From a virus, in the IMG/VR virus record IMGVR_UViG_3300036795_000133, positions 1 through 64,000 of that record: DNA of 64,000 nucleotides. One strand, given 5' to 3'. The notes under the pieces are model-generated. The model made no database searches. It saw nothing but the letters and a program-made list of their open reading frames with translations, and was not told the DNA's origin. This document shows positions 1 through 64,000 of the stretch, one piece after another. A program made the translations under genes and the position numbers. Positions within the stretch are counted from its first letter, which is position 1. Each line of letters opens with the position of its first letter.

Positions 1-43
1 TCCGCGCCCCGGCCGCCGTTCCCCCGTTCAGCGGCCTGGGCAC

Positions 44-71
44 TCCCTCGCGTCCAGCACAACGCGAGGGA
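44..71. terminator. hairpin, possible terminator
   Basis: Perfect 10-bp inverted repeat: arm TCCCTCGCGT at 44-53, 8-nt loop, arm ACGCGAGGGA at 62-71. It sits just upstream of the first gene and has no T tract. It may end transcription arriving from the left edge, or fold in the leader of the resolvase mRNA. Confidence 0.5.
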
Positions 72-92
72 ACCGCCGGACCGGGCATCCCC

Positions 93-662
93 GTGCCCGG
101 TCCGGCTCAGACGTCCCCGCCGGTGCCTGAGGGGGCCGCCGGCGGGGCGCGGGACGAGGAGGCCGGCGTCCGGACCTTGCGCGCCAGTCTCCCGCCTGCG
201 ACCGATCCGGCGGGGGGCACGAGGCGGGGCGACCCGTCAAACACGTCGCCTCCCGCCGTACCGCTGTCCGGCGCCGGGCCGCGGGAGTGGAAGATCACCC
301 TGCCCGCCGGTCTTGAACTGCTGTCCCTGAATGACCGCGAGCACTACATGGTCAGGCACCGCAAGGCGCAGGCACTCAAGGACGCCGCGATCGTCATGAC
401 CCGCAAGGCAAAGGTGCCGCGCCTCGAGCGGATCGCGATCTCGGTCTACTACGACCCGCCCGTACGCCGCAACCGCGATCACGACAACCTGATAGCCACG
501 TACAAGCACCTCGCCGATGGGATAGTCCAGGCTGGCGTGGTGCCCGATGACGATTCCGCGCACGTCCTGCCGCCGCACTGCGAGGTCACTAGCCTGATCG
601 TCCCGCGCGGGCGGCTGAGGATGGTCATCACCGAGGTACCCGTCAGGGATGATGCCGCATGA
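93..662 (+). CDS. RusA-like Holliday-junction resolvase
   Basis: Predicted metal-dependent endonuclease that resolves branched DNA during phage recombination and replication. The family signature is clear: RNRDHDN at residues ~126-132, then a helix KHLADGIVQAGVVPDDD whose acidic residues bind Mg2+. RusA proteins are usually 110-140 aa. This frame gives 189 because its first ~65 residues are Pro/Gly/Arg-rich and unlike the family. The core begins near WKITLP. GTG at 93 is the only start seen after the hairpin at 44-71, but the frame stays open to the window edge, so the N-terminus is uncertain. It overlaps the methyltransferase gene by 4 nt (ATGA). Confidence 0.8.
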   Translation: MPGPAQTSPPVPEGAAGGARDEEAGVRTLRASLPPATDPAGGTRRGDPSNTSPPAVPLSGAGPREWKITLPAGLELLSLNDREHYMVRHRKAQALKDAAIVMTRKAKVPRLERIAISVYYDPPVRRNRDHDNLIATYKHLADGIVQAGVVPDDDSAHVLPPHCEVTSLIVPRGRLRMVITEVPVRDDAA

Positions 663-1321
663 CCCGCCCCTTGCTCTTGGATCTGTTCTGCGGAGCGGGG
701 GGGGCTGCAGTGGGTTACCAGCGTGCCGGATTTGACGTTGTCGGCGTGGACATCTGCCCGATGCCCCGGTATCCGTTTGAGTTCTCCCAGGGCGATGCAA
801 TCCGGGTACTCAAGCTGATCGTGGCCGACGAGATCCCTCCCCCTTCCGCGATTCACGTCAGCCCGCCGTGCCAGGACCACATCCGCGGCGGCCTCGCTAG
901 CGACCACGGCACCGGGTGGATGCTCGGGGCTGCCCGCAGCCTGCTCGAGCAGACCGGCGTCCCGTGGGTGATCGAGAACGTGCCCGGCGCCCCGATGCGC
1001 CCCGATTCCGTGCTGTGCGGCTCGCATTTCGGCCTGACCGTCCGGCGCCACCGCTGGTTCGAGACCTCGTGGAACGCCCTCAGCCTCATGCCGTTCCAGT
1101 GCGACCACTCCGGGCCGGTGGTAGGTGTCTACGGGCACCCGCACGGCAAGCGTGGCGCGTGGCCGGGGATGCTCGCCGGCACTGTCGAGAACTGGCAGCG
1201 CGGGCTCGACATCGACTGGACGAGCGACCCTGACGACCTTAAGCAGGCTATCCCGCCGGCTTACACGGAGTACATCGGCGCGTTCCTATTGGACGCCGTG
1301 GCGGAACGAGATGCCGCATGA
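659..1321 (+). CDS. DNA (cytosine-5) methyltransferase
   Basis: Predicted C5-cytosine methyltransferase. Motif I DLFCGAGG (residues ~8-15) binds S-adenosylmethionine. Motif IV SPPCQ carries the catalytic Cys (~71-75), and motif VI ENVPGAP follows at ~105. At 220 aa it is short for the family, and the target-recognition region between motifs VIII and IX is reduced, as in many phage enzymes. The start overlaps the resolvase stop (ATGA). The likely role is protecting phage DNA from host restriction. The methylated sequence cannot be read from the sequence. Confidence 0.85.
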   Translation: MTRPLLLDLFCGAGGAAVGYQRAGFDVVGVDICPMPRYPFEFSQGDAIRVLKLIVADEIPPPSAIHVSPPCQDHIRGGLASDHGTGWMLGAARSLLEQTGVPWVIENVPGAPMRPDSVLCGSHFGLTVRRHRWFETSWNALSLMPFQCDHSGPVVGVYGHPHGKRGAWPGMLAGTVENWQRGLDIDWTSDPDDLKQAIPPAYTEYIGAFLLDAVAERDAA

Positions 1322-1503
1322 CCGCGCCCCTGCCTGCCTCCGTCCCGCTGCCCCTGGAGCCGGAGCGTAAGCGACGTTCCGAGCCGCAGCCTGAGGCTCC
1401 GGGACGTGCACCGCTCTGCCCGTCATGCTGGCACCTCCGTGACGCCGTGGGCCACGTCTGGTTCTGCGTAGCGCCGAACGGGAGGCTTCGATGTCGGACG
1501 TGA
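1318..1503 (+). CDS. small putative zinc-ribbon protein
   Basis: 61 aa. A Pro/Arg/Glu-rich N-terminus is followed by CPSC and, about 15 residues later, two further Cys (FCVAPNGRLRC), a possible four-Cys zinc knuckle. ATGA overlap with the methyltransferase stop supports cotranscription. No function is assigned. Confidence 0.5.
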   Translation: MTAPLPASVPLPLEPERKRRSEPQPEAPGRAPLCPSCWHLRDAVGHVWFCVAPNGRLRCRT

Positions 1504-1703
1504 AGACAACCCCGCCACGCCGTCCCCTGCGCTCCCTGTCGGCATGGCTGGCCCGTCTCGGCGGGGCAATGACAGGAGACGCGCCGCACCGATTTGCGAC
1601 CGAGTACCCCTGGCACGGCTGCTGGTGTGACAAGCCGGAAGAGCACCCGGTCCACTGGAGCGCCGAACGGGTGATCGCCGCACGGCGGGAGACGGGCCGG
1701 TGA
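1491..1703 (+). CDS. hypothetical protein
   Basis: 70 aa, basic N-terminus, with HGCWCDKPEEHPVHW near the middle (Cys and His suggest metal binding). The ATG is preceded by GGAGG at 1481-1485. It overlaps the previous gene by 13 nt and the next by 4 nt. Family not recognised. Confidence 0.5.
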   Translation: MSDVKTTPPRRPLRSLSAWLARLGGAMTGDAPHRFATEYPWHGCWCDKPEEHPVHWSAERVIAARRETGR

Positions 1704-1945
1704 GCGAGCTACGGGAGCTTGTCCGCGACCCGGTAATCGCCGGGATGTGCCGGGTCGTGATCAACCGCGTCGTGTGCGCCCGGCCATCGGAAGGCACCTG
1801 GGAAGGCGGGTGTATCCACGAGCACGTCACCACGGACATCGAGATCTGCGCTGGGCACCGGGAACTCGCAGAGCGCCCGTTCGCCTGCGTCCTTTGCGAA
1901 CAGGACCACAAGTGCATGGTGCAGCTGCGGGAGGTGGGCCGGTGA
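1700..1945 (+). CDS. Cys/His-rich small protein
   Basis: 81 aa with seven Cys and several His, including a CIHEH cluster and a C-terminal CVLCEQDHKC motif, probably zinc-binding. GTG start in a GTGA overlap with the preceding stop. Function unknown. Confidence 0.55.
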   Translation: MSELRELVRDPVIAGMCRVVINRVVCARPSEGTWEGGCIHEHVTTDIEICAGHRELAERPFACVLCEQDHKCMVQLREVGR

Positions 1946-2298
1946 GCGGAATCGTGTCATCCGTCCTGACCGCGATCGGCATAAGCCTGCTGCTGTTCGG
2001 GACGATCGCGGGCCTGGCCATCGCGGATGCCCCCGCGGCAGTTGCCGTGACAGCAGGGATCGGCGTGTCCGGGGCCTGCATGTACGCGTGCTGTCACTGG
2101 AGGTTCCGGCGCGGTGAGCCCTGGTTCCCGGCGCTGGCGAAGTGGCGTTACCGCGCTGCTGACCGGAGGGCTGAGAACCGTGTCGTCCGCCGCGGGTGGT
2201 CCGACGAGGAGCTCGCCGCGCTCGACGACCAGGCCAGCCTTGAGCAGCTCCTCGCCAGGACCGATGCCGAGGCGCGGCGTGAGGGGAAGTTCAGGTGA
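1942..2298 (+). CDS. small membrane protein, two TM segments
   Basis: 118 aa. Two hydrophobic segments (residues ~3-26 and ~30-50) precede a charged cytoplasmic-type tail with WSDEELAALDDQASLEQLL. The GTG start overlaps the previous stop by 4 nt; a longer reading of the same frame from 1747 would be a shadow of the preceding gene. The tail has the look of a SHOCT-like helix, but this is not certain. Confidence 0.55.
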   Translation: MSGIVSSVLTAIGISLLLFGTIAGLAIADAPAAVAVTAGIGVSGACMYACCHWRFRRGEPWFPALAKWRYRAADRRAENRVVRRGWSDEELAALDDQASLEQLLARTDAEARREGKFR

Positions 2299-2426
2299 TT
2301 TGGATCGTCCTCGGCGCGGTGGCGGCGTTCGTTCTCCTGCTGCTCGCCCTGGCCGCGCTGGAACGGGGCGGGGACCCGGCGGAGGACGGGCAGGAGCCGC
2401 AGCGGGAAGAGGGTGGCGAGCCTTGA
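2295..2426 (+). CDS. 43-aa single-TM protein
   Basis: GTG at 2295 overlaps the previous stop (GTGA). The peptide has one hydrophobic helix (residues ~2-21) and an acidic, Gly/Glu-rich tail. Short, but the tight overlap on both sides and the clear membrane helix support it as real. Confidence 0.5.
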   Translation: MIWIVLGAVAAFVLLLLALAALERGGDPAEDGQEPQREEGGEP

Positions 2427-2545
2427 GTCCGGCATGCCCTCGCAGGCGGCGGCGGGAAGCCGTCGAGCTGGCCCTCTGCGCAGTCTTCGCCCTGGCCATG
2501 GTCGCCGCGTTCGCTTACGCGGCCGTGACAGCGGCGGGGCGGTAA
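2423..2545 (+). CDS. 40-aa single-TM protein
   Basis: TTG at 2423 overlaps the preceding TGA (TTGA). Arg-rich N-terminus (RRRRR) followed by a hydrophobic helix (residues ~15-36). It ends 3 nt before the convergent gene on the other strand. Probably the last gene of the 93-2545 run. Confidence 0.45.
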   Translation: MSPACPRRRRREAVELALCAVFALAMVAAFAYAAVTAAGR

Positions 2546-2548
2546 TGG

Positions 2549-2821
2549 TCAGTCAAGCGACTCGCCCGGGTGGTCGCGGACCCAGCCGCGGTAGGCCTGC
2601 TCGTAGGCGCGGACTTGCTGTGAGCCTCGCCAGCCCATCTGCCCTGCGATCGTGGTCTGCGATTCTTCTCCGGCTTCTCGTGCCCGGATCATGGCCAGGC
2701 CGAGGGCGGCGCGCTTGCGGTCGACTAGCGCTTTCGCGTCGGCCCGCGCCTGCCCCAAGGCTTCCTCTGCCTCTCGTATGCGTGTCATGGCGTCGCCCAT
2801 GCCTCCACTATCGCACGGCAC
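2549..2821 (-). CDS. putative HTH regulator, divergent from the initiator
   Basis: 90 aa. An N-terminal amphipathic helix rich in Ala, Arg and Glu (residues ~10-50) is followed by a helix-turn-helix-like segment, TTIAGQMGWRGSQQVRAYEQ. The GTG at 2821 is the longest start; ATG at 2800 directly after GGAGGC is an alternative. It is the only leftward gene in the first 10 kb and shares the 2822-2927 control region with the replication gene, so it may control replication. Family not recognised with certainty. Confidence 0.55.
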   Translation of the reverse strand: MPCDSGGMGDAMTRIREAEEALGQARADAKALVDRKRAALGLAMIRAREAGEESQTTIAGQMGWRGSQQVRAYEQAYRGWVRDHPGESLD

Positions 2822-2839
2822 CTCACGTCCCCAGTGATC

Positions 2840-2914
2840 ATGATGGTCATCATCATAGTAACAGCGATGCAGATGACCTGATGACCCGAGCGGGTGCTAT
2901 GGTGTTAACCATAG
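2840..2914. promoter_or_regulatory. divergent control region with two inverted repeats
   Basis: Between the leftward HTH gene and the initiator gene. ATGATG-GT-CATCAT lies at 2840-2853. CTATGGT-GTTA-ACCATAG lies at 2897-2914, whose right arm touches the AGGAG ribosome-binding site (2913-2917) of the initiator gene (GTG 2928). Either could be an operator for the HTH protein; the second would block initiator translation or transcription. TATGGT at 2898-2903 could be a -10 box. Confidence 0.5.
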
Positions 2915-2927
2915 GAGCATACCCCGC

Positions 2928-3995
2928 GTGAAAGTTGACAAGGTGGCCAGTGCAAGTCCCTCGCAGCCGCGCAGAAAGCGCCTTAAGGCATGGCGACCCG
3001 ATCAGGAACCGTGCCCGTACCTGCGCCTCGTCCCGCCATGGCGGGAGGCTGATATGGGCATCCGGCTCGTTATGGAGTCCGCCAGCCGCCATGCCCCCGA
3101 AGGACTCACCTGGCGGGAGCGCTACTCACTCATCGTGCTCGCCGCGTCTGCGATCGACGCCACCCGTGAGCTTCCCCCCGGCATCGAGGACAACCCTGAG
3201 ATCATTGCCCGCCTGCGCCTCGGCCGCAGCGAGCGGTACGCGGTATTCGCCTCCCTTGTCACTAAGGGTGCCCTTGAGCGCCTTGAACGCGGGCGGAACG
3301 GTGTCAAGGCCGTCTACGCTATCGCCGCGTTCGACTCTGCCACGGAGGCCGCGCGGCCCGGAGACCCAGACGCGCACCCTGTGGATAACCCTGCTGAAGG
3401 GTCCGGAGAACCCGGATGCTTCAGCTCTGGGAAGGGTCCGGGTTCTGCGACTGAAGGGTCCGGGTTTGACCCTTCGAAGGGTCCGGGAACTCCGGACCCA
3501 GCACCTTATAAGGGAATTAGGGATTTTAAAACCGGAGGAACCCCCCTACCCCCCGGCATCCATCTGCTGTCTCAGTTCGCGCTGCCCGAAGCACCCCCGG
3601 AGGAGGGGGATTGCCCGACGGCGAAAAATTCCGCAGCGAACGGGACGGCCCGCGAACGCCACGCACTAGCCGCCGAGATCACTAAGATCCGGCCCGAGTG
3701 GTCGAAGCGGTCGGTCCTCCGCGCCCTTGAGCGCCCCTCTGTCGCCGAACGGCCCTGGCTGATCGTCGCGGAAGCCATGCGGCTCATGGCCGCAGACCCG
3801 AATACCCAACACCCCGGGCGGCTGGAGCACGACGGCCCGTGGTGGGCCGAAGCCGCCCGCAGGTGCCGCCGGCCCGCCGAAGTGGAACCGCCCGAGGGCG
3901 GCGTCCACAAGTTCGACCCTGACGGCAACGGCGACTGCCGTCGCTGCCCGCTGCCCGCTGACAGCCGGTACCACTCCAACCGGAAGGTGTCATGA
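2928..3995 (+). CDS. replication initiator-like protein (origin nested inside)
   Basis: 355 aa. The N-terminal ~110 residues look like a winged-helix DNA-binding domain (LTWRERYSLIVLAASAID ... LVTKGALERLERG). The middle, residues ~140-205, is Gly/Pro/Ser-rich and disordered, and is encoded by the repeat array at 3380-3532. The C-terminal part, from LAAEITKIRPEWSKRSV on, is helical and could bind a helicase or loader. This N-terminal DNA binder, linker over repeats and C-terminal interaction domain is the arrangement of lambda O-type initiators. GTG at 2928 follows AGGAG at 2913-2917. Initiator function is inferred from architecture and the embedded repeats. Confidence 0.6.
   Translation: MKVDKVASASPSQPRRKRLKAWRPDQEPCPYLRLVPPWREADMGIRLVMESASRHAPEGLTWRERYSLIVLAASAIDATRELPPGIEDNPEIIARLRLGRSERYAVFASLVTKGALERLERGRNGVKAVYAIAAFDSATEAARPGDPDAHPVDNPAEGSGEPGCFSSGKGPGSATEGSGFDPSKGPGTPDPAPYKGIRDFKTGGTPLPPGIHLLSQFALPEAPPEEGDCPTAKNSAANGTARERHALAAEITKIRPEWSKRSVLRALERPSVAERPWLIVAEAMRLMAADPNTQHPGRLEHDGPWWAEAARRCRRPAEVEPPEGGVHKFDPDGNGDCRRCPLPADSRYHSNRKVS
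3380..3532. other. candidate replication origin (iterons, DnaA box, AT-rich tract)
   Basis: Inside the initiator gene. A perfect DnaA box (TGTGGATAA, 3380-3388) is followed by four copies of GAAGGGTCCGG at 3396-3406, 3431-3441, 3453-3463 and 3476-3486. The last lies in a 16-bp palindrome, GACCCTTCGAAGGGTC (3468-3483), and an inverted core CCGGACCC follows at 3492-3499. The AT-rich run 3504-3532 (TTATAAGGGAATTAGG then GATTTTAAAA) stands out in this GC-rich DNA. Copies 1 and 3 are read in one frame (EGSG) and copies 2 and 4 in another (KGPG), so the DNA rather than the peptide is conserved. Confidence 0.65.
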
Positions 3996-4318
3996 CCACG
4001 CCAGGCTTCGGCCGCTGCCCCGACTGCAACAAGCGGGTGCTGTTCGCGCTCGCCGTGACCGGCGACGTGATCGCGTTCGTCGCCGCGTTCGAGGACGGCC
4101 CGTGGGCGATCGCATGGGACTGCACCCGCACCCCTCGCTGCCGCCCGGTCGGCGAGTTCGGGCTTGTCCGTGACGGCGAGTACCTGTACGAGCGGCATGC
4201 GGTCACCTGCCCCGCTGTCGGTCCCGTCGCCGACCTGGCCGCTGAGCGGATCATGCGCCGACGGCCGGTAGCGCCACGCCGCAACGCTTCCGCAAGGAGG
4301 GCCGCAAGTGCCCGCTAA
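3992..4318 (+). CDS. hypothetical Cys-containing protein
   Basis: 108 aa. N-terminal CPDCNKRV zinc-knuckle half, then a beta-rich stretch (VLFALAVTGDVIAFVAAF) and two further Cys in CTRTPRC, plus a basic C-terminus. ATGA overlap with the initiator gene. May be a zinc-ribbon protein; function unknown. Confidence 0.55.
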   Translation: MTTPGFGRCPDCNKRVLFALAVTGDVIAFVAAFEDGPWAIAWDCTRTPRCRPVGEFGLVRDGEYLYERHAVTCPAVGPVADLAAERIMRRRPVAPRRNASARRAASAR

Positions 4319-4673
4319 CCCGGGCCCGCAAGGGCTCACTGAGTGCGACATCCGCACCAGCCTCACCGACCCCGAGTTGGCCGCGATTATCCGCACCGCC
4401 GCTGACGAGGACGGCCTGACGGGCGAGTTCTACACCATCGCCCTGCACGCCAACTGCACGCTTGAAGCCGGGCACGAAGCGCTTCACGCCGGGTGGATCG
4501 CCACTACTAACGGCGAGGTGGGCGCGACGTGCTGGCTTCGCTGGGAAGAGACGGCGCGGTACATCGACTGGCTCGCATCATGCGTTCAGTCCGACTGCCT
4601 CCTCTACCGGGGGCACCTCGGCGGCTGCAACCTAATGCACGGCGACCTGGACGAGGGGCCCGCCGATGAATGA
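4308..4673 (+). CDS. hypothetical protein with C-x-GH motifs
   Basis: 121 aa. Two copies of a Cys/Gly-His motif (CTLEAGHEALHAGW and CLLYRGHLGGC), a pattern frequent in small phage and plasmid proteins of actinomycetes and possibly metal-binding. Overlaps both neighbours. Function unknown. Confidence 0.55.
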   Translation: MPANPGPQGLTECDIRTSLTDPELAAIIRTAADEDGLTGEFYTIALHANCTLEAGHEALHAGWIATTNGEVGATCWLRWEETARYIDWLASCVQSDCLLYRGHLGGCNLMHGDLDEGPADE

Positions 4674-4881
4674 CACCCCACCCCCCGTCGAACTTGCCAG
4701 CTTCATCGACGCCCTAGGCCGCCGCGTCACGGTGGAGGTCACCCGGTCGGGACTCGCCGCCATCCTCACGCAGACCCCGGAGCGAGGCCTGCGCGGAGGC
4801 CACCCGGCACTCAACCGGGACAACGCGCGGGAGCTGGGTAACGCGCTCATCGCGTTCGCCGACCAGGGGCCGCAGTCATGA
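4666..4881 (+). CDS. hypothetical protein
   Basis: 71 aa. A beta-rich N-terminal half (VELASFIDALGRRVTVEVTR) precedes a helix with RDNARELGNALIAFAD. It overlaps the upstream gene by 8 nt. No known domain recognised. Confidence 0.5.
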   Translation: MNDTPPPVELASFIDALGRRVTVEVTRSGLAAILTQTPERGLRGGHPALNRDNARELGNALIAFADQGPQS

Positions 4882-4905
4882 CCGCCAACCACACGGAGGC
4901 ACCCG

Positions 4906-5115
4906 TTGAAGATCCCCCAGCATCTCCGCACCCTCGCCCGCAAGGCGCGGGCCGAGGGATGGACGATCACCGTCACGGGCGGCGGCCACCTGAAGTGGTC
5001 CAGTCCGCACGGGCCGTCCGTGATTACCGGATCGAGTCCGCACCGCAAGGGCTTCGGGCCGCGCATGGAACGGCGCGACCTGGAGCGGGCCGGGCTCTCC
5101 ACGACGCGGAGGTGA
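4906..5115 (+). CDS. HicA-like mRNA interferase family protein
   Basis: 69 aa, the size of HicA toxins, which fold like a double-stranded RNA-binding domain and cleave mRNA. N-terminal helix HLRTLARKARAEGW, then a strand and the GGGHLKW motif, whose His is the candidate catalytic residue, then SPHGPSVITG. The TTG at 4906 follows GGAGG (4894-4898), which decides the start; an overlapping frame from 4878 looks like a shadow. No HicB-type antitoxin lies next to it, so it is an orphan and may serve as an RNA-binding protein rather than a toxin. Confidence 0.65.
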   Translation: MKIPQHLRTLARKARAEGWTITVTGGGHLKWSSPHGPSVITGSSPHRKGFGPRMERRDLERAGLSTTRR

Positions 5116-5119
5116 CCCG

Positions 5120-5488
5120 GTGACCACCCCCGAGCCCGAAACCGTCGAGACCCTCCTCGGCGAGCTGATCACGGTACTCGCCGGGGCGTACCGGGACGAG
5201 GACGCCCGCAAGCCCCCGTACCTCAAGCGCCGCCGACCGATGACCGTGGGGATGCCGGTGACCGCCGCCCGCAGGGAGATGATCCCCGTCGCCGCGCGCC
5301 TCTCCCGCGCCGTGGCCCAGGGCAACCGCAAGCAGATCCTCGGGCTCCTGAACCGGCCCCGGACGCGCGGCGAGTGGAAGAGCCTCGCCATGGTCCTCGC
5401 CGCCGCCGTTGACCCGGCGCGGATCGGGACCGTGCCCGCGCAGGCCTCCGCCCCGGACGGCCGCGAGACGTTGCGGAAGGCGTCATGA
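5120..5488 (+). CDS. hypothetical helical protein
   Basis: 122 aa, mostly helical, with a basic patch (PPYLKRRRP) and GNRKQILGLLNRPRTRGEWKS. GTG start 5 nt after the HicA-like stop; ATGA overlap with the next gene. Function unknown. Confidence 0.55.
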   Translation: MTTPEPETVETLLGELITVLAGAYRDEDARKPPYLKRRRPMTVGMPVTAARREMIPVAARLSRAVAQGNRKQILGLLNRPRTRGEWKSLAMVLAAAVDPARIGTVPAQASAPDGRETLRKAS

Positions 5489-5790
5489 ACGAGTCCGACG
5501 CCGAAACCCGCGCCGCTGTTGACGCTCTCGTCTACCGCCTCCGCAACCGCGGGGACGCCGACGACGAGCCGTTCGCGCAGGAGTTCATCGCCGCACTCAA
5601 AGCACGCGGGTGGCGCCCTGTCCTGGCCGTCCCCGTAGATGCCGACTGGCGGCGCGCGGCGGGTAGCAGCAGGGTGCCTGACGCGGCCAAGCCGGGAGGC
5701 GATGCCTACCTCGCAGCCAAGGCGGCGATGGCGGCGAGGGTGACAGGGCCGCAGCAGCAACTCACCGAAAACGATCAGGAGGCCTCGTGA
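5485..5790 (+). CDS. hypothetical protein
   Basis: 101 aa. Acidic N-terminal helix (TRAAVDALVYRLRNRGDADD) and FIAALKARGWRP. 4-nt overlaps with both neighbours. Family not recognised. Confidence 0.55.
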   Translation: MNESDAETRAAVDALVYRLRNRGDADDEPFAQEFIAALKARGWRPVLAVPVDADWRRAAGSSRVPDAAKPGGDAYLAAKAAMAARVTGPQQQLTENDQEAS

Positions 5791-5891
5791 CGACCGCACC
5801 GGACTGCCGCCGCGTCGCCGAGCAGGCTGTTGGCCTCCTTTGCTCCGTTGGCTGCTACGGGCTCGACCCGTCAAGGCGGCGGGAGTTGTGA
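5787..5891 (+). CDS. 34-aa small protein
   Basis: GTG at 5787 overlaps the upstream TGA and its own stop overlaps the next GTG. The peptide contains CRRVAEQAVGLLCSVGCYGLD. Supported mainly by the unbroken chain of 4-nt overlaps; it may only carry ribosomes to the next genes. Confidence 0.35.
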   Translation: MTTAPDCRRVAEQAVGLLCSVGCYGLDPSRRREL

Positions 5892-5989
5892 GGGCGAGCT
5901 ACGCCTGCGGTCCCTGCGGTGCGGAGTGGTTCTGCTGGTGGGACCGGCGAGCGTCTGGTTGGCCGCTGCGGCGGGAGGGGGCGGCATGA
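5888..5989 (+). CDS. 33-aa zinc-knuckle peptide
   Basis: GTG at 5888. The peptide contains CGPCGAEWFCWW, a compact possible zinc-binding loop rich in Trp. It overlaps the Dam-type methyltransferase start (ATGA at 5986). Short but consistent with neighbouring small Cys proteins. Confidence 0.4.
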   Translation: MRASYACGPCGAEWFCWWDRRASGWPLRREGAA

Positions 5990-6543
5990 CTGCCGGAGCG
6001 ATGGGCGCGCACCAGTCCGCCCGGATACTGACCGACACGTGGCTGACCCCACCGGAGATTCTCGCCGCGCTGGGACCGTTCGACCTGGACCCGTGCGCCG
6101 CCCCGGATCCGCGACCGTGGCCGACCGCCGCGCAGCACATCGCCCGGCCTGATGACGGCCTGTCCGCCGACTGGTCCGGGTGCCGGGTGTGGCTGAACCC
6201 GCCCTACGGCCCCGCGACGGGCCGGTGGATGGGACGCCTCGCGCACCACGGCCGGGGGACCGCGCTCGTGTTCGCCCGCACTGAGACGTCGTGGTTCGCG
6301 CAGGCGGTGTGGGGCTGCGCGTCGGGCGCGCTTTTCCTGCACGGCCGGATCCACTTCTGCCGACCTGACGGGAGCCGCGCCCCGGACAACTCCGGTGCCC
6401 CGTCCGTCCTGGTCGCCTACGGGCAGGTCGACGCGCGGCGGCTGAGGGACTGCAGGCTTGACGGGACGTTCGTGACGTGGAACCGCGAACTGGCAAGCGC
6501 CGGACTCCCGCCATCCCTGTTCGACCTTGAGGAGGCGTCATGA
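5986..6543 (+). CDS. phage Dam-type DNA N6-adenine methyltransferase
   Basis: 185 aa. Matches the phage DNA N-6-adenine methyltransferase family: WLTPPEIL near the N-terminus, FDLDPCAAPDPRPW (SAM-binding region), and the catalytic NPPYG motif at residues ~70-74, preceded by WSGCRVWL. Length is typical of the family. ATG at 5986 overlaps the previous stop; a longer reading from 5830 is a shadow. With the C5 methyltransferase at 659 this gives the phage two DNA-modifying enzymes, probably against host restriction. Confidence 0.85.
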   Translation: MTAGAMGAHQSARILTDTWLTPPEILAALGPFDLDPCAAPDPRPWPTAAQHIARPDDGLSADWSGCRVWLNPPYGPATGRWMGRLAHHGRGTALVFARTETSWFAQAVWGCASGALFLHGRIHFCRPDGSRAPDNSGAPSVLVAYGQVDARRLRDCRLDGTFVTWNRELASAGLPPSLFDLEEAS

Positions 6544-6656
6544 CCGACCGGACCTGAAGGCAGCGCTTTTCAGGGACCTCGCGTCCCGGAGGCCAACCGG
6601 AGGGCAGCGGGTGCTGACCGAAGACAACGGCATCAGCAGCGAGAGGAGCGCGTGAC
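6544..6656. other. short gap, no supported gene
   Basis: 113 nt. It holds a 5-codon ORF that overlaps the methyltransferase stop, and a 14-codon ORF at 6611 (GTG). Neither has enough support to call. GAGAGGAG at 6639-6646 provides the ribosome-binding site of the next gene. Confidence 0.4.
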
Positions 6657-6935
6657 ATGCAGAGCTTCCTGGACGTCGTCCTGCCGCCCCTGCTGCTGGC
6701 TGCCTTCGGCCTGTTCCTGTGCACCGTGGCGGCAGTCCTGGCACTGGCCCGGATGCGCCTGTGGGCAGCACGCCGCCGCCGTGTCACGGGTGCCCGCGAG
6801 GCGCTGTCCGGGGCGCGGGACGCGCTCGCCGCCGTCATCTCAGACCCGGGCCTCGGCGCGAGTACCCGCGACCAGGCCGTCACCGCCTACCAGGCGGTAT
6901 CAACCGCGATCACCAAGGAGAACGATCACCAGTGA
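6657..6935 (+). CDS. small membrane protein
   Basis: 92 aa. One strong hydrophobic segment (residues ~7-33), then a basic cluster (RRRRV) and an amphipathic helix in the cytoplasm-type tail. Preceded by GAGAGGAG. It overlaps the lipoprotein gene by 4 nt (GTGA), suggesting that the two act together at the membrane. Confidence 0.6.
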   Translation: MQSFLDVVLPPLLLAAFGLFLCTVAAVLALARMRLWAARRRRVTGAREALSGARDALAAVISDPGLGASTRDQAVTAYQAVSTAITKENDHQ

Positions 6936-7852
6936 AGAAGTCCATCCGCATCCTCGCACTCGCGCTTCCCGCCGCAGCGGCGGCACTCGGGCTGTCCGCC
7001 TGCTCGCACGCCACGCCGGCGCTCTCCCAGTGCGAGATGACCACGAACGGCGGGTTCGGCAGCAACGGGCAGGGCATCACGAACATCGTCCACCCGGGAG
7101 GCCGGGTGTCGATCGGCAACGGCGAGACAGCGTGGTACTTCCCGTGCAACGCGCGGAACTTCGTGACCGCCGCGTCGGGCGGCGACCGGAACAACCCCCT
7201 CGCCGTCCGCACGGCCGCGGCTAACGGCACGCCGGGCATGCCGGTGCACGTCTGGACGCGCGTGTTCTTCACCGCGAACCAGGACGAGCCGGTGATGAAG
7301 CAGTTCCTGCCGTTCTGCCTGAAGTACGGGTGCGCGACTAACAACTCGCAAACCGACGCGTCGATCTCCGGCAGCGCGCACTCCTCGGAGCCCGGCTGGG
7401 AGAACATGCTCACCGAGAACATGGGGCCTGCCATCGACAGCGCAACCGAGGACTCGATCAGCGCCTTCGGGCCGACGCTCTGGCAGGACCAGTCCCAGTG
7501 GAGCGCGCTCGGCAACGACATCGCCAGCCACCTTGACGCCGAGCTGAGCAAGGAGACCGGCTCGGCCTCGCCGTTCTTCTGCGGTGATGCCAGCACCGAG
7601 TCCAAGTGCGACGCGATGACCGTCGTGGTCTACAACGTCACGCCGGTGGACCAGGCCGTCGTCAACGAGTACAACCAGCAGGTGGCGGCAGAGCAGTCCG
7701 GTGCGGCTAACGCCGCGCGGCTGAAGGCGGCCGAGGCGCTGTACGGGCCTTACGCCCAGTACTTCCTCGGCATCATGGACGCCTCCAGTAACTGCCCGAA
7801 GTGCACGTTCTACGTCGGCGCGCCGAGCGGTATCCCCACCTCCGGCAAGTAG
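6932..7852 (+). CDS. SPFH/band-7-like lipoprotein
   Basis: 306 aa. N-terminal signal with lipobox: basic VKKS, a hydrophobic Ala/Leu stretch, then LSAC (lipidation Cys ~24). The body resembles the SPFH-like membrane proteins of actinophages: a beta-rich first half, then VVVYNVTPVDQAVV and an Ala/Glu-rich helix (NEYNQQVAAEQSGAANAARL) running to YGPYAQYFLG. The C-terminus has a CPKC pair. It should be anchored on the outer face of the membrane, where it could act in superinfection exclusion; this role is inferred. GTG at 6932 overlaps the preceding stop. Confidence 0.6.
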   Translation: MKKSIRILALALPAAAAALGLSACSHATPALSQCEMTTNGGFGSNGQGITNIVHPGGRVSIGNGETAWYFPCNARNFVTAASGGDRNNPLAVRTAAANGTPGMPVHVWTRVFFTANQDEPVMKQFLPFCLKYGCATNNSQTDASISGSAHSSEPGWENMLTENMGPAIDSATEDSISAFGPTLWQDQSQWSALGNDIASHLDAELSKETGSASPFFCGDASTESKCDAMTVVVYNVTPVDQAVVNEYNQQVAAEQSGAANAARLKAAEALYGPYAQYFLGIMDASSNCPKCTFYVGAPSGIPTSGK

Positions 7853-7881
7853 CCCCGGCGTCCTGAATCTACCCCGACTGT

Positions 7882-7910
7882 CCCTGCCCGCATCCCCGGT
7901 GCGGGCAGGG
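7882..7910 (+). terminator. strong hairpin after the lipoprotein gene
   Basis: Perfect 11-bp stem (CCCTGCCCGCA at 7882-7892, TGCGGGCAGGG at 7900-7910) with a 7-nt loop, 29 nt after the lipoprotein stop. No T run follows, as is usual for actinomycete hairpin terminators. It marks an operon break before the DUF397 gene. Confidence 0.6.
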
Positions 7911-7936
7911 GGGCGGTAACCCTGAGAGGAAGAAAA

Positions 7937-8173
7937 GTGATGCAAGGCAACTGGCGTAAATCTAAGCTCAGTTTCGCGAACGGGAACTGCGTCGAGGTCG
8001 GCGAGGACTGGCGCAAGTCCTCCCGCTCGGAGTCCGGCCAGTGCGTGGAAGCGGGCACCGCCCCTGCTGCCGTCCTGGTCCGTGACACCACTGACCGTAC
8101 CGGCCCCGTCCTATCCTTCCCCGCGGGTGCGTGGGCGGCGTTCACGGCGAGGACCGCGGGGAGCGGGTCATGA
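7937..8173 (+). CDS. DUF397 protein with duplicated N-terminal motif
   Basis: 78 aa. The DUF397 signature is present: DWRKSSRSESGQCVEAG, then VLVRDTTDRTGPVLSF and WAAF. A partial second copy, NWRKSKLSFANGNCVEVG, precedes it, so the first half of the domain is duplicated. In actinomycetes such proteins are usually encoded beside XRE regulators and help control development or antibiotic production. An XRE gene lies at 21123, not adjacent. GTG at 7937 or ATG at 7940 follow AGAGGAAG. Confidence 0.75.
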   Translation: MMQGNWRKSKLSFANGNCVEVGEDWRKSSRSESGQCVEAGTAPAAVLVRDTTDRTGPVLSFPAGAWAAFTARTAGSGS

Positions 8174-8805
8174 CTGCGACGCCAGGGCAGGCGGCCGACT
8201 GGTGGGTATGCGACGGGCCCCTGCCGGCAGGCGGCCAGAAGATCACCGGACCGTTCGCGACGCAGGAGCTCGCGCTCACCGTCCGCGCCTACGTCGAGAA
8301 GGCCGAAGGGCGCACGGACCTGTGGGTGGACGACGAGCCCGCCGCGCAGGAGCCGCACGCGGCGCCCGAGCTGGGCGAGCATGAGCACGCTGAGTGGCCG
8401 CACTGGGCCGAAGGCGAGAGCTACGCGTTCAAGGCCGGGATGCGCGTCCGCACCGCCCCGTGCCCCGTCCCCCTCCATCACGGCGACCACTTCCAGGTCC
8501 GCGCCCCCGGATGGACCTGCGGGCTGGCCCTCGCCGCGACTCTCGTCAACGCCGGCGTCATCCCCGCGCCTGGCGACCCGCAGCCGCAGCCCGCACCCGC
8601 GCTGGCCGCCGCGATGGCCGCGCTCACCAGGGTCGCCGCCAGCCACGAGCGCGTGATGTACGCCGCGGCAATCGACATCAGGCACGGCCAGCCTGGTGCG
8701 GCGCGGCGCCTCCTGGGCGATCAGCTGGACGGCTGGGACGGCCCGGGGTGGGACGGCACCGAGACCGGCACCCAGTACCTCGAGCGGACGAGGGAGGGCG
8801 CATGA
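8170..8805 (+). CDS. hypothetical protein
   Basis: 211 aa. An N-terminal alpha/beta segment (WWVCDGPLPAGGQKITGPF), an acidic central part and a C-terminal helical region (AAIDIRHGQPGAARRLLGDQ). ATG at 8170 overlaps the DUF397 stop. No catalytic motif seen. Confidence 0.6.
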   Translation: MTATPGQAADWWVCDGPLPAGGQKITGPFATQELALTVRAYVEKAEGRTDLWVDDEPAAQEPHAAPELGEHEHAEWPHWAEGESYAFKAGMRVRTAPCPVPLHHGDHFQVRAPGWTCGLALAATLVNAGVIPAPGDPQPQPAPALAAAMAALTRVAASHERVMYAAAIDIRHGQPGAARRLLGDQLDGWDGPGWDGTETGTQYLERTREGA

Positions 8806-9287
8806 CTGCCGAGACGCCGACGCCGAAACTAGGCGAGCTCACCGTCGCGATCTGCGATATCGACGGCCACGCTCCCCATGCGGCCAGGGTCACCGTGGAC
8901 TACGGCTTGCAGGTCACGTCGTTCTGCCTGCCGCCAGAGCATGCCGCGTTCCTCGGTGACGCGCTCGCCTCCGATCGGCTGGCCGCAGTCACCGCCGAGC
9001 GTGACGCACTCCGCGAGCGCGCGGAGGCCTCTGAGGCTGCGAAGAGGGCAGCGAGGGGAGAGCTTGCCGCCCTTGAGGACAGGCTCTCCCGGGTGATCGC
9101 GGCGGCGGTCGTGGCCGAGCAGAAGAGGGCTGAGGCGGCGGACGCGAAGGTCGCGGAGGCCCGCGCTGGTATCGGCAACTTCCTCGCCGAGTACGGGGCC
9201 AGCGAGATCCCGATGTTCAAGGTCGCCCAGGACCTTGCCAACAGCCTCCGGAAGATCCTCGGCGGCGACGAGGAGGCGTCCCGGTGA
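8802..9287 (+). CDS. coiled-coil protein
   Basis: 161 aa. A small beta-rich N-terminal domain (residues ~8-45) is followed by a long charged coiled coil (residues ~55-130, Ala/Glu/Arg-rich) and a C-terminal helix (FKVAQDLANSLRKIL). ATGA overlap with the previous gene and GTGA with the next. Probably a structural or scaffold-like helper; function unknown. Confidence 0.6.
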   Translation: MTAETPTPKLGELTVAICDIDGHAPHAARVTVDYGLQVTSFCLPPEHAAFLGDALASDRLAAVTAERDALRERAEASEAAKRAARGELAALEDRLSRVIAAAVVAEQKRAEAADAKVAEARAGIGNFLAEYGASEIPMFKVAQDLANSLRKILGGDEEASR

Positions 9288-9673
9288 TTGAGGTCGCGTC
9301 CGAAGACCGGGTGCTCACCCCCGCCGAGGCCGCCGCCGTACTCGGAGTCAAGGTCAAGGACTTGCACCAGATGGAGGCCAGAGGGCAGCTCAGGCCTATA
9401 CGCACGCTAGGGGGTCACCGACGCTACCGCGAGGACGCCGTAATCGCCCTCCGCGGCAAGCGTGACGGCATCAGGGCGGCCACCAACGGCGCGAGCTCAA
9501 GCGAGACGATGTCCTCCGGCCAGGTCGCCCTGGTGTTCCGTGTCAGCCGCAGGGTTGTCGTCCGGCGGGTGCGTGAGGAGAAGATCGCAGGCAAGTGGAC
9601 CGACGGGCACCGGCTGGAGATCCCCTCCGCTGAGGTCGCGAGGCTCCTGCAGGGCGACGGGAGCACGCCGTGA
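9284..9673 (+). CDS. BldC/MerR-like regulator with two HTH domains
   Basis: 129 aa. Domain 1 (residues ~8-58) matches the BldC winged-helix family: LTPAEAAAVLGVKVKDLHQM, then GQLRPIRTLGGHRRYRED. Domain 2 (~73-125) repeats the fold in diverged form (SSGQVALVFRVSRRVVVRRV). BldC itself is about 68 aa with one domain, so this is a tandem version. GTG start overlaps the upstream stop. Likely binds direct repeats in phage or host promoters. Confidence 0.75.
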   Translation: MIEVASEDRVLTPAEAAAVLGVKVKDLHQMEARGQLRPIRTLGGHRRYREDAVIALRGKRDGIRAATNGASSSETMSSGQVALVFRVSRRVVVRRVREEKIAGKWTDGHRLEIPSAEVARLLQGDGSTP

Positions 9674-9912
9674 GGGCCGCGCCCGATGTTGAGCTTCTAA
9701 CTACCGGCCAGGTCGCCGGGTTGTTCAAGGTCGATCCCAAGACTGTTACCCGCTGGGGTCACTCGGGGCGGCTGCTGACGATGCTGACCCTGGGCGGGCA
9801 GTTCCGGTTCTTTGCCGCCGAGGTTGAGGCCCTGCTTCGCGGTGAGACGCGGGAGAAGGCCCGGAAGCTCGGGCTGGCGGACAAGGCCAAGCTGGCAGGG
9901 GGCGCGCCGTGA
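9670..9912 (+). CDS. BldC-like transcriptional regulator
   Basis: 80 aa, close to BldC length. LLTTGQVAGLFKVDPKTVTRW is nearly the BldC signature, followed by GRLLTMLTLGG and the wing FRFFAAEVEALL. The usual GGHRRYR is changed to GGQFRFF, so DNA specificity may differ. BldC of Streptomyces delays entry into development. Adjacent to and overlapping a second BldC-like gene, so the pair could form mixed arrays on DNA. Confidence 0.8.
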   Translation: MRAAPDVELLTTGQVAGLFKVDPKTVTRWGHSGRLLTMLTLGGQFRFFAAEVEALLRGETREKARKLGLADKAKLAGGAP

Positions 9913-10265
9913 CGGCATCCGACGCCCGTGAGGAGGTTGAGGCGCTCATCCGGAGGGCCGCCACGGTTCGCGACGGGTCCGGCAGGGTCCGCAGCGTGAT
10001 CGGCGAGGCTGAGATCAGCGCGGTCCTCGCCGCCGCCGACAGGTACAGGGACGCGCCGCCCGATGACGACGGGCGCACCGTGCACCTGGAGGGGCTCATG
10101 GGGGCTGACTCGGCGTGCAGGTACCGCTGGCAGGTACCGGGGCTGCTCGCGCTGACCGGGAACCCGGCGGCGGTGACGTGCACGCGGTGTTTCAAGTCCC
10201 GGCGGTACCGGGACATGACGGAACGGGGAAGTCATGGCCGGTCTCGTGCGCTTGACGCTGCCTAG
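9909..10265 (+). CDS. hypothetical protein with C-terminal CxxC
   Basis: 118 aa. Helical N-terminus (REEVEALIRRAATVRDG) and a C-terminal CTRCFKSRRY motif, with CRYRW upstream, forming a possible zinc site. The end overlaps the next gene by 32 nt. Function unknown. Confidence 0.5.
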   Translation: MTASDAREEVEALIRRAATVRDGSGRVRSVIGEAEISAVLAAADRYRDAPPDDDGRTVHLEGLMGADSACRYRWQVPGLLALTGNPAAVTCTRCFKSRRYRDMTERGSHGRSRALDAA

Positions 10266-10485
10266 CTTCGACTATGGCATGGCGGACATCTTCGCGAACG
10301 GGAAGCGGGTCGGGATCTGCCTGGACGAGGGCCGTGGAACCTGGCGCGCCTACTTGTACCCCGTCGCCACTGACCGGCGTATCCGCCCGGCAGGATGCGA
10401 GGAAGTCACGGGGCGGACGCTCGGCGAGTTGCGCCGGACACTGCGGAAGCGCGTTGCGGACGAGGGACTGTGGTGGAAAGGCTAA
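10234..10485 (+). CDS. hypothetical protein
   Basis: 83 aa, alpha/beta: strands ADIFANGKRVGICLD and TWRAYLYPV, then helix GRTLGELRRTLRKRVAD. ATG at 10234. Ends 4 nt into the convergent HTH gene. Looks like a small beta-sheet plus helix domain; no known family. Confidence 0.5.
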   Translation: MAGLVRLTLPSFDYGMADIFANGKRVGICLDEGRGTWRAYLYPVATDRRIRPAGCEEVTGRTLGELRRTLRKRVADEGLWWKG

Positions 10486-10733
10486 GGGGCCGCAGGGGCT
10501 TTCCCCTCGTGCCGCTCCCGGTAGTCAGGGTCACAGACCTGCCGTATGCGCTCGCGGGTGAGGCCGACGGCGGCCACGATGTCCGTCTGGCGCATCCCCT
10601 CGTCGTCTGCCTCCCAGACTGCGGCGAGCAGTGCGGCGTACGATCCTCGCTCGCGCTCCTTGTCGCGCTTATTCCGGCGCGCGAGCGTGCGCAGGGTGTC
10701 GGCATCCATGACCTTGAGAATACGGTATGCCAA
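10482..10733 (-). CDS. small HTH protein on the opposite strand
   Basis: 83 aa. Charged N-terminal helix (RRNKRDKERERGSYAALL) and a helix-turn-helix of sigma region-4 type: RQTDIVAAVGLTRERIRQV. ATG at 10733 gives the full length; ATG at 10709 is an alternative. One of the few leftward genes in the early region, divergent from 10776, so probably a local regulator of it and of itself. Confidence 0.6.
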   Translation of the reverse strand: MAYRILKVMDADTLRTLARRNKRDKERERGSYAALLAAVWEADDEGMRQTDIVAAVGLTRERIRQVCDPDYRERHEGKAPAAP

Positions 10734-10775
10734 CCCTCTTGCATAGCGCCAACCATATGTGCCAAGATAGTTTGC
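10729..10775. promoter_or_regulatory. divergent promoter region with direct repeats
   Basis: GCCAACC occurs at 10729-10735 and again at 10748-10754 (19 bp apart), a candidate operator for the HTH protein at 10482. The rightward gene (ATG 10776) has no ribosome-binding site upstream, so its mRNA may be leaderless. A -10 box near CAAGATAGT (10763-10771) is possible but not decided. Confidence 0.35.
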
Positions 10776-11027
10776 ATGAGCAACGCTACCGAAACCCCGC
10801 TAGAGCACCTCGACGAGACGATCCGTTTCGACGGCGCAGAGTGGATCGCCGAGGGCCCCCGCGGGGCGCTGTTCCTCGTCCGCTGGTTCAGCAAGCCGGG
10901 GAGCGTCGTGGTATACCGGGCGCCCGGCTTCAAGACGGTGCACCGGGGACGAGCGGAGTCGATCGGGGAGGCGCGGGCCGAGGCCCTCCGGATGGCCGGA
11001 CTGATCGCTGACGGGAAGAGGAACTGA
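10776..11027 (+). CDS. hypothetical protein, probably leaderless
   Basis: 83 aa, compact alpha/beta (IRFDGAEWIAEG, FLVRWF, VVVYRAPGFK, then helix EARAEALRMAGLIADG). Starts ATG at 10776, 43 nt from the divergent HTH gene, with no Shine-Dalgarno. It heads the next rightward gene chain. Function unknown. Confidence 0.55.
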   Translation: MSNATETPLEHLDETIRFDGAEWIAEGPRGALFLVRWFSKPGSVVVYRAPGFKTVHRGRAESIGEARAEALRMAGLIADGKRN

Positions 11028-11028
11028 C

Positions 11029-11382
11029 ATGGCTGGCGCCTACTGCAAGTTCTGCGGACACCGCTGCTTCGTGAACCGCGTCATCCCGGATGGCCCCATG
11101 CAGGGCTGGGCGGGGCACCTGGCCACCTGCCAGGGCGGCATGGCGCACGACCTTGAGATGACCGGGCACACGCACGAGACCGCGCTCAATCCCGTTACGC
11201 AAGCCGATGCCGTGGAGGCGCTGACCTGGGCGTGCGACTACTGCGGGCAGCAGCTTCGGACGGGCATGCCGGACGGCCGCGAGTTCGAGTGGGTGCATGC
11301 CAACGGCGGTACCCGGCGCTGTGCGGACGGCAGCGGCAACCGGGCCGCCTTCCAGGGCACTACCGGGCGGCGGTACGCGTGA
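11029..11382 (+). CDS. double zinc-ribbon small protein
   Basis: 117 aa. First motif YCKFCGHRC near the N-terminus with downstream Cys/His (HLATCQ); second CDYCGQQL with HANGGTRRC. Both look like four-ligand zinc sites. One nucleotide separates it from the previous stop. Likely nucleic acid or protein binding. Confidence 0.6.
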   Translation: MAGAYCKFCGHRCFVNRVIPDGPMQGWAGHLATCQGGMAHDLEMTGHTHETALNPVTQADAVEALTWACDYCGQQLRTGMPDGREFEWVHANGGTRRCADGSGNRAAFQGTTGRRYA

Positions 11383-11732
11383 GCGAGGGGCAGGCGCACA
11401 TGACCTGGGACCGGCAGGCAGCACAGGCCGCGTGGAACGCCCGGCAGGACGAAGAGCGCGAGGTTGCCGCCCATCTCGCGGAATGGGCGCAGGCTGAGGG
11501 CATCGCAGAGGGAGACGTAGCCGCAGAGGTGGCGGACAGGCTCGCGGAGTCGCCTGCCATGCGCGGTCACGCCGCTGTCCTGTTCGCCACCGGGCACGCC
11601 CCGCAGGCGCTCCGGGATGCTGCCGCAGGGGTCGCCTGCATCGCCTCGCTGGAGCCGGGGGAGTTCGCGGCGGAGGAGCACTACCACGGCCACGGCGAGA
11701 AGCCGAGGCGGACGAGGAAGAGGGCGGCGTGA
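11379..11732 (+). CDS. hypothetical helical protein
   Basis: 117 aa. Helical, charged (AAWNARQDEEREVAAHLAEW), with a His-rich patch near the C-terminus (EEHYHGHGEK). GTG at 11379 overlaps the upstream stop. Function unknown. Confidence 0.55.
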   Translation: MSEGQAHMTWDRQAAQAAWNARQDEEREVAAHLAEWAQAEGIAEGDVAAEVADRLAESPAMRGHAAVLFATGHAPQALRDAAAGVACIASLEPGEFAAEEHYHGHGEKPRRTRKRAA

Positions 11733-12208
11733 TGGCTGAGAAGTACGACCCGATCCCGGACCTGGCGGAGGTGCTCGCCTCGGTGCTCGCTGACCCGATC
11801 CGCGTAAACGTATACGCGGACAGGATCGCGGAGCGGCTCGGGCTGGGCGAGGACGACAGCGCCGAAGTGGCGGCGGAGGTGCTGCGGAAGGCGCTCGGCC
11901 TGAAGGCGTGCCTGTGCGGCATCAGCCCTGGCGCTCCCTCCGAGGTGATCCCGCTCGCCTGCCCGGTCCACGGCACCCCGTGCGGCGAATGCGGGGGACT
12001 GAAGGCTTGCAGGCCGAGGTGCGGCGACGGCTACGCCACGGTTGACAGCGGAACGGACTCGGCCGGCATGCCGTGGGCGATCGCGGCGGGCGACAGCGGC
12101 CTGATCGTCTCCGTCGGCTGCGAGGACGTGCTCCCCAAGGGCAGCGAGCGGGACCGCTTCGCCGAGGCCGTCGCCCGAGCGGTGACACCAGGGCAGGTGA
12201 CCCCGTGA
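11729..12208 (+). CDS. Cys-rich hypothetical protein
   Basis: 159 aa. Helical N-terminal part (residues 1-55), then Cys-dense middle: CLCGISPG, CPVHGTPCGECGG, CRPRCGDG, probably one or two zinc sites, and an alpha/beta C-terminus. Starts GTG 11729 or ATG 11732, overlapping the upstream stop. Confidence 0.55.
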   Translation: MMAEKYDPIPDLAEVLASVLADPIRVNVYADRIAERLGLGEDDSAEVAAEVLRKALGLKACLCGISPGAPSEVIPLACPVHGTPCGECGGLKACRPRCGDGYATVDSGTDSAGMPWAIAAGDSGLIVSVGCEDVLPKGSERDRFAEAVARAVTPGQVTP

Positions 12209-12459
12209 GCGCGTTCGAGTTCCGCAGGGTCGAACTGACCTGCAATTACCGCGACCCCTACTGCCACCAGCACTTCCAGGGCAAGGAGGGCATCCCCCCC
12301 ACCTCCGGCGAGACCCGCGCCGCCGTCCGCAAGCGGGCCGCGAAGGCGGGATGGACACACGAGCGCAGCAGGCTCGGGCGCCCGTACGACAAAGACTACT
12401 GCCCGGACCACAAGCCCGCCGAGGCGGCACTGGCCGCAAGGACGGAGGGGGGGCGGTGA
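12205..12459 (+). CDS. small Cys/His zinc protein
   Basis: 84 aa. CNYRDPYCHQHF near the N-terminus and YCPDHKPAE near the C-terminus give a possible Cys3-His zinc site. GTG start overlaps the previous stop. Function unknown. Confidence 0.5.
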   Translation: MSAFEFRRVELTCNYRDPYCHQHFQGKEGIPPTSGETRAAVRKRAAKAGWTHERSRLGRPYDKDYCPDHKPAEAALAARTEGGR

Positions 12460-12716
12460 CCGACTACCCGAACCGTGAGCACCAGAGGGAAGACGAGACC
12501 GCCCGGCAGCAGGCGATAGCCGGCCTTCAGGACATCATCAACGACGCCAAGACCCTGCAGCGCAGGCTCGCAAACGGCACCTACACGGACGTGAGCGACG
12601 CTCAGACGCTTGTTGCCAAGGCTGTTGAAGTCACCCGCCGGCTTGCCGTCCTTGACACCCTCGGCCACGTCCGCGAGTGGCACGCGGCAGACAGCAAGGA
12701 GGCGGGCGATGGGTGA
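12456..12716 (+). CDS. helical hypothetical protein
   Basis: 86 aa, almost all helix (GLQDIINDAKTLQRRLANG and KAVEVTRRLAVLDTL), probably a helical hairpin. GTG start with GGAGG upstream. No known family. Confidence 0.5.
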   Translation: MTDYPNREHQREDETARQQAIAGLQDIINDAKTLQRRLANGTYTDVSDAQTLVAKAVEVTRRLAVLDTLGHVREWHAADSKEAGDG

Positions 12717-12903
12717 CGGCATCAAGCGGGCACGCGCCGCCGCGAAGTCGATAAGGCGCGGGGCGGGAACCTGCCCCGTCTGCCGCAGGGTGCTGACTAC
12801 CCGGACGGACGGGATGCTGATGCCCCACGGGCCGCGCAACAAGCGGTGCGCGGGCTCGGGCGGCTTCCCTGCAGGCGCGAAGCGGAAGGACGGAGGGACA
12901 TGA
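12709..12903 (+). CDS. single zinc-knuckle protein
   Basis: 64 aa. CPVCRRVLTT, then LMPHGPRNKRC: a CxxC...H...C zinc knuckle common in small actinobacterial mobile-element proteins. Basic N-terminus suggests nucleic acid contact. Overlaps upstream gene by 8 nt. Confidence 0.6.
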   Translation: MGDGIKRARAAAKSIRRGAGTCPVCRRVLTTRTDGMLMPHGPRNKRCAGSGGFPAGAKRKDGGT

Positions 12904-13088
12904 TGACTCTCGACGAGGCCCGCGACCACATCGGCGAGGCTGTGGCCTACCACCCGGCCGGCGGCGAGCCGGAGCACGGGACGATCGCCGCAGCGAGCAC
13001 GGTCTACGTCTTCGTCCAGTACCCCGGTGTCCGGGGCACCATGGCGACATACCCGGAAGATCTCACGCTGACGGCGGCCCGCCGGTGA
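12900..13088 (+). CDS. SH3-like small beta protein
   Basis: 62 aa. Pattern HIGEAVAYHPAG ... HGTIAAASTVYVFVQYPG ... YPEDLTL fits a small beta-barrel protein frequent in actinophages. ATGATG start, first ATG at 12900 overlapping the preceding stop. Function unknown. Confidence 0.55.
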   Translation: MMTLDEARDHIGEAVAYHPAGGEPEHGTIAAASTVYVFVQYPGVRGTMATYPEDLTLTAARR

Positions 13089-13330
13089 TTGGCGAGCAGG
13101 CCGGGCGGGCGCTGGACCTGATCTCGGGCATTGAGACCTGCAAGGCGGTAGACCCCGGCTTCTGGCAGGGCGTCGCCACCCGCATCGTCATGGACTTGGA
13201 CGAGCGCGGCGAACAGGAGAACGTCCGGGTGATCGCGGACATGCTCGCGGACGTGTGGAACCGGCTTGAGGACAAGCGCGAGGCTGCCCTGGCGGACCGG
13301 ATGCGGGCACAGGCGGAGGCAGCAGGGTGA
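13085..13330 (+). CDS. helical hypothetical protein
   Basis: 81 aa, helical throughout (GFWQGVATRIVMDLDERG; IADMLADVWNRLEDKRE). GTG start overlaps the upstream TGA. No known domain. Confidence 0.5.
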   Translation: MIGEQAGRALDLISGIETCKAVDPGFWQGVATRIVMDLDERGEQENVRVIADMLADVWNRLEDKREAALADRMRAQAEAAG

Positions 13331-13635
13331 GCGCAGACGAGTGGGCCGATGCCAACCCCAACCCGATGCTCGGCACCGGGGCGGACGTAGCAGACGGGCG
13401 TAACAGACAAGCAGACGGAGGACAGCAGATGCAGCAGTACAAGAAGGGTGACGTCATCGAGCACCGCCTCATGCCGGGCTTCACGATGACCGTGCTGGAC
13501 ACGCGCGAGTGCGAGACCGACGCGAATCGCTCGGAGCCGCACAGTGCTTACCAGGTGACCGACCCCGAGGGCAACGCCGACTGGCTGTGCGCAATGGACG
13601 TGCAGCGGCCCGGAGAAGGGCGGGCGTGGTCATGA
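13327..13635 (+). CDS. SH3-like small protein, start uncertain
   Basis: 102 aa from GTG 13327 (4-nt overlap), or 68 aa from ATG 13429, which has GGAGGACAGCAG directly before it. The domain starts only after that ATG (QYKKGDVIEHRLMPGFTMTV) and has beta-barrel character, so the shorter form is quite possible. Both starts could be used. Confidence 0.5.
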   Translation: MSADEWADANPNPMLGTGADVADGRNRQADGGQQMQQYKKGDVIEHRLMPGFTMTVLDTRECETDANRSEPHSAYQVTDPEGNADWLCAMDVQRPGEGRAWS

Positions 13636-14021
13636 CAACAGAACCCGCGACCGGGTGCGGCGAGCAGGCCGGCCAGTTCAAACTGATCGAGGTAGACCGC
13701 ATGACCGGCTGGGAGCGGTACCTCGACAACATGCAGGCCGATCCCTGGTCCGGGACGTTCACCCGCGAGCAAGCCGAGGCGTCCGTCAAGTGGCGCGAGG
13801 AGCACATTGTCGGTCGCTACGGCTACCGGATCGTCCCCGTGGAGCCGCACATGACCGACAACGACGCGGCCCGCGAGCGGCACGACGGCCGCCACGGCTC
13901 GTTCCGGATGGAGGACTGCGGTGACGTCGACTGCCACGCGGCCACGATGCGCCTGCTCGCAGGGCAGCACAACCGCCGCTCCTCCCGGCGCGACCGGAAA
14001 GACAGGAAGGAAGCGCGGTGA
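13632..14021 (+). CDS. hypothetical protein
   Basis: 129 aa. N-terminal beta strand FKLIEVDRMTGWERYLD and helix FTREQAEASVKWREEHI, then a Cys pair (MEDCGDVDCHAATM) and a very basic tail (RRSSRRDRKDRKEAR). ATG 13632 overlaps the previous stop. Basic tail suggests nucleic acid binding. Confidence 0.5.
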   Translation: MTTEPATGCGEQAGQFKLIEVDRMTGWERYLDNMQADPWSGTFTREQAEASVKWREEHIVGRYGYRIVPVEPHMTDNDAARERHDGRHGSFRMEDCGDVDCHAATMRLLAGQHNRRSSRRDRKDRKEAR

Positions 14022-14383
14022 ACGCAGCGCTCCTGCGGGCCGTCCTGACCCACGCCGAGGACCACCCGGACCTGCTCGACAACACCGTCTACGGGGAGGC
14101 GCGCCCCTCCGGTGACATAGCTGCCGATATCCCTGGCCGGGCACTGCTGGAGTCAGGCTGGACGCTTACAGCGGACAATACGTTCCGCTCCCCGGACGGA
14201 GACCGCGAGATTCACGGTTTCGCCGGCATTGAGCGGGAGGCTCAGGCGGCGCTAGGACTCTCGGACGACGAGCTGTGGAACCACGGCGACTTCGATTCCC
14301 TCTTCACGCTTCCCGAGTTCGAGGCCGTAGCGCGCCTCCGCGATCTGACTGAGCAGGCGGAGGCGGCGACCGCGAATGCCTGA
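14018..14383 (+). CDS. hypothetical protein
   Basis: 121 aa. Helical, with LLRAVLTHAEDHPDLLD and DIPGRALLESGWTL, then LFTLPEFEAVARLRDL. The pattern recalls a family of small actinophage proteins of unknown role. GTG start in a 4-nt overlap. Confidence 0.55.
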   Translation: MNAALLRAVLTHAEDHPDLLDNTVYGEARPSGDIAADIPGRALLESGWTLTADNTFRSPDGDREIHGFAGIEREAQAALGLSDDELWNHGDFDSLFTLPEFEAVARLRDLTEQAEAATANA

Positions 14384-14678
14384 GTTCAAGTCGCTGGCCG
14401 CCGACGGCCTGACATTTAGCGACGCCATCACCTGTGACGCCTTCGCGAGGTCCGAGGAAGACGGTTTGTGGGACAAGTGCGTCAGGCCCTCCCGCTACGT
14501 CGTGGAGCGCTCCGACGGCGACAGGTCCTTCGGCGCTGGCGGCGGCACCGAGGAGTCCTGCGAGGAGCACCTTGTCGAAACCGTGGCGGGGATGGTCGAC
14601 GGGGACGAGCAGGTTCGCGCTGTCGTCACGATCCGGTGGACCGGGCCCGAGGTCGAGGCGGTGACCGGGGATGGCTGA
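14376..14678 (+). CDS. hypothetical protein with CEEHL motif
   Basis: 100 aa. Three Cys (TCDAF, DKCVRP, SCEEHL) and alternating beta strands. The CEEHL turn recurs in small actinobacterial proteins, where it may bind metal. ATG 14376 overlaps upstream by 8 nt. Confidence 0.5.
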   Translation: MPEFKSLAADGLTFSDAITCDAFARSEEDGLWDKCVRPSRYVVERSDGDRSFGAGGGTEESCEEHLVETVAGMVDGDEQVRAVVTIRWTGPEVEAVTGDG

Positions 14679-14883
14679 CGATCCGTTGAGCCTGCTTGCG
14701 ATGATGGCGCCTCCCGGAGGTCACCTTCACCCGGACTACGTAGACGCCCTTGAGGCGTACGTCGCGGCCGACAAGGACCGCGAGAAAGCGGAGCGGGCGC
14801 TTGAAAGAGCCGATCGGCTTGCACGGCAGCGCGAGGCTGAACTGCGGGCGGTATACGAGCGATTGACGGAAGTGGAGGGTTGA
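14671..14883 (+). CDS. coiled-coil small protein
   Basis: 70 aa. Short N-terminus, then a heptad-like coiled coil of about 38 residues (DKDREKAERALERADRLARQ). Overlaps upstream by 8 nt. Probably oligomerises; function unknown. Confidence 0.55.
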   Translation: MADDPLSLLAMMAPPGGHLHPDYVDALEAYVAADKDREKAERALERADRLARQREAELRAVYERLTEVEG

Positions 14884-14885
14884 CC

Positions 14886-15452
14886 GTGGCTGACAACCCC
14901 GCGTCCGCCGCCCTGGCGGAGATCAGGGAGCGCGAGCAGGCCGCCACGCGCGGGCCGTGGTGGTTCGACGAGGACGACCTGATGTGGCGCCTGCACGGCG
15001 TTCACGCGGTCATGCCGCCGTTCATGGAGGGTTTCCCCGAGCAGGTACTCAACCACCAGATCCTCAAGGCGCCGAAGCAGGGCACGCCGTACGCGGAGTA
15101 CTGGCCCGCCCCGGCGGACGCCGCGTTCATCGTCGCGGCGAGGACTGACGTTCCCCGGCTCCTGAAGGCCCTTGAGAAAGCCCTGAGCTTCCACCAGCCC
15201 TGCCAGCTTCACGAGCTGGCATTCAATCCGAACGGCACTCCCCGCTGCGGCCACGACCCCGACACTGACCCTGACGCGCACTACGAGGGCGATGACGGGG
15301 AGTGGTACTGCGAGAGCCTGCCGGACGGCGTTGCGTGCTCGGGGTGCCCTGAGAGCCCTGACGGGGAGTACTCGGACTGGCCGTGCGACGAGTACAAGGC
15401 GATCCTGGCGGCGCTAACCGGAAAGGAGGTTTCCGTTGCCGAGGCTAACTGA
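14886..15452 (+). CDS. hypothetical protein, FIVAARTDVP motif
   Basis: 188 aa. N-terminal AALAEIREREQAATRGPW and DAAFIVAARTDVPRLLKALE match a widespread family of phage and actinobacterial proteins of unknown function (Ea22-like in some annotations). A C-terminal Cys cluster (WYCESLPDGVACSGC) is added here. GTG at 14886 after GGAGGG is chosen; TTG at 14880 is an alternative. Confidence 0.6.
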   Translation: MADNPASAALAEIREREQAATRGPWWFDEDDLMWRLHGVHAVMPPFMEGFPEQVLNHQILKAPKQGTPYAEYWPAPADAAFIVAARTDVPRLLKALEKALSFHQPCQLHELAFNPNGTPRCGHDPDTDPDAHYEGDDGEWYCESLPDGVACSGCPESPDGEYSDWPCDEYKAILAALTGKEVSVAEAN

Positions 15453-15669
15453 TGAACTTGAGGCGCTGGAGTACGACCTGGCCAAGTACCCGGGCACAGA
15501 CGAGAACGCGCACCTCAACCGGCGCCTGATCCTGCGGCAGGCACTCCAGTCATGGGGGGATAACCGTTACGCCGAGGGACTGGCCGACGGGCGCAGGGAC
15601 GTGCACGATGCACGTCACCTGGCGAGGGACGCGGGGGAGAAGGCAAAGGAGGCGGACAGTGACCGATGA
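15436..15669 (+). CDS. helical protein with an exceptionally strong RBS
   Basis: 77 aa. Helices LTDELEALEYDLAKYPG and LNRRLILRQALQ, then GRRDVHDARHLARDAG. The TTG start at 15436 is set by AAAGGAGGT (15422-15430), a perfect complement of the 16S rRNA tail, unlike the weak sites of its neighbours. It therefore may be made in larger amounts. Function unknown. Confidence 0.55.
   Translation: MPRLTDELEALEYDLAKYPGTDENAHLNRRLILRQALQSWGDNRYAEGLADGRRDVHDARHLARDAGEKAKEADSDR
15598..15616. repeat. inverted repeat inside a gene
   Basis: GACGTGCA-CGA-TGCACGTC, two perfect 8-bp arms around 3 nt, within the 15436-15669 gene. It shares the TGCACG word with the paired palindromes at 33581 and 61689 but has a different layout. 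Could be a hairpin or chance. Confidence 0.25.
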
Positions 15670-15931
15670 CGGCAAGATCCTCAGTAACGGCAAGATCCTG
15701 ATTCAATTCCCCGGCAGCGGCGTCGTGGTTGACTACGCAAGCCAGCGCGAGCGCGACCAGTCGCTCCTCCTCGCGCAGTCCCGCCAGCGGATCGCGGAGC
15801 GCACCGGCTACATCCCGTCCTGGGACGAGCTTGGCGAAGACGACCAGGAGACGGCTGTCCTCGAGGCGCGTAACTGGCTCCGCGCGGCAGTCGAGTGCGG
15901 GCTGATCGGGGATGGTGACGGTGACGGCTGA
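15659..15931 (+). CDS. hypothetical protein
   Basis: 90 aa. Beta hairpin (NGKILIQFPGSGVVVDY), then helices RQRIAERTGYIPSWDEL and AVLEARNWLRAAVECGLI. The GTG at 15659 is close to GGAGGC. Overlaps both neighbours. Function unknown. Confidence 0.55.
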   Translation: MTDDGKILSNGKILIQFPGSGVVVDYASQRERDQSLLLAQSRQRIAERTGYIPSWDELGEDDQETAVLEARNWLRAAVECGLIGDGDGDG

Positions 15932-16241
15932 GACCCTGCTGCCCGCACCCGTTCCGGTGACGGTCCAGCGCTTCCAGTGCCCGTTCTGCGGGCGGCGGCG
16001 CTCGGCGAAGAAGGCGACTGCCGGCCACATCGAGCGCTGCTGGCTCAACCCCGCCGCGAGAGCATGCAAGACGTGCGCCCACTTCACTGACGAGCCTGGT
16101 GGCAATCCCTGCTTCCCCGGTGAGCCTTGCGACTGCAACAGCGGCTACCGGCAGTGCGAGGCGGGAGTCAGGGACGTGGCAGACGGCCGGATCATGTCAG
16201 GCTGCCCGTTGTGGCAGGCGAGGGAGGTTTCCCGTGTCTGA
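15912..16241 (+). CDS. Cys-rich zinc-finger protein
   Basis: 109 aa. First finger CPFCGRRRSAKKATAGHIERC (C2HC type) and a second Cys cluster: CKTC, CFPGEPCDC, QC, SGCPLW. Up to two or three zinc ions could be bound. The true start may be one of the internal GTG codons just after 15912. Likely a nucleic acid binding protein. Confidence 0.6.
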   Translation: MVTVTAETLLPAPVPVTVQRFQCPFCGRRRSAKKATAGHIERCWLNPAARACKTCAHFTDEPGGNPCFPGEPCDCNSGYRQCEAGVRDVADGRIMSGCPLWQAREVSRV

Positions 16242-16716
16242 CCTGAGGGCCCTTACCGTGCGCCAGCCGTGGAGCCACATGATCGCCCACTGCGGCAAGA
16301 ACGTTGAGAACCGCGGCCGTCAGACTCGCTACCGCGGGCTCCTGGCTGTTCACGCGGGGGCCCGCTCCCGGTGGGACAGCAGCGGAGAACAGTCGCCGCT
16401 CGTACGGGAGGCGTGGCGCGAGTACGGCCACCTCGCCGCCCACCTGGACCGTGACTCGCCGTGGATCGACTTCGGGGCCGTCATTGCCGTGGCGGACCTC
16501 TACGGCTGCCACGAGTGGCCCGACGCTGGCTCGTGCAACGGCCGAGGCCGCCCGCCGTGCTCCCCGTGGGCATCCCTGGACCAGTGGCACTGGCAGCTTC
16601 GGAACGTGCGCCGAATCAAGCCTGTTCCCTGCCGCGGCGCGCTCGGCCTGTGGCGGCTCCCCGAAGACGTAGAGAAAGCAGTACGGGCGCAACTGGAGGG
16701 GGTGGACGATGCCTGA
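16234..16716 (+). CDS. ASCH-domain protein
   Basis: 160 aa. ASCH (PUA-like, RNA-binding) signature: LTVRQPWSHMIAHCGKNVENR near the N-terminus and YRGLLAVHAGA, followed by FGAVIAVADLYGC. ASCH proteins bind RNA or modified nucleosides, and some are hydrolases or ribonucleases; the exact activity here is not visible. GTG at 16234 after GGAGG. It lies 1.6 kb upstream of the RNA-repair genes, in the same gene chain. Confidence 0.75.
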   Translation: MSDLRALTVRQPWSHMIAHCGKNVENRGRQTRYRGLLAVHAGARSRWDSSGEQSPLVREAWREYGHLAAHLDRDSPWIDFGAVIAVADLYGCHEWPDAGSCNGRGRPPCSPWASLDQWHWQLRNVRRIKPVPCRGALGLWRLPEDVEKAVRAQLEGVDDA

Positions 16717-16957
16717 GGACGGCGTCACGCTGGTGACCGTCATTACCGCACCGGACCGCAAGCCCGGTACAGCAGCGCACTCGCAGTCATGGCGCATTCC
16801 CACAAGCCTGGCAGGTGCGTTCGCCGAAGAGATGACCAAGAAGTTCGGGATGCCCATTGAAGGGCTGAGCACCATTAAGTCGATGCAGGACCGCGCTGAG
16901 CGTAACGCGGCGGACGGCTACCTGTTCACCGATCCGGAGGAGGCGGACGATGCCTGA
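16709..16957 (+). CDS. hypothetical protein
   Basis: 82 aa. Strand VTLVTVITAPD, helix LAGAFAEEMTKKFGMP, then ISK-like helix IKSMQDRAERNA. Overlaps upstream by 8 nt. No known family. Confidence 0.5.
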   Translation: MPEDGVTLVTVITAPDRKPGTAAHSQSWRIPTSLAGAFAEEMTKKFGMPIEGLSTIKSMQDRAERNAADGYLFTDPEEADDA

Positions 16958-17249
16958 GCAGGCGAACGACGGCCGCTTCCCCGATGAGTCGGATGTCCTT
17001 GTCCGCTACATCGCCCAGTCGTCGTGGAAGACAGTGCCCCGCGATCAGTGGCCCTGGCTACCTGGCGTGATCGAGAACCAGTGCGGCCCCGACGAGTGGC
17101 TGGTAACTGTTTACGACCGCGGCCTCGCCATGCTTGAGGACGGTTCCCCGGCACCGGACGGCACGCCGGATGAGGACATGTTCTTCCCTCAGTGCTTCCG
17201 CGACAGTTCCGAACTCAAACTCGCACCAGGGGAGGGCGGCCATGCCTGA
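16950..17249 (+). CDS. SH3-like hypothetical protein
   Basis: 99 aa. Beta-rich (VLVRYIAQSSWKTV; WLPGVIENQ; EWLVTVYDRGLAML) and an acidic loop before FPQCFRDSSEL. Shape suggests a small barrel. Overlaps both neighbours by 8 nt, a repeating spacing in this stretch. Confidence 0.5.
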   Translation: MPEQANDGRFPDESDVLVRYIAQSSWKTVPRDQWPWLPGVIENQCGPDEWLVTVYDRGLAMLEDGSPAPDGTPDEDMFFPQCFRDSSELKLAPGEGGHA

Positions 17250-17556
17250 AGATGTTTTCCCGTTCGCCGCGCTGCAGGCCAGCACCGATCAGTACGGCGC
17301 CGGGCTCCGTGACCTCGCGGAGGCTAACCCGAAACTGGCTCGCGTCGCCGAGTCCATGGCGAAGGTGATCCTGGGGCAGTGCCCGGCAGCCGATGGACGC
17401 GCCGTCATCGCCGCCGCGCAGGCCGCGACCGGTGCGGTCGCCCTGGTCCGGCACCTGGGCGAGGGGGAGCTTGGCGCGCAGGGGATCATCAACCTGATCT
17501 TCCTCGCCGGGATTGCCGTGAACGTCGCAGACTCCCCGGAGATGCCCGGTGACTGA
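17242..17556 (+). CDS. hypothetical helical protein
   Basis: 104 aa. Helices with FAALQASTDQYGAGLRDLAE and a hydrophobic C-terminal segment (GIINLIFLAGIAVNVA) that could pack inside or touch membrane. ATG 17242 after GGAGGGCGG. Function unknown. Confidence 0.5.
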   Translation: MPEDVFPFAALQASTDQYGAGLRDLAEANPKLARVAESMAKVILGQCPAADGRAVIAAAQAATGAVALVRHLGEGELGAQGIINLIFLAGIAVNVADSPEMPGD

Positions 17557-18061
17557 CACCCTGATCTGGGCGGCCGTCGTATTCGTCCCGGTGATGATTC
17601 TCGTCGTCTGGCTTGCCCCGGCACTCCGCCGCGCCATCGAGGCGGTAACCGCCGCTCACACGGTATCCGCCGCAGAACGTGATGCGGGAGTTCAGGCGTC
17701 CCTTGCCAGCACAGCCGAGCGAAGGCTCCGCCTGGCTATCTCCCAGGCGCTCCTGTCCGAGGAGACCGCGGCCGAACGGTCACGGCTCGCGGCGGAGACC
17801 GCCCAGTACGACACTGACCGGGAAGCAGCCGGGAAGGTGCTTGACACCGCGGTCGCGACTCGCAGGCAGGTGCTCGCGGCCCGCGCTGAGGCTGAGGCGG
17901 AGCTTGCCCCGGAGACGGCCCGTGCGGCGCTTAAGGACAGCGGCGAGGACATGGGCGCGCTCGCTCAGGCGTACGCGGCATACTGCCGGGAGTGCCCTGG
18001 CAGCGTCGTCCCGCACGGCTTCGGCGACTGGCTGGGGGACTTCGAGGGACTGAGAGGATGA
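17549..18061 (+). CDS. membrane-anchored coiled-coil protein
   Basis: 170 aa. One N-terminal membrane helix (LIWAAVVFVPVMILVVWLA, residues ~5-23), then a long Ala/Glu/Arg coiled coil (~40-140), then a soluble tail ending HGFGDWLGDFEG. GTG start overlaps upstream by 8 nt. Probably a membrane-bound scaffold; function unknown. Confidence 0.6.
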   Translation: MTDTLIWAAVVFVPVMILVVWLAPALRRAIEAVTAAHTVSAAERDAGVQASLASTAERRLRLAISQALLSEETAAERSRLAAETAQYDTDREAAGKVLDTAVATRRQVLAARAEAEAELAPETARAALKDSGEDMGALAQAYAAYCRECPGSVVPHGFGDWLGDFEGLRG

Positions 18062-18282
18062 CGGTCAAACCGCGGCTCCGCGACCGCATGCGCTCTTACC
18101 TCCTCGGTGCCGCTTCTCTCTTCGACCTGTCCGGCGCACTGACCTACCGGGAGGCGCGAAGGGACATGCCCCCCGCCGATGACTGGAAGGCTGTCGGGGA
18201 GTACTTCGGCGAGGCCGGGAGGCTTATCCGCCAGGCGATGGACGATGCCGGGATTCCTGACGGCGAAGAGGAGAAGCGCTAA
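18058..18282 (+). CDS. hypothetical protein
   Basis: 74 aa. Basic N-terminus (KPRLRDRMRSYLLG) and helix EYFGEAGRLIRQAMDDAG. Directly precedes rtcB with a 1-nt overlap, so it is cotranscribed with the RNA-repair genes. Function unknown. Confidence 0.5.
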   Translation: MTVKPRLRDRMRSYLLGAASLFDLSGALTYREARRDMPPADDWKAVGEYFGEAGRLIRQAMDDAGIPDGEEEKR

Positions 18283-19481
18283 TGGAGATGCTGGGCAAGA
18301 AGCTGTTCAACTGGGCGTCGATCCTTGAGGCGAACACCCTCGAGCAGGCGGAGAAGACCGCGTCGATGCCGTTCATCTGGCCGCACCTGGCGCTCATGCC
18401 GGACGCGCACCTCGGAAAAGGTTCTACGGTCGGGTCGGTCGTCCCCACGCTCGGCGCGATCATGCCCGCTTGCGTCGGAGTGGACATAGGCTGCGGGATG
18501 ATGGCCGTGCGCACGCAGTTCACCGCGGGCGACATGCGCCGCGGGAATCTCGCGGCGCTCCGGGAGTCGATCGAGCGGGCTATCCCGCTTTCGGCAGGCA
18601 ACTACAACGCCGAGGTCTATGACGATGAGACCAACCGCCGGGTCGGCGAACTGTTCCTGACGGACGGCGAGCAGGCCGCGGGGGCGGTCGCGCCCAACTG
18701 GAACCTTCAGCTCGGCTCGCTTGGCAGCGGCAATCACTTCATCGAGATCAGCCTCGACGAGCTTGACCAGGTATGGCTGTTCCTCCACTCGGGCTCGCGC
18801 GGCGTCGGCAACAAGCTGGCGAACAAGCACATCAAGATCGCGCGGGAGCAGTGCGAGCGGTGGTGGGTCAGTCTCCCGGACCCTGATCTCGCCTACCTCG
18901 TCGAAGGTGAGCCGGAGTTCTGGGACTATATGCGCGACCTGCGGTGGGCGCAGAAGTTCGCGTTCCTCAACCGCGAGGAGATGATGGACCGCGTTATTGG
19001 CTGCGTGGGCAAGTGGGCAGGCGAGCCCGTCATCGAGCAGGAGTCCGTCAACTGCCACCACAACTACACCGAGCAGATGACCGGCGACCTGCTCGCCAAG
19101 TGGAAGCGGCCGAAGGGACGCAGCGGTCACGTCTGGCTGTCCCGCAAGGGCGCGATCGACGCCACCGCAGGCCGGCCGGGCCTGATTCCCGGGTCAATGG
19201 GAACTGCCTCATACGTCGTCACCGGACTCGGCAACCCGCTGTCGCTGAACTCCTCCCCGCACGGCGCTGGCCGTGAATACAGCCGGTCGGCAGCCCGCAA
19301 GACATTCACCCGCGCGCAGCTTGACGAGGCAATGGAGGGCATCGAGTGGGGCCGGTCGGACGCCTTCCTCGACGAGATCCCCGGTGCCTACAAGGACGTG
19401 GACGTTGTGATGGCCGACGCCGCGGACCTCGTGAAGGTCGAGCACACGCTGCACCAGATCGTCAACGTGAAGGGGGACTGA
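18282..19481 (+). CDS. rtcB: RtcB RNA ligase
   Basis: 399 aa, full length. RtcB joins RNA 2',3'-cyclic phosphate or 3'-phosphate ends to 5'-OH ends using GTP and Mn2+. All hallmarks are present: MPDAHLGKGSTVGSV, VGVDIGCGM (metal Cys), LGSLGSGNHFIE, HSGSRGVG, SVNCHHNY (metal His), RKGAIDA, PGSMGTASYVV, SSPHGAGR (the His that is guanylylated) and C-terminal HTLHQIVNVKGD. No frame break or missing catalytic residue. It is followed directly by a phosphoesterase and an RlaP-like nucleotidyltransferase, forming an RNA-repair set, probably against host tRNA- or rRNA-cutting defences. Confidence 0.95.
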   Translation: MEMLGKKLFNWASILEANTLEQAEKTASMPFIWPHLALMPDAHLGKGSTVGSVVPTLGAIMPACVGVDIGCGMMAVRTQFTAGDMRRGNLAALRESIERAIPLSAGNYNAEVYDDETNRRVGELFLTDGEQAAGAVAPNWNLQLGSLGSGNHFIEISLDELDQVWLFLHSGSRGVGNKLANKHIKIAREQCERWWVSLPDPDLAYLVEGEPEFWDYMRDLRWAQKFAFLNREEMMDRVIGCVGKWAGEPVIEQESVNCHHNYTEQMTGDLLAKWKRPKGRSGHVWLSRKGAIDATAGRPGLIPGSMGTASYVVTGLGNPLSLNSSPHGAGREYSRSAARKTFTRAQLDEAMEGIEWGRSDAFLDEIPGAYKDVDVVMADAADLVKVEHTLHQIVNVKGD

Positions 19482-20057
19482 GTGACGGTTTACTATTCCG
19501 CCGACACGCACTTCTCGCACGCCCTCGTCGCGGGCCTGCGCGGCTTCGCGTCGCAGGAGGAGCACGACCAGGCGGTGGTCGACAACTGGAACGCGGTCGT
19601 CAAGCCGGACGACATGGTGTGGCACCTCGGCGACGTCGGCCTCGGCCGCGAGCTCGGCGCCATCAACGCGGCCACTCACCTCAACGGCGTCAAGCACCTG
19701 ATCGCCGGGAATCATGACCGATGCTGGCCGGGCCACCGTGACTCCCGGAAACGGCAGCGGGCATGGCTCGGTGCCTTCGAGTCGGTGCAGGCGTTCGCCA
19801 AGACCAGGATCGACGGGCGCATGGTCCTGCTGTCGCACCTGCCGTACGAAGGTGCGGGGGACCATACGGCGGAGGAGCGCTACCCGCAGTTCCGCCTGCC
19901 TGACCACGGCGAGTGGCTGATCCACGGGCACACGCACTCGCACCTGCGGGTCGACGGGCCCCGGTCGGTTCACGTCGGCCTGGACGCCTGGGGACTGAGG
20001 CCGGTTTCCGAGGGCGAGATCGCAGCCCTGATCCGGGAAACGGAAGGTAAGCAGTGA
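19482..20057 (+). CDS. calcineurin-like metallophosphoesterase
   Basis: 191 aa. Five metallophosphoesterase motifs in order: DTHFSH (residues ~7-12), HLGDVG, GNHD, LSHLPY and HGHTH. All metal ligands are present. It starts immediately after rtcB and overlaps the RlaP-like gene by 4 nt. In this context it may trim 2',3'-cyclic or 3' phosphates from broken RNA, or remove a ligation adduct; the substrate is inferred. Confidence 0.85.
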   Translation: MTVYYSADTHFSHALVAGLRGFASQEEHDQAVVDNWNAVVKPDDMVWHLGDVGLGRELGAINAATHLNGVKHLIAGNHDRCWPGHRDSRKRQRAWLGAFESVQAFAKTRIDGRMVLLSHLPYEGAGDHTAEERYPQFRLPDHGEWLIHGHTHSHLRVDGPRSVHVGLDAWGLRPVSEGEIAALIRETEGKQ

Positions 20058-20854
20058 CCGTAGGCAAGCACGCGACCGAGGAGAAGCGCCGCATCGCGGA
20101 GGCCGGAACGATCCTCCGCTGCCAGGTCGGCAGCGGAGTCCACGGGACCTCTATCAGCGGCACTGACGACCGCGACGAGATGGGCGTCTGCCTTGAGCCG
20201 CCCGATTATGTCATCGGCCTGCGCACCTTTGAGCAGTACGAGTACCACACGGCATGGGAGCGCCCTGGAGGCCTGCGGAACCGCTCCGGGCACGGAGACC
20301 TTGACATCACGGTCTACAGCGCCAGGAAGTGGATGCGGCTCGCCCTGAACGGCAACCCGTCCGTACTCCTGCCGCTGTTCGTGCCCGAGGGCGAGATCGT
20401 CGCCATGACGCCGCTCGGCGAGGAACTGCGCGGCCTCGCCCCGGCGATCGTCTCCCGTCAGGCCGGGCACCGCTTCGCGGGGTACCTGGAGGCACAGCGG
20501 CGCGGGCTGCTGTCACACGAAGGCAAGGGGCGCGATGTCACGCGGCCGGAACTGGTCGAGCGGTTCGGCTGGGACACGAAGTACGGGGGGCACATGGTCC
20601 GCCTCGGCTTCCAGGGCGTCGAGTTGCTGACCACGGGGCGTATCACCCTGCCGATGCCTGCGCAGGAGCGGGAGCTTGTCCGGGCGATCCGGAGTGGACG
20701 GGTCAAGATGGAGGACGCGCTCGGCATCGCCGCCGACCTTGAGGAGCTACTGCGGGACCTCACGGAGACCTCGCCGCTTCGTGCGGAGCCTGACCGGGAT
20801 GCGGCGAACATCTGGCTGTGCGCCGCTTACGAGAGAGCATGGTCAGGCGAGTGA
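20054..20854 (+). CDS. RlaP-like nucleotidyltransferase (RNA repair)
   Basis: 266 aa. Polymerase-beta type nucleotidyltransferase: GSGVHGTSISGTDDRDE holds the GS and paired acidic residues, and DLDITVYSARKW the third Asp. The NGNPSVLLPLF helix and length fit the RlaP family (Pfam PF10127), known for association with RNA-repair genes. It could add or restore nucleotides at damaged RNA 3' ends before sealing by RtcB. GTG overlaps the phosphoesterase stop by 4 nt. Confidence 0.75.
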   Translation: MTVGKHATEEKRRIAEAGTILRCQVGSGVHGTSISGTDDRDEMGVCLEPPDYVIGLRTFEQYEYHTAWERPGGLRNRSGHGDLDITVYSARKWMRLALNGNPSVLLPLFVPEGEIVAMTPLGEELRGLAPAIVSRQAGHRFAGYLEAQRRGLLSHEGKGRDVTRPELVERFGWDTKYGGHMVRLGFQGVELLTTGRITLPMPAQERELVRAIRSGRVKMEDALGIAADLEELLRDLTETSPLRAEPDRDAANIWLCAAYERAWSGE

Positions 20855-21126
20855 CCGCGATCAACGACGGCGACATCGTGGAGATCGTCATGGACGTCTA
20901 CCACGTCAGCGAACCCCGCGGCGAGTACGAGCGGGTCCTGGTGCAGGGAATCTTCCCGCCGTACGCCGCCCATCCCCCCATCCCGCCCGGCGCGAGCCGG
21001 AACGTGGTGCAGGTGTTCTTCGGCAGGAACATGGGCGGCATACCGGCGTTCCTGATCATGACGGCGCTGAACGAAGACGGCGAGGTCGTTCCTCTGCCAG
21101 CGGCCAGCGAGAAGGAGGGCCGTTGA
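20851..21126 (+). CDS. hypothetical protein after the RNA-repair genes
   Basis: 91 aa, beta-rich (DIVEIVMDVYHVSEP; RVLVQGIFPP; VVQVFFGRN; AFLIMTALN). GTG at 20851 overlaps the RlaP-like stop; a start at 20818 is possible but less likely. Function unknown; may belong to the repair set by position. Confidence 0.5.
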   Translation: MTAINDGDIVEIVMDVYHVSEPRGEYERVLVQGIFPPYAAHPPIPPGASRNVVQVFFGRNMGGIPAFLIMTALNEDGEVVPLPAASEKEGR

Positions 21127-21515
21127 CTGACCTCGGCACCCGACTGAAGGTGGCCCGCAAGGAACGCAAGTGGACGCTCCGCGAGGCCGAACAGCGATCG
21201 GGAGTCCCGTACGCGTACATCTCGCAACTGGAGACAGGCGCGATCAGGCACCCCGGTACCGCCGTCCTGATCCGCCTCGGCGCGGCCTACGGCATCCCGC
21301 TTCCCGAACTGCTCGCCCTGGCCGGGCACGTCGACTTCGGGACCATCGGCGAGGACGGCAGGCTTGAGGACTACGAGGGACACGACCTGTGGCACATGTC
21401 CGTCTACCTCCCAGAGGGCCGGGAGGGCGAGGCTGTCGCGTGGATGGCCGCGCACGGGCTTGAGGTGTACCGCATGCAGAAAGTCAGTGAGATGACAAGG
21501 GCCAGCCGTGACTAG
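21123..21515 (+). CDS. XRE-family HTH regulator
   Basis: 130 aa. Classic XRE domain at residues 4-60: LGTRLKVARKERKWTLREAE, SGVPYAYISQLETG, LIRLGAAYGIPLPELL. The C-terminal ~60 residues (DLWHMSVYLPEGREGEAVAW) form a separate small domain. TTG start overlaps the previous stop (TTGA). XRE proteins are the usual partners of DUF397 proteins such as that at 7937, but they are 13 kb apart here. Probably controls late or lysogenic genes. Confidence 0.8.
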   Translation: MTDLGTRLKVARKERKWTLREAEQRSGVPYAYISQLETGAIRHPGTAVLIRLGAAYGIPLPELLALAGHVDFGTIGEDGRLEDYEGHDLWHMSVYLPEGREGEAVAWMAAHGLEVYRMQKVSEMTRASRD

Positions 21516-21771
21516 CTGTCCTCGCTGTGATCCTGAGATGCCGCGGGGCGGCCAGCGCTTCCCCTCAAGGCTCACCGAAGACGAGACTCTCACGGTGCCG
21601 TGCACCACCTGCGGTGCCGAGATTACCGAGCCCTGCGACTTCAGCTACCACTCCACGCGCGTGCTCGGCATATTCGTGAAGGACGCGCCGCGCACTCACA
21701 GCGCGAGGTACGCGCTCGGCTTGCGGATGACGGACGCGCGCAAGCGACGGGCAGAGAAGGCGGCAGCATGA
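21508..21771 (+). CDS. zinc-ribbon small protein
   Basis: 87 aa. CPRCDPEMPRGG at the N-terminus and CTTCGAEITEPCDFSYH in the middle, typical of the short zinc-ribbon proteins of actinomycete mobile elements. C-terminus basic (RKRRAEK). Overlaps upstream by 8 nt. Confidence 0.6.
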   Translation: MTSCPRCDPEMPRGGQRFPSRLTEDETLTVPCTTCGAEITEPCDFSYHSTRVLGIFVKDAPRTHSARYALGLRMTDARKRRAEKAAA

Positions 21772-22145
21772 CCGAAACCGAGGACCTCCCCCCGACACAG
21801 GCCCTCGTCCTCGAGGTACTGGCTTCCCGCCATCGCCTCGGCGAGACGCACTGGACGTTCTCCACCCGGCACCTGACCGCACTCCGGGCCCTGGAGAAGC
21901 GGGGGCTCGTCGGCCTGATGCACGGGAATGTCGCGCGCACCTGCCGCGCGTACCTCACCGACTCCGGGCGTAAAGCCGCGCTCAGCGAGACGTACGAGGG
22001 CCCGTGCTGCTTCACCCGAGACTCGCTCGTTGACGCACTGACCCGCCTTGAGATCAAGGTCCAGCTGACCGGGCCGGCCGCGGGGATGATCAACGCCGAG
22101 TCGATGGCCGATGCGATTATCGAGGCGCTGGGTCAAGGCGGCTAG
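21768..22145 (+). CDS. winged-helix protein
   Basis: 125 aa. Winged-helix pattern: TQALVLEVLASRHRLGE, STRHLTALRALEKRGLVGL, then YLTDSGRKAAL, like phage and MarR-like DNA-binding domains. The last rightward gene before the attachment region; its TAG and the stop of the opposite gene share the CTAG at 22142-22145. Confidence 0.55.
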   Translation: MTETEDLPPTQALVLEVLASRHRLGETHWTFSTRHLTALRALEKRGLVGLMHGNVARTCRAYLTDSGRKAALSETYEGPCCFTRDSLVDALTRLEIKVQLTGPAAGMINAESMADAIIEALGQGG

Positions 22146-22312
22146 ACCGAGGACTGAAAAGCGCCGGCCCGCATCCCGTCCACCAGGGGATCAGGCAGTG
22201 CCCTCCCAATCACCTTCCCCAGCACGTCCAGGCCCAGGGCAGGCATTTCGGCTAGCGGGATGTCCCCCAGGCCGGCTGCCGGGGATTCGACGGCGAGGAT
22301 GTCAGAGGTCAC
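22142..22312 (-). CDS. candidate FxSxx-COOH RiPP precursor peptide
   Basis: 56 aa. The C-terminus is AGAFQSSV, i.e. F-x-S-x-x ending the chain, the hallmark of the FxSxx-COOH family of ribosomal peptides modified by radical SAM/SPASM enzymes in actinomycetes. The leader (GDIPLAEMPALGLD then GRALPD) has the hydrophobic and acidic pattern of that family. No radical SAM gene is in the window, so a host enzyme would be needed. GTG at 22312 lies 6 nt after TACTCT, so the mRNA is probably leaderless. It sits beside attP, where bacteriophages often carry lysogenic cargo. Family call is by eye only. Confidence 0.55.
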   Translation of the reverse strand: MTSDILAVESPAAGLGDIPLAEMPALGLDVLGKVIGRALPDPLVDGMRAGAFQSSV

Positions 22313-22378
22313 GACCCGAGAGTACCGCCCCTCCTGCTGCCAGCGTGGGACATGACGCCCGCGGGTACGGTGCCGTGC
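22313..22378. promoter_or_regulatory. divergent leaderless promoters
   Basis: Leftward: -10 TACTCT (minus strand, 22324 to 22319), 6 nt before GTG 22312. Rightward: -10 TACGGT (22366-22371), 7 nt before ATG 22379. Neither gene has a ribosome-binding site, matching leaderless transcripts. The two genes probably have expression of their own, independent of the long rightward chain. Confidence 0.4.
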
Positions 22379-22642
22379 ATGCCGCCGCGTGACCCCCGTC
22401 TCTGCCCCGCGCTCGAGCGCGCCCTGCCGGCCGACTCCCCCGGCCGCGATCCCGGCTACCGCTCCGACCAGTCGCCGTGGCGGTTCCTCTTCGGCGATAA
22501 GGAGTGGCACCCGGTGTCAGTCCGCGCGTGGTGGACCGACCGGCGCGGACGCGGGGTTGTTCAGATTGAGTGGCATATCGACGGCAGCACATGGGACGAG
22601 TCGTACATAGTCGACCACGCTCGAATGCGAGAGGTCGGTTAG
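22379..22642 (+). CDS. hypothetical protein beside attP
   Basis: 87 aa. Beta-rich body: WRFLFGDKEWHPVSVRAWW, VVQIEWHIDGSTWDESYIVD, rich in Trp. ATG 22379 fits the leaderless promoter; ATG 22352 is an alternative. Divergent partner of the FxSxx candidate, so the two may be functionally linked, but no family is recognised. Confidence 0.5.
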   Translation: MPPRDPRLCPALERALPADSPGRDPGYRSDQSPWRFLFGDKEWHPVSVRAWWTDRRGRGVVQIEWHIDGSTWDESYIVDHARMREVG

Positions 22643-22947
22643 GCGCGGCATGCACGCACATGGCACGCACGCGAGTCCCGTCTCATTCCGGCGAGTTCCG
22701 ATGCATCCCGGTAGATCAAAATCTCTCTGACCAGCCTGTTCACGGTTGTCCGTCGCATCGCGGCCCATCACGGCGAATAAGACAGGACACTGCTAATGCG
22801 GTTTGGGAGTGATCCCATCCGGGGTTCAAATCCCCGATCCTCCGCCCAAGTGAATGCCGGTTTCCGGTGAAAATTTCGATCCGCACACCCCGCCCGGTTT
22901 GTCATGATTTGACCCCCGCGCACGCACGCGGCACGCACGCAGATTTT
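22643..22947. other. phage attachment region (attP) with arm repeats
   Basis: 305 nt without a gene. The core is a tRNA-Ser 3' part (22789-22844). GGCACGCACGC occurs at 22662-22672 on the left and 22930-22940 on the right, each with a close neighbour (GGCATGCACGCA at 22648-22659; GCACGCACGCG at 22920-22930). This layout, paired repeats on both sides of the core next to an integrase gene, is that of tyrosine-integrase arm sites. Confidence 0.7.
22789..22844 (+). other. attP core: 3' part of tRNA-Ser(GCU)
   Basis: Anticodon loop CTGCTAA (22790-22796, anticodon GCT), variable arm TGGGAGTGATCCCA, T arm CGGGG-TTCAAAT-CCCCG and acceptor 3' strand ATCCTCC with discriminator G at 22844. The 5' half (GGAGGAT, D arm, 5' anticodon strand) is absent upstream, so this is not a functional tRNA but the stretch of identity used for integration into a host serine tRNA gene. 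Confidence 0.8.
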
Positions 22948-24420
22948 TCACGGGCCCTCTTCCGCCTTCGCCGGCCGCTTGCGCGGGACGACCGCGGCGG
23001 CGGCATCGGAGGCCGCCTGCTCGATCTCAGGGAAGAGCGTCACGTACGCGGAGTCGGTGAACGACGTCTTGTTGTGACCCAGGATCGCGGAGATGACCTT
23101 CGTGTCAACGCCGGCCGCCTTCAGCAGTGACGCGGTGCCGTGCCTCAGGTCGTGGAACCGGACCGGCGGCATGCCCGAGCGGAAGGCGAGGATCTCGAAC
23201 CGGGTACTCGTCCACTGCGGCGGAACCGGCGACCCGTCCTCCCGGGTGAACACGAGGTCATTGTCCGGCCAGTCCGGGCCCCACACGAGCTGGTCGAACT
23301 CCTGCCGTTCCTTCCACGTGCCCAGCGACATCACAACAGGGGGAGGGAGGGGCACGGCGCGGATGCCCTTCTTCGACTTCGGCCCGCTCCCGGAGCCCGT
23401 CTCCCGGACATACGCAACCCTGTTGACCAGGTCGATCTCAGACCACTTGAGGCCGAGGATCTCGTCGCGCCGGAACCCGCAGTACGCTGCCAGGATGAAC
23501 AGGGGCGCCAGCCGCTCGGACAGAGTGTCGAGGTAGTCGAGGAATTCCCCGGTGTGCGCGGGCATCCACACCATGACCGGGCACGGCCGCAGGTCCCCCG
23601 CGTACCACAGGATCTGGCGCTCGACTGTCGTCAGCACGCGGCCCTCCGCCTGCGCCGCACCCTCCGCCTTGCCCGTGCGCCTGGCGAGCGCCGCGCGGAA
23701 CTTCGCCTCGCGTGCCGGGGTCCATGCCAGGGGCTTAACCTCGTCGGCGGCAGGCGGCTCGACGCCGAGGCACGGACTCACGTCGATCTTCTTCGTCTTC
23801 ACCGCGGCGTTCATCGCGGCCCGGAACGGGGCGAAGATCCGCGTCACCCGCGCGGCGGACAGTGGCTTGGTCGACTTCTTGTGCCGGGCTTCCCCCTCGG
23901 GCAGCTTGCGGCGCACGTCGTCGGCGCGGGCCGCGAGCATGCGGCGCAGCATCTCCGACGGCGGCTCGCCGTCCTCGGCCGGCCGGTTGACGCGGAGCAT
24001 CTCAGTGATCACGGCCGACACGTGGCTGTCGCGGACGTCGACCAGGCGCATCTTGCCGAGAGCGGGTATCCAGTACAGGCGGAACGCATCGGCGTCGGTC
24101 TCGCGCGAGGACTCCTTCATCTTCCGCTTCCCCGCCAGGTAGGTCTCCAGGTAGGCGGCGACGCGGAGGTTCCGGTCGCGGGTGGCCGCCCCGCCGCCTT
24201 CCCTGGCGATCGCCGCGGCGAGCTCCTCCTCGGCGTCGGTCTTCTTCTCGAACGGGCCGAGGATCGGCTGGCGCCGTTCCTCGGTGGCGGAGTCGTAGCG
24301 GGCGTACCACTTCCCGTGTGCCCGCTGCTTCAGCTTCGGGCACGGGTTGTCTCTAAGCGTGTAGGGCTTCTTCGTCTCCGGGTCGCGGCACCAGCAGCGC
24401 CGGTAGACGGTGCCCCTCAC
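22948..24420 (-). CDS. int: tyrosine-type integrase
   Basis: 490 aa. Integrates and, with a helper, excises the phage at the tRNA-Ser site. Catalytic residues are in the usual order: Arg in CGFRRDEILGLKW, HDLRH (His-x-x-Arg), LGHNKTSFTDSAYVTLF (His and the nucleophilic Tyr). The N-terminus has a Cys/basic arm-binding domain (RRCWCRDPETKKPY) and a core-binding domain around residues 85-300. It is long for the family because of a 190-260 insertion-like region. It reads toward attP and overlaps the repressor gene upstream by 4 nt. Confidence 0.95.
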   Translation of the reverse strand: MRGTVYRRCWCRDPETKKPYTLRDNPCPKLKQRAHGKWYARYDSATEERRQPILGPFEKKTDAEEELAAAIAREGGGAATRDRNLRVAAYLETYLAGKRKMKESSRETDADAFRLYWIPALGKMRLVDVRDSHVSAVITEMLRVNRPAEDGEPPSEMLRRMLAARADDVRRKLPEGEARHKKSTKPLSAARVTRIFAPFRAAMNAAVKTKKIDVSPCLGVEPPAADEVKPLAWTPAREAKFRAALARRTGKAEGAAQAEGRVLTTVERQILWYAGDLRPCPVMVWMPAHTGEFLDYLDTLSERLAPLFILAAYCGFRRDEILGLKWSEIDLVNRVAYVRETGSGSGPKSKKGIRAVPLPPPVVMSLGTWKERQEFDQLVWGPDWPDNDLVFTREDGSPVPPQWTSTRFEILAFRSGMPPVRFHDLRHGTASLLKAAGVDTKVISAILGHNKTSFTDSAYVTLFPEIEQAASDAAAAVVPRKRPAKAEEGP

Positions 24421-25064
24421 GGCTTCCGCTCCCGAAGCGCCCGCTCGAGCGCGTCTTGCAGCATGGCGTTCTCCTCCAGTAGCGCGCCGAGCACGGGGTA
24501 GATGGCGTGGACCGCGGCGAAGTTCGCGCGGGCCCCTTCGAGTGCGGCCTTAAGGCTCTCGTCGGCGGCGAGGCCGGCGAGCGACGCGGCGAGGTCTTCA
24601 ACGGCCTCTTCCCCGTCCGCGTACTTCGCTGTCGCGGTGATGACAGCCTGCCGGTAGGCGACTGCTGCCGGCGTGGCTGGTTCCCAGTCGGGCTCGGGCA
24701 TGAGGAACCAGAAGTAGTCGCTCATGGGCAGCGCATCGCCGTCACTGCGGATGACGTACCGGGCGGCCTCGCCGTCGTCGGCGGGCGGGAGGAAGAAGGC
24801 GGGGACCGGGACGCCGAATATAGAGGCCATGCTCGCGATCTCGTCGGCATCGAACTTGCGCACGCGGTTGCCGTCCCAGGACCGCTCGGCGGCGGAGACC
24901 GCGCCCTTGGTCCAGCCGCCGAGTTCCTCGCCTAGCGCGGCCTGGGTCATCCCGCACGCCTGCCGCCACCGGGCCATGTTGTAGGCGACGAGCATGTTAG
25001 CGGTGACCTCCCGCTCGGGAGGTGCCGCCTTCCGGTCGCCTGAGGTGTCGTCCACGGTGCCCAC
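24417..25064 (-). CDS. XRE-type phage repressor
   Basis: 215 aa. N-terminal XRE helix-turn-helix (residues ~25-95: NMARWRQACGMTQAALGEEL, GGWTKGAVSAAERSW, IASMASIFGVPVPAFFLPP). The C-terminal part is helical and may dimerise; no LexA-type Ser/Lys protease motif is seen. Shares its stop with the integrase start, so repressor and integrase are expressed together. It is divergent from the excisionase-like gene across an operator-rich region. Best candidate for the immunity repressor. Confidence 0.8.
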   Translation of the reverse strand: MGTVDDTSGDRKAAPPEREVTANMLVAYNMARWRQACGMTQAALGEELGGWTKGAVSAAERSWDGNRVRKFDADEIASMASIFGVPVPAFFLPPADDGEAARYVIRSDGDALPMSDYFWFLMPEPDWEPATPAAVAYRQAVITATAKYADGEEAVEDLAASLAGLAADESLKAALEGARANFAAVHAIYPVLGALLEENAMLQDALERALRERKP

Positions 25065-25077
25065 GATAGCCGCTCAG

Positions 25078-25186
25078 GTCTGCTTGCGGACAGACTTTGC
25101 GTCAGAGTCTGGCGAATCGCGACAAGTTCCGGTGCGATGCGGTAAAGTCGGCTCACTGGCAGACCACAGTCTGCCGCTAACCAGAC
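25078..25186. promoter_or_regulatory. divergent operator region (repressor / excisionase)
   Basis: Six half-sites GTCTG or CAGAC at 25078, 25091, 25107, 25160, 25169 and 25182. Two full palindromes share the layout GTCTGC-N7-CAGACTTT: 25078-25098 near the repressor start and 25169-25189 near the rightward start. CAGAC-N4-GTCTG (25160-25173) adds a third arrangement. TAAAGT at 25143-25148 may be the rightward -10. This resembles a lambda-type pair of operators, one per promoter. Confidence 0.65.
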
Positions 25187-25207
25187 TTTCACTGTGCGGA
25201 GGCCCGC

Positions 25208-25447
25208 ATGATCAAGAATCCCATGACGATCGAGGAAATCCGGGCGATGCCGGCCAGCGTGCCGCTCGCCATGGCCTGCCGGGCGCTCAACATGGGCGTC
25301 ACCAAGGGATACGGGCTCGCCAGGCGCGACGCGTTCCCCGTGCGGCTGCTGCCGGTCGGGAACGCGAAGTACCGGGCACCCAAGAGCGCGATCCTCGAGT
25401 ACCTCGGTATCTCCGAGACCGCGCCTTCGACAGGGGTCGCTGCGTGA
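25208..25447 (+). CDS. excisionase-like HTH protein
   Basis: 79 aa. Winged-helix excisionase pattern: VPLAMACRALNMGVTKGYGL, then the wing FPVRLLPVGNAKYRAPKSAI. Such proteins accompany actinobacterial tyrosine integrases and bend attachment-site DNA during excision, or act as Cro-like regulators. ATG 25208 follows GGAGG (25198-25202). First gene rightward of the operator region. Confidence 0.65.
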   Translation: MIKNPMTIEEIRAMPASVPLAMACRALNMGVTKGYGLARRDAFPVRLLPVGNAKYRAPKSAILEYLGISETAPSTGVAA

Positions 25448-26037
25448 CCACCCTGAATGCAGACGTTGGCGCGGCTGAACGGGTACAGAGGTCAGATTCC
25501 TGGCGTGCGGACTTCATCAGGCGCAACGGCTTCCGCTGCCACTACTGCAACCGGAGCGGCGGCATCGACACCGATCCTGATGGCCGCGCGTGGCACGTGG
25601 ACCACATGCACCCTGTTTCCAGGGGCGGTCCAGACGAGGACGGCAATCTTGCACTCGCCTGCAAGCGCTGCAACCTGACTAAGGGCGCACAGCTTTATGA
25701 CCTGTTTCGCGAGTTCGCGCGGGTGGCCTTCTGGGTGCCGGACGACTGGCGGGTCTCCGAGGGCGTGCTCGACTCGCTGATGGACGGCTACGCCAGATGG
25801 GGAGACGAGTTCGAGCGTAACGGAGGGTGGAAGGTTGATCTCCGCGAGAAGGCGATTAGCATCATCGACCCGGACCAGTCGTTCGAACCCTTGCTGAAAC
25901 TGGCAGGGAGCTACCACTGCGAGCGGCGTGCTTACGTCAACGTCCTTTACCTGGTAGCCGAAATGTACGAGGCACTCCCGGCGATGATCGCCGAGATCCG
26001 GATGCACCGCGCAGCGGAGCGAGGCGATGCCGCATGA
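25444..26037 (+). CDS. HNH endonuclease
   Basis: 197 aa. HNH/zinc motif: CHYCNRSGG, then HVDHMHPVSRGGPDEDGNL and CKRCNLTKG, giving the zinc Cys pairs and the His-Asn-His catalytic set. The C-terminal ~110 residues are helical and not recognised. Overlaps the excisionase-like gene by 4 nt. Position next to the lysogeny switch is unusual: it may be a homing endonuclease or a defence or recombination nuclease. Confidence 0.8.
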   Translation: MTTLNADVGAAERVQRSDSWRADFIRRNGFRCHYCNRSGGIDTDPDGRAWHVDHMHPVSRGGPDEDGNLALACKRCNLTKGAQLYDLFREFARVAFWVPDDWRVSEGVLDSLMDGYARWGDEFERNGGWKVDLREKAISIIDPDQSFEPLLKLAGSYHCERRAYVNVLYLVAEMYEALPAMIAEIRMHRAAERGDAA

Positions 26038-26180
26038 ACTGGCTCAACATCCAGGAGGCCGCGGGGATGCTCGCCGCCATGTTCCTGGTCTTCGCGGGTC
26101 TGTGGTGGGGCTTCCCCGGTCCTGTGTTCCGGTCCCTGATGCGGAGGGTGTCGCAGGGGCGGAGGGGCAGCGCGAGATGA
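26034..26180 (+). CDS. 48-aa single-TM protein
   Basis: ATG 26034 and stop at 26180 both form ATGA overlaps with neighbours. One membrane helix (AAGMLAAMFLVFAGLWWGF, residues ~9-27) and a basic tail (RRVSQGRRGSAR). Function unknown. Confidence 0.5.
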   Translation: MNWLNIQEAAGMLAAMFLVFAGLWWGFPGPVFRSLMRRVSQGRRGSAR

Positions 26181-27004
26181 GCCTGTTCTGGAGCGACTAC
26201 GGCGACTGCTGGGAGCCGGAGGGCGGCGGGCGGCGCGAGTGGCGGTACCTGCTGCCGGGCGACCTGGTCGTCTTCGAGCGGAAGGTGCAGCGCGTCCGCG
26301 AGGTGCGCCCCGTTCCGGTTATCGACTGGGACGAGGACGACCGTGAGGCGTACAAGACGTGGAACCGCGACAAAGCCGGCGAAGAGGACTGGCGGTTCCG
26401 GCCCGTGTACCTGCTCGTCGTGCCCGTGCGCGGAGGGAAGAGCCGTCACCTTAAGGTGCGCCCGTCGGCGGGGCTTCACCGCGGGGCCTACGTCCTGCAC
26501 CCGCACTACCCGGTGTGCGTTGACTGCGGGGAGCCGTGGCCGTGCCCTGAGATCGGCATCAACCGGGAGGTCAAGGAGCAGTCCGCCGAGGTTGAGCGGC
26601 TGTCGCGGGTCATGCCGGGCTGCTGCTGGAACTGCGGGAAGCCGGTGACGAGCCGGCAGAAGTCGATCGCATTCGAGGGCGAGAACCTGCTGCTGCCCGG
26701 CGCGCCGTCCGTGGTCTTCCACATGCGGGGCGGGAGTCCCTACTGCTCGTCTGCTGCCGTGAGCTACGAGAAGAAGTGGGTGGCGGCAGACCCGGGCAGG
26801 CACCCGCGGCTTTACTGCCCGGGGCGCCTGATCGTGCACGTTGACGCCCCGGAGTGCACCGAGGACCCGTTCTGCCCTGGCACCGGGGTGAACCACGCGG
26901 GCTTCTGGAACCACCGGGCCAGCGCCGCGTACGTCCGGGGCTGCCTGCGGTGCATGGACGCCTGCGCCGTGCAGGGGATCACCGTCCCGGAGGCCTCGGA
27001 GTGA
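26177..27004 (+). CDS. multi-zinc-finger hypothetical protein
   Basis: 275 aa. N-terminal beta domain (LLPGDLVVFERKVQRVREVRP), then three Cys/His clusters: CVDCGEPWPC (~112-121), CCWNCGK with YCSSAAV, and YCPG with HVDAPECTEDPFCPG and HRAS. Middle helix VKEQSAEVERLSRVMP. Probably binds DNA or RNA through zinc modules. ATG overlaps upstream by 4 nt. Confidence 0.55.
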   Translation: MSLFWSDYGDCWEPEGGGRREWRYLLPGDLVVFERKVQRVREVRPVPVIDWDEDDREAYKTWNRDKAGEEDWRFRPVYLLVVPVRGGKSRHLKVRPSAGLHRGAYVLHPHYPVCVDCGEPWPCPEIGINREVKEQSAEVERLSRVMPGCCWNCGKPVTSRQKSIAFEGENLLLPGAPSVVFHMRGGSPYCSSAAVSYEKKWVAADPGRHPRLYCPGRLIVHVDAPECTEDPFCPGTGVNHAGFWNHRASAAYVRGCLRCMDACAVQGITVPEASE

Positions 27005-27321
27005 CCGTAACCATGCCCTTCGCCCCCCTTCTCCCCCTGCTGTCCGCCGTGCTGTGGACTGCTTCGGTGGCAGTGTGCGTGAGGAGCGGGTGCGTCCTTG
27101 CGCTGTTCTTTCTAACCCGTCGCGAGGAGATGTTCCCGCGGGTGCTCGGGTGGACGGGAACTGCGTACGGGACGGTCTCGGCGACCCTGTTCTCCGTCGG
27201 GTGGTGGCAGGCCGGGGTGTTCCTCGGCGTCATGGCGGCGGGGTGCGGGGTGCTGTGGCGGCGGGGGCGGAACGACCGGAAGGCGGGGCGGGAGATGCCG
27301 CAGGAGCCTACGATCCCGTAA
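27001..27321 (+). CDS. membrane protein, 2-3 TM segments
   Basis: 106 aa. Hydrophobic segments at residues ~8-26, ~29-38, ~56-83 and a basic tail (RRGRNDRKAGRE). GTG overlaps the previous stop. Ends just before a hairpin terminator. A holin-like role is possible but no partner endolysin is seen. Confidence 0.5.
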   Translation: MTVTMPFAPLLPLLSAVLWTASVAVCVRSGCVLALFFLTRREEMFPRVLGWTGTAYGTVSATLFSVGWWQAGVFLGVMAAGCGVLWRRGRNDRKAGREMPQEPTIP

Positions 27322-27330
27322 CAGGATAAA

Positions 27331-27358
27331 CGCGCCCGGTCACCAGAGACCGGGCGCG
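27331..27358 (+). terminator. hairpin terminator
   Basis: Perfect 10-bp stem CGCGCCCGGT (27331-27340) and ACCGGGCGCG (27349-27358) with an 8-nt loop, 10 nt after a stop codon. No U tract. Separates the 25208-27321 operon from the DGQHR gene. Confidence 0.65.
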
Positions 27359-27395
27359 GAGACAGCGGTAACACCAAGCAAAAGGGAGTCTAGCA

Positions 27396-28337
27396 GTGAC
27401 GACAGAGACAGTCCTTAACCCGTTCGCCTCCGCGGAAGGTGTCCCGGAGCCCGTCCCCGAGCCTGCGGAGATCCGCGCGGAGATGACCGAGATCACCCCG
27501 GACATGGCCCTGGAGTGGATGGAGCGCCACCGTAAGGTCGTGTCGGCGAACCGCGTGGCGAACGGCGGGAAGGCAAGGGACAACCGGAAGATCCGCTGGG
27601 GGGACGACGGGGTAGCCGGGTACGCGCGGGACATGAGGGCCGGCAAGTGGAAGCGCAACGGCGAGACGGTCAAGATCGCCCGCGACGGCACTGTCCCGGA
27701 CGGCCAGCACCGCCTGTACGCGTGCATGGAGGCGAAGGTCCCGTTCTGGTCCCTGGTCGTCACCGGGGTAGAGCCGGAAGACCAGGACACGATCGACATC
27801 GGGATCGGGCGGAAGTTCGCCGACCAGCTCGCGATCAGGAACGAGCCGAACGCCGTCGTTCTCGCCTCGGTGACCCGGTGGTCGCTGCGCTGGCTGCACG
27901 GCATGCGCGGCGGCACGGCAGGCGGGGGCGCCGGGAACTACAAGCCGACCCAGCAGGAGATGCTCGAGTTCCTCGCCGTCACCCCGCATCTGCGGGACGC
28001 CACCGTGTGGGCGGTGCACGCCCGGCAGTCGTTCAAGTCGGTACGCGCCAGCGTCTTCGGCATGGCGTGGATCCTGCTCAACGGCACCGACCCGATCGCG
28101 GCGCAGGTGTTCCTCGAGCGGGTGCTGGACGGCGCAGACCTGCCCTCAGGTCACCCGGTGCTCGCGTTCCGGGCGAGGATCTGGAACTCCGTGGAGAACC
28201 AGGAGCGCCTGTCCGAGCAGGAGCAGCTAGCCCTGATGATCCTCGCCTGGAACGCATGGCGGAAAGGCGGGGAGCTGAGCAGGATGCAGCTTCCCAAGGG
28301 CGGGCTGACCGCGAAGAACTTCCCGGAACCCAAGTAG
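27396..28337 (+). CDS. DGQHR (ParB/Srx-like) phage protein
   Basis: 313 aa. N-terminal ParB-like fold: ITPDMALEWMERH, then YARDMRAGKWKRNGETVKIA, DGTVPDGQHRLYACMEA with the DGQHR signature, TIDIGIGRKFADQLAI. This family is common in phages and mobile islands; some members are nucleases or nucleotide-binding proteins. The C-terminal half is helical (ASVTRWSLRWLHGM; MILAWNAWRKGG). GTG at 27396 after AAAAGGGAG. Role here unknown. Confidence 0.7.
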   Translation: MTTETVLNPFASAEGVPEPVPEPAEIRAEMTEITPDMALEWMERHRKVVSANRVANGGKARDNRKIRWGDDGVAGYARDMRAGKWKRNGETVKIARDGTVPDGQHRLYACMEAKVPFWSLVVTGVEPEDQDTIDIGIGRKFADQLAIRNEPNAVVLASVTRWSLRWLHGMRGGTAGGGAGNYKPTQQEMLEFLAVTPHLRDATVWAVHARQSFKSVRASVFGMAWILLNGTDPIAAQVFLERVLDGADLPSGHPVLAFRARIWNSVENQERLSEQEQLALMILAWNAWRKGGELSRMQLPKGGLTAKNFPEPK

Positions 28338-28348
28338 CGAGGCGCGAC

Positions 28349-28774
28349 ATGAAGACGAAGATCATCGAGGGCGTGCAGGATCTGAAGGTGCCGGGCAACT
28401 GGGGTAAGTTCCTCGTCGCTGAGCCCGATGTCGAGTTCACGCGCAGGAGCCAGGTCAACACCGAGTACGCCGGGTCACTGCTGACGTCGATCGGCTGGAC
28501 GTGGCAGCACGTCTGGGTGCTTGACCTCCAGACAGGCGAGGGCGCGTTCTTCCGCCCCGGAGGACTGGCACACGCTGACCTGGAGAAACATGCTATTTGG
28601 GTTTGCCCTCTGTTCGAGCCTTTCCTTGAGTGGCTGTACGAGCGGTACCGGGAGACCGGGGAGTTGGACCTTGACGAACTGCCGGAAGTCGTGGAACTGC
28701 CCGGCGCGGAGTTCGCGTTCGCGGGATACCGGCGGCCGGGTCCGGCCGAGCAGGAAGCGGAGACGGGATCATGA
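28349..28774 (+). CDS. conserved hypothetical protein
   Basis: 141 aa. WVLDLQTGEGAFFRPGG and IWVCPLFEPFLEWLYE are blocks I recognise from a conserved actinomycete and actinophage protein of unknown function. N-terminal beta (WGKFLVAEPDVEF). ATG at 28349; overlaps the next gene by 4 nt. Confidence 0.6.
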   Translation: MKTKIIEGVQDLKVPGNWGKFLVAEPDVEFTRRSQVNTEYAGSLLTSIGWTWQHVWVLDLQTGEGAFFRPGGLAHADLEKHAIWVCPLFEPFLEWLYERYRETGELDLDELPEVVELPGAEFAFAGYRRPGPAEQEAETGS

Positions 28775-29406
28775 AGAACTGGCTGTTCCCTTACGGGGCC
28801 TGGTACGTGCTGGCGGCATGGGCCGCTCTCACCGCAGTGCCGGCCGCCGCCTCCGGTGACATCTCCAACGCGGCCGGCTGCTCGCTTGTCTCAACCGTTA
28901 TCGGCGTACTCGCGATCAGGTCGCGGGTGCGCTGGTCGAGGTCCGGGGAGAAGGCACTCCGCGCCGAGATGATCCGGCTCGTCGACGAGCGGTCCGGGTC
29001 CGCGGTCCCCGCGTGGCTGAACCGGGACGCGCGCCTGCTGTTCAACGCGGACTACAGGCGCGTGGGCGGGTTGCGGGAGTGGTCGCTGATGGTGATCGAC
29101 GAGGACCAGCTCCGCGACGTAGAAGACGCGCGTGACGCCGGAGGGGGGAAGGTGGCGGCGACGTTCACTTCGTACCGGGCTCACCCGGCGATCTCCCGGG
29201 TGATGCGGCGGGCAGACGGGACTACCGCTCTGGTGACGGCAGCCGACGTCGAGCAGGCGGACCCTGACGAGCATGAGCCGTGGCTGCGGAGTTTCGCGGG
29301 GATGGTGCGGACGATCCGGGCCGGGCTCGCGTTCGCCGACGCAGCCGAGCTTGGCGAGGTAGTCGCGCAGTTCCGGGACGCCGAGCCGATCTCGCCGGAC
29401 GCCTGA
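28771..29406 (+). CDS. membrane-anchored hypothetical protein
   Basis: 211 aa. Two hydrophobic segments near the N-terminus (residues ~9-25 and ~35-50) and a soluble C-terminal domain with FNADYRRVGGLREW and VTAADVEQADPDEHE. ATGA overlap upstream. Function unknown. Confidence 0.5.
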   Translation: MKNWLFPYGAWYVLAAWAALTAVPAAASGDISNAAGCSLVSTVIGVLAIRSRVRWSRSGEKALRAEMIRLVDERSGSAVPAWLNRDARLLFNADYRRVGGLREWSLMVIDEDQLRDVEDARDAGGGKVAATFTSYRAHPAISRVMRRADGTTALVTAADVEQADPDEHEPWLRSFAGMVRTIRAGLAFADAAELGEVVAQFRDAEPISPDA

Positions 29407-29408
29407 CC

Positions 29409-29771
29409 GTGCGGGGATGGCGGCGGCTGGCTGTCCTGCTGGCCGCCGCCGCGTTCGGAGCATGGCCGCTGACTCAGGGAGACCTGGATGTTGCCCTGGT
29501 GTTCTGGGGCGTTATGGGCCTAGGGGCGGTGTACGCGGGGGTAGTGATGGCCAGGGTGAGGCGGGGTGGCGGGAGGCGTCAGAACGCTGACAGCACGCCC
29601 GCAAATTTCTCCGGTGATTCGGGGTTCCCGACGACCCGCCCCCAAACGTCGTACTGCTGCCCGGCTGTCAGCGTCACTACCCCGCCGCCAGGACCGACTA
29701 GGCACTGGGAGACGAAGCCTCTCCCGGTCCCGCCGAGCAGCCAGGACGCCGCGAACCAGGTCACAGGCTGA
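29409..29771 (+). CDS. two-TM membrane protein, tail overlaps late gene
   Basis: 120 aa. Two membrane helices (LAVLLAAAAFGAWPL and VALVFWGVMGLGAVYAGVVM). The rest of the frame (residues ~58-120) runs 193 nt into the convergent tail gene and looks like a shadow of it. The functional protein may effectively be the first 60 residues; GTG start at 29409. Candidate holin-like protein by topology only. Confidence 0.4.
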   Translation: MRGWRRLAVLLAAAAFGAWPLTQGDLDVALVFWGVMGLGAVYAGVVMARVRRGGGRRQNADSTPANFSGDSGFPTTRPQTSYCCPAVSVTTPPPGPTRHWETKPLPVPPSSQDAANQVTG

Positions 29772-31858
29772 GCGGGCTCGGCGTAGTTCCCGCTGGTCGG
29801 TGGAAACGCGAAGTACACGGGAAGCTGAGGCTGGCCCGTAGTCTGTCCGGTCGGGTCGACCGATGTCCCGTCAAGGTCGGAGAGCCACAGGACGTTGACG
29901 CACTCCAGGCTTACCGCTGCTATCGGGCTGAACAGGGGCAACGAGAGCCTCCCTCTCGGGGTGCACGTCCACCGGGGAGCGCACGGGGTAACGGACCAGG
30001 CAACTGACGGCTCGGTAACCGGCGTGATGACCTGCGCGGACACGGTGAGCGTGCCGAGTCCGCCCAGGACTGCGGCGGCGGCGACCGTGAGGAACAGCCC
30101 TGCCGTCATGACGCCGGCACCGGACAGCGCCGCGCCGGTCGGCGACGCGACTGTGACGGCAGCCGCGATCGTCCCCGTGCCTGCTAGCGCGGCCGATGCG
30201 GGCAGTGTCACGGTGACCGCTGACAGCAGGAGCCCGGTACCGCTGAGCGCCGCAGCCGCGGGGACAGCGACGAGGGCCGCGGCCGTTACGGTGCCTGAGC
30301 CCGAGAGGGCGGCGGCTTGCGCGAGCACGAGGGAAGCGGCTGCGGCAATCGCCCCGGACCCGGAGAGGGCGGCACTGCCCTGCGCTAGGCCGGAGACAGT
30401 GCCCACGGCCGTCAGCGTCCCCGACCCGTCGAGCGCGGCCGAAGAGGTGAACTGAACGACCGCGCCGACGGTGAGCGTCCCCGACCCGGACAGGGCCGCC
30501 CCGGGTTCCATTGCCGGCATCGCCATGATGGCGGCCAGGGCGTCACTCACCCAGTCGTCATGCCAGGCGTGGCTGGCGTCAAGCGTGTCGTGGGCGCCGT
30601 TGAACAGGATTCCGGCCGAGGCCAGCCGCGTCATGTAGGCGCTCACGTCGGCCTGGAAGCTGTAGTAGCCGCCGACCCACAGCCGTGCTTCGGTGGTAAA
30701 GCTGCCGCCGGGTGCCCATGACGCCAGGTGGGCGGACGTCAGCTCGTAGTTGGTGGTGAAGTTCGCGCTGGTGCCGTAGCAGTCCTCCGGGTCACCGCCC
30801 ACCGCCGACCCGTAGGTGGGGTCGGTGCCGTCGTAGTCCGTCATCATGAACGGGGCGTCCCAGGACGCGCACGCCGCCCACACGTCCGGCCGGCGGAACT
30901 GGAGCCCCTGCCCGCCGATGCCGCTCTTGGAGAAGCCGATCAGGTAGTTCTTCTCCCCGCCGCTCGCGAACGAGGAAGTCGACATCCACGCCGCGAGGGC
31001 GAGCATGAACGACTCCTGCGACTGCTGGGTGTTCCCGGGATTGTCCGCGTACCACGGCTGAATGGGGAACGAGGGGACCACGGCGGTCGTGTTGTAGGCG
31101 TTGCACGCGCCGAGGTCCTCCATGACGGTCAGCGGGTCGCCGAACGTCGCGTCCGTACCCGTGGAAACCGGCAGCATGAACAGGAAAGAGTGCGCGTAGG
31201 AGCCGGAGCCGGAGGTCGGCGGGAGAATCCGCAGGGTGCTCGCCGACGGGCCGTTGAGGGCACTGGTGGCGGTCCACGTCTGCACCCCGTTCCCGTCGGT
31301 GCTCACGAACGTGGCCTCGAACGCAGGAGGAGTCTCGCTGACCTCGACGTCGATCCACCAGTTGGCGCCGTCGAACAGCGTGGCCGGGAACGCGAGAGAC
31401 GACCCGAGGTTGTACCAGCCCTGGCTGCCCGCGCCCCCTGGCGCGGTGAGCGCCCCGGAGGTGACGCCGCCCGAGCCCGCCCCGGTAGTCCAGTACGCGG
31501 CGTCGTACAGGTACCAGTCGGAGCCGGCGGCGGCGCCGTTGAGAACGGCGGCCATGTAAGCCGTGCCGGAAGACAGTGACGGCGGGGAGGTGAACGCGGC
31601 CCGCACCCAGCCGGATTCGGCCGCCCCGGACCATGATGCGGACTCCGAGTGGACTAGTACCTGGTCATCCGCCGTGAACAGGGCGATCACCTGCGGAAGG
31701 CCGTCCGCGTCATCCTGGCCGAACGCGCCGCTGTAGAACCTGACGGCACCCAGCTGCGCCGGCACCGACACGCTGACCTTGACGCCGAGCGTGGCATCCT
31801 GGGCCGTCCCGCCGCCGTTTCCCGCGACGGTGCCGTCACTGAAGAGGGTATCCGTCAT
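29579..31858 (-). CDS. tail protein with DUF4082-like, esterase-like and repeat domains
   Basis: 759 aa. Residues 1-180 resemble DUF4082 (LGAVRFYSGAFG, SGTAYMAAVLNG): a beta-sandwich of surface proteins. Residues ~200-455 look like an alpha/beta hydrolase: GFSKSGIGGQG (nucleophile Ser) and a late HDTLDASHAWHDDW, an esterase fold. Residues ~460-615 hold seven or more repeats like ALSGSGTLT. The C-terminus (~620-759) is a beta domain. Probably a receptor-binding or envelope-degrading tail tip protein; last gene of the leftward late operon. Confidence 0.6.
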   Translation of the reverse strand: MTDTLFSDGTVAGNGGGTAQDATLGVKVSVSVPAQLGAVRFYSGAFGQDDADGLPQVIALFTADDQVLVHSESASWSGAAESGWVRAAFTSPPSLSSGTAYMAAVLNGAAAGSDWYLYDAAYWTTGAGSGGVTSGALTAPGGAGSQGWYNLGSSLAFPATLFDGANWWIDVEVSETPPAFEATFVSTDGNGVQTWTATSALNGPSASTLRILPPTSGSGSYAHSFLFMLPVSTGTDATFGDPLTVMEDLGACNAYNTTAVVPSFPIQPWYADNPGNTQQSQESFMLALAAWMSTSSFASGGEKNYLIGFSKSGIGGQGLQFRRPDVWAACASWDAPFMMTDYDGTDPTYGSAVGGDPEDCYGTSANFTTNYELTSAHLASWAPGGSFTTEARLWVGGYYSFQADVSAYMTRLASAGILFNGAHDTLDASHAWHDDWVSDALAAIMAMPAMEPGAALSGSGTLTVGAVVQFTSSAALDGSGTLTAVGTVSGLAQGSAALSGSGAIAAAASLVLAQAAALSGSGTVTAAALVAVPAAAALSGTGLLLSAVTVTLPASAALAGTGTIAAAVTVASPTGAALSGAGVMTAGLFLTVAAAAVLGGLGTLTVSAQVITPVTEPSVAWSVTPCAPRWTCTPRGRLSLPLFSPIAAVSLECVNVLWLSDLDGTSVDPTGQTTGQPQLPVYFAFPPTSGNYAEPAQPVTWFAASWLLGGTGRGFVSQCLVGPGGGVVTLTAGQQYDVWGRVVGNPESPEKFAGVLSAF

Positions 31859-31947
31859 CAGCAGCCGCCCCCGCTCATCGCCTGGCTGGAAACCTGCGAG
31901 CTGCTAGCGGCACCGTCGGCCGGGCTCGCGCGGAAGCCGGTCGCCAT
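31858..31947 (-). CDS. 29-aa translationally coupled ORF
   Basis: MATGFRASPADGAASSSQVS with a Gly-Gly-Gly-Cys end; its TGA overlaps the ATG of the esterase-tail gene (TGATGA). Ser/Ala/Gly-rich. No own ribosome-binding site; an upstream 20-codon ORF after AAAGGAGGG could deliver ribosomes. Weak evidence; may only act as coupling leader. Confidence 0.25.
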   Translation of the reverse strand: MATGFRASPADGAASSSQVSSQAMSGGGC

Positions 31948-32083
31948 CAGTTACCTGGCCGCTGGTCCAGGCAGGCCGGGACGCCGCCTGCTGGCCGGCA
32001 AGTCGTCATGCCGCCCCGCCCTCCTTTCAGGTAGGGCAGGTCAGGTACCTACCACGAGGCTCCGCTCGACGCTAGCCACGGCC
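31948..32083. other. intergenic stretch before the tail-esterase gene
   Basis: 136 nt. On the minus strand it holds AAAGGAGGG and a 20-codon ORF that ends just before the 29-aa ORF. No hairpin or clear promoter seen. Confidence 0.3.
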
Positions 32084-32563
32084 CTACCAATTTGCCCCGG
32101 ACGCCGACAGCGAAGCCGGGGCAAAACTCACCGTGTCCCCGTTGACGACCACGCTGGCCCCGATGGCGACGCTGAGCGGCCCCCACAGGTAGCGGATCGC
32201 AGTGGACGCCGAGTCCCAGATCTCGATCCCCGCCACCCCGAGCGTCCACGTGCCGGTCGCCGTCCACGTCAGGGTGCTGCCTGGTGCCGTGCTGGCACCG
32301 GAGGTGAACGTGCCGAACGCGCTGCTCCCGAGGCTCAGCCCGCCGGACGGGTACCCGCCGGTGTAACCGGGACTGGTGCCGGAGACGTTCTCAGTGCCCG
32401 TCGCTGTCTCGGTGCCCGTCGTGGAGAACAGGTGCAGCCGGAACGGCGGGGTGACCGTGAACGCTGACCCGCCGCCGGTGCCGGGCGTGATCGTGAACGT
32501 CGCCGAGGACGTGAACAGGGCGGAGAGGATCTTGTTGACCAGCGTCTGGTCCATCATGCCCAT
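32084..32563 (-). CDS. minor tail/structural protein, paralog A
   Basis: 159 aa. Helical N-terminus (MDQTLVNKILSALF), then beta-rich: TITPGTGGGSAFTVTPPFRL, GTWTLGVAGIEIWDSASTAIRYLWGPLS, VVVNGDTVSF. Clear paralog of the gene at 32816. This pattern is found in actinophage tail genes; exact place in the virion unknown. Its start shares one base triplet with the previous stop. Confidence 0.6.
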   Translation of the reverse strand: MGMMDQTLVNKILSALFTSSATFTITPGTGGGSAFTVTPPFRLHLFSTTGTETATGTENVSGTSPGYTGGYPSGGLSLGSSAFGTFTSGASTAPGSTLTWTATGTWTLGVAGIEIWDSASTAIRYLWGPLSVAIGASVVVNGDTVSFAPASLSASGANW

Positions 32564-32781
32564 CAGCCGGACACCTGCCCGACCTCGGCCATGAAGGTAA
32601 ACGCCAGGGGGTAGTGCCCTGTCTCCGGGTGCGGCTGGCAGTCGTCGGCGTGCGAGTGCCGCAGGGCCGTGCGGTCGGTCAGCGCATGTTGTCCGGTAGC
32701 CGGGTCCTGCGTGACAGCCGGGTGACCCGGCCCCGCGATGTCGAACGTCCCGCAGTTGGTACAGGCCACGTGGATCGACAT
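32563..32781 (-). CDS. small zinc-ribbon protein between two tail paralogs
   Basis: 72 aa. CTNCGTFDIAG plus HSHADDCQPHPETGH gives possible Cys/His zinc ligands. ATG at 32781 follows GAAAGGGGAAACC on the minus strand, which decides the start. Inserted between two duplicated tail genes. Confidence 0.55.
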   Translation of the reverse strand: MSIHVACTNCGTFDIAGPGHPAVTQDPATGQHALTDRTALRHSHADDCQPHPETGHYPLAFTFMAEVGQVSG

Positions 32782-32815
32782 GGTTTCCCCTTTCTTCCCT
32801 GGTCCTAGGCGCCGC

Positions 32816-33286
32816 TCACCACGAGCCGGCATTCAGAGTGACCGCCGCGGCGGCCATGACTACCGAGTCACCGTTAGTGACTCCCGTTACAGGGCTGGTC
32901 AGCGCTCCCTGGAGCCAGCGCAGGGGCGTAGCGGCGGTGTCCCAGATCTCGATCCCGCCAACCGTTGTCCAGGTGCCCGTCGCGTTCCAGGTGACCGTGT
33001 TGGCGTTCGACTGCGCGCCGGCGGAGGGGGCCGCGCAGAACTGGGTGCCGAGCGTGCTGCCTCCAGCCGTGTAGCCGGGGCAGTTGACGCTCGTCGCCTC
33101 GGTGCCGTTTGCGGTGTTCGACCCGGCCGCCGTCATCAGCCGCAGGTGGTACGGCGGGGAGATCGCGAAGCCCGACCCTCCCCCGGTGCCCGGGGTGAGG
33201 CTGCCGCCGGTGGCGGTGGCGGAGAACGCGGCCTGGAGAAACGAGTTCACGCGGTTCTGGTCGGTCATGCCGTAGGTGCTGGGCAT
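32816..33286 (-). CDS. minor tail/structural protein, paralog B
   Basis: 156 aa. Same blocks as the 32084 protein: LTPGTGGGSGFAISPPYHLRL, GTWTTVGGIEIWDTAATPLR and NGDSVVMAAAAVTL. The pair arose by tandem duplication. ATG at 33286, alternative MTDQN at 33268. Likely a minor virion protein. Confidence 0.6.
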   Translation of the reverse strand: MPSTYGMTDQNRVNSFLQAAFSATATGGSLTPGTGGGSGFAISPPYHLRLMTAAGSNTANGTEATSVNCPGYTAGGSTLGTQFCAAPSAGAQSNANTVTWNATGTWTTVGGIEIWDTAATPLRWLQGALTSPVTGVTNGDSVVMAAAAVTLNAGSW

Positions 33287-33561
33287 CAGCCGCTCCCGGC
33301 GACCGCGTAGTGCGCGACGGGCCGGCAGACGCCGCAGCTAGGCGGACGCTCGGCAACGACATTCGGCTGAAGCTCAGGGAGTACGCCGGCGACGGGCGGG
33401 TTCCAGCAGGGGCCGTCGTGGCTCTCCCCCGGAACGCAGGCTGCCGCCTCTGCGCCGTGGTGGTGCCTCTCGGTGCAGCAGCCGCACCAGGTGGTCGCGT
33501 GCGGGTCAGCGCCGGGCGGCAGGTCAACCGCCGCTAGGCACTGCTTACAGGCGACTCTCAC
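33286..33561 (-). CDS. Cys/His-rich protein, probably leaderless
   Basis: 91 aa. CKQCLAAV, CGCCTERHHHGAE, CWNPP and CGVCRP: up to two zinc sites. GTG at 33561 lies 6 nt after TACGCT (33573 to 33568 on the minus strand), suggesting a leaderless mRNA. The paired palindrome element lies directly upstream. First gene of the 33561 to 29579 leftward block. Confidence 0.5.
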   Translation of the reverse strand: MRVACKQCLAAVDLPPGADPHATTWCGCCTERHHHGAEAAACVPGESHDGPCWNPPVAGVLPELQPNVVAERPPSCGVCRPVAHYAVAGSG

Positions 33562-33580
33562 GTGCTCAGCGTAGCCCGGA

Positions 33581-33615
33581 TGCACGTGCAGATGCACGCT
33601 ACGACTGCACGTGCA
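33581..33615. promoter_or_regulatory. paired palindrome element, copy 1
   Basis: TGCACGTGCA at 33581-33590 and again at 33606-33615, starts exactly 25 bp apart. The pair lies between the leftward gene at 33561 and the rightward regulator at 33704, and ends 8 nt before the putative leftward -10 (33568-33573). A second pair with identical spacing is at 61689-61723. Probably the binding site of a regulator. Confidence 0.6.
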
Positions 33616-33691
33616 CGGATGTAGTTTCGGAAGCGGCAAGACTTGGTGAAGGAGCCGGCCGCCCAGGGCACCAGGCGGCTGTTAGGTAGTG

Positions 33692-33697
33692 TACGAT
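33692..33697 (+). promoter_or_regulatory. -10 box of a leaderless transcript
   Basis: TACGAT 6 nt before ATG 33704; no ribosome-binding site between them, so the regulator mRNA probably starts at or next to the ATG. Confidence 0.4.
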
Positions 33698-33703
33698 TCG
33701 AAC

Positions 33704-34129
33704 ATGCCAGTACAGTTGAACGTATCGGTTCCCGATGACCTGATGGAATGGCTGGCCGCCGACGCAGAGCGGAACTTCCGCACCACTGAAGGCCAGGTTC
33801 TCTGGCTTCTCAAGAGCGCCCGGGGGCAGGCCCGGCTCGGCAGGGACAGCGAGGCAAAGCAAGTCCTGTCCATCGGACTGCGGAAACTTCACGAAGATGC
33901 CGGGGTGCCGAGCTTTCGCGTGATCGCCGAGCGCATCAGGCAACAGGGCGGCAATGTCGGTCACACAACTGTCTACGGTGCCATCCGGGGAGGCCAGTTG
34001 TCGTCATGGGCCATCGTGGAGAGCATCGTGACCGCGCTTGACGGAGACGTTGGGCACTTCCGGGCCTTGTGGGTGCAGGCCCGCAGCGGAAGGCGGCCTG
34101 AGCAGACCGAGAAGGAAAAGGAAGAATAG
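33704..34129 (+). CDS. RHH/HTH regulator inside the late region
   Basis: 141 aa. Residues 1-45 have ribbon-helix-helix character (VQLNVSVPDDLMEWLAADAE; TTEGQVLWLLKSARG). Residues ~60-125 form an HTH domain (FRVIAERIRQQGG, HTTVYGAIRGGQLSSW, VTALDGDVGHFRALW) of a type common in actinomycete regulators. Plus-strand gene in a leftward region, with a leaderless promoter and paired palindromes upstream. Ribbon-helix-helix proteins bind tandem palindromes, so it is the best candidate to bind TGCACGTGCA pairs. Confidence 0.65.
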   Translation: MPVQLNVSVPDDLMEWLAADAERNFRTTEGQVLWLLKSARGQARLGRDSEAKQVLSIGLRKLHEDAGVPSFRVIAERIRQQGGNVGHTTVYGAIRGGQLSSWAIVESIVTALDGDVGHFRALWVQARSGRRPEQTEKEKEE

Positions 34130-34178
34130 CCAGGTTAAGCGCGGTCATGCCCATTTAGCGGTAAAATGTTCGAGTGTG

Positions 34179-34207
34179 CTGCGGCGGGCGTTAGGCACCC
34201 GCCGCAG
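34179..34207 (+). terminator. hairpin between regulator and HNH gene
   Basis: Perfect 10-bp stem CTGCGGCGGG (34179-34188) / CCCGCCGCAG (34198-34207), 9-nt loop. TAAAAT at 34162-34167 is a good -10, so the hairpin could instead lie in the leader of the HNH mRNA and repress or stabilise it. Confidence 0.5.
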
Positions 34208-34241
34208 CGTGCCAGACCTTTAAGCCAATGGAAGGTCCGAC

Positions 34242-35387
34242 ATGCCAGCAAGGATAGACGTACCGCCCGGCACTGTCTTCGGCCACCTTACGGTGATCGA
34301 GGAGACCAGGCTAGCCGACGGTCGGCGGGCGATGTTGTGCCGATGCGGGTGCGGTACGACGAGGAGCGTCTCTACTAGTTCCCTCTTTAACGGCACCACG
34401 AACTCCTGCGGCTGCGGCAACATGGGAGCAGTCATCCCGCCTGGCACTGTCTTCGGGCGGCTGACGGTAATCGAGGAGACCAGGCTGCCCGACGGCCGAC
34501 GCGCGATGATCTGCCGCTGTGAGTGCGGCAAGACGAAGACCGTCGCTGTCAGTGCTCTCTCTAGCGGTGACACGAAGTCGTGCGGGTGCGGCAACCGAAG
34601 GGTGGTCGTTCCGCCCGGGACAGTCTTCGGCCGGCTGACGGTGATCGAGGAAGCGCCTCTGCAAAAGGACTGGAGGCGTGCCATGCTCTGCGTCTGCGAG
34701 TGCGGCTCGCAGGTGGTTGTCCAACTCACCAGCTTGAGTCAGGGGCACTCAAGGTCGTGCGGGTGCGCCCGCAGTACGCGTAACTCGCACAACTTCAAGG
34801 ACCGGACCGGCGAAAGGTACGGCAGGCTAGTCGTTGTCAGGTACCTCGGCACTCGCAGGCAAGGCACTGGTGCGAGCCGCAGGCAGGGCATCGTTACGGA
34901 CTGGCTGTGCAGGTGCGACTGCGGGGGCGAGAGGATCGCCACGGGCAGCTCACTCAGTACCGGTCACACTACAAGCTGCGGATGTGCGAAGTGCAAGCCT
35001 CATCCCGGGCAAGCCGCGAGGAACAGGGTTCTCAACGCTTACCTGTGGGGTGCCCGCGGCCGGAACCTTAAGTGGGAACTGACCGACGAGGAGTTCGACA
35101 GGCTTGTCACCCAAAACTGCGCCTACTGCGGCTGCGAGCCCAGCATGATCGAGAAAGGCGTCCACCCCAGCAGCGGGGATTTCATCCACGGCGGCATCGA
35201 CCGGGTAGACAGCGCCCAAGGCTACGTTATTGCGAACGTGGTCCCCTGCTGCACGATCTGCAATCACGCCAAGATGGCGATGTCACACGCCGAGTTCATG
35301 ACATGGATCGGGCGGCTTGTGAGCTTCCGCGCTAGGCGCCGTAAGCCGGAGAAGGGGCCACAAGCACAGGCGACGACCCTCTTCTAG
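34242..35387 (+). CDS. HNH homing endonuclease with tandem zinc ribbons
   Basis: 381 aa. Three nearly identical ~60-residue zinc ribbons (PPGTVFGRLTVIEE ... MLCRCGCG ... SCGCG; residues ~8-190) and a fourth, diverged copy (GERYGRLVVVRYLG ... CRCDCGGE ... SCGCAKC, ~190-255). Then a linker and an HNH nuclease domain (residues ~290-370): CAYCGCEP, GGIDRVDSAQGYVIANVVPCC, CNHAKMAMS. The ribbons probably read DNA. Oriented against the surrounding late genes, as expected for a mobile insertion. Ends 4 nt into the convergent tail gene. Confidence 0.85.
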   Translation: MPARIDVPPGTVFGHLTVIEETRLADGRRAMLCRCGCGTTRSVSTSSLFNGTTNSCGCGNMGAVIPPGTVFGRLTVIEETRLPDGRRAMICRCECGKTKTVAVSALSSGDTKSCGCGNRRVVVPPGTVFGRLTVIEEAPLQKDWRRAMLCVCECGSQVVVQLTSLSQGHSRSCGCARSTRNSHNFKDRTGERYGRLVVVRYLGTRRQGTGASRRQGIVTDWLCRCDCGGERIATGSSLSTGHTTSCGCAKCKPHPGQAARNRVLNAYLWGARGRNLKWELTDEEFDRLVTQNCAYCGCEPSMIEKGVHPSSGDFIHGGIDRVDSAQGYVIANVVPCCTICNHAKMAMSHAEFMTWIGRLVSFRARRRKPEKGPQAQATTLF

Positions 35388-37759
35388 CCGCCCGTCGTCA
35401 GGGGCGCGGGCACCGTCGATTCCATCGAAAGCAGGCCGCTGAGCGACATGTCCAGGGTTTGCATAGGCGTCAGCGTTGCAACCTGCTGGAAGTCGTCCCA
35501 CGAGTAGCCCGCGATCAGCACGTCAATCGGCCCCGGCTGCACCTCGCCGCCCAGCCCGTAGTCATAGAGGATCATCCGGACGACGTTCCCGGCCTGGTCG
35601 GTCCCTGGATCCACGGGTGCCCCGCCCATGTTGAGCAACTGCCCGTAGCTCGCAGTGAACGTGCCCGTGAAACTCGCGCGCTGATACAGCGCGAGCACGT
35701 TTTGGCCGACTTGCTGCGCCGCCGCAGGGGACAGTACTCCTGCGTTGCTTAGGTCGAGGTACGCCTCGATGGGCCCATGAGCCGTAACTGAAGCCGCGTT
35801 AACCGCGTTGATTACGTTGAAATTGGCGGGAGTATTGGTGGTCGTGTTGTCAGCGGAGACCATGTAACGGATGAGGATGTTGTTAATGTCCCCGCCGAGG
35901 GTCCGCGCAACCGGAGTCGTGCACACCAGCAGCCGGTTAGGCACCGTGGGCAGCGGGAAGACAGAGAGATCGTCGCCGTTGTAAATCCCGCCCGGCTGCG
36001 AGTTCACGTACCACGTCAGTCCGCCGCGAGTGCAGATCAGGTTCAGGAACGCAGTGACGGTGCTGGAACCGGGGTCTGTTGCCTGCCCGAACCAGAACTG
36101 CGAGAAGTACGGGGAGCTGTTCAAGCCAGCGTTAACCCATGGCAGCCCGTTCGCAATAGCCCGGTTGATGATCTCGTCGGGCTCGTCCTGTGGCCACACG
36201 TCATCGATGCTGTAGTACGAGACGAAGTTGACGCCCAGGTTCCCCGTGCCGACGGCGCTCAGATTCCAGCCGCTGGCGGTCGGCACCCCCTCGTCGAGTT
36301 TGCCGTCCCAGACCTGGTGGCCCCCGCGGGTGATCTTCACCTTCCAGCCGGGATCGAAAAGCGCCGTCCGGTATGCGGCGGGGACCATGACGGTGCAGGT
36401 CATTTTGTCGCACCCGCCGGGGCACACGTAGCTGTAGGTGAGGGCGGTGACCTGGCCGAGCGTCCCGAGCCACTGCCAGTTGCTCGACCCGGGCGGCGCC
36501 ACGGCAACCTGGCTCGACCCTGGAAGTGCCTGCGGGGTTCCTGCCCCGCCGACGCCGGAGACCAGCCCGCCGGCTACCTGCGGAATCGAGAGGAAGCCCG
36601 CACCGAACAGGCCCGCGGTGAACTTGAGTGCCTCCGCCGCGGCGACGCTGAGCACCCCCGTGCCTGCCAGGGCGGCGGACTGGAGGATGAGCCCGGTGTA
36701 CTGCGCGGTGAGCGTCCCGGTTCCGCTCAGCGCGGCGGCTCTCGCCCAGCCGACGACGCCGGCCGTGCTGAGCGTCCCCGACCCGGCGAGGGCGGCGGAC
36801 ACCTGCCCGGGAGTCATGACGACCGCGGAGGCGGTGAGCGACCCCGTGCCGAGTAGGACGGCGGCTGCAGGCACGGCGAGCGCCGGGGTGCCGCTGAGCG
36901 TCCCGGAGCCGGACAGGGCGGCTGCGGCGCGGACCGATGTCAGTTCCGCTGCGGCGAGCGTCCCGGACCCGCTCAGTGACGCGCCGGCACCGAATACGGT
37001 GATCGCCTGGTAGAGAAGTACGGCGATGCCGCTCACGCTGTCTGACGGGTCGCCGATGTTCGGGTGCTGCGCCCCGGTGCCGCAGTTGGCGTTGTAGGCG
37101 ACCGGGTTGCCGTTGGGGTCGATGTAGTAGCTGAACCCGGCGGTAGATCCTGCGGTACCGGTGCCTGAGTCGAACAGGCAGCCCCAGAACAGCTCCCCGG
37201 AGCCGTGGGCGGGGGTGAGGCTGGGGAACGACCCGGCGGACGCGACGTCCACGGTGCCGGAGGAGTCGAGTACGACGGCGCTGTAGCCGAGTGAGCCGGC
37301 GAACTCCTGCCACACGGTGCGCGTCACCGGGTTGCCCGCGGCGAACGAGATAGTCACCGTCGCGCTGCTCGCGGCGGTGACCTTGCCCTTGAACAGGGTC
37401 TGCACCACGACGTTGTGCGTGAAGACCGTGTGGGTGACCAGGGGGGACGCGTCCCAGGTCACGTTGGTGCTGCTGAGCGACGTGGCGTAGTCGGCGGTGG
37501 TCTCGGAGATGACGCTGACGACGATGAAGTGATCGCCGCCCGAGTCGTGGACGGCGTGCGGCGTCAGGGTGAAGGTGTGGGCGGTCGTCGCGGACGGGGC
37601 AGCTACGGCGGTGAACGCCGGGACGGCCACGCTCCCGCCGGCGCTCAGCGTCCCGCTGCCTGAGAGGGCGGCTGCGGCACCGCCCGAGCCCTCGGCCAGC
37701 AGGTGCCCGCCGGCCTCCGTCAGCAGCGCCCCGCCGGCCTCGGTGAGGAGACGGGCCAT
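35384..37759 (-). CDS. tail hub-like protein with repeat modules
   Basis: 791 aa. N-terminus LLTEAGGALLTEAGG repeats; residues ~40-250 a beta-sandwich (adhesin-like); ~255-400 eight copies of the ALSGSGTL repeat, also seen in the 29579 protein; residues ~430-791 resemble the C-terminal tail-hub/minor tail domain (TCTVMVPAAYRTALFD, VWDGKLDEGVP, VLIAGYSWDDFQQVATLTP). Probably forms the tail tip structure and exposes surface-binding modules. Starts where the spike gene ends. Confidence 0.6.
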   Translation of the reverse strand: MARLLTEAGGALLTEAGGHLLAEGSGGAAAALSGSGTLSAGGSVAVPAFTAVAAPSATTAHTFTLTPHAVHDSGGDHFIVVSVISETTADYATSLSSTNVTWDASPLVTHTVFTHNVVVQTLFKGKVTAASSATVTISFAAGNPVTRTVWQEFAGSLGYSAVVLDSSGTVDVASAGSFPSLTPAHGSGELFWGCLFDSGTGTAGSTAGFSYYIDPNGNPVAYNANCGTGAQHPNIGDPSDSVSGIAVLLYQAITVFGAGASLSGSGTLAAAELTSVRAAAALSGSGTLSGTPALAVPAAAVLLGTGSLTASAVVMTPGQVSAALAGSGTLSTAGVVGWARAAALSGTGTLTAQYTGLILQSAALAGTGVLSVAAAEALKFTAGLFGAGFLSIPQVAGGLVSGVGGAGTPQALPGSSQVAVAPPGSSNWQWLGTLGQVTALTYSYVCPGGCDKMTCTVMVPAAYRTALFDPGWKVKITRGGHQVWDGKLDEGVPTASGWNLSAVGTGNLGVNFVSYYSIDDVWPQDEPDEIINRAIANGLPWVNAGLNSSPYFSQFWFGQATDPGSSTVTAFLNLICTRGGLTWYVNSQPGGIYNGDDLSVFPLPTVPNRLLVCTTPVARTLGGDINNILIRYMVSADNTTTNTPANFNVINAVNAASVTAHGPIEAYLDLSNAGVLSPAAAQQVGQNVLALYQRASFTGTFTASYGQLLNMGGAPVDPGTDQAGNVVRMILYDYGLGGEVQPGPIDVLIAGYSWDDFQQVATLTPMQTLDMSLSGLLSMESTVPAPLTTGG

Positions 37760-39423
37760 CAGGCCGTCGCGGGGGTTACGTCAAGGCACGACCCGGCCAG
37801 GACTGACACCTCGTCGCCGCTGGTCCCGGACTGCACCGTGAGCTGCAGGGTGCCGGCTGCCGTCACCACGGCGTACGCCTCGAAGTCGAGCGGGTAGGTG
37901 GTCGTCGTCAGCACCGGGGACAGGCCCGAGCTCACCGTCAGCGACGTCCCGGCGGCGGGTGCGGTGTAGGAGGACGTCTTGAACTGCCAGGCCGCCTGAA
38001 CTGAGGACGCGGTGCCGCCGAATGTCCACGCGAACGTCTGCGTGGACCCGGTGGTACCGTGCGCGGTGTACCAGAGCCGAGCGCGCAGGCGGCAGGTGCC
38101 GACCGGGAGGGCGACGGCCATCCCGGTGACGTTCTGCGCGGACGTGCCGGTACCGCTGTTGAACGTCGAACCGAGCGTCACCTGGAGCTGCTGCCCCGCG
38201 GGAAGCCTGTTCGCCAGCGGCACCGCGTTGCTGCCGTCGTCATGGGTGGCCGCGCCCGAGCCGGCCAGGTACGAGCTCGTGAACGTCATGCTGCCGGCGG
38301 CGCTGCCGGCCTGCGCGGCGCCGTAGTAGGCACCGTAGGCGAAGCAGTTCGACCCCATGATCCGCGCCGGGCTGCCGCTGCTGCGGAACCCGGCGTAAGT
38401 GGTGCCGCCCGCCTGGCCGTCGTCGATGGCGAAGCAGCCGGTCAGATGGTACTGGCCGTTGGGGTTGCTGTTCGGGTTGTCGAAGAAGAACCCGTCGAAG
38501 TTGTTCAGGTGCGTCGTGCACCCGGTGAGCGCCAGGGCGGCGTCGGGGTAGCCCATGCCGGTGAGGTGGAACCCGGCACTCCCGTTGTTCTCGCTCTTGC
38601 AGGCGGTCAGGCGGGTGTTCGTGCTCCAGTTCAGGAGCCAGCCGTCGAGGTTGTTCTCACTGGAGTTGACGTCGGTGAACACCGAGTCGGGCAGGTTGTC
38701 CGCCCAGACTCCGTTCCCGTTGCGGGCAGCGGAGAGCTTGGTGTTGCGGACCGTCCACTCGTCGGGCTCGTCCCCGGAGGTGGCATTCGCCACGAAGCGC
38801 AGGCAGTCCTGATCTGGGCGGTGCACGGTCACGCCCGTGATGAACCCCGCCCCCCAGGCCCCGTTGACGAGGATGCCGTGGCAGCCGGAGCCGCCCGTCG
38901 AGAAGCCCTCTATGCAGAAGTCCTCCAGCGAGACGCCGCTGTACTGGGTGCCGGTGGCATTCGTCATGTTGATGATGCCCGCGCCCGAGAAGCCGCTGAC
39001 CGCGTAGATCGTCGTCCCGCCGCTGAACCCGGACCCGGCGGGGCCGTAGGTGTCGTTCTGGCTGGACGCCCACGGCTGCGCGCCCTTGATACCGGACCCG
39101 GACGCGGGCAGCAGCGGAGACGACACGTAGTACGGGGTAGTGCTGAGAGGCGCCTGGAGCAGCTTGACCGTGCCGCCGTTGGCGATGACGTTGTTGATCG
39201 CGGTTACATCGGCCGCGCCGCTGCTGTCCCCGGACGGGAACAGGTAAGTGCCGACGCCGAGTAGCTGCCCGATGGTCAGCCACTTGTCCGCGCCGGCCGA
39301 CCCGTGCGGGTTTGTCGTGGTGTCGGCAGGGTCGACGGCCGCTATCTTCCCGGCCGGCGTCGGGCTCGCCCAGGGGGACAGCCCCGTAGTACCGGACGAG
39401 CCCCCGATCGAGTAGTCGGTCAC
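37759..39423 (-). CDS. beta-helix tail spike
   Basis: 554 aa. N-terminal virion-binding part (residues 1-95, IGGSSGTTGLSPW ... PHGSAGADKWLTIGQ), then a right-handed parallel beta-helix (~95-390) with repeated turns such as GISLEDF-like and LTGCTTHLNNFDGFFFDN, a pectate-lyase-like fold used by polysaccharide depolymerases, then a C-terminal sandwich (LPVGTCRLRARLWYTAHG). May bind or degrade a capsule or cell-wall polymer. No catalytic residues can be assigned. Confidence 0.65.
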   Translation of the reverse strand: MTDYSIGGSSGTTGLSPWASPTPAGKIAAVDPADTTTNPHGSAGADKWLTIGQLLGVGTYLFPSGDSSGAADVTAINNVIANGGTVKLLQAPLSTTPYYVSSPLLPASGSGIKGAQPWASSQNDTYGPAGSGFSGGTTIYAVSGFSGAGIINMTNATGTQYSGVSLEDFCIEGFSTGGSGCHGILVNGAWGAGFITGVTVHRPDQDCLRFVANATSGDEPDEWTVRNTKLSAARNGNGVWADNLPDSVFTDVNSSENNLDGWLLNWSTNTRLTACKSENNGSAGFHLTGMGYPDAALALTGCTTHLNNFDGFFFDNPNSNPNGQYHLTGCFAIDDGQAGGTTYAGFRSSGSPARIMGSNCFAYGAYYGAAQAGSAAGSMTFTSSYLAGSGAATHDDGSNAVPLANRLPAGQQLQVTLGSTFNSGTGTSAQNVTGMAVALPVGTCRLRARLWYTAHGTTGSTQTFAWTFGGTASSVQAAWQFKTSSYTAPAAGTSLTVSSGLSPVLTTTTYPLDFEAYAVVTAAGTLQLTVQSGTSGDEVSVLAGSCLDVTPATA

Positions 39424-39459
39424 AGAGAACCCCTTTGAGTAAGCCCCGGAAGGGCGTTC

Positions 39460-40137
39460 TTAGGTGAAGATGCCGGCCGATACCAGGCTGTTGACGATGT
39501 TCGTGACGATGTTCGTGACGCTCGCCGCCCAGGCCGAGTTGTAGGTGCTGCTGGGGGACCCCGGCAGGCTGGTGCGGCCGACCGGGGCCACGTGGGAGCC
39601 GGCCAGGGTCATCGCGGAGGCCGTAACCCGCCCGGTGACGGCGTGGTTCCCGTTGGTAGTCACCTGGCCGCCGGGGCTGGAAAGCGTGCCGGACAGGATC
39701 ACGTCGCCGGTGAACGTCCCGCCTCCGGTCACGTGCACGTTGCTGCCGAACGACCCGCCGGCGCTGGCTGACACCGACCCGCCCACCACGTGGTTGCCGT
39801 CCACCTGCAGGCCGCCGGTGACGTGCCCGCTGCCCGCTACCTCTATCGCGGCGGAGCCGCCGGTGGTGTTGACCCTGAGCTGCGTGCCGACCGTGTGCGT
39901 GCCGGTGACCGTCATGCTGCCGTTGACCGTGCCGCCGGTGTTGGGGAAGACGACGGGGATGAGGTTGTTGAGGCGGTCTTCCGTGCTGCGCGCCTTGGGC
40001 GTGTTGGCCGTGCCGGTGAGCGCCGTCATGCCGACGAGGGCCCACAGCAGCTGGAGCACCTCGGAGTTGCGCTTCACTGCCCGGCCGCCCATGTAGACGG
40101 CGAGCAGGGCGAGCCCGAGCAGAAGAAGCTTTTTCAT
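39460..40137 (-). CDS. tail-fiber-like repeat protein with N-terminal TM
   Basis: 225 aa. Hydrophobic N-terminus (KKLLLLGLALLAVYMGG), then beta-solenoid repeats NGSMTVTGTHTVGTQLRVN, AGSGHVTGGLQVDGNHVVG, GGTFTGDVILSGTLSS, in steps of 10-12 residues. Late part helical. Fits the shaft of a small fiber; the membrane segment is unusual and could be a hydrophobic anchor to the tail. Confidence 0.5.
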   Translation of the reverse strand: MKKLLLLGLALLAVYMGGRAVKRNSEVLQLLWALVGMTALTGTANTPKARSTEDRLNNLIPVVFPNTGGTVNGSMTVTGTHTVGTQLRVNTTGGSAAIEVAGSGHVTGGLQVDGNHVVGGSVSASAGGSFGSNVHVTGGGTFTGDVILSGTLSSPGGQVTTNGNHAVTGRVTASAMTLAGSHVAPVGRTSLPGSPSSTYNSAWAASVTNIVTNIVNSLVSAGIFT

Positions 40138-43100
40138 CAGGCGCTCCTATCGAAAAACCAGGCCGAATAGTACGAAAGCGACACATTCGGGGCGGCAGCG
40201 TCAGCGCTGTAGACGAAGAGCGCATTGTCAGAATCCGCGGGCTCCACGAACAGCGGGCCCCCGGAGATGTACGGGGTGTTGTCCATCACGCTGATCGCGT
40301 TGGGGCGCCCGGACTGGCTGCCCATGATCCGGCCGAGGGAGACGTTGGGATCGGGCGCATCCAGGAAATACGTGACGTATCCGCTGGTCGGCTCGTTGAT
40401 GACCACGCACTGGCCCTGCGTGTCAATGAAGATGCAGTCCAGGAAGCGGTCACTCGTGTTGCTGTCCGTGACGGACACCGTGTAATAGCCGCCCAAGTTG
40501 TCCGGTGCGACGCTTTTCACGGGCAACGTCAGCACGCCCGCGGTCAGGATGCCGTTGCTGACCTGGTTCGGCGCGACCGTGACCGGCAGGGTGGCGACGC
40601 TATAGCCGGGCCCTCCCGCGTACTCGTACTGCGTGACCGTGACCGTGATGTTCCTGGTCGTGCCGCTCGAGCTGCCGCCGCTCCACGACGAGGCGACCAG
40701 GTAGACCGTGTACGTCCCGCCGAAGTCCGCGTTAATGCCGACGGTGGGCTGCGGCATCGTGTACTGGTGCGTCCCGTCGGGCGGATCCGCGCCCGCGCCG
40801 ACCGACACCAGCGGCTGGAACGTCTTGAGCGCGCCCAGCGGCGGCCTCGCAACGATGAGGCTCTTGAACGCGCTGGACAGGTACGGGGTGATGACAAGCT
40901 GGCCGTGACCGCCCGCGCCGCCCGCGAGGGTGCTGCCCGAGGAGTCCGCGCCGCCTCCGCCTCCGCCCGGAGCGCCGCCCGCCGAACCTGCGGAACCCGC
41001 GGTCGCCCCGCCGTTGCCGCCCGCCCCGCCTCCGCTGACCGCCGTCCCGCCCGCCGCTGTCGGTGCCCCGGTTGTCGCCGGGTAGGTGAGCCTGACCTGC
41101 CCTGCCGCGCCCGCCCCGCCGGCGTAGGAACTGAAGTACGACCCGCCGCCGCCTCCGCCGGGTGCCGAGCCCGCCGTGCCCGTGCCGTTGCCCGATCCGG
41201 AACCGCTGCCGCCCGCACCGCCCTGGTTCGGGGCCGGGGCACCGCCGGGGCTGCTGCCGTTGTTGCCCTGCGCGGACGGCCCTGCAGAGGAACCTCCTCC
41301 GCCGGTGTACGGGTAGGCGTTGCCGCCCTGCCCGCCGTTATGCCCGGTGGTCCCGGTGCCTCCCGACCCGCCGGAGCCCTGGCCGCCGTAGCCGGTGTCC
41401 TGCCCGCCGTGCCCCGGCTCGGCGATGCACTGGACTCCGCCGTCGCCGGTGAAGCTCGACAGGCCGCCGTTCGACCCGTTCCCGCTGCCGGTTCCCCCGG
41501 CCCCGCCCGCCCCGACGACGAGCGTGTAGTAGGTGCCCGGGGTGACCGGGATAAGCCGGCTGCGGTACTCGCCGCCGCCGCCCCCGGCCCCGTTCTCACC
41601 CGAGCCGCCCGACGCGCCGCCGCCGCCCGCGGCCCACGCCTCCGCCAGCACCTGGAAGACGCCCGCAGGGCACAGCCACCCGGTGCCGGAGCCGGTGTAG
41701 GTGCCTGCCGTCGCGTAGAGGACCGACCCGGAGCCCATCGGCGTGTTGCCCGCCGACAACGGTCCCGCCGAGGAGCCGCCTCCGCCTCCGAACGTGCCCG
41801 ACGGGTTAGCCCGCCCCGCCCCGCCGGGGTACTCAACCGAGTTCAGGCTCCCCAGCCCGCCGAGGCCCGCCGAAGTGCCGTTCGTCGCCACCGACCCGCC
41901 GCCGTTGGCGAGCACCTGCAGCGTTCCGCCGGGAGCAGGGCCGAATACCGTCTGCTGGCCAGCCAGCGGCGACGCTCCTGCCGCCGCACCTATGCCGACC
42001 ACGTACGGGATGACCTGGCCTGCCGAGGCCGGGAAGACCGCCTCGGCCGCGTACTCCGCACCGCCGCCGCCCGGCCCGACTCCCGCCGCGGTCATGCCCG
42101 CGCCTGCCCCGCCGCCTCCGGTGCTCTCGACCTTCAGGTAGGCGGTGTTCGCCGGGACGGTGTAGGTGCCGGGCCCTGTCGCCGTGATCGTCGTCGGCGT
42201 GCCGGCGGTCGGCGGCTGCTGGAAACTCATGCTCACCGGGGCGCGAGCCGTACCAGCCACCCCGTACAGCGTGTAGACCGCGCCTCTCACGACTGGCGCG
42301 ACGAACTGGCTGCCCGGGTAGGCAGTGAGCGCGTCAAGGTAGGCGGTGACCCAGGACAGCCGCCGGACCCGGTCCTGCCGGTTGAGGACCGTCAGCGCGT
42401 AACTCGCTACCGACGAGTAGTTGAATGTCGCGCTGTTCTGCGGGACAGGCACGCTGACTCGGGTGAACACCGGGGCCTGCGCCGACTGGGACACCGGCAG
42501 GAGGAGATTCCCGCGGGAGAAGGAAAGCGTGTTCCCGGACGTGTCGGTGAGGGTGAAGTAGAAGCTCGTCCCGTGGATCTTGCCGTGGTACTCCAGGTTC
42601 GCGTACCACCGGGAGCCGAGGCCGAACCACATCTGCAGCGACGTCATGCCTGTCAGGTTCAGCGGGCTCGAGAACGAGGTGCCGTAGGTGAGCTCCGTCT
42701 CCTGCCCGCCCGAGTCGCCGAAGGAATCGGGGTCCCAGCAGCCCGTATACGGCCCTACGACGCACTGGCTCGACTGGCTGAACTGGACGGAGGAGATCGC
42801 CGCGAAGTTGTCCAGCACCACCGGGGTAGGCGGCGGCGTGACGGCCGGGGACGTCGCCACCGGAGAGGCGAAGCTGACCTGCGTCTGGGTGGCGGATCTG
42901 CCGTAGGGGAGCGCCGGGATGGTGATCTCGACTTGCATCCCGATGAGCTGTTTTTCAATGAGCGTGGAAAAAATAGGGACCGTTGGCTGAGCCCGGAAGC
43001 AGTCGAATACCAGCGGGAGCGGGGTATTGCCGGGGTTGCCCGCGGTGGGGTCGCGGGTCCACGTGATTGTAAAGAAGTCCTGGTCAATAGCTTGCTGGAG

Positions 43101-43367
43101 GGCTTCGCGAGCAGCCGCCAGGCACTGTCGCGTCGGCGCAGTTATCCAGATCGGGAGTTTGATCGTCCTGTTGGACGCACGGCGGCCGAACGGGCGCTCG
43201 CCGTCGAGCAGGAGGCTCGCGACGAAATCCGTCGTCGGCTGCGGGGCTCCCGGATCAGCCCCGGGCTGCAACCGGAACATTGCTCCGGTACATAGGGGGT
43301 TGACGCTCGCGACCCCGCCTCCCAGGATCTCGATCGCATTAGAAATTACAAGTGAGTCGTAGCCCAC
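40137..43367 (-). CDS. distal tail (Dit)-like protein with glycine-rich domain
   Basis: 1076 aa. Residues ~1-160 fit the distal tail protein core (IKLPIWITAPTRQCLAAARE, DFFTITWTRD, LIGMQVEITIPALPYG). Residues ~160-395 a carbohydrate-binding-like sandwich. Residues ~395-830 are extremely Gly-rich (GGGGAGAG, GGGGGGSYFSSYAG repeats), like polyglycine-II fiber adhesins. The C-terminus (~850-1076) is beta-rich. The gene follows the tape measure gene, the usual place of Dit. Confidence 0.65.
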   Translation of the reverse strand: MGYDSLVISNAIEILGGGVASVNPLCTGAMFRLQPGADPGAPQPTTDFVASLLLDGERPFGRRASNRTIKLPIWITAPTRQCLAAAREALQQAIDQDFFTITWTRDPTAGNPGNTPLPLVFDCFRAQPTVPIFSTLIEKQLIGMQVEITIPALPYGRSATQTQVSFASPVATSPAVTPPPTPVVLDNFAAISSVQFSQSSQCVVGPYTGCWDPDSFGDSGGQETELTYGTSFSSPLNLTGMTSLQMWFGLGSRWYANLEYHGKIHGTSFYFTLTDTSGNTLSFSRGNLLLPVSQSAQAPVFTRVSVPVPQNSATFNYSSVASYALTVLNRQDRVRRLSWVTAYLDALTAYPGSQFVAPVVRGAVYTLYGVAGTARAPVSMSFQQPPTAGTPTTITATGPGTYTVPANTAYLKVESTGGGGAGAGMTAAGVGPGGGGAEYAAEAVFPASAGQVIPYVVGIGAAAGASPLAGQQTVFGPAPGGTLQVLANGGGSVATNGTSAGLGGLGSLNSVEYPGGAGRANPSGTFGGGGGSSAGPLSAGNTPMGSGSVLYATAGTYTGSGTGWLCPAGVFQVLAEAWAAGGGGASGGSGENGAGGGGGEYRSRLIPVTPGTYYTLVVGAGGAGGTGSGNGSNGGLSSFTGDGGVQCIAEPGHGGQDTGYGGQGSGGSGGTGTTGHNGGQGGNAYPYTGGGGSSAGPSAQGNNGSSPGGAPAPNQGGAGGSGSGSGNGTGTAGSAPGGGGGGSYFSSYAGGAGAAGQVRLTYPATTGAPTAAGGTAVSGGGAGGNGGATAGSAGSAGGAPGGGGGGADSSGSTLAGGAGGHGQLVITPYLSSAFKSLIVARPPLGALKTFQPLVSVGAGADPPDGTHQYTMPQPTVGINADFGGTYTVYLVASSWSGGSSSGTTRNITVTVTQYEYAGGPGYSVATLPVTVAPNQVSNGILTAGVLTLPVKSVAPDNLGGYYTVSVTDSNTSDRFLDCIFIDTQGQCVVINEPTSGYVTYFLDAPDPNVSLGRIMGSQSGRPNAISVMDNTPYISGGPLFVEPADSDNALFVYSADAAAPNVSLSYYSAWFFDRSA

Positions 43368-46300
43368 TAACTCCCGCCTCTAGGATAACGTGATCGAAAA
43401 GAGGCATCATGCGCAGACCCGTTAATCGCGCCGCCGACGTGCGCTCCCACGCCTGCGGGAACCTGCGACGTGACCTGGATCAGGCGGTCAAGCTTGGACC
43501 CGATGGCGTTCAGCGCCGCCTGGCTGCGGTCGCCCTGGGACGGGGAGGTGACCTGCTCTGTCCTGCCGGTTCCGTTGTAGGCGAGCGTGTATCCGGGCTT
43601 CAGGGAGCCGCCCTGGTCGTACCAGCCGTAGGAGTTGCCGGTCAGCATGACCTGGCGCCCTTGGCGCATCGTCCAACTGCCCAGCGACGTGGAGACGCAC
43701 CAGACTGGCCCGCGCCCGGCGTCCTCACGCAAGATCCGCTCGCCGCCGATGAACGGCTTCGTTTCCCGCACCACGGCGCCCAGCTTCGAGGCCGTGTACT
43801 CGCCGACGCGCATACCGCGGTGATCGGCCTCACTGACACCAGGCCGCATGCCGGACAGGTAGATGGCCAGGATGATCGCATCCTGCTTGGCGCCGTCGTT
43901 CTGGTAATAGGTGCGCGTCATGGGATAGCCCGGCTGCCCCTTGAACGTGCCGCCTCCGGAAAGCGTGCCTTCGGCACCGAAAAGCCCGCGAATGAAGGCG
44001 GCACGCTGTTCCGCCGACAGGGAGAGAACAAAGGGCACCGGGTTCTTGTGGTCGTAGCCGCTGCGCTTCAGCAACTCGGCGGAATAGCCCCGGCTGAATT
44101 CCCACGTGACAAGAGGGAGCCCCGGCTGACCCTTCGGCGTCTTCATCGGGCGCGTCGCGCGGTTGAACACCAGGCCGGCCACGAGCGCGTCGATGGCCTT
44201 CACGTGCTCGGGCTTGGACTGGTACAGCCGGATGGAGACCTTTGACCCGGTTCCCGTCCGCCAGTGCTCCGGGTCGCTGCCCTTCTTGCTCTTGATGTGC
44301 GCTACCGAACCGTCGCCCATGACCCAGCCGAGCAGCTCGGCTTCCTCATCGCTGATCGCGGGGCCTTCGCCGAGGTCAGCCATGGCGGCGAGGCGGAGCG
44401 CGTGCCTGGACGTGATGGCGTCGGAGGCGATGAACTCGTCAACCTTGAGGTACTCGTTTTTGGTGCGCCCGTTCTTGCCGGCGCGCCCCACGTGCTTGTG
44501 CTTAGTTGCCACCCAGCGGTGGTTCGGGGTGCAGGTCGCTTCCCATGTCTTGTTGGTGAGGCGCACGAGCGGCGCATCGTCGTAGACGTGGACCTCATTT
44601 ACCGGCGTCCACTCATTGTGGCCGGTTTCGGAGTTGTACCCGATTGTCTCGTCACCTGCGCGGAGCTGATCGTAAGTGAGCCATCCGCGGCGCGTAATAA
44701 TTTCCACATCCAATGGTACACACATTTCATGTGCCCATGCGGCTTCTGGGTCTCCGTAGCGAGAACTTATATAATTCAGCATTCCGGTAATCTGACCCAT
44801 TGCCGTTGTCGAATTACCGCCGTACTGCGCGTATTCCGAAGGCCCGTTAATGAACTGCGCCAGGCCGTAGGCGCCGCTGCTCGGGTTGGTGGCCGTCATG
44901 GACCACCCGGCCTCGCGAGCTTCCACGGAGGCGAGCGCATCCCATTCCGCCCCGGTCCAGCCCTTGGCGGCGGCCATGTTCTTCATCAGCGACTGGATGA
45001 TTCCGCCGCTGGCGCCCTGGGAGCCTACGAAGGACGCAGCAGCCGCGGTTGCGGCCGCGGCGGCGGACTTCTCGAACGCCCCCTGGGCGGCCGTAGCCCA
45101 CGCCTGCTCGACCTTCTGCGCCCACGAGCCCCCCTGGGTCGCCGCCCACTGGCCGGGCGCGTCCAGGTTGACCATCCCCCCGGCGGCGAACCCGGGGATG
45201 GACCCGCGCAGGTGGTCGACCGCCCCCGCGTTCACCATGGCGACGGGCACCACGACCTCGCCGGCCTGGGCCGCGATCAGGACGCTGTCCTTGCCCGGCG
45301 TGCCGCCGGTGACGTACATGCCGGACGCGGCGAAGAGCAGGGAAGAATCAAGGTTGCTCGGGTTCGCGCCGGGCAGGTGGGCGATCGCGTTGAGGGTGCC
45401 CTGCGCGGTGGCGGTCACGGTGACCGGGACGCTCTTGCCGTGCAGCCCGTCGATCTGCGTCTGCAGGCCGTTGACCATGGCCGTCGCGTCATGCGCGTTC
45501 AGTCCGGCGGCTTCCAGGTCCTTGATGAGCTGGGCGCGGGCACCCTGGGTCGCATCGCTGTTGTCCCCGGTGGTGAGGACCGCGTTGGCGAAGGTCCCGA
45601 GCTCGGCGTTGACCGCGGGGCTGTCGGCCCCGATGGACTTCAGGTCAGCGATGAAGTGCTGCTCCAGCGCCTGGGACGCGGTCAGCGCGGCGGCTGAGGT
45701 GCCGCCCAGTGCCGGGTTCAGGCCGTTGTTGAGCGCGGTCCACAGGTTCGTTGCGGCGGACTGGGACATCCCGAGGCCGTTCTCCGCCCAGTCGACGAAC
45801 GCGTTCTTCGCCTTGGGGACGTCACCCTGGTACATCTGCTGGAACATGGCGATGACCTTTGCGCCGCCGTCGTTCGCGAGCAGCGTGGACGCGTTGTCGC
45901 CGTTGATCAGCCCGGTGGCGAAGGTGTCCAGGGCCTTCTGGCCGCCGAGGGCGTTCGCCGCGGCCTGGGCGAGCATCTGGTTCAGGTTCGACTGCAGCAC
46001 CCCGGCGAGCTGCGAGGCGTTGATCACCGACTGGGCGATGATGTTGTTCATCCCGCCGAGGGACGTGGAGTTGGCGCCCACCCAGTGGTTGAGGCTCTGG
46101 AGGGAGACGGTGCCGGGGCCGAGCGCGTTGTTTATCAGGTCGGCGATGACCGTGCGGGCCGCGGTGTTGGTCCCGGCGAAGCCGAGCATCTGCCCGGCTG
46201 TCGTCGCGATGACGGTCTGCAGGTTGCCCGTGGAGATGTTCTGCGACTGCAGGGAGTCGACGAGCTTCTGGCCGGCGTCAACCTGGGAGTAGAACGCCTG

Positions 46301-49300
46301 GTTGAGGGCGTAGCTCGCCTGGGTCGTCCCGCCCAGTGCCGCTCCGGCGAGGTTCGCCGAGCTCTTGAGGTGCCCGAGGGTGAAGCTCGTCGACGCGGTG
46401 CTGCCGGTCGCCGTGTTCAGGTTCTGCGCGAGGGTGTAGATGCCCTGCTCGAACGTGTCGAGGGCCTCAGGGGCGGCGGTGATGGTGCTCAGCAGCGCGT
46501 CTTCCGCCTGGGTGACCTTCGACATGGACGAGACGACCTGGCCGAGGGCGTTCGCGGAGTTCCCGGCGGAGAAGTTGAGGGCGTTCTGCGCGGCCCCGTA
46601 CCGGCCGGCGGACTGGGTGACGGCGCGGATAGTGTCGTCGTAGCCCTGGGCTTCGATGATGACCTCGGCGAACGCCTGCTTGCTGCCGGTCAGCATCTGG
46701 GTACTGGTGATCCCCGCGCCGGTCAGTGCCGCCAGTGCCGCCTGGTTGCTGCCAAATACCTTTGCCGCCGTCGCGAGGTTGGCGTTGTAGGTGCCCTGGT
46801 CCTGCTGGGCGACCTGCAGGGCTGCGCCGTAGTCGGCGACGTTCTGCTTCGCCTGGTAGGTCGCCTGGGAGTAGACGGTGACTTCCTGCAGGCTCTTCCC
46901 GACGTCGATCAGCACGGTGTGCGCGGTAGCGGCCTGAAGCTGAGTCGTCTGGGCGGTTGCCTGCTTCAGCGCCCCGGTGTAGTCGAGGATGTCGGTGGTC
47001 AGGGCCGCGCCGAGGCCGCCGAGCTCGACTTTCTGGATGGCGGACTGCACCGAGTCGCCGAACTGCTGGGCGGCGGTCTTCGCGTTGAGCAGCTGGTAGA
47101 CGAGGAACCCGACGCCGGCGGCGGCGATCGCGATCCACCCCCACGGCAGGGCGCCTGCTTCCGCGGAGGCGGCGGTGATCCCGTCGAGGCCCTTCGCCGC
47201 GGCGGCCCCGGCGGCGCCGAGCCCCTCAACCCGCGTTGCTACCGTCGCCGCGAGGTTGCCGATGAGCGGGAATGCCCCGGAGGCCAGCTTCGCGAACGCG
47301 GTGCCGAGGAGCCCGACGTAGATCAGGCCGCCGTGGGCGAGCAGGCCGACCTTCAGGAACGCCTGGCCGATGCCGGAGTTGACCAGGTCCTCGATGTCGT
47401 GCGTGACCGCCCCGAACACGTTGCCTATGATCTGGGCGTAACCGGGCAGTACCTTCAGGGTGCCGCCGATGATGCCGCCGAGGTTGCCGATGTTGTTGCC
47501 CCAGATCGACAGGTCCTCGGTGGCCTTCTGCGCGAACACGGAGAACCCCTGGCCCTGCGTGGTGGCGTACACGAACCGGGCGCCGAGCTGGTCGAGCACC
47601 GACCCGGCCCCGGTGGCGAGCGCCTGGAACGCGCCGGTGTTGTGCCCGGCGAACACGAGCGCCTCGCCGAACAGCGTGTACACCTGCGGCTGCACCGCGG
47701 CGGCGACCTTCGCGAACGTCCCCGTCAGCGGGTAAAGGGTGGTGTTGTACGCCTGCGTCACGGTGTGCAGCGACTGCATCTGGCTGTAGAGGTCCGTGAC
47801 CGTCGGCACCGCGGCGATCCCGAACGCGGTGAACGCGACCGCTGCGGGGATCAGCGTCCCGGCGGTCTCGATAACCGCCTCGGTGAGCAGGTGAATGCCG
47901 GAGACGGCGCCGAGGATCGCCGGGACGCCGACGCTGGTGAGCGCGCCGCCGAACAACTGCAGGTGGCCGGTGAGCGCGCCGAACCTTCCGGCGCCCGCGG
48001 CCCAGACTGGCAGGCCGTTGGCGATGGAGTCGTTGAACAGGCCAGTGCCCTTGGCGGCGGTCACCGACGCGTTGCTAACGGATTCCAGGGATGCCGTGAT
48101 CGCCGCTTCGGCGTCCTTCGCCGCCGACCCGTAGGTGATCATCCCTGCAGCGGCCTGGTCAGTGGCGGCCTTCGCGGCGATCGACCCGGCGACATCCATC
48201 GCGAAGGCGTAGCGGGACGCGTCCCCGGCGCTCGTGCTCGCGCCCGCCATCGCCTTGAGCTTCGCCGCCGCGTCCGCCGCTGCGGTCCCAACGTCGGTCT
48301 CAGTGCCGGTGAACACCTTCTGCGCGGCGGACGCGTACTGGGCTGCCTCTGCCGCCGTGGTGGCGGCTGCGGCGAGCGCGAGCATCTGCGCGGCGGCGGA
48401 CTGGCCGCTGCTCCCCCCCTGTCCCCCGGCAGTGGCGGACCTCGAGGCGCTGATCGCCGCCATCTCCGCCTCGACGTTCGCGTACCTGTCCGTGGCCGCC
48501 GCTACCGCCTGCACGGCCGCCGCGGCACCGGAGGCGCTGGCGCGCATGGCCTCCAGGTCGGCCACGGCCTGCGGCATGGCGTGCTCGAGGTGGTCCAGGG
48601 CCGTCCCGGCGTCGTCCAGGTTGGCCTGTACCCGCGCGAGGGCCGCCGCGGAGGCCTGCCCCGGCTGGTCGAGGGCCGCCAGGTCTTCTTTGATGCGCTT
48701 CAGTACCGTGTCGAACTGGGCTAGTTCCGGCAACGCGGCGATGATCGCCGGCTCGCGCAGGTCGTTCATCTCGTTCGCGAGCAGTGCGTAGTCGTCGAAA
48801 GCCTTCTGGATCTCGCCGTCGAACCGCGACAGCGCCTCAGCCGCCGCCGCGGCGCCGGCGACGGGAAGAGCCCCTTCCCCGCCCCCCGCGGCCCCTGCCG
48901 CGGTTCCTGGCGCGACCACGGGGAGCGCACCGCCGCCGCGCTGGCTGCCGCCGAGGAACTTGCCCAGGGACGCGATCTGCGCGGCGTAGGCGTACCGGAT
49001 AGCGCTGGCCGCGTCCCGCAGGTCGCCGGCAGCGCCCGTCAGGGCACCGGCCGCGAGCGCCTGCTCGGCTGCCGCGGCCTTCTCCGCGTCGGCGGCGTCC
49101 GCGAGGGCTCCCGCGCCTGCCGCAGACTGCCCCTGTGCCGCTTCCCCGGTGACGGTGACCTTCTCCGGTCCCTGGACTGCGGGGTTCTCCGCAGCGGCAG
49201 GCCTGACCGTGTTAGCGCCGCCCTGAGAGGAGAACATCTGCCCTAGCAGCCCGTTTGCTGCGGCCTGCTGCGGGGACGGTCCCCCGATCACGGGATGGGG

Positions 49301-49756
49301 GCTGAACAGGGCGTTCAGGGCGCCGAGCACGGACCCTTGCGGCGAGGACCGGAGGCGCTGCATCGCGTCGGTGCTGATCGCCTGGTCCAGGAGCTGGAAA
49401 GCCCGGCGGGCCAGGGAAATATCAGCGGTATCAAATACCGCGCCGATGTGGACGTTGTGCGGCGTGCCGGTGAGGGCCTTGACTTCCGCCGCTATCTTGG
49501 CGATGTCACCCGACGCTTCCGCGGTGTTCGCGACCGCGCCGAACTTGACGGTGTGCGCCTGGTCGTCAAGCGCCTTGATCTCAGCGGCGATCTTGGCGAT
49601 GTCACCGGATACCGGCGCGGTGTCGGCGGTGAACTTGACGACATGCGGCGCGTCCGTGAACGCCTTGACCCTGGCCTCGATCTTGTCGAGGTCGGCAGAC
49701 GCCTCCGCGGTGTCGATTGTCAGGCGGGCCTCGATAGCACCTGCATCGAAGGCCAT
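43367..49756 (-). CDS. tape measure protein with an intein
   Basis: 2129 aa precursor, about 1766 aa after splicing. Sets tail length. Residues ~10-110 hold three ~37-residue repeats (DIAKIAAEIKALDDQAHTVK). Long Ala-rich helices follow, with hydrophobic segments near 610-650 and 900. A lytic transglycosylase domain (residues ~1600-1680: GAEWDALASVEAREAGW, SSGAYGLAQF) lies just before the intein. ATG at 49756 after AGGTGAT, 5 nt from the chaperone stop. Mature length at 0.15 nm per residue would mean a tail near 265 nm (inference). Confidence 0.9.
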   Translation of the reverse strand: MAFDAGAIEARLTIDTAEASADLDKIEARVKAFTDAPHVVKFTADTAPVSGDIAKIAAEIKALDDQAHTVKFGAVANTAEASGDIAKIAAEVKALTGTPHNVHIGAVFDTADISLARRAFQLLDQAISTDAMQRLRSSPQGSVLGALNALFSPHPVIGGPSPQQAAANGLLGQMFSSQGGANTVRPAAAENPAVQGPEKVTVTGEAAQGQSAAGAGALADAADAEKAAAAEQALAAGALTGAAGDLRDAASAIRYAYAAQIASLGKFLGGSQRGGGALPVVAPGTAAGAAGGGEGALPVAGAAAAAEALSRFDGEIQKAFDDYALLANEMNDLREPAIIAALPELAQFDTVLKRIKEDLAALDQPGQASAAALARVQANLDDAGTALDHLEHAMPQAVADLEAMRASASGAAAAVQAVAAATDRYANVEAEMAAISASRSATAGGQGGSSGQSAAAQMLALAAAATTAAEAAQYASAAQKVFTGTETDVGTAAADAAAKLKAMAGASTSAGDASRYAFAMDVAGSIAAKAATDQAAAGMITYGSAAKDAEAAITASLESVSNASVTAAKGTGLFNDSIANGLPVWAAGAGRFGALTGHLQLFGGALTSVGVPAILGAVSGIHLLTEAVIETAGTLIPAAVAFTAFGIAAVPTVTDLYSQMQSLHTVTQAYNTTLYPLTGTFAKVAAAVQPQVYTLFGEALVFAGHNTGAFQALATGAGSVLDQLGARFVYATTQGQGFSVFAQKATEDLSIWGNNIGNLGGIIGGTLKVLPGYAQIIGNVFGAVTHDIEDLVNSGIGQAFLKVGLLAHGGLIYVGLLGTAFAKLASGAFPLIGNLAATVATRVEGLGAAGAAAAKGLDGITAASAEAGALPWGWIAIAAAGVGFLVYQLLNAKTAAQQFGDSVQSAIQKVELGGLGAALTTDILDYTGALKQATAQTTQLQAATAHTVLIDVGKSLQEVTVYSQATYQAKQNVADYGAALQVAQQDQGTYNANLATAAKVFGSNQAALAALTGAGITSTQMLTGSKQAFAEVIIEAQGYDDTIRAVTQSAGRYGAAQNALNFSAGNSANALGQVVSSMSKVTQAEDALLSTITAAPEALDTFEQGIYTLAQNLNTATGSTASTSFTLGHLKSSANLAGAALGGTTQASYALNQAFYSQVDAGQKLVDSLQSQNISTGNLQTVIATTAGQMLGFAGTNTAARTVIADLINNALGPGTVSLQSLNHWVGANSTSLGGMNNIIAQSVINASQLAGVLQSNLNQMLAQAAANALGGQKALDTFATGLINGDNASTLLANDGGAKVIAMFQQMYQGDVPKAKNAFVDWAENGLGMSQSAATNLWTALNNGLNPALGGTSAAALTASQALEQHFIADLKSIGADSPAVNAELGTFANAVLTTGDNSDATQGARAQLIKDLEAAGLNAHDATAMVNGLQTQIDGLHGKSVPVTVTATAQGTLNAIAHLPGANPSNLDSSLLFAASGMYVTGGTPGKDSVLIAAQAGEVVVPVAMVNAGAVDHLRGSIPGFAAGGMVNLDAPGQWAATQGGSWAQKVEQAWATAAQGAFEKSAAAAATAAAASFVGSQGASGGIIQSLMKNMAAAKGWTGAEWDALASVEAREAGWSMTATNPSSGAYGLAQFINGPSEYAQYGGNSTTAMGQITGMLNYISSRYGDPEAAWAHEMCVPLDVEIITRRGWLTYDQLRAGDETIGYNSETGHNEWTPVNEVHVYDDAPLVRLTNKTWEATCTPNHRWVATKHKHVGRAGKNGRTKNEYLKVDEFIASDAITSRHALRLAAMADLGEGPAISDEEAELLGWVMGDGSVAHIKSKKGSDPEHWRTGTGSKVSIRLYQSKPEHVKAIDALVAGLVFNRATRPMKTPKGQPGLPLVTWEFSRGYSAELLKRSGYDHKNPVPFVLSLSAEQRAAFIRGLFGAEGTLSGGGTFKGQPGYPMTRTYYQNDGAKQDAIILAIYLSGMRPGVSEADHRGMRVGEYTASKLGAVVRETKPFIGGERILREDAGRGPVWCVSTSLGSWTMRQGRQVMLTGNSYGWYDQGGSLKPGYTLAYNGTGRTEQVTSPSQGDRSQAALNAIGSKLDRLIQVTSQVPAGVGAHVGGAINGSAHDASFRSRYPRGGS
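43634..44722 (-). other. LAGLIDADG intein inside the tape measure gene
   Basis: 363 aa, precursor residues 1679-2041. N-splice junction AWAHEM|CVPLDVEI; C-terminal junction VMLTGN|SYGWYDQGG, with Cys1, Asn-last and Ser+1. The penultimate His is replaced by Gly. Block-A hint RRGWLTYDQL, then TPNHRW (block B). Two LAGLIDADG motifs, ELLGWVMGDGS and FIRGLFGAEGT, indicate an intact homing endonuclease. Removing it rejoins the transglycosylase domain to YGWYDQGG, a site conserved in tape measure proteins. Confidence 0.9.
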
Positions 49757-49761
49757 CTATA

Positions 49762-50121
49762 TCACCTGGCCCCGCGAGAGGCTTCAAGGCCCGAGATCAT
49801 GCCCGTGATATCAATGACCTCGGCAGGCGGCGCGTTGCGCTCAGCCCACGGCAGCCCCTGCGGCGCTCCCTCCGGCATCACCTGCGCCGCCTCCTGCTCC
49901 ACGGGCACCCCGTGCCTCTCGAATGCCAGCGGGACCGAATCGTCGGCCCCCATCCCCTCCAGGTAGGCCCGCTGGATGTGCCAGGGCAGCGCGGCCCACT
50001 CGGCGTGGCCGATGCCCAGGTGCCGGCGGACGGCGTAGAGGACTAGGCGGTTGCCCGCCGCGGAAGGCTCCTCACTTGCCCGCTCCCAGCGAGCGGCGCG
50101 GCTTCCGGGGACATCACCTCT
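49762..50121 (-). CDS. tail assembly chaperone, -1 frameshift extension
   Basis: Second half of a gpG-GT-type chaperone pair. It has no sensible start of its own, is in the -1 frame relative to the gene at 50043, and ends 5 nt before the tape measure start. Fusion through the A5 run (50121-50125) would give a 242-aa protein: 123 residues of the first chaperone plus 119 in this frame. The GT-type product binds the tape measure protein during tail assembly. Confidence 0.7.
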   Translation of the reverse strand, partial: RGDVPGSRAARWERASEEPSAAGNRLVLYAVRRHLGIGHAEWAALPWHIQRAYLEGMGADDSVPLAFERHGVPVEQEAAQVMPEGAPQGLPWAERNAPPAEVIDITGMISGLEASRGAR

Positions 50122-50489
50122 TTTTGCAGCCACTGGTAGAAGAGGGCGCGGGCCCGCGGCGGCACGGCGAGGATCTGTGACTTCGAGGGCTTGTCGCCGC
50201 ACAGGGCGGCGTAGATCTCGGCGGTGCGCTCAGCGGACTCGGTGAACTCCGCCGCCCCGTCCCCTGCGATGTCGCCGAGCGCCTCCGCGACCTGCTGCGG
50301 GTCGTTCATGTCGACCTCGCCCGCGCGCCCCGCCTTGTCGCGGGCCTCCTGCAGCACCTGCCTCATAGCGGCGATGAACGCCCCCACCTGCGCGTCGGTG
50401 GGTTCGGGGATGACCTCGTCGAAGTCGGCGTAGGGCCGGAGCTTGCACTCCAGCGCCTCCACGATGCCCGATGCATCGAACTGCGGCAT
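50043..50489 (-). CDS. tail assembly chaperone (gpG-like)
   Basis: 148 aa. Acidic N-terminal part (IVEALECKLRPYADFDEV) and a helical body (AAMRQVLQEARDKAG; ALGDIAGDGAAEFTESAE; RARALFYQWLQKEV). Position directly upstream of the tape measure gene and overlap with an open -1 frame are typical of tail chaperones. Supports folding of tape measure and tail tube. Confidence 0.75.
   Translation of the reverse strand: MPQFDASGIVEALECKLRPYADFDEVIPEPTDAQVGAFIAAMRQVLQEARDKAGRAGEVDMNDPQQVAEALGDIAGDGAAEFTESAERTAEIYAALCGDKPSKSQILAVPPRARALFYQWLQKEVMSPEAAPLAGSGQVRSLPRRATA
50085..50126 (-). promoter_or_regulatory. candidate -1 frameshift site
   Basis: Minus-strand C-AAAAA-G: codons CAA AAA GAG in frame 0, with A5 at 50121-50125. 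A slip of one base on Lys AAA continues in the open downstream frame. A 6-bp stem CCGCTC-GCTGG-GAGCGG follows about 23 nt downstream. The heptamer is not a perfect X-XXY-YYZ, so exact site and efficiency are uncertain. Confidence 0.5.
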
Positions 50490-50532
50490 CCGATGTCCTT
50501 CCTGCTAGCTGACGGCTAGCAGGCGGACGCCG

Positions 50533-51207
50533 CTAGCCAGGGGTTGAGGTGTTCTCCAGGCGGCGGAATCGCCGGTGGAGTGTCGTGCGGTGGACTCCGG
50601 CCGCCAGAGCAAGCTCGGCGACGGGGCGACCACTGAGGTGGAGGCCGTGCAAGACGGCCACCGTCTCGTCGGAGAGCTTTGTGCTGTCGCCGCGAAGCAC
50701 GTTCTCGCGGTTGGTGACGGGCTCAAGGTGCGACAGGTAGTTGACGCAGTTGCGCATCGTGCAGCCGCGAGTCCTGACGTGGTCAAGGTGCAGCCCCGGA
50801 GGAACGGGGCGCACGAACCTCTCGTATCCCCAGATGTGGGCCATGCCGACGGCCTCGCCGTCCCAGAAGTGCCCGTAGCCCTCATCGTTGACGGACCCAG
50901 TCCACGGCCAGCACTCGCCGTCTCCGCGGCGGTCGACGTAGAACCACCAGCGCGCTTCTTCCCCTTGCCCGCGGAGGCGCCGGAGAGCCAGCGGCTCGCC
51001 GTTGCGGTCCTTGCGCTTGCGGTGCTTGTCGCACAAGCCGTTGGCGGCACGGGGATTGTCGCACCCGTCGATGGTGCAGGTGCGCTTCGGGCGGCCCGGT
51101 TTGCGCGATTCAAGCGGGTCGCCGTACTTGCGCCAGCGCCGGTAATGGCTGATGCAGAAACCCTTGCTGTAGTGAGGGTTTTCGCACTCTTGCACGGAGC
51201 ATCCCAT
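50533..51207 (-). CDS. HNH homing endonuclease with zinc ribbons and HTH
   Basis: 224 aa. Two N-terminal zinc knuckles (CSVQECENPHYSKGFCISH and CTIDGCDNPRAANGLCDKH), then HNH domain (ECWPWTGSVNDEGYGHFW, LHLDHVRTRGCTMRNCVN) and a C-terminal helix-turn-helix (VAELALAAGVHRTTLHRRF). It lies between the tail tube and chaperone genes, same strand, so it is a free-standing homing insertion in the late operon. Confidence 0.85.
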   Translation of the reverse strand: MGCSVQECENPHYSKGFCISHYRRWRKYGDPLESRKPGRPKRTCTIDGCDNPRAANGLCDKHRKRKDRNGEPLALRRLRGQGEEARWWFYVDRRGDGECWPWTGSVNDEGYGHFWDGEAVGMAHIWGYERFVRPVPPGLHLDHVRTRGCTMRNCVNYLSHLEPVTNRENVLRGDSTKLSDETVAVLHGLHLSGRPVAELALAAGVHRTTLHRRFRRLENTSTPG

Positions 51208-51237
51208 GCAAGAGATTCTATCAAGTTTTTCATGGAC

Positions 51238-51840
51238 TTAACTGGTCGCCACGCTCGTCAAATATGTCCACGTAATGGAGTTGAACGGGCACACAGAGTT
51301 AAGAGTGAGCGGGTAGACGCGCTGCTGCGCGGCCCTGCGGTAGGCGGTCTGCACCTGGCCGGCGGAGATCATGTTCGGCACCTGGAGGACGCCCGCGTAC
51401 CCGAACGCGTTCTTGCCGACGATGGCCGCCGCGACGTTGGTGAAGTTCGTCGACAGGGTGAGCACCGACTTGCCGGGCTGCCCGGCCCCGGCGGCGGTGA
51501 CGGCGATCGACCCCGCGTTGCCCCAGGCGAGGTTGACGTTGGCCAGCGTCTCCTCGGACATGTTGCAGGTGAACGTGAGGGTCGCCGTGGTGATCGCGAC
51601 GCCGACCGGGGTCGGCTGCTCCTCGACCATGATGTTCTGCGTTGTCGGGGCGAAGGTGCTGGTCACTCCGTCGAGCAGCGCCCCGACGTACGCCCAGCCG
51701 AGGCCGGTCCAGGCGGAGCCGACGCCCAGGTTCGCGTCGGACGGGACCGAGGTCCCCACGGCGGCGGTGAACAGGATTCCCGTCCCGTAGATGACGTTCC
51801 CGGACGTGTAGCCCGGCGGGGAGTAAGTCAGGGTGGGCAT
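51238..51840 (-). CDS. major tail (tube) protein
   Basis: 200 aa. Beta-rich with tube-protein pattern: IYGTGILFTAAVGTSVP near the N-terminus, TATLTFTCNMSEETLANVNLAW in the middle, and C-terminal VYPLTLNSVCPFNSITWTYL. Position between tail terminator and tail chaperones (apart from the HNH insertion) fits the tube gene. Polymerises around the tape measure. Confidence 0.75.
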   Translation of the reverse strand: MPTLTYSPPGYTSGNVIYGTGILFTAAVGTSVPSDANLGVGSAWTGLGWAYVGALLDGVTSTFAPTTQNIMVEEQPTPVGVAITTATLTFTCNMSEETLANVNLAWGNAGSIAVTAAGAGQPGKSVLTLSTNFTNVAAAIVGKNAFGYAGVLQVPNMISAGQVQTAYRRAAQQRVYPLTLNSVCPFNSITWTYLTSVATS

Positions 51841-51841
51841 A

Positions 51842-52174
51842 TCAGGAGGCCTCCTCGATCTTCACGCCCGCGTCGGCTGCCGCGGTCATCAGCGCTCCCA
51901 CGGCGCGCTCGGGCACAGGTGCGGGGTCGTTGCCCACGGTGATGCCGCCGTGGGTGAAGGACGTGTGCGGCAGCAGGACGCGGAGCATCGTCTTGGCCCC
52001 GGCCGTCATCTCCGCCCGGATCTTCGCCAGCTCGTCCTCAAGCTCGGCTGCGCGCGAGGACAGGTCATGCGGTGCCGCGGTCGGCTGCGGCGGTGTAACT
52101 TCGGGGAAGTCCGGTGCCGGGGCCGCACCCGGCGCCGGGGCCTGGACCGGGCTCTCCGGCACGTCGGGCGTCAT
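51842..52174 (-). CDS. hypothetical virion protein
   Basis: 110 aa. Pro-rich N-terminus, helix SRAAELEDELAKIRAEMTAG, then LRVLLPHTSFTHGGITVG. ATG at 52174 overlaps the previous stop; a longer reading of the frame is a shadow of the next gene. Small head- or tail-associated protein; exact role unknown. Confidence 0.5.
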   Translation of the reverse strand: MTPDVPESPVQAPAPGAAPAPDFPEVTPPQPTAAPHDLSSRAAELEDELAKIRAEMTAGAKTMLRVLLPHTSFTHGGITVGNDPAPVPERAVGALMTAAADAGVKIEEAS

Positions 52175-52677
52175 CAGGGCACCTGCGGGGTGAGCTGGTA
52201 GAGGCGCACGGCCAGCGTGGTCGTGACGTTGAAGTCGATGCAGCAGTAGCCGACGCCGCTCGGTGACGTCGCGTTGATCTGCCCGCCCGGTGCCGCGCCG
52301 CCGTTGCCGGTGGCGAACTGCGCGCCGTCGGTCTGCGTGAACTGCTGCACCGACCACGGCCCCAGCCAGCCGACCCCGGTGGCGGGGATAGTCGTGGTGT
52401 ACGTGCCGAACGGCTGCACCTGGCCGCCGGCCTTCTGGCCGATCAGGTGGTAGGCGGGCGTTGTCGTGGCGCCCGTCCACCAGACCAGGATCAGGGTCCC
52501 GTTGTTGACGAACTGGACGCCCGACTGGGTGCCGGGCCACGCTGTCGCCCACCCGGTCCCGGTTCCCGCCGCGTCCACTCCGGCCACCGAGTACGCGCCG
52601 AACGTCGCGGAGGTGGCCGCCAGGGAGCTGGCGTTAAAGCTGACGGGTTGCATGGTGACCCGCGTGGTCGCTGTCAT
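52174..52677 (-). CDS. putative decoration/tail-associated protein
   Basis: 167 aa, beta-rich: TATFGAYSVAG-like N-terminus, GTLILVWWTGATTTPAYHLIG, TTTIPATGVGWLGPW, VTTTLAVRLYQLTP. Resembles a small beta-sandwich virion protein, and placed just before the tail tube gene. Exact function not clear. Confidence 0.5.
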   Translation of the reverse strand: MTATTRVTMQPVSFNASSLAATSATFGAYSVAGVDAAGTGTGWATAWPGTQSGVQFVNNGTLILVWWTGATTTPAYHLIGQKAGGQVQPFGTYTTTIPATGVGWLGPWSVQQFTQTDGAQFATGNGGAAPGGQINATSPSGVGYCCIDFNVTTTLAVRLYQLTPQVP

Positions 52678-53112
52678 CTAGCCCGCTCCTGTCGTGAATA
52701 TGTAGTTGCAGACCAGCTCGAAGCGCCGGTCGTTCGGGTCCAGGGGCAGCGCGGAGGGAGGGGGCCCGAGGCGCTGCACGTTGAGCACGTGGATCCCGTC
52801 GACCCGCACCGGGTGCGGGCCGTTGAGGATCGTCCAGTCCAGGAGCTGCGCCGCCGCCTCTGCGCCGAGCGGGTCGTCGGCGGAGCCCCTCAGCCGCGAC
52901 TGGAACGACCAGGCATCCGCCGCGCCCTCGTCAGTGACGTAGCCGGGGCCGCCCGTCGGGGTGAGGAACACCGCCTGGTCGGGCTCGTTGAGGATCTCCG
53001 GGCCGGGGTAGAGCGGGTAGCCGCTTTCCTGCGTGCCGTCCCAGCCGGCGGTGGTCAGCCAGTCCATAACGAGCTGCGCGCGGGGGACGGTAATGAGGGC
53101 CGGGGTGGTCAT
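52678..53112 (-). CDS. tail terminator-like protein
   Basis: 144 aa. N-terminal helix LVMDWLTTAGW, then GPGYVTDEGAADAWSFQSRLRG and DRRFELVCNYIFTTG at the C-terminus. Length, position (after the connector, before the tail tube) and the alpha/beta pattern fit the tail terminator (gpU-type), which caps the tube. ATG overlap with the previous gene. Confidence 0.6.
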   Translation of the reverse strand: MTTPALITVPRAQLVMDWLTTAGWDGTQESGYPLYPGPEILNEPDQAVFLTPTGGPGYVTDEGAADAWSFQSRLRGSADDPLGAEAAAQLLDWTILNGPHPVRVDGIHVLNVQRLGPPPSALPLDPNDRRFELVCNYIFTTGAG

Positions 53113-53552
53113 CCGCGCCTCCGGCCGCGCCAGCCTGAGCCGAGCGGGGGATGCCCTGCCTGGCCGCGCGGGTTATAGCGCCAGTACAGCCACCCCTTCA
53201 ACCGGGCCGGCAGGAACGGGTACAGGAGCCGCGACTGGGCGCGGAGCTGCGCCTCCGTCAGCCTCTCGACCTCCGGTGGCCGGTCGTAGATGGTCGCCCC
53301 GCCGAGCGTGACGGACGGGTGCCCGGAGCGGCGCAGGTGGTTGAACTCCCACGGCGCGTGGAACTTCACCTGGTCGCTCAGGTTCTCCATTGACTGCGCC
53401 ATAGCGGCACGGCCTCCGTCGGTCAGCACCGTCCGCGCGTAGAGCGTCAGGTACCTTGCGTATTGGGCAAAGAGAGGCTGCTCAAGGAATTTTGCTTGAC
53501 CCCCGCGAGGATGCATGAGGTCGAGCCCTTCATGCTGGTAAGTAATGGGCAT
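53109..53552 (-). CDS. head-tail joining / tail completion protein
   Basis: 147 aa. Pattern of HK97 gp10-type proteins: MAQSMENLSDQVKFHAPWEFNHLRRSGHPSVTLG, i.e. an Ala/Pro-Trp then LRRSG. C-terminus basic (GSGWRGRRRG). Sits between the connector and the tail terminator genes, as in other siphoviruses. Confidence 0.65.
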   Translation of the reverse strand: MPITYQHEGLDLMHPRGGQAKFLEQPLFAQYARYLTLYARTVLTDGGRAAMAQSMENLSDQVKFHAPWEFNHLRRSGHPSVTLGGATIYDRPPEVERLTEAQLRAQSRLLYPFLPARLKGWLYWRYNPRGQAGHPPLGSGWRGRRRG

Positions 53553-53655
53553 AGACCAGAATTAACTGGTCTACGATCAATCGGCCGGTCATGTCACCAG
53601 GCATGCCGGTCATCTTGCGCAGTTCGTCAATGCGCGCTTGAAACGTAGAAGCCAC
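53530..53655 (-). CDS. 41-aa protein with perfect RBS
   Basis: Minus-strand AAAGGAGGT 7 nt before GTG at 53655, a consensus ribosome-binding site. The peptide begins VASTFQARIDELRKMTG and continues helical (LIVDQLILVYAHYL). It overlaps the next gene by 23 nt. Such a strong site on so short an ORF makes it a real small virion or assembly protein candidate. Confidence 0.5.
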   Translation of the reverse strand: MASTFQARIDELRKMTGMPGDMTGRLIVDQLILVYAHYLPA

Positions 53656-53677
53656 GGGCACCACCTCCTTTCCCTGG

Positions 53678-54238
53678 TCAGCCCTGGTACAGGGGTCCGC
53701 CTGAGTCGGCCCAATTCATGCCCATGGGTGCCCACTGGCCGAGTGGCACGTCTGGTTCCAGCGTCCCTGTGCGAGGATCCAGCCTCGTATTGCTATTGGC
53801 GCCGGTGAAGATATTAGGAATGCGATTAATGACCGCGCCGCCCTCATTCACGCCCATCTCAGGGGCCGGGGCCACGTCGAGGAGGATGTCGCCGGTGCGG
53901 ACCGCGTTGAGCATCTGCATCGCATTCGCGTAGGCGATATAAATGGGCGATTGGGGTTCTATAACTTTGTACTTGCCGTAGGTCTTGGCCGCCCAGAAGC
54001 AGGCGAGATCAAGGGTCAGGTCGTGGAGGATGGCGGGCGGCGTCGCCTGCGGGGTGGAGCTGTCGTAGACGTTGCCGGCAAACACCGACACGCGGTTGCT
54101 CGCCGAGTACAGGGCAAGCTCAAGCTGCGCGTCGGTCAGCTGCGCCGCTGTGCCCGTGCCGGAGTCGGTGCCTGACATGACGTTCCGGAGGTCGGCTACC
54201 GAGGCGTAGAGGGTGCCGCTGGCGACGGGCGTGGTCAT
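53678..54238 (-). CDS. head-tail connector protein
   Basis: 186 aa. Connector pattern: LYASVADLRNVMSG, LTDAQLELALYSASNRVSVF and HDLTLDLACFWAAKTYG, which fits the DUF1320/gp6-like adaptor family of head-tail connectors. The C-terminus (residues ~115-186) extends beyond the usual domain and may contact the tail. ATG overlaps the upstream gene by 4 nt. Confidence 0.65.
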   Translation of the reverse strand: MTTPVASGTLYASVADLRNVMSGTDSGTGTAAQLTDAQLELALYSASNRVSVFAGNVYDSSTPQATPPAILHDLTLDLACFWAAKTYGKYKVIEPQSPIYIAYANAMQMLNAVRTGDILLDVAPAPEMGVNEGGAVINRIPNIFTGANSNTRLDPRTGTLEPDVPLGQWAPMGMNWADSGGPLYQG

Positions 54239-54498
54239 GCGCTCACCGCATTGACTGCGAGTGCCGCCGGGTCCAGTCCGGCAAGGAGGGTTAGCTGCTC
54301 ATCCCGTGGCAGCGAGTCCCACTGCTCGGCAGACAGGGACAGGGCGGACAGGGTGTACGCGCGCACGGCCCTGACGCGGTCGCCCAGCCGCATGGTCGCC
54401 TTGCATGCCTCGCACGGGCCGGTGCGGCTGCACGTCTCATCGCCGCGCGCGCAAGGCGGGCAGTCGCAGCGCCCCGTGATCATCGCCAGAGTGCTCAC
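54235..54498 (-). CDS. Cys-rich small protein
   Basis: 87 aa. CDCPPCARGDETCSRTGPCEACK: five to six Cys within 25 residues, a zinc module, then helices ALSLSAEQWDSLPRDEQLTLL. GTG at 54498 overlaps the previous stop. Its place between capsid and connector genes is unusual for a zinc protein. Confidence 0.5.
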   Translation of the reverse strand: MSTLAMITGRCDCPPCARGDETCSRTGPCEACKATMRLGDRVRAVRAYTLSALSLSAEQWDSLPRDEQLTLLAGLDPAALAVNAVSA

Positions 54499-54695
54499 GG
54501 CACCGCTCCGGAAAGCATCCAGGCGGCGAACGCGCCGAATCCCCACGACCACGCGGTGATGCCGCCGAGCGTGTCGCCCCCGGCTGCGAACGCCGCGAGC
54601 ACGAAGAGGATCGCGCCGACGGTGAGCAGGATGCGGGACAGGGATAGCGGCGTGACGACAACGGGGCGCGGCTGCTGCTGGGACGGGGCGGTCAC
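54495..54695 (-). CDS. small two-TM membrane protein in the head gene cluster
   Basis: 66 aa. Two hydrophobic segments (ILLTVGAILFVLAAFAAG and ITAWSWGFGAFAAWML). GTG at 54695; overlaps both neighbours by 4 nt. A membrane protein inside the virion gene set is odd; a role in lysis timing or membrane contact is possible but unproved. Confidence 0.5.
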   Translation of the reverse strand: MTAPSQQQPRPVVVTPLSLSRILLTVGAILFVLAAFAAGGDTLGGITAWSWGFGAFAAWMLSGAVP

Positions 54696-55009
54696 GCTTC
54701 ACCGCCCTTGTCGTCGGTCTTCGGCGCGGCGGTCTTGGTGTCCGGTGCCTTCACCGGGGCGACGGGCTTGGGCGGGGCGGCCGGGGACTCCACCTGCTGC
54801 GGCTTCTCCGCCGGCGCTTCCTTCGCCTGCGGCTCTGCCGGCGGCAGCGCGGAGGTGGGGCCGAGCGGGACGAGCCGGTCGCGGCCGATGGCGGCTTCTA
54901 GCGCACCGCCCGGCGTCACGTCGATGGCCTGGCCGCGGGCTAGCCGCGTGGAAACCCCGTCCCACGTGAAGACGGTGTCCTGCGTGACGGTCCTCGGGTT
55001 CCCGGCCAT
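54692..55009 (-). CDS. small virion-type protein, paralog of 55021
   Basis: 105 aa. Beta N-terminus (TVTQDTVFTWDGVSTRLARG, IDVTPGGALEAAIG) then a disordered Pro/Lys/Glu-rich tail. The first ~45 residues align with the protein at 55021 (TDTAVTWDPH ... DIEPGSPLEAAYG). ATG at 55009. Probably head-associated. Confidence 0.55.
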   Translation of the reverse strand: MAGNPRTVTQDTVFTWDGVSTRLARGQAIDVTPGGALEAAIGRDRLVPLGPTSALPPAEPQAKEAPAEKPQQVESPAAPPKPVAPVKAPDTKTAAPKTDDKGGEA

Positions 55010-55020
55010 AAGTCGCCCCC

Positions 55021-55245
55021 TCAGTTGCTCTGCGCGGCGCGCGAGAGGTCGTCGCCTTGGCCGCGCGAGGCCACGGGGATGACGGCGGACAGGTTGGCGT
55101 TTCCGTAGGCGGCCTCGAGCGGCGAGCCGGGCTCGATGTCGACGACCGTCCCGTGGCGGGTGAACGTGGCCCGCTCCGCCCCGTTGGCGTGCGGATCCCA
55201 CGTCACGGCGGTATCCGTGAGCACGCGGCGCGGGAACTGGCTCAA
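55021..55245 (-). CDS. small virion-type protein, paralog of 54692
   Basis: 74 aa from TTG 55245, which overlaps the upstream TGA (TTGA). TDTAVTWDP, FTRHGTVVDIEPG, SPLEAAYGNANL: one small beta domain, then a polar tail. Paralog of the following gene, showing local duplication. Larger readings of this frame are shadows of the upstream gene. Confidence 0.5.
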   Translation of the reverse strand: MSQFPRRVLTDTAVTWDPHANGAERATFTRHGTVVDIEPGSPLEAAYGNANLSAVIPVASRGQGDDLSRAAQSN

Positions 55246-55868
55246 TTCGAGATCCCCACGCCGAAGCCGCTGGATCCGGTTGCCGCGTGGACCGCGTAGG
55301 GAAGGGTGTTCAGCGGCGAGTACCCGTTCACGCCGGTGGGGGCGACGGTGTTGGCCGCCGCGTAGACGGGGGCGTCGGAGTGGGCCAGCACCAGGTCGAT
55401 CGGGTCGAGCCACGTCCAGCACACGGTGCCGGTGTAGGTGACCGCCATGACCGACCCGGCGGGGAACGGGATGCCCTGCGAGTTCATCGTGGGCGCCTGG
55501 ACGATGTTGGTCGTCAGCCCGTTGACCGTGATCGCGGAGACCGACCCGCCGCCGAGGAACACCACCGACAGGTCCCGGCCGGTGTTGTTGGTAGCGGGGA
55601 CGGTGCTGGCGGGCAGCGCGATCGTGCACTCCGACCAGTACCAGACGGGGGTTGCGACGGTGTACTGCAGCGCGCAGGTGGCGCCCGCGGGGACCGTCAT
55701 CATGAACGCTGTCGCTGAGGTGGCCACCGAGGCAGCGGACACCCAGTAGTTCGCCATCGTCGCGCCGTTCGCGCCGACGGACACGTAGGCCGTGTTGGAG
55801 GTCGGGTTGGTCACGGTGTTGGTGAGCCCGGCGGAGGACGTTGCGGGGACGGCTGGCTGGATGATCAT
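55242..55868 (-). CDS. decoration-like protein with T-Y-x-G-W-T-W module (1)
   Basis: 208 aa, beta-rich and secreted-type composition (Thr, Val, Ala, Asn). GSVMAVTYTGTVCWTWLDP matches the module IxVTYxxxPxWTW in the next two genes. Likely surface beta-sandwich of the capsid. Function by context only. Confidence 0.5.
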   Translation of the reverse strand: MIIQPAVPATSSAGLTNTVTNPTSNTAYVSVGANGATMANYWVSAASVATSATAFMMTVPAGATCALQYTVATPVWYWSECTIALPASTVPATNNTGRDLSVVFLGGGSVSAITVNGLTTNIVQAPTMNSQGIPFPAGSVMAVTYTGTVCWTWLDPIDLVLAHSDAPVYAAANTVAPTGVNGYSPLNTLPYAVHAATGSSGFGVGISN

Positions 55869-55877
55869 CCGGGTCTC

Positions 55878-56405
55878 CTAGTTGCTCAGGCCGTAGTGGG
55901 ACACGTTGTCTTGGCCGTCGATCCACGCCCGCAGGTTCGAGCTGCCGCCGAGCGCCGCGTAGAGCTGGCCCGCAGTGTCGAGCCAGAGCGGCTGCCCGGC
56001 GAACCAGGTGAACTGCGGGATCGTCCCTGCCTGCCCTCCGGCGGGGGCTGTGGCGGACACGGCAACGGTCATGCTCGACGAACCGGAGTGCGGGAGCTGC
56101 GCGGTCGTCCACGTCCACGCCGGCGAGCCTGTGTAGGTGACCGCGATGGTGCCCCCGGTGAGGACGACAGCGGTTGCCGGGGAAGAGGTCGCGACGGTGC
56201 CGCCGTCGACCGTCACCAGCGTGACCGTGCCGCCGGTGACCGAGACCAGCACGGGGAGCGGGTTGCCGTTGGTCACCGCGGTTGTCGTCGCCGGGAACGC
56301 GGGCGTGACGACCGGGCTGTTCGCCTGGCCCTGGATGATCTCCGACCAGGTAGCAGGCCAGGGGATGGTCACGTTCGACGTGAGCACGTACCGGCCGAAC
56401 GTCAT
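55878..56405 (-). CDS. decoration-like protein with the same module (2)
   Basis: 175 aa. GGTVTLVTVDGGTV, then GGTIAVTYTGSPAWTWTTAQ: the module shared with the genes at 55242 and 56427. C-terminus GGSSNLRAWIDGQDNVSHYG. Probable capsid-surface beta protein. Confidence 0.5.
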   Translation of the reverse strand: MTFGRYVLTSNVTIPWPATWSEIIQGQANSPVVTPAFPATTTAVTNGNPLPVLVSVTGGTVTLVTVDGGTVATSSPATAVVLTGGTIAVTYTGSPAWTWTTAQLPHSGSSSMTVAVSATAPAGGQAGTIPQFTWFAGQPLWLDTAGQLYAALGGSSNLRAWIDGQDNVSHYGLSN

Positions 56406-56426
56406 GCGGTCACCTCCCCCTCGCTG

Positions 56427-57056
56427 CTAGTAGCTGGTTGCCGGGACTACCTGGACACTGGGATGCGTCGGGGCGACCTTGGCGACGGTCACCAGCACGC
56501 CCGTGAGGTGAGTCGAGTTCAGGGCGTTCACCGGGACGCTCGTGCCGCCCGGGGTGCCGGTGACCACGACCACGTCGGAGGTTCCGGACGGGTCGACGAT
56601 GAGCACCTGGTTCGCCGCGAACGCGGTACCGCCGGAGGCGAACGGCAGGGCTGTCCCGCCTGCGCTCACCCCGGAGCTGATGGCCGGCAGCGCCCACGTC
56701 CACGTCGGGGCGACCGAGTAGGTGATGCTGATCGTTCCGGCGACGGGAACGAGGTAGGTGGCCGCAGTGGTGCCCGCCTGGACGCCGTTGACGTAGACGA
56801 AGGTCAGCGTCCCGCCCGTGATAGTGACCGCAACGACCGTGCCCGTGGAGTTCGTGACCAGGTTCGTGGTCGCCGTCCCGGACGAGGGAACCGCGGGCGA
56901 GCTCACCGTGGCGGCGGTCAGCGAGAACTTCCACTCGCACCTGCCGCACCGGAACACCGTCCCGTTGAGGTCGACGAAGGGCGCAGAAAACCAGCAGCGG
57001 GGGCACCGTATTTGCGGTACCTCTACTGGCTGGACTGCCGCGCCGCTGCTAGGCAT
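56427..57056 (-). CDS. zinc-ribbon plus module decoration-like protein (3)
   Basis: 209 aa. N-terminal zinc ribbon (CPRCWFSAPF, FRCGRCEWKF), then GGTLTFVYVNG and AGTISITYSVAPTWTWALP, the shared module, and a third beta part (TSVPVNALNSTHLTGVLVTV). The ribbon may dock it to the capsid or be used in assembly. Confidence 0.5.
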   Translation of the reverse strand: MPSSGAAVQPVEVPQIRCPRCWFSAPFVDLNGTVFRCGRCEWKFSLTAATVSSPAVPSSGTATTNLVTNSTGTVVAVTITGGTLTFVYVNGVQAGTTAATYLVPVAGTISITYSVAPTWTWALPAISSGVSAGGTALPFASGGTAFAANQVLIVDPSGTSDVVVVTGTPGGTSVPVNALNSTHLTGVLVTVAKVAPTHPSVQVVPATSY

Positions 57057-57058
57057 GG

Positions 57059-57622
57059 CTACCGTGCCCTCGCGCGGCTGCGGGACGGGGGGAGGTCGAC
57101 GGCGTCCGGCGCGGCGTCGCGGAGGTTGTCGGCCATCTCCTCCGGGCTCGCAGACATGGCGCCTTCGGTCTCCGGGGCGCGGCCGTCGTCGAGCACCTGA
57201 ACGCGGGAGCTTCCCTCCGGGTCCGGGCGCGGGGCGTCGGAACCGGGCGGCGGCACAGCAGGCCGGAACAGACGGCCGGAGACGTGCCGGGGCAGCAGTC
57301 TTGGCGCTTCCCCGCGGGTACCGTCAGGACCGGATAGCTTGCGCACCACGTCGACCTGCCGGCCGTCGCGGTTGCCGTGCCGGTTGAACTGGCGGGCCTC
57401 CTCGTCGGTGAGGTAGACGGTGTCGCCGGCCATCACGAGGTCGCTGTTCCGGTCTTTGTCGCCGCGGCGGGGGACGGACAGGTTGATGAGGGCCAGGTAC
57501 GGCTCGCCGATGCGTGAGGCCGGGCCGGTCCAGGCGTTCTCCCGGGTCATCAGGTCGCGGAGAACCCTTTTCTCGTCCTCGGTGAGCGGCCTGGCCTGCT
57601 CGTCGGCTGCGGCTTGCGCCAT
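57059..57622 (-). CDS. hypothetical protein downstream of the major capsid gene
   Basis: 187 aa. Helix LTEDEKRVLRDLMTRENAW, then GRQVDVVRKLSG and a polar Pro/Arg/Glu-rich C-terminal half. Position after the capsid gene suggests head completion or capsid-vertex role. Not recognised. Confidence 0.45.
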   Translation of the reverse strand: MAQAAADEQARPLTEDEKRVLRDLMTRENAWTGPASRIGEPYLALINLSVPRRGDKDRNSDLVMAGDTVYLTDEEARQFNRHGNRDGRQVDVVRKLSGPDGTRGEAPRLLPRHVSGRLFRPAVPPPGSDAPRPDPEGSSRVQVLDDGRAPETEGAMSASPEEMADNLRDAAPDAVDLPPSRSRARAR

Positions 57623-57653
57623 CCGTCACTCCCTGTGTTCGACTCTGTTTTCG

Positions 57654-58565
57654 TTAAACGCCGCTGAGCAGTGCGATTGCCAACGGCTGGTCGAGCCCTA
57701 CGGCACTTGATCGCTGTGTGTCACTACGCCAGACCTTTTTTGATTCTTCTCTATATAGAGGTCCGGCTATGAAGGGAAGCTCATCGGCATAGAAGCCGGC
57801 CCGGTGCCGCTGCATGACGATCGCGTTACCTGCGGGCACCTGGCGCGAGACGAGCACGTCAAGGTTGAAGATCTTGTTCGGGAGAACCCCGGTGTACTGG
57901 AGGTTCTCCGAGGCGATGTCACCGATGTACGGCGCGGCGAAGGTGCTCGACTGCAGCAGCGTGTTCTTCGTCCCGTGGTTGATGATCAGCGTGTCGGCTT
58001 CAAAGCCGAGCCACTGCGTCACGCCGGATGGGGAGACGATATTCGCGTTCTCAACCAGGTACACGGCCTGCGCGAGGTCCGACCGGGTCGTCGCCGAAGC
58101 CGACGCCCAGGGATTCGCGACGGCCAGCGTCTGAATTGACGCGTTGGCCACGACGGCGCTGTAGAACGCGGTGTTCCACGAGTAGACCATCGTGTTCTTG
58201 ACCTGCAGCAGCTGCCGGGTCACGGGGTCGATGGCCTGCCGGCGCCGCATCTCGTCGCTGACCATGATCGCCATGGCTCGCTCGTGGCTGAACACGACCC
58301 GCGGCACGCCGATGGACGTCGGGACGACCGGGACCTCGCCGAACTCCGGCCGGATCTCCGGGAAGTCGTCGGCGTACAGCGGCGTGCTCTCCGAGTACCG
58401 CACGGCGCCGGAGGGAGCCGCCCCGCCCATCCGCAGGACGGAGTCCATGATGAACTCGTTCTGCGTGATGTCCAAAATCAAGGCGGGAATGACCAGCGGG
58501 TCCTTGAGGAGCTCGCTTACGGTAAGCCGCGGGGAATCGGAGTAACCCCGTGCGCCAGTGGGCAT
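57654..58565 (-). CDS. major capsid protein (HK97 fold)
   Basis: 303 aa. Capsid-type pattern: N-arm, then VPVVPTSIGVPRVVFSHE (spine-like segment), DEMRRRQAIDPVTRQLLQVKN (alpha), and GNAIVMQRHRAGFYADELPF / GLDQPLAIALLSGV (A-domain and C-terminus). Placed after protease-scaffold and decoration genes. Length is at the compact end for the fold. Confidence 0.8.
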   Translation of the reverse strand: MPTGARGYSDSPRLTVSELLKDPLVIPALILDITQNEFIMDSVLRMGGAAPSGAVRYSESTPLYADDFPEIRPEFGEVPVVPTSIGVPRVVFSHERAMAIMVSDEMRRRQAIDPVTRQLLQVKNTMVYSWNTAFYSAVVANASIQTLAVANPWASASATTRSDLAQAVYLVENANIVSPSGVTQWLGFEADTLIINHGTKNTLLQSSTFAAPYIGDIASENLQYTGVLPNKIFNLDVLVSRQVPAGNAIVMQRHRAGFYADELPFIAGPLYREESKKVWRSDTQRSSAVGLDQPLAIALLSGV

Positions 58566-58577
58566 CTGCCGTTCCTC

Positions 58578-59132
58578 TCAGAGAACCCGGGCCCGGCCCA
58601 GGAAGTAGACCGCCGAGCCCTGCCCGCCGATCTGCTGGGTGAGCATCGCGCTGGACACGCCGCCGGGGTTGGTGCAGCGGGCGACGATGTTGTTGTAGGC
58701 CGGGGTGATCGTCGCGGAGGCGTTCTTCGGCGTCTGCCCGGCCCCCATCACGCACCCGGTGCAGTTCGCACCCGTGGCCGCGCCGACCACCAGCAGTTCC
58801 CCGGCGTTCGCCTGGCCGCCGTACCAGACCCAGATGTCCCAGCCGCCGGAGTAGACCGCCACGTAGTCCGTCAGGACGCTGATGTCGATCAGCGGCTGGC
58901 CGTAGCTGTTGGCCGCGCCGGTCTGGGTGAGGATCACGTTGGCGTCCGCGCCGGCGACGCCGACCACGTTGTTCGCCCCCGCTGAGGTGGTGCCGCCGAC
59001 CGATACCTTCACGGTCAGGTCGGTGGTGCCCGCGGTCAGGGTGTCGGGCTCGACGAACTGGCCGCCGTAGACGAGCGCGGCGGTCTGGTAGTTCGCCGGG
59101 CCGCGGGTGTAGTGCGGCAGGACCGCGGTCAT
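58578..59132 (-). CDS. capsid decoration/stabilisation protein
   Basis: 184 aa, beta-rich: TAALVYGGQFVEPDTLTAG, VLTDYVAVYSGGWDIWVWYGG and SSAMLTQQIGGQGSAVYFLGRARVL. The gene order protease-decoration-capsid suggests a DUF2190-like or gpD-type decoration role. Assignment by position and fold only. Confidence 0.55.
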   Translation of the reverse strand: MTAVLPHYTRGPANYQTAALVYGGQFVEPDTLTAGTTDLTVKVSVGGTTSAGANNVVGVAGADANVILTQTGAANSYGQPLIDISVLTDYVAVYSGGWDIWVWYGGQANAGELLVVGAATGANCTGCVMGAGQTPKNASATITPAYNNIVARCTNPGGVSSAMLTQQIGGQGSAVYFLGRARVL

Positions 59133-59163
59133 GGCGTCTCCTGGTTTCCGTTGCTCACGCGGG

Positions 59164-60522
59164 TCACTTGAGGCCCGTCATCGACTTGAAATTGGTCACC
59201 AGGGCCTGGCGGGACTGCTCGGCCTCTTCCTGGCGCACGCCCTCGGGCTCGTCCATGCGGGTGCCGAGTTCGGTCCCGCCGAGGTCCCGCAGGCCGCCGA
59301 GCTCCGCCATCTCGGCCATGACCTTGCGGACCACCTGGCCCGCGTCGACGGACTTGCCGTTGGCCATCTCCACGACGTGGCCGGCGCCTTCCAGCAGCGG
59401 CCGGGCCAGGTCGGTCACGTACGGTGGGACGCCGAAGTTGTGGAAGAGGCGGTCCCGCTCGGCGAGGAAGTCCTGCTCCTTGAGCCGGGCCTGGATCATG
59501 GCCAGTTCCCGCTGCGTTTCCTCCGCGCGGGCGTTCGCCAGGTTGATCTCGAACGCGTACTCGTCGGCGGCTAGTCCTGCGGCCACGGGCTCCCTCTCCT
59601 GCTCTGGCGCGTAGCCGGGATCGGCGGTCGCGCCTTCCTCGTCCTCGAGCAGTCCCGCGGCGCCCATCTCCTGCGCGGCGGCCACGAGCTCGTCAAGCTC
59701 GGCGTCCGACAGTTCCCCGTCACCGCCTCCGTCGGGTGCGGTGAGCGCGTCAAGCTCGTCAGCGGTGAGCACCGACCCGCCCGCCGCGAGCGCGTCTAGG
59801 GTGTCGTCAGGCAGGTCCAGCAGCTTCGCGAGCCGCTCCCTCTGCTCGTCGGTCAGGTTGCCGAGGTCCGCCATGGCGGCGCCCCCTTCCGGGTCGGCGC
59901 CGGCGGTTTCGCTGGCGGTGTCCGTCTGCTTGGCGGCTGCTTTCGCGGCCCTGCGCTGTGCCTTCTCGGCTTTCCGCTGCTCTTTCGGCGTGGCCAGGTC
60001 CGTGAAGGATTCCGCCGTCAGGTCGAATACCTTGTCCGGTACCGGAGAGGCGGCCTCGATGGCTTCCCATGCGCCGAGGCCGGGAATCCGGGGGTCGAGG
60101 GTGCCGAGGACGTGCTGGACTGCGCGGCTGAAGAACTTGCCGTCGCTGCGCTGGTAGTCCTCTACGATCCGGGCGGAGACGCCGAGCCGCGGGTTGGCCG
60201 CGAGAACCTTCTCCCCGTCCTCGGTGAGCTGGGCTGTGATCCACAGGCCGTCGTCGCCGAGTTCCATCGCGGTGATCTCGCCGCGGGTGCGCTCGGGGTC
60301 ATTTGTGTGCGTGTTCTGACTGTCGGCGAGCTGAAAGGGGACCTGGTCGTACGCGCGGTCCTTGAACGCGCTGACGAGGCGGCCGAGGTAGTCGCGGTCG
60401 AAGTGCAGCGTCCGGCCCTTGTATTCGACGTCTCCCACCGGCAGGACACGCTTGCGCCACAGCCTGTTGCCGAGCTCTACCGCCTCTCCGGCGGTGAACG
60501 GGGTCAGGACCGCGGCGGTCAT
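59164..60522 (-). CDS. capsid maturation protease fused to scaffold
   Basis: 452 aa. Residues ~55-165 protease domain: VPFQLADSQNTHTND with the His, ITAMELGDDGLWITAQL, LGVSARIVEDY with the Ser, as in actinophage capsid proteases. Residues ~165-240 are Ala/Lys-rich, then an acidic region (~225-315), and a coiled coil (~325-390: INLANARAEETQRELAMIQA), the scaffolding part. It assembles and then is cut out of the prohead. Confidence 0.8.
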   Translation of the reverse strand: MTAAVLTPFTAGEAVELGNRLWRKRVLPVGDVEYKGRTLHFDRDYLGRLVSAFKDRAYDQVPFQLADSQNTHTNDPERTRGEITAMELGDDGLWITAQLTEDGEKVLAANPRLGVSARIVEDYQRSDGKFFSRAVQHVLGTLDPRIPGLGAWEAIEAASPVPDKVFDLTAESFTDLATPKEQRKAEKAQRRAAKAAAKQTDTASETAGADPEGGAAMADLGNLTDEQRERLAKLLDLPDDTLDALAAGGSVLTADELDALTAPDGGGDGELSDAELDELVAAAQEMGAAGLLEDEEGATADPGYAPEQEREPVAAGLAADEYAFEINLANARAEETQRELAMIQARLKEQDFLAERDRLFHNFGVPPYVTDLARPLLEGAGHVVEMANGKSVDAGQVVRKVMAEMAELGGLRDLGGTELGTRMDEPEGVRQEEAEQSRQALVTNFKSMTGLK

Positions 60523-60523
60523 C

Positions 60524-61624
60524 TCAGGCGGCTGCCTTGCCGAACTTGCCGGCGTTCTTCGCGAACGTCAGCGCCCTGGCCGGGCTGAACCCCTTCGCGA
60601 TCAGCCGCTTGTACATCGCCTTCTGCGCCGGGTTCAGCGCCCCCGCGTAGTCCTTGTCGGTGTCACCGGAGGGGGAGGCGTCGTTGTCGCCGTCCTTGTC
60701 CGGGTCATACGTGCCCGCGGCCTTGGTCATCCGCGGCCCGCCGCCTGAGCTTGCGGTCGGCGTGGCGAACGCTGCGGAGCGGACCGCGGGGATGCCGTAC
60801 TCGGCCATCAGCGGGGTCTGCTGCGGCTCCTGCTGAAGGGGCGCGGCCTGCGGGCGGACAGCGCCGCCGATGGCCTTGTTCCACGTCCCGACCGCTTCCA
60901 TGAGGGCGGTGCGCTGGTGGTCGCGGGGTTCGAGGTCCCGGCCGTTGACGCTCGCGACCCACCGGCCGTCCTCGGTCTTGCGGAGGCTGGCGATCTGCGC
61001 TCCGCCGTTGCGGTGCTGGAGTACTGCTGTACCGTCACTGCCGCGCTTGACGAGGACGTCCATGGGGCCGTGGATGGGACGGCGGACCGTTCCGGTGGCG
61101 AGTTCGACTGCTCCGCGTGTGCCGTTGGCGAGGGCGTGGGCGGCACCGCCCTTGACCGTCAGGGGGACGCCCTTGCGGACTCCCCCGGTACCGGGTGCGG
61201 GGGTGCGGAGGTCTTCCGGCTTCGCCTGCAGGGCCGTGCCGGAGGCACCGAAGCGGCCAGCAGCGGCTACGTGGCCGCACTCCGGGCAGGTGAGCATGCG
61301 GCCCTGGTCGTCCTTCGCCCGCATGGCGAGGGAGACGGCGTCACCGGCGTTCGCGTGCTGGGAGCCGCCGGGGGCAGCCCATGAGTCCTTGAGCGCCTGC
61401 TGCTTGCCGAACTGCGGCGCGGTCTTGCGGAGCAGCTTCGCGACCTGGGCGCGCTTGGCGGGGTCCTTGACGCGGCCGATCGCGCGGCGGGCCTTGTCCC
61501 AGTACTCGCCGTCCGGGACGGGAAAGCTGCCGTCGGCGAGAGCGTGACCCTGCTTGGCTAGCGCTCGCCGCCCTGCGGCCCGCATAGGCGCTGGCGTGGC
61601 AGTCAGATCCAGGGACGCCGACAC
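60524..61624 (-). CDS. head-associated multi-domain protein (DUF6582-like)
   Basis: 366 aa from GTG 61624 (AAAGG upstream). Domain 1 (~25-75): GHALADGSFPVPDGEYWDKA ... LLRKTAPQFG, a pattern common in actinophage portal-linked proteins. Then a zinc ribbon (CPECGHVAAAGRFG), a beta domain (~130-220), DPDKDGDNDASPSGDTDKD (calcium-loop-like) and a C-terminal helix (AQKAMYKRLIAKGFSPARA). A longer frame from 61699 would begin inside the palindrome element, so it is not used. Confidence 0.6.
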   Translation of the reverse strand: MSASLDLTATPAPMRAAGRRALAKQGHALADGSFPVPDGEYWDKARRAIGRVKDPAKRAQVAKLLRKTAPQFGKQQALKDSWAAPGGSQHANAGDAVSLAMRAKDDQGRMLTCPECGHVAAAGRFGASGTALQAKPEDLRTPAPGTGGVRKGVPLTVKGGAAHALANGTRGAVELATGTVRRPIHGPMDVLVKRGSDGTAVLQHRNGGAQIASLRKTEDGRWVASVNGRDLEPRDHQRTALMEAVGTWNKAIGGAVRPQAAPLQQEPQQTPLMAEYGIPAVRSAAFATPTASSGGGPRMTKAAGTYDPDKDGDNDASPSGDTDKDYAGALNPAQKAMYKRLIAKGFSPARALTFAKNAGKFGKAAA

Positions 61625-61688
61625 GAGACCTTTCCCGGACGGCGCGCCTGCTGTCTTGACGGCAGCATACAGGCAGGCAGCGGCTAAA

Positions 61689-61723
61689 TGCACGTGCATC
61701 CGGCGCTTGCATCTGCACGTGCA
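61689..61723. promoter_or_regulatory. paired palindrome element, copy 2
   Basis: TGCACGTGCA at 61689-61698 and 61714-61723, starts exactly 25 bp apart, as at 33581-33615. On the minus strand both copies read CGTGCACGTGCAG-N14-TGCACGTGCAT. It lies upstream of the late head gene at 61624, with TATGCT (61669 to 61664, minus strand) as possible -10. Confidence 0.6.
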
Positions 61724-61792
61724 CGACTAGAATGCTGGGACAGGGCCGGGCACGGTCGGCGCGCCGCTTATCGGTGCCCGGCCCCGCCCTTC

Positions 61793-62563
61793 TCAGAACA
61801 GCGTCAACGGCGGCTCGGTCGTAACATCGGCGGGGACGAGTTCGTAGACCGCATCGAGAACCTTGACGACTTCTTCGTCCGCATGACCGAAGATCCGGAA
61901 CCACTCGGATATCCGGCTGTCTCGCTGCTCAAAGGCGGCCGCCCACCGGAACGCGAGCGTGGCCTGCATCCATGCCTCAGTGCGCAGGTCACCCGGCTGC
62001 CGCCAGATGCAGCGGCATCCGCCAGTGTCCCATCCGCGGCGCGCGGCCCTACGCCGCGCCATGCGCACGAAGATCGAGTCGATTGTCTCGGTGGTGAATC
62101 CGACCTTCAGTCCCTGTGCGACCGGGAACCAGATGGCGTACACGGACGGCTCGCCCTTCTGCGCGCGGCGGCGGGTTCGCGCCGCTTCCGCCCGGCGGTC
62201 CCGATCCCGGTATGCTGCTTCCGCCCGGCGGTCCCGGTACGTTTCGGCTTGCAGGCGCTGGTACTCGGTCCGACACCTTCCGGGACGGTTGCACACTGGG
62301 AACTGGGATGCAGTTGGCTGACCGCATAGCGCGCAGCCATGAGCGGGACGGTCCCGAAATGCGCCTACCTGCCCGTCTCCTGCTAGACGCCTGCTTTCTT
62401 TCCGGCACTTCCCCGGCCGGTTGCACATAGGGAACTTGGACCTAGTTGGGAGGCCACAGATGGAGCAGGGATGCTCTGGACCGGCCCTATAACCTCTTAG
62501 CAAGGGGATCCTTCCGGTGAGATCGGAATGGGGTTCTCTAGGCCCGGTTCGGTGGTAGGACAC
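61793..62563 (-). CDS. GIY-YIG nuclease with two zinc knuckles
   Basis: 256 aa. Two similar N-terminal knuckles: CSICGLPTRSKFPMCNRPG and CALCGQPTASQFPVCNRPG, then a charged helix (residues ~95-140) and a GIY-YIG/T5orf172-like domain: VYAIWFPVAQGLKVGFTT, catalytic Arg (IFVRMARRRAARRGW), Glu in RTEAWMQATL, SEWFRIFG. Probably a mobile homing nuclease; it lies within the head gene group. Confidence 0.75.
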   Translation of the reverse strand: MSYHRTGPREPHSDLTGRIPLLRGYRAGPEHPCSICGLPTRSKFPMCNRPGKCRKESRRLAGDGQVGAFRDRPAHGCALCGQPTASQFPVCNRPGRCRTEYQRLQAETYRDRRAEAAYRDRDRRAEAARTRRRAQKGEPSVYAIWFPVAQGLKVGFTTETIDSIFVRMARRRAARRGWDTGGCRCIWRQPGDLRTEAWMQATLAFRWAAAFEQRDSRISEWFRIFGHADEEVVKVLDAVYELVPADVTTEPPLTLF

Positions 62564-62659
62564 CGGCCGGGCCGCTATCGAATATCTTAGCGGTTGCAGC
62601 TGACATTCTCAGTTGGAGCCGCGCTAGACATGTGCCCGGCCTCTCACATGCCCGTGCGG

Positions 62660-62665
62660 GATAAT
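62660..62665 (+). promoter_or_regulatory. -10 box GATAAT for the 62673 gene
   Basis: GATAAT with upstream GTGCGG, 7 nt before ATG 62673 (second ATG; the first is at 62664). GGGGGG between them may or may not serve as ribosome-binding site, so the mRNA may be leaderless or nearly so. Confidence 0.45.
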
Positions 62666-62672
62666 GGGGGGC

Positions 62673-63179
62673 ATGGATAACGGCGCGCAAACTACCTGTC
62701 ACACTCGCGGCGAGACCCGCGTCCGCTGGCGCAAACGGGAAGACGGCCTGGAGGAGTGCGTCCAGTTCGTCCCCGGCTACAACTGCCCCGAGCCCGGCGG
62801 GCACGGCCACGGCGTGCACAGCATGGAGGTCCGCTGGTTCCTGCGCGGCCCGGACGGCGCGGTCGTGCTCTCAATGGCCACGGACTTCGTCCCCGGCGAG
62901 CGCAGGCCCGGTCACGGCCTGTCTCCGAGCGGCCTGAACGAGAACTGGGCACACTACCCGAGTGGTTTCGGGCTCCAGTACCACTCCCGCGCCCCGCGCT
63001 ACGAGGGACATGACGCTGAGGACGGCTGCGATCTTCTCGGCGGCCCGTGCTACTGCGACATGTGGCTTAGCGGCGCGGATGAGCCCGTGAAGCGCTTCAC
63101 CGGCGAGGGTGAGCAGGTCATCTGGGACGCGCTGGAAGAGGCGTACGCAAGCCTTGCGGCGGAGACCTCGCGCTCCTAG
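62673..63179 (+). CDS. plus-strand hypothetical protein in the late region
   Basis: 168 aa. TCHTRGETRVRWRKREDG, YNCPEPGGHGHGVHSMEVRW, DGCDLLGGPCYCDMW: several Cys and His that could bind metal. Its own promoter and opposite orientation suggest cargo expressed outside the late programme. It overlaps the stop of the convergent gene by 4 nt. Conserved-looking, but no family recognised. Confidence 0.5.
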   Translation: MDNGAQTTCHTRGETRVRWRKREDGLEECVQFVPGYNCPEPGGHGHGVHSMEVRWFLRGPDGAVVLSMATDFVPGERRPGHGLSPSGLNENWAHYPSGFGLQYHSRAPRYEGHDAEDGCDLLGGPCYCDMWLSGADEPVKRFTGEGEQVIWDALEEAYASLAAETSRS

Positions 63180-63997
63180 AGCATCTGCCCGGTGATCGTG
63201 CCCTCGTTAGCCATCTGCGCGCTGACCGTGCCCTTCGAGTACCGCGCGTGCTGCTTCCCGCCGTCCCCGGCGTCCGCGGTGACCTCGTCCAGCCCGTTGA
63301 GCCACTTCGCCTCGGCCGGGTAGTTGTCGCGGAGGTGCTGCCTGAGCTTCCCCGCGTGCTCCACCGCCCCGCCGAGGTGCTTCTCCGCGTGATCGGCGTT
63401 AAAGCTCCACTCGGTGGTCCCGGTACCCTCCGTCAAGGCCTGGGCGTGCCGGCCGGCGTGGGCGAGCTCGTGCAGCGTCGTTTCGAGCAGGTGCGCTGTC
63501 GTGGCCGCCTTGGCGTCCTCGCTGACCGCCTTCGCCAGCCCGAGCACCTGCGCGCTGACTGTGCCGACGTTGGCCAGCCCTGCCGCATTGCCCCCGAGAG
63601 GGAACCGCACAGCCTCGTCATCGCCCCGGTGCACCGTCAGGTGAGTGAACGTGACCGGCGTTGCGGGCACCGGGGCGGGAAGGGCCTCACCGGGCTCCAC
63701 GTACGACATGGTGACGTGCGGCTTCCAGTCTTTATGCTCGCTGGCGGACAGGTCTTCCAGGCTGCTGCGGAGCCGCTCCGCGCCGGGCAGCACGACGCCG
63801 GCCCACGCGGGCACCTTCCCGTCGCTGCCGTCTGACGGCGGGAAGGTGCCGATGCCGCCGACGGTTCCCGAGAGCGGGCCGGGCATCGCCGCCGCTGCGG
63901 CCTTCGCCCGGTCGCACGCCTGCGCGAATGCCTTGTCGTCCACGTCCGGGCCGAGGTAGACAACCGTGACGTGGTGATCCTGTACGCCACCCGGCAC
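63176..63997 (-). CDS. 2H-phosphoesterase domain protein (N-terminus outside window)
   Basis: At least 273 aa; the frame runs off the right edge, so the start is unknown. Two HxT motifs, HHVTVVYLG and KPHVTMSYV, about 85 residues apart, mark a 2H phosphoesterase (LigT-like) domain, as often fused to actinophage head proteins. Then helical region with LLETTLHELAHAGRH and a HEKHLGG-like C-terminal part. Cuts cyclic phosphates or 2'-5' bonds in RNA-like substrates; here the target is unknown. Confidence 0.65.
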   Translation of the reverse strand: MPGGVQDHHVTVVYLGPDVDDKAFAQACDRAKAAAAAMPGPLSGTVGGIGTFPPSDGSDGKVPAWAGVVLPGAERLRSSLEDLSASEHKDWKPHVTMSYVEPGEALPAPVPATPVTFTHLTVHRGDDEAVRFPLGGNAAGLANVGTVSAQVLGLAKAVSEDAKAATTAHLLETTLHELAHAGRHAQALTEGTGTTEWSFNADHAEKHLGGAVEHAGKLRQHLRDNYPAEAKWLNGLDEVTADAGDGGKQHARYSKGTVSAQMANEGTITGQML

Positions 63998-64000
63998 CGG

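Follow-up and report, generated by a model that had tools for sequence, protein, structure and literature searches.

FxSxx peptide systems are widespread in actinomycetes, and MscB is a member of the FxsB enzyme family that serves them. MscB joins Phe C4 to Ser Cβ at positions i and i+2 (PMC11002830), and NCBIfam names describe FxsB-type enzymes as cyclophane-forming. Kaur et al. (2020; PMC7159879) predicted FxSxx systems to be NTP-dependent conflict systems whose effectors are TIR and AP-ATPase/TPR proteins, and for the peptide they suggested the part of a toxin or of an amplifying signal. In the open-license papers searched, we found neither a biological role for any FxSxx system nor a report of phage-borne FxSxx precursors. 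The gene analyzed here is a real, selected FxSxx precursor gene that is carried by a phage without a maturase and recurs in other phages.

The window, the whole 64,000-nucleotide stretch that was analyzed, is part of a 124,995-bp IMG/VR record, which is marked as a phage by a major head protein gene (57654–58565, minus strand; phrog_1650, E 1e-67). The preliminary description had claimed an ORF at 22142–22312 without giving its strand. It is present on the minus strand, where an orphan FxsA-like gene for 56 amino acids runs from a GTG start at 22312 to 22142 and encodes VTSDILAVESPAAGLGDIPLAEMPALGLDVLGKVIGRALPDPLVDGMRAGAFQSSV, ending in FQSSV-COOH. The FQSSV codons (22145–22159, minus strand) are the predicted site of a Phe(i)–Ser(i+2) cross-link, judged by the sequence, the aligned members and the reported chemistry (PMC11002830); F.S[AS][IVLM] or a close variant forms the C terminus of the aligned cellular and phage members. 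A longer GTG start at 22510 was dropped; the additional stretch overlaps a gene on the other strand, and the homologs begin near 22312.

That gene, ORF96 (22352–22642, plus strand), is the divergent neighbor of the peptide gene and is kept beside FxsA in three related phages; its homologs in phages L005 and L125 are 58% and 47% identical, respectively. No Pfam, PHROG or known-phage match was obtained for ORF96, which is a possible partner or co-mobile gene of FxsA. Next come attP (22788–22847), a tyrosine integrase gene (22948–24420, minus strand; PF00589, E 2e-21), whose product is 69% and 61% identical to its homologs in L005 and L004, and the gene for an HTH protein (24417–25064, minus strand). 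The latter is a probable repressor (weak matches to PF13560/PF01381 and to PHROG transcription regulation; 61% identical in L005). Read in the direction of the integrase, the order is repressor, integrase, attP, ORF96 (on the opposite strand) and peptide gene. The peptide gene had been described as lying beside attP and opposite to the long operon. Its start codon is indeed near attP (about 475 bp), but the conserved ORF96 intervenes, and the gene does oppose the long plus-strand operon, yet it shares its strand with the integrase and the HTH repressor.

Other parts of the window have features of separate interest. An RtcB-type RNA ligase gene (18282–19481, plus strand), with a DNA match of about 100 bp to RtcB genes of Caulobacter phages (83–85%), is a phage RNA-repair gene. 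A second ORF (63176–63997, minus strand) has a weak PHROG "RNA ligase" match (PHROGs 14859 and 2659); the same PHROGs also match the C-terminal part of a portal fusion in phage L124 (L129:4796–9337), so this label may mislead. A 759-amino-acid protein with many degenerate AALSGSGTL repeats (29579–31858, minus strand) is likely a tail or surface protein.

The published precursor profile, TIGR04268, gave a divided answer to the profile check proposed in the preliminary description: the window ORF aligned over model positions 2–44 of 44, but its 16.9 bits fell below the cut-off of 28. Since an unrelated frame with stops gave an equal score in a six-frame search of the phage, TIGR04268 alone was not taken as proof. 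The cut-off is a detection threshold and not a biological trait, and it is too strict for this subfamily, because the precursor that lies next to FxsB in an actinobacterial MAG also scores under it (24.7 bits). The FxsAs of Trebonia kvetii and of MAG contig C249 gave no TIGR04268 match, a short ORF of L005 scored 21.3 bits, and the peptide of L124 cleared the cut-off with 28.7 bits. A further profile rests on 13 cellular FxsAs and excludes the MAG peptide and every phage peptide; FxsB is found no farther than about 1.5 kb from 11 of the 13. The members had been gathered by similarity to the MAG peptide, and the profile is thus independent of the phage sequences, although not of that host sequence. 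With it, the window ORF ranked first among the 1,781 ORF tails of its own phage (E 7e-8; the next, 0.21), and the other three phage peptides gave E values of 3e-14, 2e-11 and 2e-5. An initial profile, drawn mostly from another FxsA subfamily, gave poor separation of the phage peptide. Four of the 1,781 tails end in F.S.., and F.S.[VILM] occurs in this ORF only. The window peptide is 62% identical over 50 amino acids to the FxsB-adjacent FxsA of the MAG; the T. kvetii FxsA is unlike it and shares general similarity only. The C terminus, the homology of leader and middle to FxsB-adjacent precursors and the profile rank bear out the original reading of the ORF as an FxSxx-type precursor.

FxSxx precursors were found in three more IMG/VR phages (L005, L124 and L125). 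The resulting four contigs among 2.9 million are a lower bound, because the viral searches used short exact patterns. Every phage copy keeps FQSS[IV] or FNSSI. The conservation of the C terminus, on which the preliminary description had staked its claim, is seen as FQSSI in L005, L125 and the MAG and as FNSSI in L124. In L005, a short ORF (7807–7941) ending in CFQSSI follows attP on the integrase strand. The 18-kb phage L125 is related to that of the window (its flanking proteins are 90%, 78% and 87% identical) and has a different integrase. Its peptide is 64% identical to that of the window, and the divergent spacing is unchanged, with the peptide starting 39 bp from the ORF96 homolog. L124, at 113 kb, is a distinct phage that encodes portal and head proteins, and its peptide is MAPAAVIGTALPDLRSVPLGDFPSLSDDVLDEALRRLVVPQPVPVAAFNSSI. 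L004, which has the same attP as the window phage, shows no such peptide. When 50,697 phages and 72,556 plasmids were searched by tblastn, neither the window peptide nor a cellular subfamily member gave a real match. A pattern search of viral contigs with the leader and FQSS returned L005 again and two other contigs, in which the motif is not encoded. Prophages with related integrases in genomes G113 and G227 had no FxsA within the stretch examined.

The peptide gene evolves under constraint, with dN/dS of about 0.2 (0.21–0.25) in the window–MAG, window–L125 and MAG–L125 comparisons (44–50 codons). It is preceded by a −10-like box, TACTCT (22319–22324, minus strand), 6 nt before the GTG. A TANNNT box lies 6–7 nt before the start in all three related phages (TACTCT, TAGGAT and TAGCAT), and only two of the 367 window ORFs of at least 60 amino acids have one at that spacing. 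The box supports the leaderless promoter that had been proposed for this gene; the L124 gene has a Shine-Dalgarno-like GAGGAG instead. Between the window and L125, dS is 0.99 for the peptide gene and 0.81 for ORF96 against 0.34–0.60 for the flanking genes, values from few codons that hint at exchange of the pair between phages. A tree of 50 columns, with few resolved forks, groups the window, L125 and L005 peptides with the MAG precursor (94/94) and joins L124 to an FxsA that lies next to FxsB in another genome (95/86). Because the phage peptides fall with different cellular FxsAs, the tree needs at least two origins for phage FxSxx precursors.

FxsB was not detected in the record of any of the four FxsA-carrying phages, and those of the window phage, L005 and L004 are devoid of radical SAM domains altogether. 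Across 124.0 of the 125.0 kb of the window's phage, there was also no match to FxsC or to the TPR protein. The precursor stands alone in its phage, as the preliminary description had said.

The phage is a temperate virus of soil actinomycetes, with presumptive hosts assigned from the tRNA attB. The attP is the 3′ half of tRNA-Ser(GCU), and its 60 bp are identical to the tRNA gene of T. kvetii (Treboniaceae, Streptosporangiales); an Rfam match over it (RF04351, below the gathering score) is accounted for by the tRNA half. The exact 57-bp attB core was found in just two genomes of a GTDB-based collection, T. kvetii and the actinobacterial MAG; among 347 genomes from the order, again no others have it. 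Genome G113 has a related integrase (55% identical) next to a tRNA-Ser(GCU) half (L122:12555–12642), so it appears that this integrase family also targets the site in other actinomycetes. FxsB scores above the cut-off in both exact-attB genomes, which answers the question of whether the presumptive hosts carry an FxsB-type maturase. In T. kvetii, FxsA, FxsB, FxsC and FxSxx_TPR are all present. In the MAG, the gene for the precursor MVPTEELRPAFPSAMADLRDIPLAEMPALSLDQLGRVLGRVLPGPVANPMPSGAFQSSI immediately precedes FxsB (552 bits; cut-off 370); after FxsB come FxsC with its TIR domain (209 and 112 bits; cut-offs 130 and 55) and the FxSxx TPR protein, which scores 1012 bits against a cut-off of 300. 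The host TPR protein has a MinD/ParA-like N terminus; PADLOC gave weak, partial matches to the host partners. Of 201 genomes sampled from the order, 132 have FxsB, so its possession by a host is weak, at best modest, evidence. Stronger evidence is that one of the two exact-attB genomes contains the nearest cellular relative of the phage peptide.

Genes for AAC(3)-like aminoglycoside acetyltransferase homologs, which score below resistance cut-offs, directly follow FxsB in T. kvetii (L047:7844–8770, minus strand) and at a second FxsA/FxsB locus of the MAG (L046:1255–2157, minus strand); their products perhaps tailor the peptide further in the FxSxx pathway. Cellular orphan FxsAs also exist. Two lie in tandem at L100:6900–7505 (plus strand), ending in VAAFHSSI and VAAFNSSI, on a 17-kb cellular contig that has a transposase gene a few kb away and no FxsB. 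A prophage context for the orphans of two cellular genomes, L100 and L101, was considered and rejected: L100 holds the transposase and cellular genes, and L101 a degenerate piece of FxsB.

The account that we favor, and hold to be somewhat probable, is that the phage FxsA is matured by the host FxsB in the lysogen and modulates the host FxSxx/TIR/TPR system. The phage gene is a copy of an actinobacterial FxsA from a subfamily in which the maturase, FxsB, has a fused HExxH domain and FxsC (TIR) and the FxSxx TPR protein are the partners. A lysogen would transcribe the gene from its own leaderless-type promoter. Host FxsB would then recognize the peptide through the conserved D-[IV]-P-L-[AS]-E leader and cross-link Phe52 to Ser54. 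Maturation by a host enzyme is the simplest reading, because the phage peptide keeps both the F-x-S and the leader motif. Once matured, the peptide could join or compete with the host FxSxx peptide, and the output of the host conflict system may shift in favor of the prophage. Since the phage brings only the substrate, it would act on that system either as a competitor, in counter-defense, or as an extra signal that protects the lysogen, and in this sense might rewire a host RiPP system, as had been suggested. More tentatively, we envisage counter-defense by means of the defense's own enzyme: host FxsB would finish a viral peptide that jams or retunes TIR/TPR immunity.

A narrower form of the favored account, which covers infection as well as lysogeny, is that the phage FxsA acts as a decoy, matured or not, and occupies FxsB or the peptide receptor to block the TIR/TPR effectors. 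The TIR and TPR/STAND-like nature of the host partners, the prediction that FxSxx systems are conflict systems (PMC7159879) and the faster divergence of FxsA/ORF96 than of the flanks, as expected of an exchanged, host-tracking module, all agree with it. However, selection on the gene is purifying and not diversifying, the lysogeny-type promoter fits lysogenic better than early lytic use, and the papers searched contained no demonstrated anti-phage FxSxx activity; we regard the decoy as rather doubtful. Alternatively, the phage gene could benefit the lysogen, with added dosage or a new variant strengthening the host FxSxx pathway, for example, against superinfecting phages or competitors. A leaderless promoter, a position one gene from attP and a shared strand with the integrase and repressor are typical traits of lysogenic conversion, and Streptomyces has known intracellular anti-phage lanthipeptides (reviewed in PMC12360287). 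We know of no FxSxx product with activity, though, and consider this alternative unlikely.

It is more improbable still that the gene is a passenger, a host FxsA caught by imprecise excision or recombination and functionless in the phage. Cellular FxsAs without FxsB exist, one locus near a transposase, so an orphan may be a relic; in addition, only four phage contigs were found. Against this, three related phages keep the promoter box and the C terminus, dN/dS of about 0.2 argues against decay of the phage copies, and the tree calls for at least two origins in phages. A chance ORF that happens to end in FxSxx would suit the sub-cut-off TIGR04268 score and its equal in a junk frame, but the homologs refute it, and with the selection and profile rank they leave it a negligible probability.

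Maturation of the phage precursor by the host would be an uncommon case in which a virus feeds a host RiPP pathway with its substrate and nothing else. The precursor stands alone in phages, more than once and under selection, and the presumptive hosts encode the maturase next to TIR and TPR proteins; this points to a part for FxSxx in phage–host conflict, which one small gene and a lysogen make testable.

The phage peptide resembles the precursors of the triceptides (radical SAM three-residue cyclophanes) in having F-x-S at i and i+2 (PMC11002830), but the phage has no maturase and its cross-link is predicted from sequence. The host locus matches the stand-alone peptide systems of Kaur et al. 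(PMC7159879) in its FxsA, radical SAM/SPASM enzyme, TIR and TPR proteins, whereas the phage has the peptide gene only. In length and C terminus, the phage peptide is like the FxsAs that occur with FxsB (TIGR04269), FxsC (NF040588/TIGR04276) and FxSxx_TPR (NF040586), and it has in common with FxSxx precursors (TIGR04268) the D-[IV]-P-L leader motif and the GRxLPxP middle. Cellular FxsA lies directly before fxsB, whereas the phage copy sits on a temperate phage without FxsB, FxsC or the TPR protein, behind a leaderless-type promoter. Prophage bacteriocins with complete clusters, such as sublancin of SPbeta, are likewise cases of a modified-peptide gene on a temperate phage; their phages, however, bring the modifying enzymes, whereas the window phage brings the precursor only.
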